11,725 bases of DNA from assembly GCA_017626275.1 (NCBI GenBank), contig JAGAJD010000048.1:1-11725 (forward strand), written 5' to 3'. Positions within the stretch are counted from its first letter, which is position 1; each line of letters opens with the position of its first letter. Under the pieces are notes generated by a model. That model ran no database searches. It worked only from the letters and a program-made list of their open reading frames with translations, and was not told where the DNA came from. The position numbers and the translations under genes were made by a program. Source of the stretch: Lachnospira sp. Its GTDB lineage: Bacteria > Bacillota > Clostridia > Lachnospirales > Lachnospiraceae. Shown here one piece after another: positions 1 through 11,725 of this stretch.

Positions 1-122
1 TCGATGACTTCCAGACTATTGCCGATGGCTCGACCCAAGGGGCGATCCATGTTGGTGATCAGGGCGATGGTGTTCCGTCCGGCGTGCTGACCGATCGCAA
101 CCATTTCTTCCGCCAAAGCCTG
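1..122 (-). pseudogene. Fragment of a thymidine/pyrimidine-nucleoside phosphorylase (foreign or misjoined sequence)
   Basis: On the minus strand, codons from 119 down to 3 read 39 residues without a stop. They include [23 protein letters not shown] and AIGNSLEV. These match the conserved central motifs of thymidine/pyrimidine-nucleoside phosphorylase (DeoA/Pdp), which cleaves pyrimidine nucleosides to base plus deoxyribose- or ribose-1-phosphate. The family normally has about 430-500 residues, so only a short internal piece is present, running off the window at base 1. Upstream of base 122 the similarity stops at once: that frame becomes unrelated FCRC-type residues, while another frame encodes the DUF4956 protein. 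GC over bases 1-120 is about 58% (70 of 120), far above the AT-rich rest. I see no start codon, RBS or transposon end. It is most likely a chimeric contig end, less likely a real recombination joint. The source organism is not identifiable. Confidence 0.8.
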
Positions 123-525
123 ACAGCGACAAAACTACCATCACAAGTGCAATAATCACTACAAATAATATCGCAAATGTCACATAGCCAAGTCCGCATG
201 CAAGACCTGCTGCCATTGTAAAAAATACTACTGCAATATCCTTTGCATTTCCCGGTGCACTTCTGAAACGTACAAGTGCAAATGCACCTGCCATTGAAAA
301 TGCTCTTGCGACATTGCTGCCGATAAGCAGGATTACCACTGCAACAATAGCCGGAAGAAGAACAAGTCCAACGATAAAGTTTTTACCGTATCCGTCTTTT
401 TTACACGCCATCATATAGGAAATTCCTATAATAAGCCCCAATATAACCGCTGCTGCGATGCTTAACACTGCCGGGCCAACACTGATTGTATTTTCTGCTG
501 TACTTGTAAACACTGATTCAAACAT
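16..525 (-). CDS. DUF4956 family membrane protein, 3' end replaced at the chimeric joint
   Basis: This is a polytopic membrane protein of the DUF4956 family; the family has no established biochemical role. Predicted hydrophobic segments lie near residues 17-40, 50-69, 97-115 and 117-134. The family signature is visible at residues 73-113: [20 protein letters not shown] followed by [15 protein letters not shown]. The ATG at 523-525 has a good Shine-Dalgarno (AAAGGAGAG) 5-13 nt upstream. DUF4956 genes commonly sit beside VTC-domain polymerase genes, as here, suggesting joint function in polyphosphate handling or in a surface complex (inference). Only about residues 1-139 look native. The last about 30 residues ([10 protein letters not shown] onward) are hydrophilic and come from reading the phosphorylase fragment out of frame, and the stop at 16-18 belongs to that foreign DNA. 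Family members are usually about 220 residues, so roughly a third of the protein is missing. Confidence 0.8.
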
Positions 526-1265
526 AATATCTCTCCTTTATTTCTCACATAATTTTCTGCAACATAGTTTTTGTATTCTGTTCCATATTTAGAAAACGAT
601 ACCGGATAAATCTCAAGCTTCGATAAAATCCTTGTAAACCACAGAGGAACCGCTCTGTTAATTTTGATTTCCATAAGATAGACGCCGTCAGGAAGCAGTT
701 TGTTTCCGTAGCTTCCACTCTCAAGACGCAAATCCTCACGCCTTGCCGTTATGTCCTTATCAAAGGTAACACGAAAATCGCCGTCATTTTTTTCAAAATA
801 CGCTCTTCTTCTGTACGACAAATATACCTTAGGCACCAGATTATACATCTGGCAGAAATAATCGATTTCCCGGAAAACCTGCCGGTTAAGCTTTGGATTA
901 TCAGCACAGGGCTTTTTGCCCTCATTAAGATAAGCATATGCCTCATCAAGTTTCATTACCGTACGCCTTTTATTTACAACACCTTTATATTTTTTCTTAA
1001 TTTCCACAAAAACCGAAGAATTTTCATTTGGTGTTCCGTAGCTGCGCAGTCTTAATTTTTCTTTATATACAGGTCTTTCTATTGAAGCCCTGATTAAACG
1101 GTCGTCAGGCGTATCGTAATAAATATTGCTGATTTCATAAAACTCATTATTGCGGTTATATTCGTCCGCAACCATATAGGGCTGAATCGCTTCAATCAGC
1201 TTCCGATATTGTTCTGTATTTAACATATATTTCTTTTCACATCGGTTAAATACCTCGATTGCCAT
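462..1265 (-). CDS. VTC-domain protein, polyphosphate polymerase-like
   Basis: This is a VTC-domain protein of the triphosphate-tunnel superfamily, related to the catalytic domain of yeast Vtc4, which makes polyphosphate from ATP. Charged tunnel motifs are present (numbering from the ATG at 1265): EKKY at 10-13, IYYDT at 48-52, KLRLRSYG at 70-77, VEIKKK at 87-92, SYRRR at 150-154, TFDKD at 167-171, MEIK at 198-201 and FSKYG at 224-228. I chose the ATG at 1265 because GGAGG (1271-1275) lies 5 nt upstream. An ATG at 1277 would add four residues (MEDF), but its GGAGGA abuts the start codon. The core ends near residue 238; the following 29 residues run 64 nt into the DUF4956 gene, covering that gene's RBS and start, so the two are probably translationally coupled. 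Activity is inferred. Polyphosphate synthesis in bacteria with this pair is not shown by the sequence alone. Confidence 0.85.
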   Translation of the reverse strand: MAIEVFNRCEKKYMLNTEQYRKLIEAIQPYMVADEYNRNNEFYEISNIYYDTPDDRLIRASIERPVYKEKLRLRSYGTPNENSSVFVEIKKKYKGVVNKRRTVMKLDEAYAYLNEGKKPCADNPKLNRQVFREIDYFCQMYNLVPKVYLSYRRRAYFEKNDGDFRVTFDKDITARREDLRLESGSYGNKLLPDGVYLMEIKINRAVPLWFTRILSKLEIYPVSFSKYGTEYKNYVAENYVRNKGEILCLNQCLQVQQKIQSVLARQC

Positions 1266-1322
1266 AAAATCCTCCATTCCTCCGCTTCAGCGGTATTTAA
1301 TCAAAAATGCATTTCTTTATAT

Positions 1323-1337
1323 TGGATAGTTTATCCA
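1323..1337. promoter_or_regulatory. Inverted repeat upstream of the VTC gene, possible operator
   Basis: TGGATA-GTT-TATCCA is a perfect 6-bp inverted repeat with a 3-nt spacer. It lies in the 80-nt interval between the mscS terminator and the VTC-domain gene, where that gene's promoter must be if it has its own. A TATAAA (minus strand, 1316-1321) could be a -10 box just downstream, but I see no convincing -35 at 16-18 nt. The call as an operator rests only on symmetry and location. Confidence 0.3.
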
Positions 1338-1358
1338 TTAATTGTGACCAAAGTTTGT

Positions 1359-1426
1359 AAAAAAAAAGTAAAAAATATGAAACTCAGATAAAGTCTTAAC
1401 CTTACCTGCGTTTCATATTCTTTACT
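1359..1426 (-). terminator. Intrinsic terminator after mscS
   Basis: On the minus strand, 2 nt past the mscS stop codon, a 17-nt arm (1426-1410) pairs with 1383-1367 with a single G-U wobble. It encloses a 26-nt loop and is followed by a run of eight T (1366-1359). This is a strong Rho-independent terminator closing the chemoreceptor-to-mscS unit and separating it from the VTC/DUF4956 genes. Confidence 0.9.
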
Positions 1427-1427
1427 G

Positions 1428-2306
1428 CTATTGTGTAATATGTACATCTAACTGGTTAAACGGAATCTCTATTCCGTTTGCATCAAATATGTTCTTATAC
1501 TCTTCAAGAAGCTTAAATCTGGTATCCCAATACTTATCATTCGACACCCATGCCCGTGTCTCAATAACAATACTGCTGTCAGCCAGATTTTTCACAACTA
1601 CCTTTAACTCTTTTTCTTTTATTATATCAGGCGATTTCTCCAGACATTCCATAAGCAGCTTTTTTGCCTTTGATAAATCTGTCTGATAGCCTACGCCGAT
1701 TTCAATGTCAAGCCTTCTCATATCCTCGGCGCCTACATTGATAATGTTGGAATTAGATAATGCCCCGTTCGGAAGCATGATAATTTTATTATCAACAGTA
1801 TTAAGCTTTGTATACAACAGCTCAATCGCAACTACCGTTCCCTCACAGCTTCCCGATATAATATAATCGCCAACCCTGAAAGGCTTAAATATAAGCAGAA
1901 GGATTCCTCCCGCAAAGTTGGAAAGACTTCCCTGCAATGACATACCTACCGCCAAAGCTGCCGAACCAAAAACCGTGATTAACGAAGCTGTCGGAATCCC
2001 AAGAATTCCTACAACTATTAATACAAGAATTGCATACAATACCATTCTTGCAATAGAACCAATAAAGCCTACAACACCTTCATCTAATTCACTTCTTTCC
2101 AATGCCTTAACGCTAATCTTCACAACCCAGTTAATAAGCCTCTTTCCAATCTGCCACACGATTAACGCCATAATAAGCTTTCCGGCAAAGCCTACACACC
2201 AGTCACAAAATTGATTAAACATCGAAACCAGATTTTCTTTTGAAAAGAAAAATTCTATCTGTTTTACATTGTCCTGTGCAGTATCAAGTGCAATCAAAAA
2301 ATTCAT
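1428..2306 (-). CDS. MscS-family small-conductance mechanosensitive channel
   Basis: This 292-residue protein has the compact MscS architecture: a short N-terminus, transmembrane helices near residues 37-62 and 79-103, then the pore-lining helix at about 104-141. The pore helix carries the small-residue pattern FGSAALAVGMSLQGSLSNFA and the exit motif KPFRVGDYI (141-149). The cytoplasmic beta domain follows, with DNKIIMLPNGALSNS at about 172-186. Such channels open under membrane tension to release osmolytes during hypo-osmotic shock. The length matches the simple three-helix MscS type; no extra sensor domain is attached. The ATG at 2304-2306 has AGGGAGG about 8 nt upstream. It starts 24 nt after the GlgB-like gene and ends 2 nt before an intrinsic terminator, so it is the last gene of the transcript. 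The gene name cannot be assigned between the many MscS/YnaI/YkuT-like paralogues. Confidence 0.93.
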   Translation of the reverse strand: MNFLIALDTAQDNVKQIEFFFSKENLVSMFNQFCDWCVGFAGKLIMALIVWQIGKRLINWVVKISVKALERSELDEGVVGFIGSIARMVLYAILVLIVVGILGIPTASLITVFGSAALAVGMSLQGSLSNFAGGILLLIFKPFRVGDYIISGSCEGTVVAIELLYTKLNTVDNKIIMLPNGALSNSNIINVGAEDMRRLDIEIGVGYQTDLSKAKKLLMECLEKSPDIIKEKELKVVVKNLADSSIVIETRAWVSNDKYWDTRFKLLEEYKNIFDANGIEIPFNQLDVHITQ

Positions 2307-2330
2307 CAGAAATATCCTCCCTTTAGGTTG

Positions 2331-4721
2331 TTACTTCTTTGAAGTTTGCTGAAGCTTTTTCTTTTCCAAAGCCTTCAACTTCTTTTTAGTCTCTTCTTCT
2401 ATTTTTATTTTTAACTGCTCTGCTTCCTCTGCCTGTTTTTCTGCCTCAAGCTTGGCTTCAAGTGCCGCTTTGGCTGCCTGCTTTGCGCGCTGTTCCGCCT
2501 CCACTGCAGCTTTAGCTTCCTCTTCCGCTTTTATTCTTAAATTTTCAGCCCTGACAGCTTCCTGCTCCGCCTTTAATCTTGCTTTGACAGCCTCCTGCTT
2601 TATACTGATTTCCTCCTGCTCAATTTCAGTGTACGGCTCATAACTGTAAACTGTCACCGAAAGTGGAGGTAATGTAAGATTTACGGAATCCTCAAAACCA
2701 TTATACATTATTTTCTCCGAACGAATAAGCTCTGAATTGCCATAACCCTGTCCGCCGTATTCAGTACTATCGCTGTTAAAAATTTCCCTGTATTTTCCCT
2801 CAAGGCATACTCCCATACGGAAGTCCTCCCTTAAAACAGGTGTAAAGTTCACAACAACAAGAAGCTGTTCCTTCTCGCCATGTACAGTCTTTGAGTTACG
2901 CATAAATGCAAGAATCGTCTTTTCCTCTTCCGAGGTATTAACCCATTCAAAGCCCTCCGGCATATTATCAAGCTCGTATAATGCCTCATGTTCCATATAA
3001 AAGTCATTCAGAGCTTTTCTGTATTTTTCCTGCAAAACCCCAGACTGTCGGAAATTAAGCATTTTCTTGCCCGGATACATATAAAGATATGCATAAGCAA
3101 GCCTTAAATTAGCTGCTTTCTCCCAATCCTGCAAGACAGGTATACTCTCCGCCTGCTTACCGGAAAACTCAAGCATAAAATCTTCACTGTAATTGTAAAG
3201 CATACTGTCTGTAAGCTTATGGTAAACGCCTTTTCTAAACAGCGCATCCTGCTCAAGAAAGCTCCAGAAATCTTTCCGCCATGTATCATTCCACTTAAAG
3301 TCAAACTGCAAAGCGTCTTCAGAAGTTCCCGTCACTCTCGGCCATGCACTTGAATCCTCTGCTATAAGAAGTACATTCATATTCTGTGCTTCAAGCTGCT
3401 TTCTTAACTGTCTGAAAAAGTCTGCCGCATCAAGATTTTCATTTCCTCCGTAAATATTCGGTATCCACTCTCCCGGTCTGCGTCCGTAATCAAGGTACAT
3501 AAGAGACGCCAGTTCATCAACTCTCAAGCCGTCCACATGATATTCCCGTGTCCACATAAGAGCATTGGCTATAAGGAAACCTCTTACCTGTGGATTATGC
3601 ATGTTAAATGTGGAAACCTTTAATTCAGGACGATGAGAAAGAATTACACTGCTCGTCTCATAAAACTCTCTTCCGTCAAACCATGTAAGACCTGACTTAT
3701 CATTACTCATAAATGCCACATTCCACTTTATAATTACGCCTATATTATTCTTATGAAAAGCATTTACCATTTTTTTAAAATCATCAGGCGTACCGTAAAT
3801 TCCCGCAGGAGCAAAATAAGCCACTACCGCCGAAGAATCCATTCCGGCTGTGCCATACTCCGCCGCCGCTGTCAGCTCAACATGCGTATATCCAAGCATT
3901 TTTACAGTCTCTGCCATTTCCTCAAAGCTCTTACCGCATTTTAAATCATCAGGAGATATCTCGCATACAGATAACGGAGTATCGGTATAATTTATTTTTC
4001 TTCCTGCTGACAGCCAGTCTGAATCCTGCCATTTGAAATTTTTCGGAGTATAGACCACCGAAGCATAATCCTGAGTGGCATCACAGCACATACAGTACGG
4101 GTCGGTTTTAAGCGCAATATTTCCGCCCTTAAACTTTATCTCATATTTATAATGCTCTCCCGCTTTCATTTCAGGAATAAACAGTTCAAAAACACCGCTC
4201 TCCTCGTGCTTTTTCATCTGAAAAACTCTTCCGTCCCACTGATTGAAATTACCGACAACACTTACTCTGACTGCTTCCGGCGCCAGTACCGCAAAATTAA
4301 CTCCTCTGATACCGTTTACCGTCATCTCGTGCGCACCAAGCGTATTATACACTGCGTAATCATCACCGACTGCTGCTTTTTTAAGCTGTTCCTGTGTCAG
4401 CGCAGTATCACAGGCATATGGATCTATATATGTCACCTTATGCCCTCTCACATCTTCCGCAGTAACCGTATATGCCGTCAGCTTGCGCACAGGAATTAAT
4501 ACTGCAAACCAGCCTGCTTCGTCAACCTTTTCACAAGGATAGTCCTTTTTTCTTCCTGCAATATTAACTTTTACCTCAACTGCATCAGGACGGAAAATCT
4601 GTATAAGCATTCCCTCCTTACACATATGCGCTCCCAACAGTCTGTGTGGATTACTGCACTCTGAATACACCAGCTCTTCTATATCAGGCCAGTTCATAAG
4701 ATTGTATACATTATGATTCAT
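2331..4721 (-). CDS. GlgB-like GH13 protein, probable catalytically dead branching-enzyme paralogue with coiled-coil tail
   Basis: The 796 residues follow branching-enzyme order. An N1 domain occupies about 12-100 (NPHRLLGAH at 24-32, the GlgB N1 signature), a CBM48 about 125-225 (VVGNFNQWDG), a GH13 barrel about 245-580, an all-beta C domain about 595-695, then a K/E/A-rich helical tail at about 697-790. Region II keeps GLRVD (nucleophile position D402) and region III keeps IAEDS (acid/base position E455). Region I, normally DWVPxHF, is KWNVAFM (332-338), losing Asp and His. Region IV, normally LSHDEV, is FSGKQA (519-524), losing His and Asp. The usual MGxEFGQ...EW stretch after PGKK (550-553) is deleted. 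Alpha-1,4 to alpha-1,6 glucan branching is therefore unlikely; glucan binding or scaffolding is possible (inference). ATG 4719-4721 has GGAG 5 nt upstream. It starts 28 nt after the esterase gene. Automatic annotation would probably call it glgB. Confidence 0.85.
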   Translation of the reverse strand: MNHNVYNLMNWPDIEELVYSECSNPHRLLGAHMCKEGMLIQIFRPDAVEVKVNIAGRKKDYPCEKVDEAGWFAVLIPVRKLTAYTVTAEDVRGHKVTYIDPYACDTALTQEQLKKAAVGDDYAVYNTLGAHEMTVNGIRGVNFAVLAPEAVRVSVVGNFNQWDGRVFQMKKHEESGVFELFIPEMKAGEHYKYEIKFKGGNIALKTDPYCMCCDATQDYASVVYTPKNFKWQDSDWLSAGRKINYTDTPLSVCEISPDDLKCGKSFEEMAETVKMLGYTHVELTAAAEYGTAGMDSSAVVAYFAPAGIYGTPDDFKKMVNAFHKNNIGVIIKWNVAFMSNDKSGLTWFDGREFYETSSVILSHRPELKVSTFNMHNPQVRGFLIANALMWTREYHVDGLRVDELASLMYLDYGRRPGEWIPNIYGGNENLDAADFFRQLRKQLEAQNMNVLLIAEDSSAWPRVTGTSEDALQFDFKWNDTWRKDFWSFLEQDALFRKGVYHKLTDSMLYNYSEDFMLEFSGKQAESIPVLQDWEKAANLRLAYAYLYMYPGKKMLNFRQSGVLQEKYRKALNDFYMEHEALYELDNMPEGFEWVNTSEEEKTILAFMRNSKTVHGEKEQLLVVVNFTPVLREDFRMGVCLEGKYREIFNSDSTEYGGQGYGNSELIRSEKIMYNGFEDSVNLTLPPLSVTVYSYEPYTEIEQEEISIKQEAVKARLKAEQEAVRAENLRIKAEEEAKAAVEAEQRAKQAAKAALEAKLEAEKQAEEAEQLKIKIEEETKKKLKALEKKKLQQTSKK
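2334..2633 (-). other. Region encoding a charged alanine-rich helical tail of the GlgB-like protein
   Basis: Residues about 697-796 of the GlgB-like protein consist almost entirely of E, K, A, Q, R and L, in repeated AEEEAK/KAEQEA-type units, without Pro or Gly. This predicts a long continuous helix, either a coiled coil or a single charged helix of roughly 14 nm. It ends in a basic stretch (KKKLKALEKKKLQQTSKK). Branching enzymes normally end at the C-terminal beta domain, so this is an added module. It suggests oligomerisation or tethering. Confidence 0.8.
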
Positions 4722-4749
4722 ATCTGCTCCATTTCTTTGTATTTATAAT

Positions 4750-5592
4750 TTATCTGTTCTCAACCCACTTAGCAAACAAATCCGGCCACACTGCAACCTC
4801 CGGCTGAAAATGTGTTCCGTCCTTTGTGTCTGTCTCTTTAGTTCCAAGTCCCAAGCCATGATTGCCATACGGGAAAATATGCATTTCAAAATTAACTCCC
4901 GCCTGCTGCAATGCCCCCGCAAACATAAGCGAATTTTCCACAGGAACAGAACCGTCCGTGACAGTATGCCATAAAAATGTATCAGGCGTATCCGCCGTTA
5001 CACGCTTCTCAAGCGACACACTATCAAGCAGTTCATCATATCTGTCTCCAAGCAATCTCTCAAAAGACTTGCGGTGAGCTTTCGCTCCTGAAGTTATAAC
5101 AGGATATCCAAGAAGCATTCCGTCAGGCTTAATATCCTGCGGATTTTTTCCCATAACCTTTAAAAATTCCCCAAGCTCTTTCTGATTCCACATTGTTCCG
5201 AGACTTGCAGCAACATGTCCTCCCGCTGAAAATCCTGCAATAATAATCTTTTCAGGATTAACGTCCCATTCCTTAGCATGCTTTCTTGCATAATCAACCG
5301 CAAAAGCTGCCTCATACAATGCACACGGAAATTCATTCGGAAGCAGACTGTAATGAAGCACCAAAACATTCATGCCAAGTGACATAAGCTTTAAAGCCAC
5401 AGGCTCCGCCTCTCTAGGCGAATGATGTTCATAACCGCCTCCCGGACATATAATTACAAGCGGCCTTTTGAAACAATTCTGGTAATCCGGAAACATATCC
5501 TTTATATATGTTGTAATCGTTGCCGGATTTCCTTTATGATCTATTCCAAGCTTACTATAATCAAGATTAATCTCAATTTTTTCGTGAATCAT
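4750..5592 (-). CDS. Alpha/beta-hydrolase esterase (acetyl-esterase / acetylxylan-esterase-like)
   Basis: This 280-residue cytosolic alpha/beta hydrolase has no signal peptide. The oxyanion-hole loop PGGGY is at 50-54, the nucleophile elbow GFSAGGH at 120-126 (Ser122), the likely acid Asp213 in VTDGSVP, and His245 in YGNHGLGL, so a full Ser-Asp-His triad is visible. The layout resembles the HSL/BD-FAE-like carbohydrate esterases that remove acetyl or other acyl groups from plant sugars and xylo-oligosaccharides; the real substrate is unknown. Lacking an export signal, it would act on imported oligosaccharides or small esters. The ATG at 5590-5592 has GGAGG (5599-5603) 6 nt upstream. The gene begins 16 nt after the DUF1015 stop and is 28 nt from the GlgB-like gene, so it is co-transcribed with both. 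Its presence beside a glucan-binding-type protein hints at sugar metabolism, but weakly. Confidence 0.85.
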   Translation of the reverse strand: MIHEKIEINLDYSKLGIDHKGNPATITTYIKDMFPDYQNCFKRPLVIICPGGGYEHHSPREAEPVALKLMSLGMNVLVLHYSLLPNEFPCALYEAAFAVDYARKHAKEWDVNPEKIIIAGFSAGGHVAASLGTMWNQKELGEFLKVMGKNPQDIKPDGMLLGYPVITSGAKAHRKSFERLLGDRYDELLDSVSLEKRVTADTPDTFLWHTVTDGSVPVENSLMFAGALQQAGVNFEMHIFPYGNHGLGLGTKETDTKDGTHFQPEVAVWPDLFAKWVENR

Positions 5593-5608
5593 TCTAATCC
5601 TCCATAAA

Positions 5609-6841
5609 CTATATTCTGTGAATAAACAACCCGCTCCTTAACTTAGGCTCAAACCATGTAGATTTAGGCGGCATTAATCTGCCTGCATCTGCCACAGCAA
5701 ACAACTCCTGAATAGATGTCGGATACATTGAAAATGCAAGCACACAATCCTCGCTGCATCTTCTCTCCAACTCCCCAATTCCTCTTATACCGCCCACAAA
5801 GTCAATTCGCTTATCCGTCTTAGGATCATCAATTCCAAGAATCGGCGTCAGCACATTATTCTGTAATAATGATACGTCCAGTCCGTCAACAGGGTCTTCC
5901 GACAAAATCTCCGGCTTCGCAGTGAGACGATACCACCTGCTGCCAAGATACATTCCAAACTCACCACGCTTAGCAGGCTTTACCTGAGAAGCACTTGTCT
6001 CCACCTCAAAGCATTTCTTTAACCGTGAAATAAATTCTTCTTCACTGTATCCGTTTAAATCCTTTATAACTCTGTTATAGTCTAATATTTTGAGCTGTTC
6101 GTCAGGAAACAGTACCGAAAGGAAATAATTAAACTCCTCTTGTCCTGTATATCCCGGATTTGCCTCTCTTCTCTTAAAGCCTACCTTAACTGCAGAGGCT
6201 GCCCTGTGATGTCCGTCCGCAATATATATTGATGATATTCCCGCAAACGCCTTCTGTATATTGGCAACTGCAGCTTCATCGCTGATTTTCCATACCTGAT
6301 GCCTTATTCCGTCTTCAGACACAAAATCATATAATGATTTTTCCTTCTTTGCCTTATCAACCTCTTGATTGATAATCTCATTAGAGCGGTACGCAAGAAA
6401 AATAGGTCCTGTCTGCGCACTGCATGTATCTACATGGGTAATTCTGTCCAATTCCTTATCTGCCCTTGTATTTTCATGCTTCTTAATGACATTAGAGGCA
6501 TAATCATCAATGGACGCACATGCCACAATTCCTGTCTGCGTTCTTCCGTCCATTGTAAGCTCATATATGTAATACGCTTTATCAGTATCAGTAATAAATA
6601 CCTTATCCTGTATCGCATTTTCCAAAAGCTCTTTCGCCTTTAAATATACCTCCGACGCATATGTATCCACTGAATCGTCAAACTGCGTCTCCGCTCTGTC
6701 AATTCTCAAAAAAGATAACGGTTCTCTTTTTACTTCCCTGCACGCTTCTTTTCTGTTGTATACATCATATGGAAGCGCAGCCACTCTGTCTGCCACACTC
6801 TCCTCAGGTCTTACACATTCAAATGGTCTGATTACTGCCAT
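5609..6841 (-). CDS. DUF1015 family protein, possible role in serine metabolism
   Basis: This 410-residue soluble protein belongs to DUF1015, whose function is not established. Conserved motifs are visible: the N-terminus IRPFECVRP and ALPYDVYN (22-29), KHENT (121-125) followed by RITHV (133-137), TGPIFLAYR (144-152), the core ADGHHRAASA (208-217), and the C-terminal LMPPKSTWFEPKLRSGL (389-405). The DGHHR element resembles the nucleotide-binding loop of the ParB/Srx-like fold, which also contains the free-serine kinases SerK and SbnI (resemblance by eye). In several Clostridia, as I recall, DUF1015 genes sit directly by serC and serA; here a chemoreceptor gene intervenes. ATG 6839-6841 has AGGAGG (6852-6857) 10 nt upstream, and the SD overlaps the chemoreceptor stop codon, suggesting coupled translation. 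No phosphoserine phosphatase gene is in the window, so a role in phosphoserine/serine chemistry is a plausible inference. Confidence 0.88.
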   Translation of the reverse strand: MAVIRPFECVRPEESVADRVAALPYDVYNRKEACREVKREPLSFLRIDRAETQFDDSVDTYASEVYLKAKELLENAIQDKVFITDTDKAYYIYELTMDGRTQTGIVACASIDDYASNVIKKHENTRADKELDRITHVDTCSAQTGPIFLAYRSNEIINQEVDKAKKEKSLYDFVSEDGIRHQVWKISDEAAVANIQKAFAGISSIYIADGHHRAASAVKVGFKRREANPGYTGQEEFNYFLSVLFPDEQLKILDYNRVIKDLNGYSEEEFISRLKKCFEVETSASQVKPAKRGEFGMYLGSRWYRLTAKPEILSEDPVDGLDVSLLQNNVLTPILGIDDPKTDKRIDFVGGIRGIGELERRCSEDCVLAFSMYPTSIQELFAVADAGRLMPPKSTWFEPKLRSGLFIHRI

Positions 6842-6855
6842 AAATTATATTCCTC

Positions 6856-8343
6856 CTACGCATTTAACTGATGTGCCAACTGCTCAAGCCTGTTAGTCAT
6901 TGCCACAAGCTCTTCTACTATACTATTGTTAGTCTCACTTGACTCCTGCGTATCACTTGCATGCGCCGCAACTTCCTCTGAAATTGCTGAAATCGTAGAA
7001 ATACTGTCAACAATTCCCTTATTTGCTTCTGAAAGTCTTGTAACATAATCTGCAAGTCCGCTGGAATTCTTAAATACATTTTCTGAATTTTTTTCAATTA
7101 CAACAAAGCTTTGAGATGTCTTTTCAGTAGTCTCTTTCTGTCCTTCTATCATCTCAATCATATCTGTACTTACCTTAATTACGCTGCTTATCGCCTCTGA
7201 TACATTTTTAATCAAATCGGCAATTCGTACTGTTGAATTCTGTGTCTGCTGTGCCATCTGTGATATCTCTGATGCAACTACGGCAAAACCTTTTCCTGCC
7301 TCGCCTGCCCTTGCCGCCTCAATACTTGCATTGAGTGCCAAAAGACTTGTCTGTGTCGCAATTTCATCAATAATGTCAACAATAGAATTCATCTGTTTCA
7401 TATATTCATCAAGCTTTGACAGTTCCTCAGTAACATACTCTCCTGATTCAACCGATTTGTTTACCTGTGACACAAGAAGCTCTACATTTCTATTTCCCTG
7501 TTCGATCGCCTGACGGTTATCATTCATGCTGTCGATTACCTCTTTAGCCCCTGCCTCTACATTCTGAACCATAGACTGAATGGCTTCTGTCTGGCTAAGC
7601 TGGTTCTGTACCGCCTCGGCAGTATCATTTGAGCCTGAATTTACCTCTTCCATAGCTTCTTTCATTGCAGCCATGCTCTCACCAAGCACCGAAACCTTCT
7701 GTGAGGCCTCAAGTATCTGTGAAACCATCTGGTCTGAAATCTGCATTGTATTATTTAAAATGTTTGCTGTCTTTTCATTCTGATCATGAAGCTGCTGCAT
7801 TTTTACTGCGTTAAGCTTTCCTGTCACCTTTGAAGCATATAACTGGAATGCGCAGATTAACACCATAACGAGAACCTGAATTTCAACAGCAGCTGAATTT
7901 TGTGATGTATATATTCCTTTTGCAAAAAACATTCCAACCTGACATACATTAACAATAATTGCACCGATTCCAATCGGCAGCGAATACTTAAAATCATTAT
8001 ATACCGTGATTACTACAAGCATTGGAATTGTATATACAAACGTAAGATAATTGTTAGTTGTAAACATTACAAAAATATACAATGCTGCAAAACCATACCC
8101 GATTAAATGCTTTACCATTGTTGTATCTTTCTTCTTTTGGTAGAATATAATCTCTAAAACCGGCGGTATCATTGCAAATGCTATTGTAAGCAGTACATAG
8201 ATTAATGTTCTTGCACCCTTGACAAATTCTCCAAAATATGCAACAGAAATAATAAGACTTTCTACAAAATGGCATATCATTGCAAATTTATTGCATTTAG
8301 CTATTTCAAGATTAATTTTGGTCTGTCCTTTTACAGCTTCCAT
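6856..8343 (-). CDS. Methyl-accepting chemotaxis protein with six membrane helices and no extracellular sensor domain
   Basis: From the ATG at 8341-8343 this is a 495-residue transducer. The first about 170 residues form six predicted transmembrane helices (about 19-37, 45-67, 77-94, 99-115, 121-141, 151-170) with short loops, leaving both ends cytoplasmic. No dCache/4HB ligand domain and no HAMP are seen. The rest is a long helical signalling domain with the canonical tip at about 327-357 ([21 protein letters not shown], then KGFAVVASE), which contacts CheA/CheW. There is no C-terminal NWETF tether. An upstream GTG at 8358 is in frame, but its GTGGAGGAG sequence is itself the Shine-Dalgarno for the ATG (GGAGGAG, 8350-8356, spacing 6 nt), so the ATG is the true start. 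It is the first gene of a five-gene unit. The ligand is unknown; the membrane bundle may sense a lipid-soluble compound, membrane state or energy status (inference). Confidence 0.93.
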
Positions 8344-8382
8344 AATTTTCTCCTCCACGTATTCATTTTAATATACAAAATA

Positions 8383-8411
8383 ATTATACATTAACATTTA
8401 AAACAAGTAAA
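8383..8411 (-). promoter_or_regulatory. SigA-type promoter for the chemoreceptor-to-mscS unit
   Basis: On the minus strand TTTACT (8411-8406), 17 nt, then a perfect TATAAT (8388-8383) form a good vegetative promoter. It lies just after the serA terminator and about 40 nt before the chemoreceptor ATG. No flagellar-sigma (TAAA-N15-GCCGATAA) motif is seen, so this chemoreceptor appears to be transcribed by the housekeeping sigma factor rather than with flagellar genes. Confidence 0.65.
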
Positions 8412-8430
8412 CAAACAATTCGACAAGTTT

Positions 8431-8468
8431 AAAAAAAACGTTCTCCATGATAAACACAGAGAACGTTT
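8431..8468 (-). terminator. Intrinsic terminator after serA
   Basis: On the minus strand, 18 nt past the serA TAA, AAACGTTCTC (8468-8459 region) pairs perfectly with its complement at 8445-8436 to give a 10-bp stem with a 13-nt loop. It runs into eight consecutive T (8438-8431), the first three of which also close the stem. It ends the serC-serA transcript before the chemoreceptor promoter. Confidence 0.92.
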
Positions 8469-8486
8469 AAAATCCGTCTTGTTATA

Positions 8487-9650
8487 TTATTTTACAACTC
8501 TTACTTTAATAACTCCGTCAATAGACGCAAGCTTATCAATTACGCTGTCATCTGCACTCTTATCAATATCGAGTAATGAATATGCATAATCTCCTCTTGA
8601 CTTGTTAGACATTTCTCCAATGTTAATGCCTGCCTCGCCAAGAACTGAAGTAATCTTGCTGATAACAGCCGGAACATTCTTATGGCATACTGCAACTCTT
8701 CCTGCTGTCTTACAGATACCCATGTCACATGCAGGATAGTTTACTGAATTAATAATATTACCATTTTCAATGTAATTTCTTAACTGCTTAACTGCCATTA
8801 CTGCACAGTTATCCTCAGCCTCTTCCGTAGAAGCTCCAAGATGCGGAAGTACAAGTGCGCCTTCCATACCTGCCGTAGTAGTGTTAGGGAAGTCTGTTAC
8901 ATACTTCTTAACTCTACCTGACTTTAAAGCCTCTCCGATAGCAGCTTCGTCTACAAGCACATCTCTTGCACAGTTAATAATAATTGTGCCGTCCTGCATC
9001 ATATCAAAAGCAGCCTTATTAATCATTCCCTTTGTGCTGTCAAGCGCAGGAACATGAACAGTAATATAATTACATTCTCTGTAAATATCTTCCACATTTA
9101 CGATATGCTTTACTTTGCTTGAAAGATTCCAAGCAGCATTTACTGAAAGATATGGGTCATATCCGTAAACTTCCATTCCTAAAGCGATAGCTGCATTGGC
9201 AACTAACTGTCCAATCGCACCAAGTCCGATAACACCAAGCTTCTTGCCCTTAATTTCCTGTCCTGCAAACGCTTTCTTAGCTTTCTCTGCGTCTTTAGTG
9301 ATATCAGCATTATCTTTATTGTCAGCAACCCACTTATTACCGCCAATTAAATCTCTTGAAGCCAGAAGCATTGCTGCAATTACCTGCTCCTTAACTGCAT
9401 TAGCATTAGCACCCGGAGTATTGAATACTACAATACCTGCATCTGCACATTTATCAAGCGGAATATTATTAACGCCTGCACCTGCTCTTGCGATAGCCAG
9501 AAGGTTGTCGCTCAACTCCATATCATGCATTTTAGCACTTCTTACAAGTACTGCCTGTGCGTCTTCAAAAGAACTTTCTGTATTATAATCATCAGAAAAA
9601 AGTTCAAGACCAACTGCTGCAATATTATTAAGGCAATTTACGTTTATCAT
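8487..9650 (-). CDS. serA: D-3-phosphoglycerate dehydrogenase with ACT domain
   Basis: SerA oxidises 3-phosphoglycerate to 3-phosphohydroxypyruvate with NAD+, the first step of serine synthesis. The 387-residue protein has a split substrate domain, a Rossmann NAD-binding domain with GLGAIG (142-147) and the acidic residue D165, the Arg region NCARDVLVDE (226-235, Arg229), and the catalytic His270 in LPHLGAST. A C-terminal ACT domain (about 318-387, starting VAVCHKNVPAVISKI) probably binds serine for feedback control. It is the short SerA type without the intervening domain. The usual DVFxxEP loop before the His is replaced by TDFPNTTTAGMEG, and ARG by ARD; I believe this is a feature of the clostridial/Bacteroides subtype rather than damage. 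The start ATG overlaps the serC TAA by one base (TAATG), with GGAGA inside the serC end as SD, so translation is coupled. A terminator follows. Confidence 0.95.
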   Translation of the reverse strand: MINVNCLNNIAAVGLELFSDDYNTESSFEDAQAVLVRSAKMHDMELSDNLLAIARAGAGVNNIPLDKCADAGIVVFNTPGANANAVKEQVIAAMLLASRDLIGGNKWVADNKDNADITKDAEKAKKAFAGQEIKGKKLGVIGLGAIGQLVANAAIALGMEVYGYDPYLSVNAAWNLSSKVKHIVNVEDIYRECNYITVHVPALDSTKGMINKAAFDMMQDGTIIINCARDVLVDEAAIGEALKSGRVKKYVTDFPNTTTAGMEGALVLPHLGASTEEAEDNCAVMAVKQLRNYIENGNIINSVNYPACDMGICKTAGRVAVCHKNVPAVISKITSVLGEAGINIGEMSNKSRGDYAYSLLDIDKSADDSVIDKLASIDGVIKVRVVK

Positions 9651-10735
9651 TACTTTGTATTCTCCTTTTCAAACTTCTTCATAAACTCAACTAACTTTTC
9701 TACACCTTCAACCGGCATTGCATTGTAGATAGATGCTCTCATACCGCCAACGCTTCTGTGTCCCTTTAAGTTTACAAAGCCTGCTTTTTCAGCTTCTGCT
9801 ACAAACTTGGCATCTAATTCCTTATCACCTGTTACAAACGGAACATTCATAAGAGAACGGTCTTCTTTAACAACAGTTCCCTTAAACATCTTGCTCTCAT
9901 CAAGGAAATCATAGAGAATCTTAGCTTTCTTCTCATTATGTTCCTTCATTGCGCTTAAGCCGCCCATCTTCTTAATCCACTTAAAGACTTTACCGCAAAT
10001 GTAGATATTATAACAAGGAGGTGTATTATAAAGTGAATCTGCATCTGCCTGTGTCTTCCACTTTAACATTGTCGGAGTTCCCGGAAGTACATCATCAGTA
10101 ATCAAATCTTCTCTGATAATTGCAATTACAACTCCGGCAGGTCCGATATTCTTCTGTACTCCGCCATATACTACGCCATATTTTGTTATGTCCATAGGCT
10201 CTGACAAGAAACATGAAGAAACATCTGATACTAAAAGGTGTCCCTTTGTATTTGGAAGAGTCTTAAACTTTGTACCGTAAATTGTATTATTTTCACAAAT
10301 ATATACATAATCTGCATCTTCAGGAATATCAAGATCTGAACAGTCAGGTATGTATGAGAATGTCTTATCCTCTGATGATGCAACTGCAACTGCCTCACCA
10401 TAAATTAAAGCTTCCTTGTAAGCTTTCTTTGCCCACTGTCCTGTAATAATATATGCTGCTTTCTTATTCTTCATTAAGTTCATAGGAACTTCTGCGAAGA
10501 ACTGTGAAGCGCCGCCCTGTAAAAATAATACTTTATAATTATCAGGAATCTCTAATAAATCTCTTAAATCAGCTTCTGCCTCTTTGATAATGTTATCATA
10601 TACCTTAGAACGATGGCTCATCTCCATAACAGACTGTCCTGAACCCTGGTAATCCATCATCTCTGCTGCTGCTTCCTGCAATACTTCCTCCGGTAAAACT
10701 GCCGGTCCTGCACTAAAATTATAAACTCTTGCCAC
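9650..10735 (-). CDS. serC: Phosphoserine aminotransferase
   Basis: SerC transfers the amino group of glutamate to 3-phosphohydroxypyruvate to make O-phosphoserine; in many bacteria it also serves pyridoxal-phosphate synthesis. The 361 residues match family length. Features seen are the N-terminal RVYNFSAGPAVLP (3-15), the phosphate-binding LQGGASQFF (72-80), the cofactor Asp171 in SDVSS, the PLP-binding Lys195 in GGVQKNIGPAG, and the C-terminal GHRSVGGMRASIYNAM. The start is a GTG (10733-10735), supported by TAGGAGGA (10743-10750) 7 nt upstream and by the exact family N-terminus; no nearby ATG fits. It has its own near-consensus promoter 47-75 nt upstream of the start, overlapped by TGACATT repeats that may be an operator. 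It is followed immediately by serA with a one-base overlap, forming a two-gene serine operon. Confidence 0.96.
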   Translation of the reverse strand: MARVYNFSAGPAVLPEEVLQEAAAEMMDYQGSGQSVMEMSHRSKVYDNIIKEAEADLRDLLEIPDNYKVLFLQGGASQFFAEVPMNLMKNKKAAYIITGQWAKKAYKEALIYGEAVAVASSEDKTFSYIPDCSDLDIPEDADYVYICENNTIYGTKFKTLPNTKGHLLVSDVSSCFLSEPMDITKYGVVYGGVQKNIGPAGVVIAIIREDLITDDVLPGTPTMLKWKTQADADSLYNTPPCYNIYICGKVFKWIKKMGGLSAMKEHNEKKAKILYDFLDESKMFKGTVVKEDRSLMNVPFVTGDKELDAKFVAEAEKAGFVNLKGHRSVGGMRASIYNAMPVEGVEKLVEFMKKFEKENTK

Positions 10736-10777
10736 TTTTCTTTCCTCCTACAAGTTTTAACTTATTAAATCATTAAA

Positions 10778-10809
10778 TGACATTTTATGACATTGTTAAA
10801 GTAATGTCA
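10778..10809. repeat. Three TGACATT half-sites over the serC promoter, candidate operator
   Basis: On the plus strand TGACATT occurs at 10778-10784 and 10788-10794, exactly 10 bp (one helical turn) apart, and its complement AATGTCA at 10803-10809. The second and third copies form a 7-bp inverted repeat with an 8-nt spacer. The copies overlap the -10 and -35 boxes, the expected place for a repressor site. The binding protein is not known, and some of the similarity comes from the -35 box itself. Confidence 0.45.
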
Positions 10810-10810
10810 A
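10782..10810 (-). promoter_or_regulatory. Near-consensus SigA promoter of serC-serA
   Basis: On the minus strand a perfect TTGACA (-35, 10810-10805), a 17-nt spacer and TAAAAT (-10, 10787-10782, 5 of 6 consensus bases) lie between the acetolactate synthase stop and the serC GTG. Transcription would start about 10776, leaving a leader of about 40 nt. The strong match implies high basal activity unless a repressor acts. Confidence 0.8.
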
Positions 10811-10818
10811 CTCATTTT

Positions 10819-11725
10819 TCAAGCTTTCTTTGTTTCCATTCTCTCAAGGTCTTTTTTGTCAAATGCCTCTGAAATCGCTGCACCCGGTGAAACCATAGGA
10901 AATACCTTATCTTCCCTGTCAATTACACACTCAATCACACAAGGAATATTTAATTCAACAGCTTCCTTAAATGCCGCCTCAAATTCTTCTATTGTTGAAA
11001 CACGGTATGCCTTTGCTCCCAGTCCTTCAGAAACCTTTACAAAATCCACACAGTCATCGAGAACTGTTGCAGAATAACGCTTTCCATAGAACAAATCCTG
11101 CCACTGACGAACCATTCCAAGTACATGATTATTGAAAATAACCTCAATAATCGGAATGTTGTAACGTGTAGCTGTCGCAAGCTCATTCATATTCATTCTG
11201 AAACAGCCGTCTCCGGCAATGTTGATAACTGTTTTATCCTTACGTCCTACCTTTGCACCGATTGCTGCTCCAAGTCCATAACCCATTGTTCCAAGTCCGC
11301 CTGAAGTAAGCAATGTTCTCGGATTCTTATATTTGTAATGCTGTGCTGCCCACATCTGATGCTGTCCTACATCTGTTACTATAACAGCGTCTCCACCCGT
11401 CAGTTCATAGATTTTTTCCATTACAAGCGGGCCGTTTAAGCAGTCAGTACTGTATGACATTGGATATTTTTCCTGATATTCATGAATATGCTCTAACCAC
11501 TCATGCCTGTCAGCCTGCTCAAGCTTTGCGTTGACACGCTTCAAAATCTCAAGTGCATCACCGATAACGCTTGCATCTGTTCTGATATTTTTATTAATCT
11601 CTGCTGCATCTATATCAAAATGAAGAATTTTTGCATGTTTAGCAAATTTTTTCGTATTTCCCGTTACACGGTCAGAAAATCTTGCACCAATCGCAATAAG
11701 TAAATCGCACTCTGAAACTCCATAA
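10819..11725 (-). CDS. ilvB: Acetolactate synthase large subunit, C-terminal part (5' end beyond window)
   Basis: The frame is open from the window edge at 11725 to the TGA at 10819-10821, giving 301 residues; the full family has about 550-600. The first visible residues (SECDLLIAIGARFSDRVTGN) are the end of the central domain, followed by the C-terminal TPP-binding domain. That domain contains GGLGTMGYGLGAAIGAK and the TPP/Mg motif starting GDGCFRMNMNELAT and ending FNNHVLGMVRQWQ. The enzyme condenses two pyruvates (or pyruvate plus 2-oxobutyrate) to acetohydroxy acids for valine, leucine and isoleucine. The -RQWQ- sequence and biosynthetic-type motifs favour the IlvB rather than the catabolic AlsS form. 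A TTG at 11542-11544 is internal, not a start. No terminator is seen before serC, so read-through into the serine operon is possible. Confidence 0.93.
   Translation of the reverse strand, partial: YGVSECDLLIAIGARFSDRVTGNTKKFAKHAKILHFDIDAAEINKNIRTDASVIGDALEILKRVNAKLEQADRHEWLEHIHEYQEKYPMSYSTDCLNGPLVMEKIYELTGGDAVIVTDVGQHQMWAAQHYKYKNPRTLLTSGGLGTMGYGLGAAIGAKVGRKDKTVINIAGDGCFRMNMNELATATRYNIPIIEVIFNNHVLGMVRQWQDLFYGKRYSATVLDDCVDFVKVSEGLGAKAYRVSTIEEFEAAFKEAVELNIPCVIECVIDREDKVFPMVSPGAAISEAFDKKDLERMETKKA

Follow-up and report, generated by a model that had tools for sequence, protein, structure and literature searches.

Non-catalytic paralogues kept beside an active enzyme are on record in alpha-glucan metabolism. 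In plants, ISA1 is paired with isoamylase 2 (ISA2), a GH13 paralogue that is not catalytic (PMC12510319), and in Firmicutes GlgD is an inactive modulatory partner of GlgC (PMC9093745). For branching enzymes the available parts of the sources report additional glgB copies, three in Blautia obeum and two in Dorea longicatena (PMC10395257), duplicated GBE types in other bacteria (PMC6339891) and surface glucan sites on the E. coli enzyme (PMC10254366). In a 2024 review, the GH13 column of the archaea table carries the entry "one inactive isoform" (PMC11046441), which counts against novelty. No inactive or pseudo GlgB family was found described in the open-licence literature searched, which is a weak test of absence from print; the sequence-only reading of this DNA had likewise known of none.

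Canonical GlgB (GH13, EC 2.4.1.18) has the domain order N1-CBM48-barrel-C, and this order is shared by the product of a reverse-strand gene in the window, that is, the whole stretch of 11,725 nucleotides of Lachnospira sp. DNA that was analysed. The window comes from a fragmented metagenomic assembly of a genome that is 59% complete. The gene is named here GlgB2, as the second, often mscS-linked copy, and the canonical copy GlgB1. The features of the locus are as follows.

1428..2306, reverse strand: mscS-type mechanosensitive channel gene, 24 bp downstream of glgB2
2331..4721, reverse strand: open reading frame of the GlgB2 probable pseudo-branching enzyme, 796 aa plus stop, ATG start
4416..4691, reverse strand: N1 (GlgB_N) domain, residues 11-102 (Pfam)
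4095..4340, reverse strand: CBM48 module, residues 128-209 (Pfam)
3708..3728, reverse strand: region I, KWNVAFM (K332, F337) replacing DWVPAHF
3504..3530, reverse strand: region II, GLRVDELAS, with R400 and the nucleophile D402 retained
3342..3368, reverse strand: region III, LIAEDSSAW, with the acid/base E455 retained
3153..3167, reverse strand: region IV, FSGKQ (G521, K522) replacing LSHDE, in a loop of pLDDT below 50 over 512-526
3030..3062, reverse strand: site of the lost MGxEFxQ..EW segment, a 22-column gap with respect to P0037
2631..2945, reverse strand: C-terminal all-beta domain (Alpha-amylase_C), residues 593-697 (Pfam)
2334..2630, reverse strand: coiled-coil tail, residues 698-796, with Ala on one heptad phase and a helix in the model

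The domain order of the window protein is seen both in Pfam (GlgB_N 110 bits, CBM_48 94, Alpha-amylase_C 77) and in the leading Foldseek matches to its structure model, which are GlgBs. The catalytic Alpha-amylase model of Pfam is barely matched (23 bits with a cut-off of 22). Among the NCBIfam models, the GlgB equivalog TIGR01515 is passed (508 against 464), and NF003811 (541 against 741) and NF008967 (504 against 577), also of GlgB, are not. The closest solved structure by sequence is the Cyanothece branching enzyme, and the closest solved folds to the model are this same enzyme and that of M. tuberculosis (3K1D). The model has a pLDDT below 50 over residues 493-510 and 512-526, where the active-site geometry is unreadable.

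A closer look at the active site was taken by aligning the window protein on the canonical GlgB of its own genome (L002, 647 aa), which is encoded on a separate contig and has all seven active-site residues. The roles of the seven positions, with D402 as nucleophile and E455 as acid/base, are established GH13 knowledge. At these positions the window protein carries K332, F337, R400, D402, E455, G521 and K522, and L002 carries D, H, R, D, E, H and D, respectively, so that four of the seven residues are lost (D332K, H337F, H521G and D522K) and three are retained (R400, D402 and E455). The residues that the sequence-only reading had named as gone from regions I and IV and as kept in regions II and III are exact, as are their numbers, and the deletion of the MGxEF..EW segment that it described is confirmed by the gap with respect to P0037. 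It had also claimed that the gene is a paralogue and proposed looking for a second, canonical glgB, which L002 supplies. A relative 80% identical to the window protein (P0002) has the same K/F/K replacements, and these two are the only rows with Lys332 among 335 aligned; another, 58% identical (P0010), has Gln at the acid/base position and Phe at the region II Arg. Judged from its own residues, the window protein very probably lacks useful branching activity. A weak activity of this copy would still be compatible with its retained nucleophile, acid/base and region II Arg.

GlgB2 was found in all 22 genomes of the window's genus, always as a long open frame, with the N1 domain present in 21; in the remaining one (G129) the frame begins past N1, next to unknown bases. 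All 22 copies have another residue in place of the region I His (Tyr in 17, Phe in 5). The other residues vary, and different species lose different ones: the nucleophile Asp is lost in 7 and retained in 15, the acid/base Glu is replaced in 5 (Asp in 4, Gln in 1) and retained in 17, and the region IV Asp is lost in 10 and retained in 12. Thus the combination K332/F337/G521/K522, put forward earlier as a possible marker of a clade, does not hold as such, since only the loss of His337 is common to the whole genus. Eight of the 22 copies miss this His alone among the seven residues, and for these, as judged from the motifs, residual activity would be hardest to argue away. A canonical GlgB is present in 21 of the 22 genomes, with all seven residues intact in 21 of 21; none is listed for G124 (84% complete). 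The beginning of the glycogen pathway is present in the genus, with glgC over the cut-off in 21 and glgA in 20 of the 22 genomes. In the window's own genome neither glgA nor glgC was over the cut-off.

The distribution of GlgB2 was followed in a sample of 120 Lachnospiraceae genomes, where it is present in at least 68 (65 placed by tree and 3 by similarity). The copy is degenerate in 20 of these 68, window included, and non-degenerate in 48, among which G033 is counted with a region IV that unknown bases make unjudgeable. All 20 genomes with a degenerate GlgB2 also carry a canonical copy. In one genome the canonical-type glgB (L280, G010:C176:17201-19146) is split over two reading frames, and a different contig carries the degenerate GlgB2. 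From 196 genomes sampled across the class, limited to the best-scoring matches, came 29 further loci; three of them are degenerate, all from Lachnospiraceae, and one further Lachnospiraceae locus and 25 loci of other families are intact. Among the best 80 of at least 595 named loci, L033, L050, L055, L061, L066, L076 and L077 are degenerate, and those titled as other phyla are intact. Three GlgBs of unusual length (P0038, P0039 and P0053, 1134-1205 aa) have intact motifs and extra sequence.

A FastTree tree of 225 rows separates a GlgB2 clade of 133 tips (57 degenerate and 76 intact) from a sister GlgB1 clade of 48 tips, none of them degenerate, each clade holding one gene twice. Five changes between the intact and the degenerate state are seen on this tree, and at least ten on a more careful tree of 71 rows, from which the motif columns were excluded and in which the genus was thinned to 8 rows. 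These counts carry no direction; loss is the sensible one, since the motifs are intact in GlgB1, in the GlgB2 of most sampled genera and in those relatives outside the family whose motifs were read. On the 71-row tree separate losses have fair to strong support for L147 with L114, L022, L115 with L127, L023, L050, L066, and L076 with L027. Support is weak (52/84) for the degenerate clade of 20 rows to which the window belongs; the members of this clade from outside the genus may represent further separate losses or a long-branch grouping. The hypothesis that all 32 degenerate rows share one origin was rejected: forcing them to be monophyletic costs 404 log units (p-AU 7e-82), in a test where the group is named from the trait and the long branches share the pull of the model. 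On these trees, an old duplication gave Lachnospiraceae GlgB1 and GlgB2, and the latter has separately lost catalytic residues in several lineages, the window's genus among them.

The sequence-only reading had held that orthologues with intact motifs would mean a local mutation or a sequencing error. Such orthologues do exist, in 48 of the 68 GlgB2 genomes, but all members of the genus have a degenerate copy, so that the intact orthologues show ancestry and repeated loss rather than a local error. An error of assembly or sequencing in this one metagenomic contig is ruled out: P0002 carries the same K/F/K replacements and the region I His is replaced in every genome of the genus, so that the fragmented, 59% complete assembly, the one point in favour of such an error, leaves it a negligible probability.

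The genomic surroundings were compared in 29 selected loci (the window with L221-L240 and L253-L260): 11 from the genus, window included, 12 further degenerate ones and 6 intact. The mscS gene is the next downstream gene on the same strand in 24 of them, made up of all 6 intact loci and 18 of the 23 degenerate ones; in 21 of the 24 the gap measures -11 to 40 bp. Genes for DUF1015 (20/29), serA (22/29) and serC (20/29) are also found at these loci. Intact and degenerate GlgB2 thus often occupy the same genomic place, a synteny that agrees with shared ancestry and repeated loss. No glycogen gene was named across the 29 neighbourhoods, in which Pfam annotation covered the window's copies of the neighbours, and the link to glycogen therefore rests on ancestry and on CBM48. 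Behind mscS (16-1277 in the window), a VTC-domain gene (10/29 loci) and a DUF4956 gene (9/29) are seen, all within the genus except for L231. A methyl-accepting chemotaxis gene (6856-8358 in the window) separates DUF1015 from serA in just four of the 29 loci (window, L222, L223 and L226), and so comes and goes.

The selection acting on the gene was estimated from six partly overlapping pairs of close relatives, for which nine genomes of the genus were used. The dN/dS of GlgB2 is 0.065-0.116, and that of the canonical gene in the same pairs 0.032-0.112, lower than for GlgB2 in five of the six. Three wider pairs gave 0.16-0.21 at high dS, and one was undefined. In two of the close pairs the two genes have very different dS (0.66 vs 0.15 and 0.43 vs 0.08), a mismatch that makes recombination of GlgB1 possible.

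The distribution of conservation along the protein differs between the groups. Mean pairwise identities for N1, CBM48, barrel, C domain and tail are 0.59, 0.55, 0.46, 0.42 and 0.46 in the GlgB2 of the genus, with N1 the highest and CBM48 fairly conserved; 0.43, 0.67, 0.71, 0.47 and 0.19 in intact GlgB2; and 0.41, 0.55, 0.41, 0.39 and 0.20 in 24 rows of other degenerate GlgB2. The gain in N1 and tail is therefore special to the window's group, since the other degenerate copies show no such rise. In the GlgB1 of the genus the values are 0.77 for CBM48, 0.88 for the barrel and 0.72 for the C domain. A position was counted as conserved when a single residue fills 90% or more of the rows, with 35 rows for the window's group and 76 for intact GlgB2. 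By this count the barrel, of 383 positions, has 181 conserved in intact GlgB2 and 67 in the window's group; N1, of 92, has 16 and 33, and the tail, of 93, has 0 and 18, respectively. The groups are unequal in depth, and the contrast between domains weighs more than any single number. Of 60 positions near-invariant in intact GlgB2 and drifted in the window's group, 56 belong to the barrel. The earlier statement that the rest of the fold is well kept thus holds in part, and fails for the barrel.

The tail was modelled as a single helix (residues 699-792), with low confidence near its end. In an alignment of 40 tails, made with a raised gap cost and with the ragged C-terminal ends set aside, the sole internal gap event is an insertion of exactly seven residues in 5 of the 40 sequences, and in 39 of 40 Ala occupies 82-91% of the best of the seven heptad phases. 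In intact GlgB2 elsewhere the tail measures from 0 to 217 aa. Among the 19 of 76 intact tails inspected as sequence, those of L017, L126, L143 and L013, from other genera, are long, Lys/Ala-rich and of low complexity, unlike the regular coiled coil of the genus. The sequence-only reading had listed N1, CBM48 and the C domain, all of them matched here, and had left this conserved tail unmentioned. Constraint in the window's clade has moved from the barrel to N1 and to the alanine-heptad coiled-coil tail, and the conservation of these two parts may hint at protein contacts.

Taken together, GlgB2 shows the marks of a pseudoenzyme: residue loss across a clade, purifying selection, and a paralogue of catalytic type in the same genome. 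Its retention despite the lost residues suggests that it serves glycogen storage by binding or organising. GlgB2 is probably, with a good deal of room for doubt, a glucan-binding scaffold or a regulatory subunit of glycogen metabolism. In this scenario, branching in the genomes that bear GlgB2 would be done by GlgB1; GlgB2 would bind alpha-glucan through CBM48 and the surface of its retained fold, would self-associate or pair with GlgB1, using the tail and perhaps also N1, and would tether or modulate GlgB1 or glycogen particles while transferring no chains itself.

These same data have to be set against other readings. The GlgB2 of the genus might still have transglycosylase activity that is low or altered, for instance towards another acceptor or chain length. 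The retention of D402 and E455 in the window, and the 8 of 22 members that miss only the region I His, are what such an enzyme would show; the nucleophile lost in 7 and the acid/base replaced in 5 of the 22, the Gln and Phe of the 58% identical P0010, the missing MGxEFxQ..EW segment and the barrel location of 56 of the 60 drifted positions all speak against it, and it is considered unlikely. The tight pairing with mscS (24 of 29 loci, 21 of them within -11 to 40 bp) can be read to mean that GlgB2 has left glycogen metabolism and serves the channel or the cell envelope, for instance as a cytosolic regulator or an osmotic sensor. Yet intact and presumably catalytic GlgB2 is equally placed, so that the pairing is older than the loss of catalysis, and DUF1015, serA and serC are conserved nearby too, which may reduce the adjacency to mere ancestry; this explanation is given a similarly low probability.

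Neutral decay towards gene loss would account for a relaxed barrel and for the drift-like variation among species in the residues lost. It is at odds with the long frames in 22 of 22 genomes, with dN/dS values of 0.065-0.116, with a tail that preserves its heptads and with newly conserved positions in N1 and tail, and is thought highly improbable; the view of the sequence-only reading, selection rather than decay, is upheld by the frames, the dN/dS values and the new N1 and tail positions. The preferred reading, by analogy with ISA2 and GlgD, is that GlgB2 is a repeatedly evolved pseudo-branching enzyme and a non-catalytic, self-associating partner in glycogen metabolism, for which the balance of evidence is favourable without being compelling; a constraint on degenerate GlgB2 weaker than that on GlgB1 in five of six close pairs counts against it. 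A bolder version, in which a convergent bacterial class within one family forms coiled-coil glucan-binding scaffolds that organise glycogen, perhaps coupled to turgor through the mscS channel, is speculative and rather doubtful.

The genes in question are taken for branching enzymes. The window protein exceeds the TIGR01515 cut-off, and two relatives with lost residues (P0005 and P0006) are named "1,4-alpha-glucan branching enzyme" in their source, so that counts of glgB and models of glycogen in gut bacteria may mix enzymes with probable non-branching proteins. The stepwise and repeated loss, often in a syntenic orthologue, offers a natural series from enzyme to pseudoenzyme with which functions of GlgB besides branching can be probed.

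With respect to the known systems, the window protein differs from canonical GlgB in the absence of four of the seven active-site residues and of the MGxEFxQ..EW segment, and in the presence of a coiled-coil tail. The extra glgB copies on record are also multiple per genome and come partly from the same family, and the available parts of those reports do not speak of catalytic residues being lost. Faecalibacterium duncaniae, a gut Firmicute, also has a branching enzyme numbered as a second one, FdBE2 (PDB 21JH and 21KG), which is 25% identical over the Foldseek alignment; the literature search found no paper on a Faecalibacterium branching enzyme. GlgD resembles GlgB2 in that an inactive paralogue is retained alongside an active enzyme, within one pathway and in similar bacteria, but it has another fold, acts at another step and has GlgC as its partner, whereas a GlgB2/GlgB1 heteromer is a proposal and the two genes lie on separate contigs in the window's genome. 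ISA2 is likewise a GH13 alpha-glucan enzyme paralogue whose catalysis was lost and which is retained together with an active copy; it belongs to a debranching subfamily, is eukaryotic and has had its partner binding shown, whereas pairing is proposed for GlgB2 and its losses are repeated. Should the partner role hold, GlgB1 and GlgB2 would be a bacterial counterpart of ISA1 and ISA2. As far as the searches reach, a maintained pseudoenzyme paralogue of repeated origin is new for GlgB.
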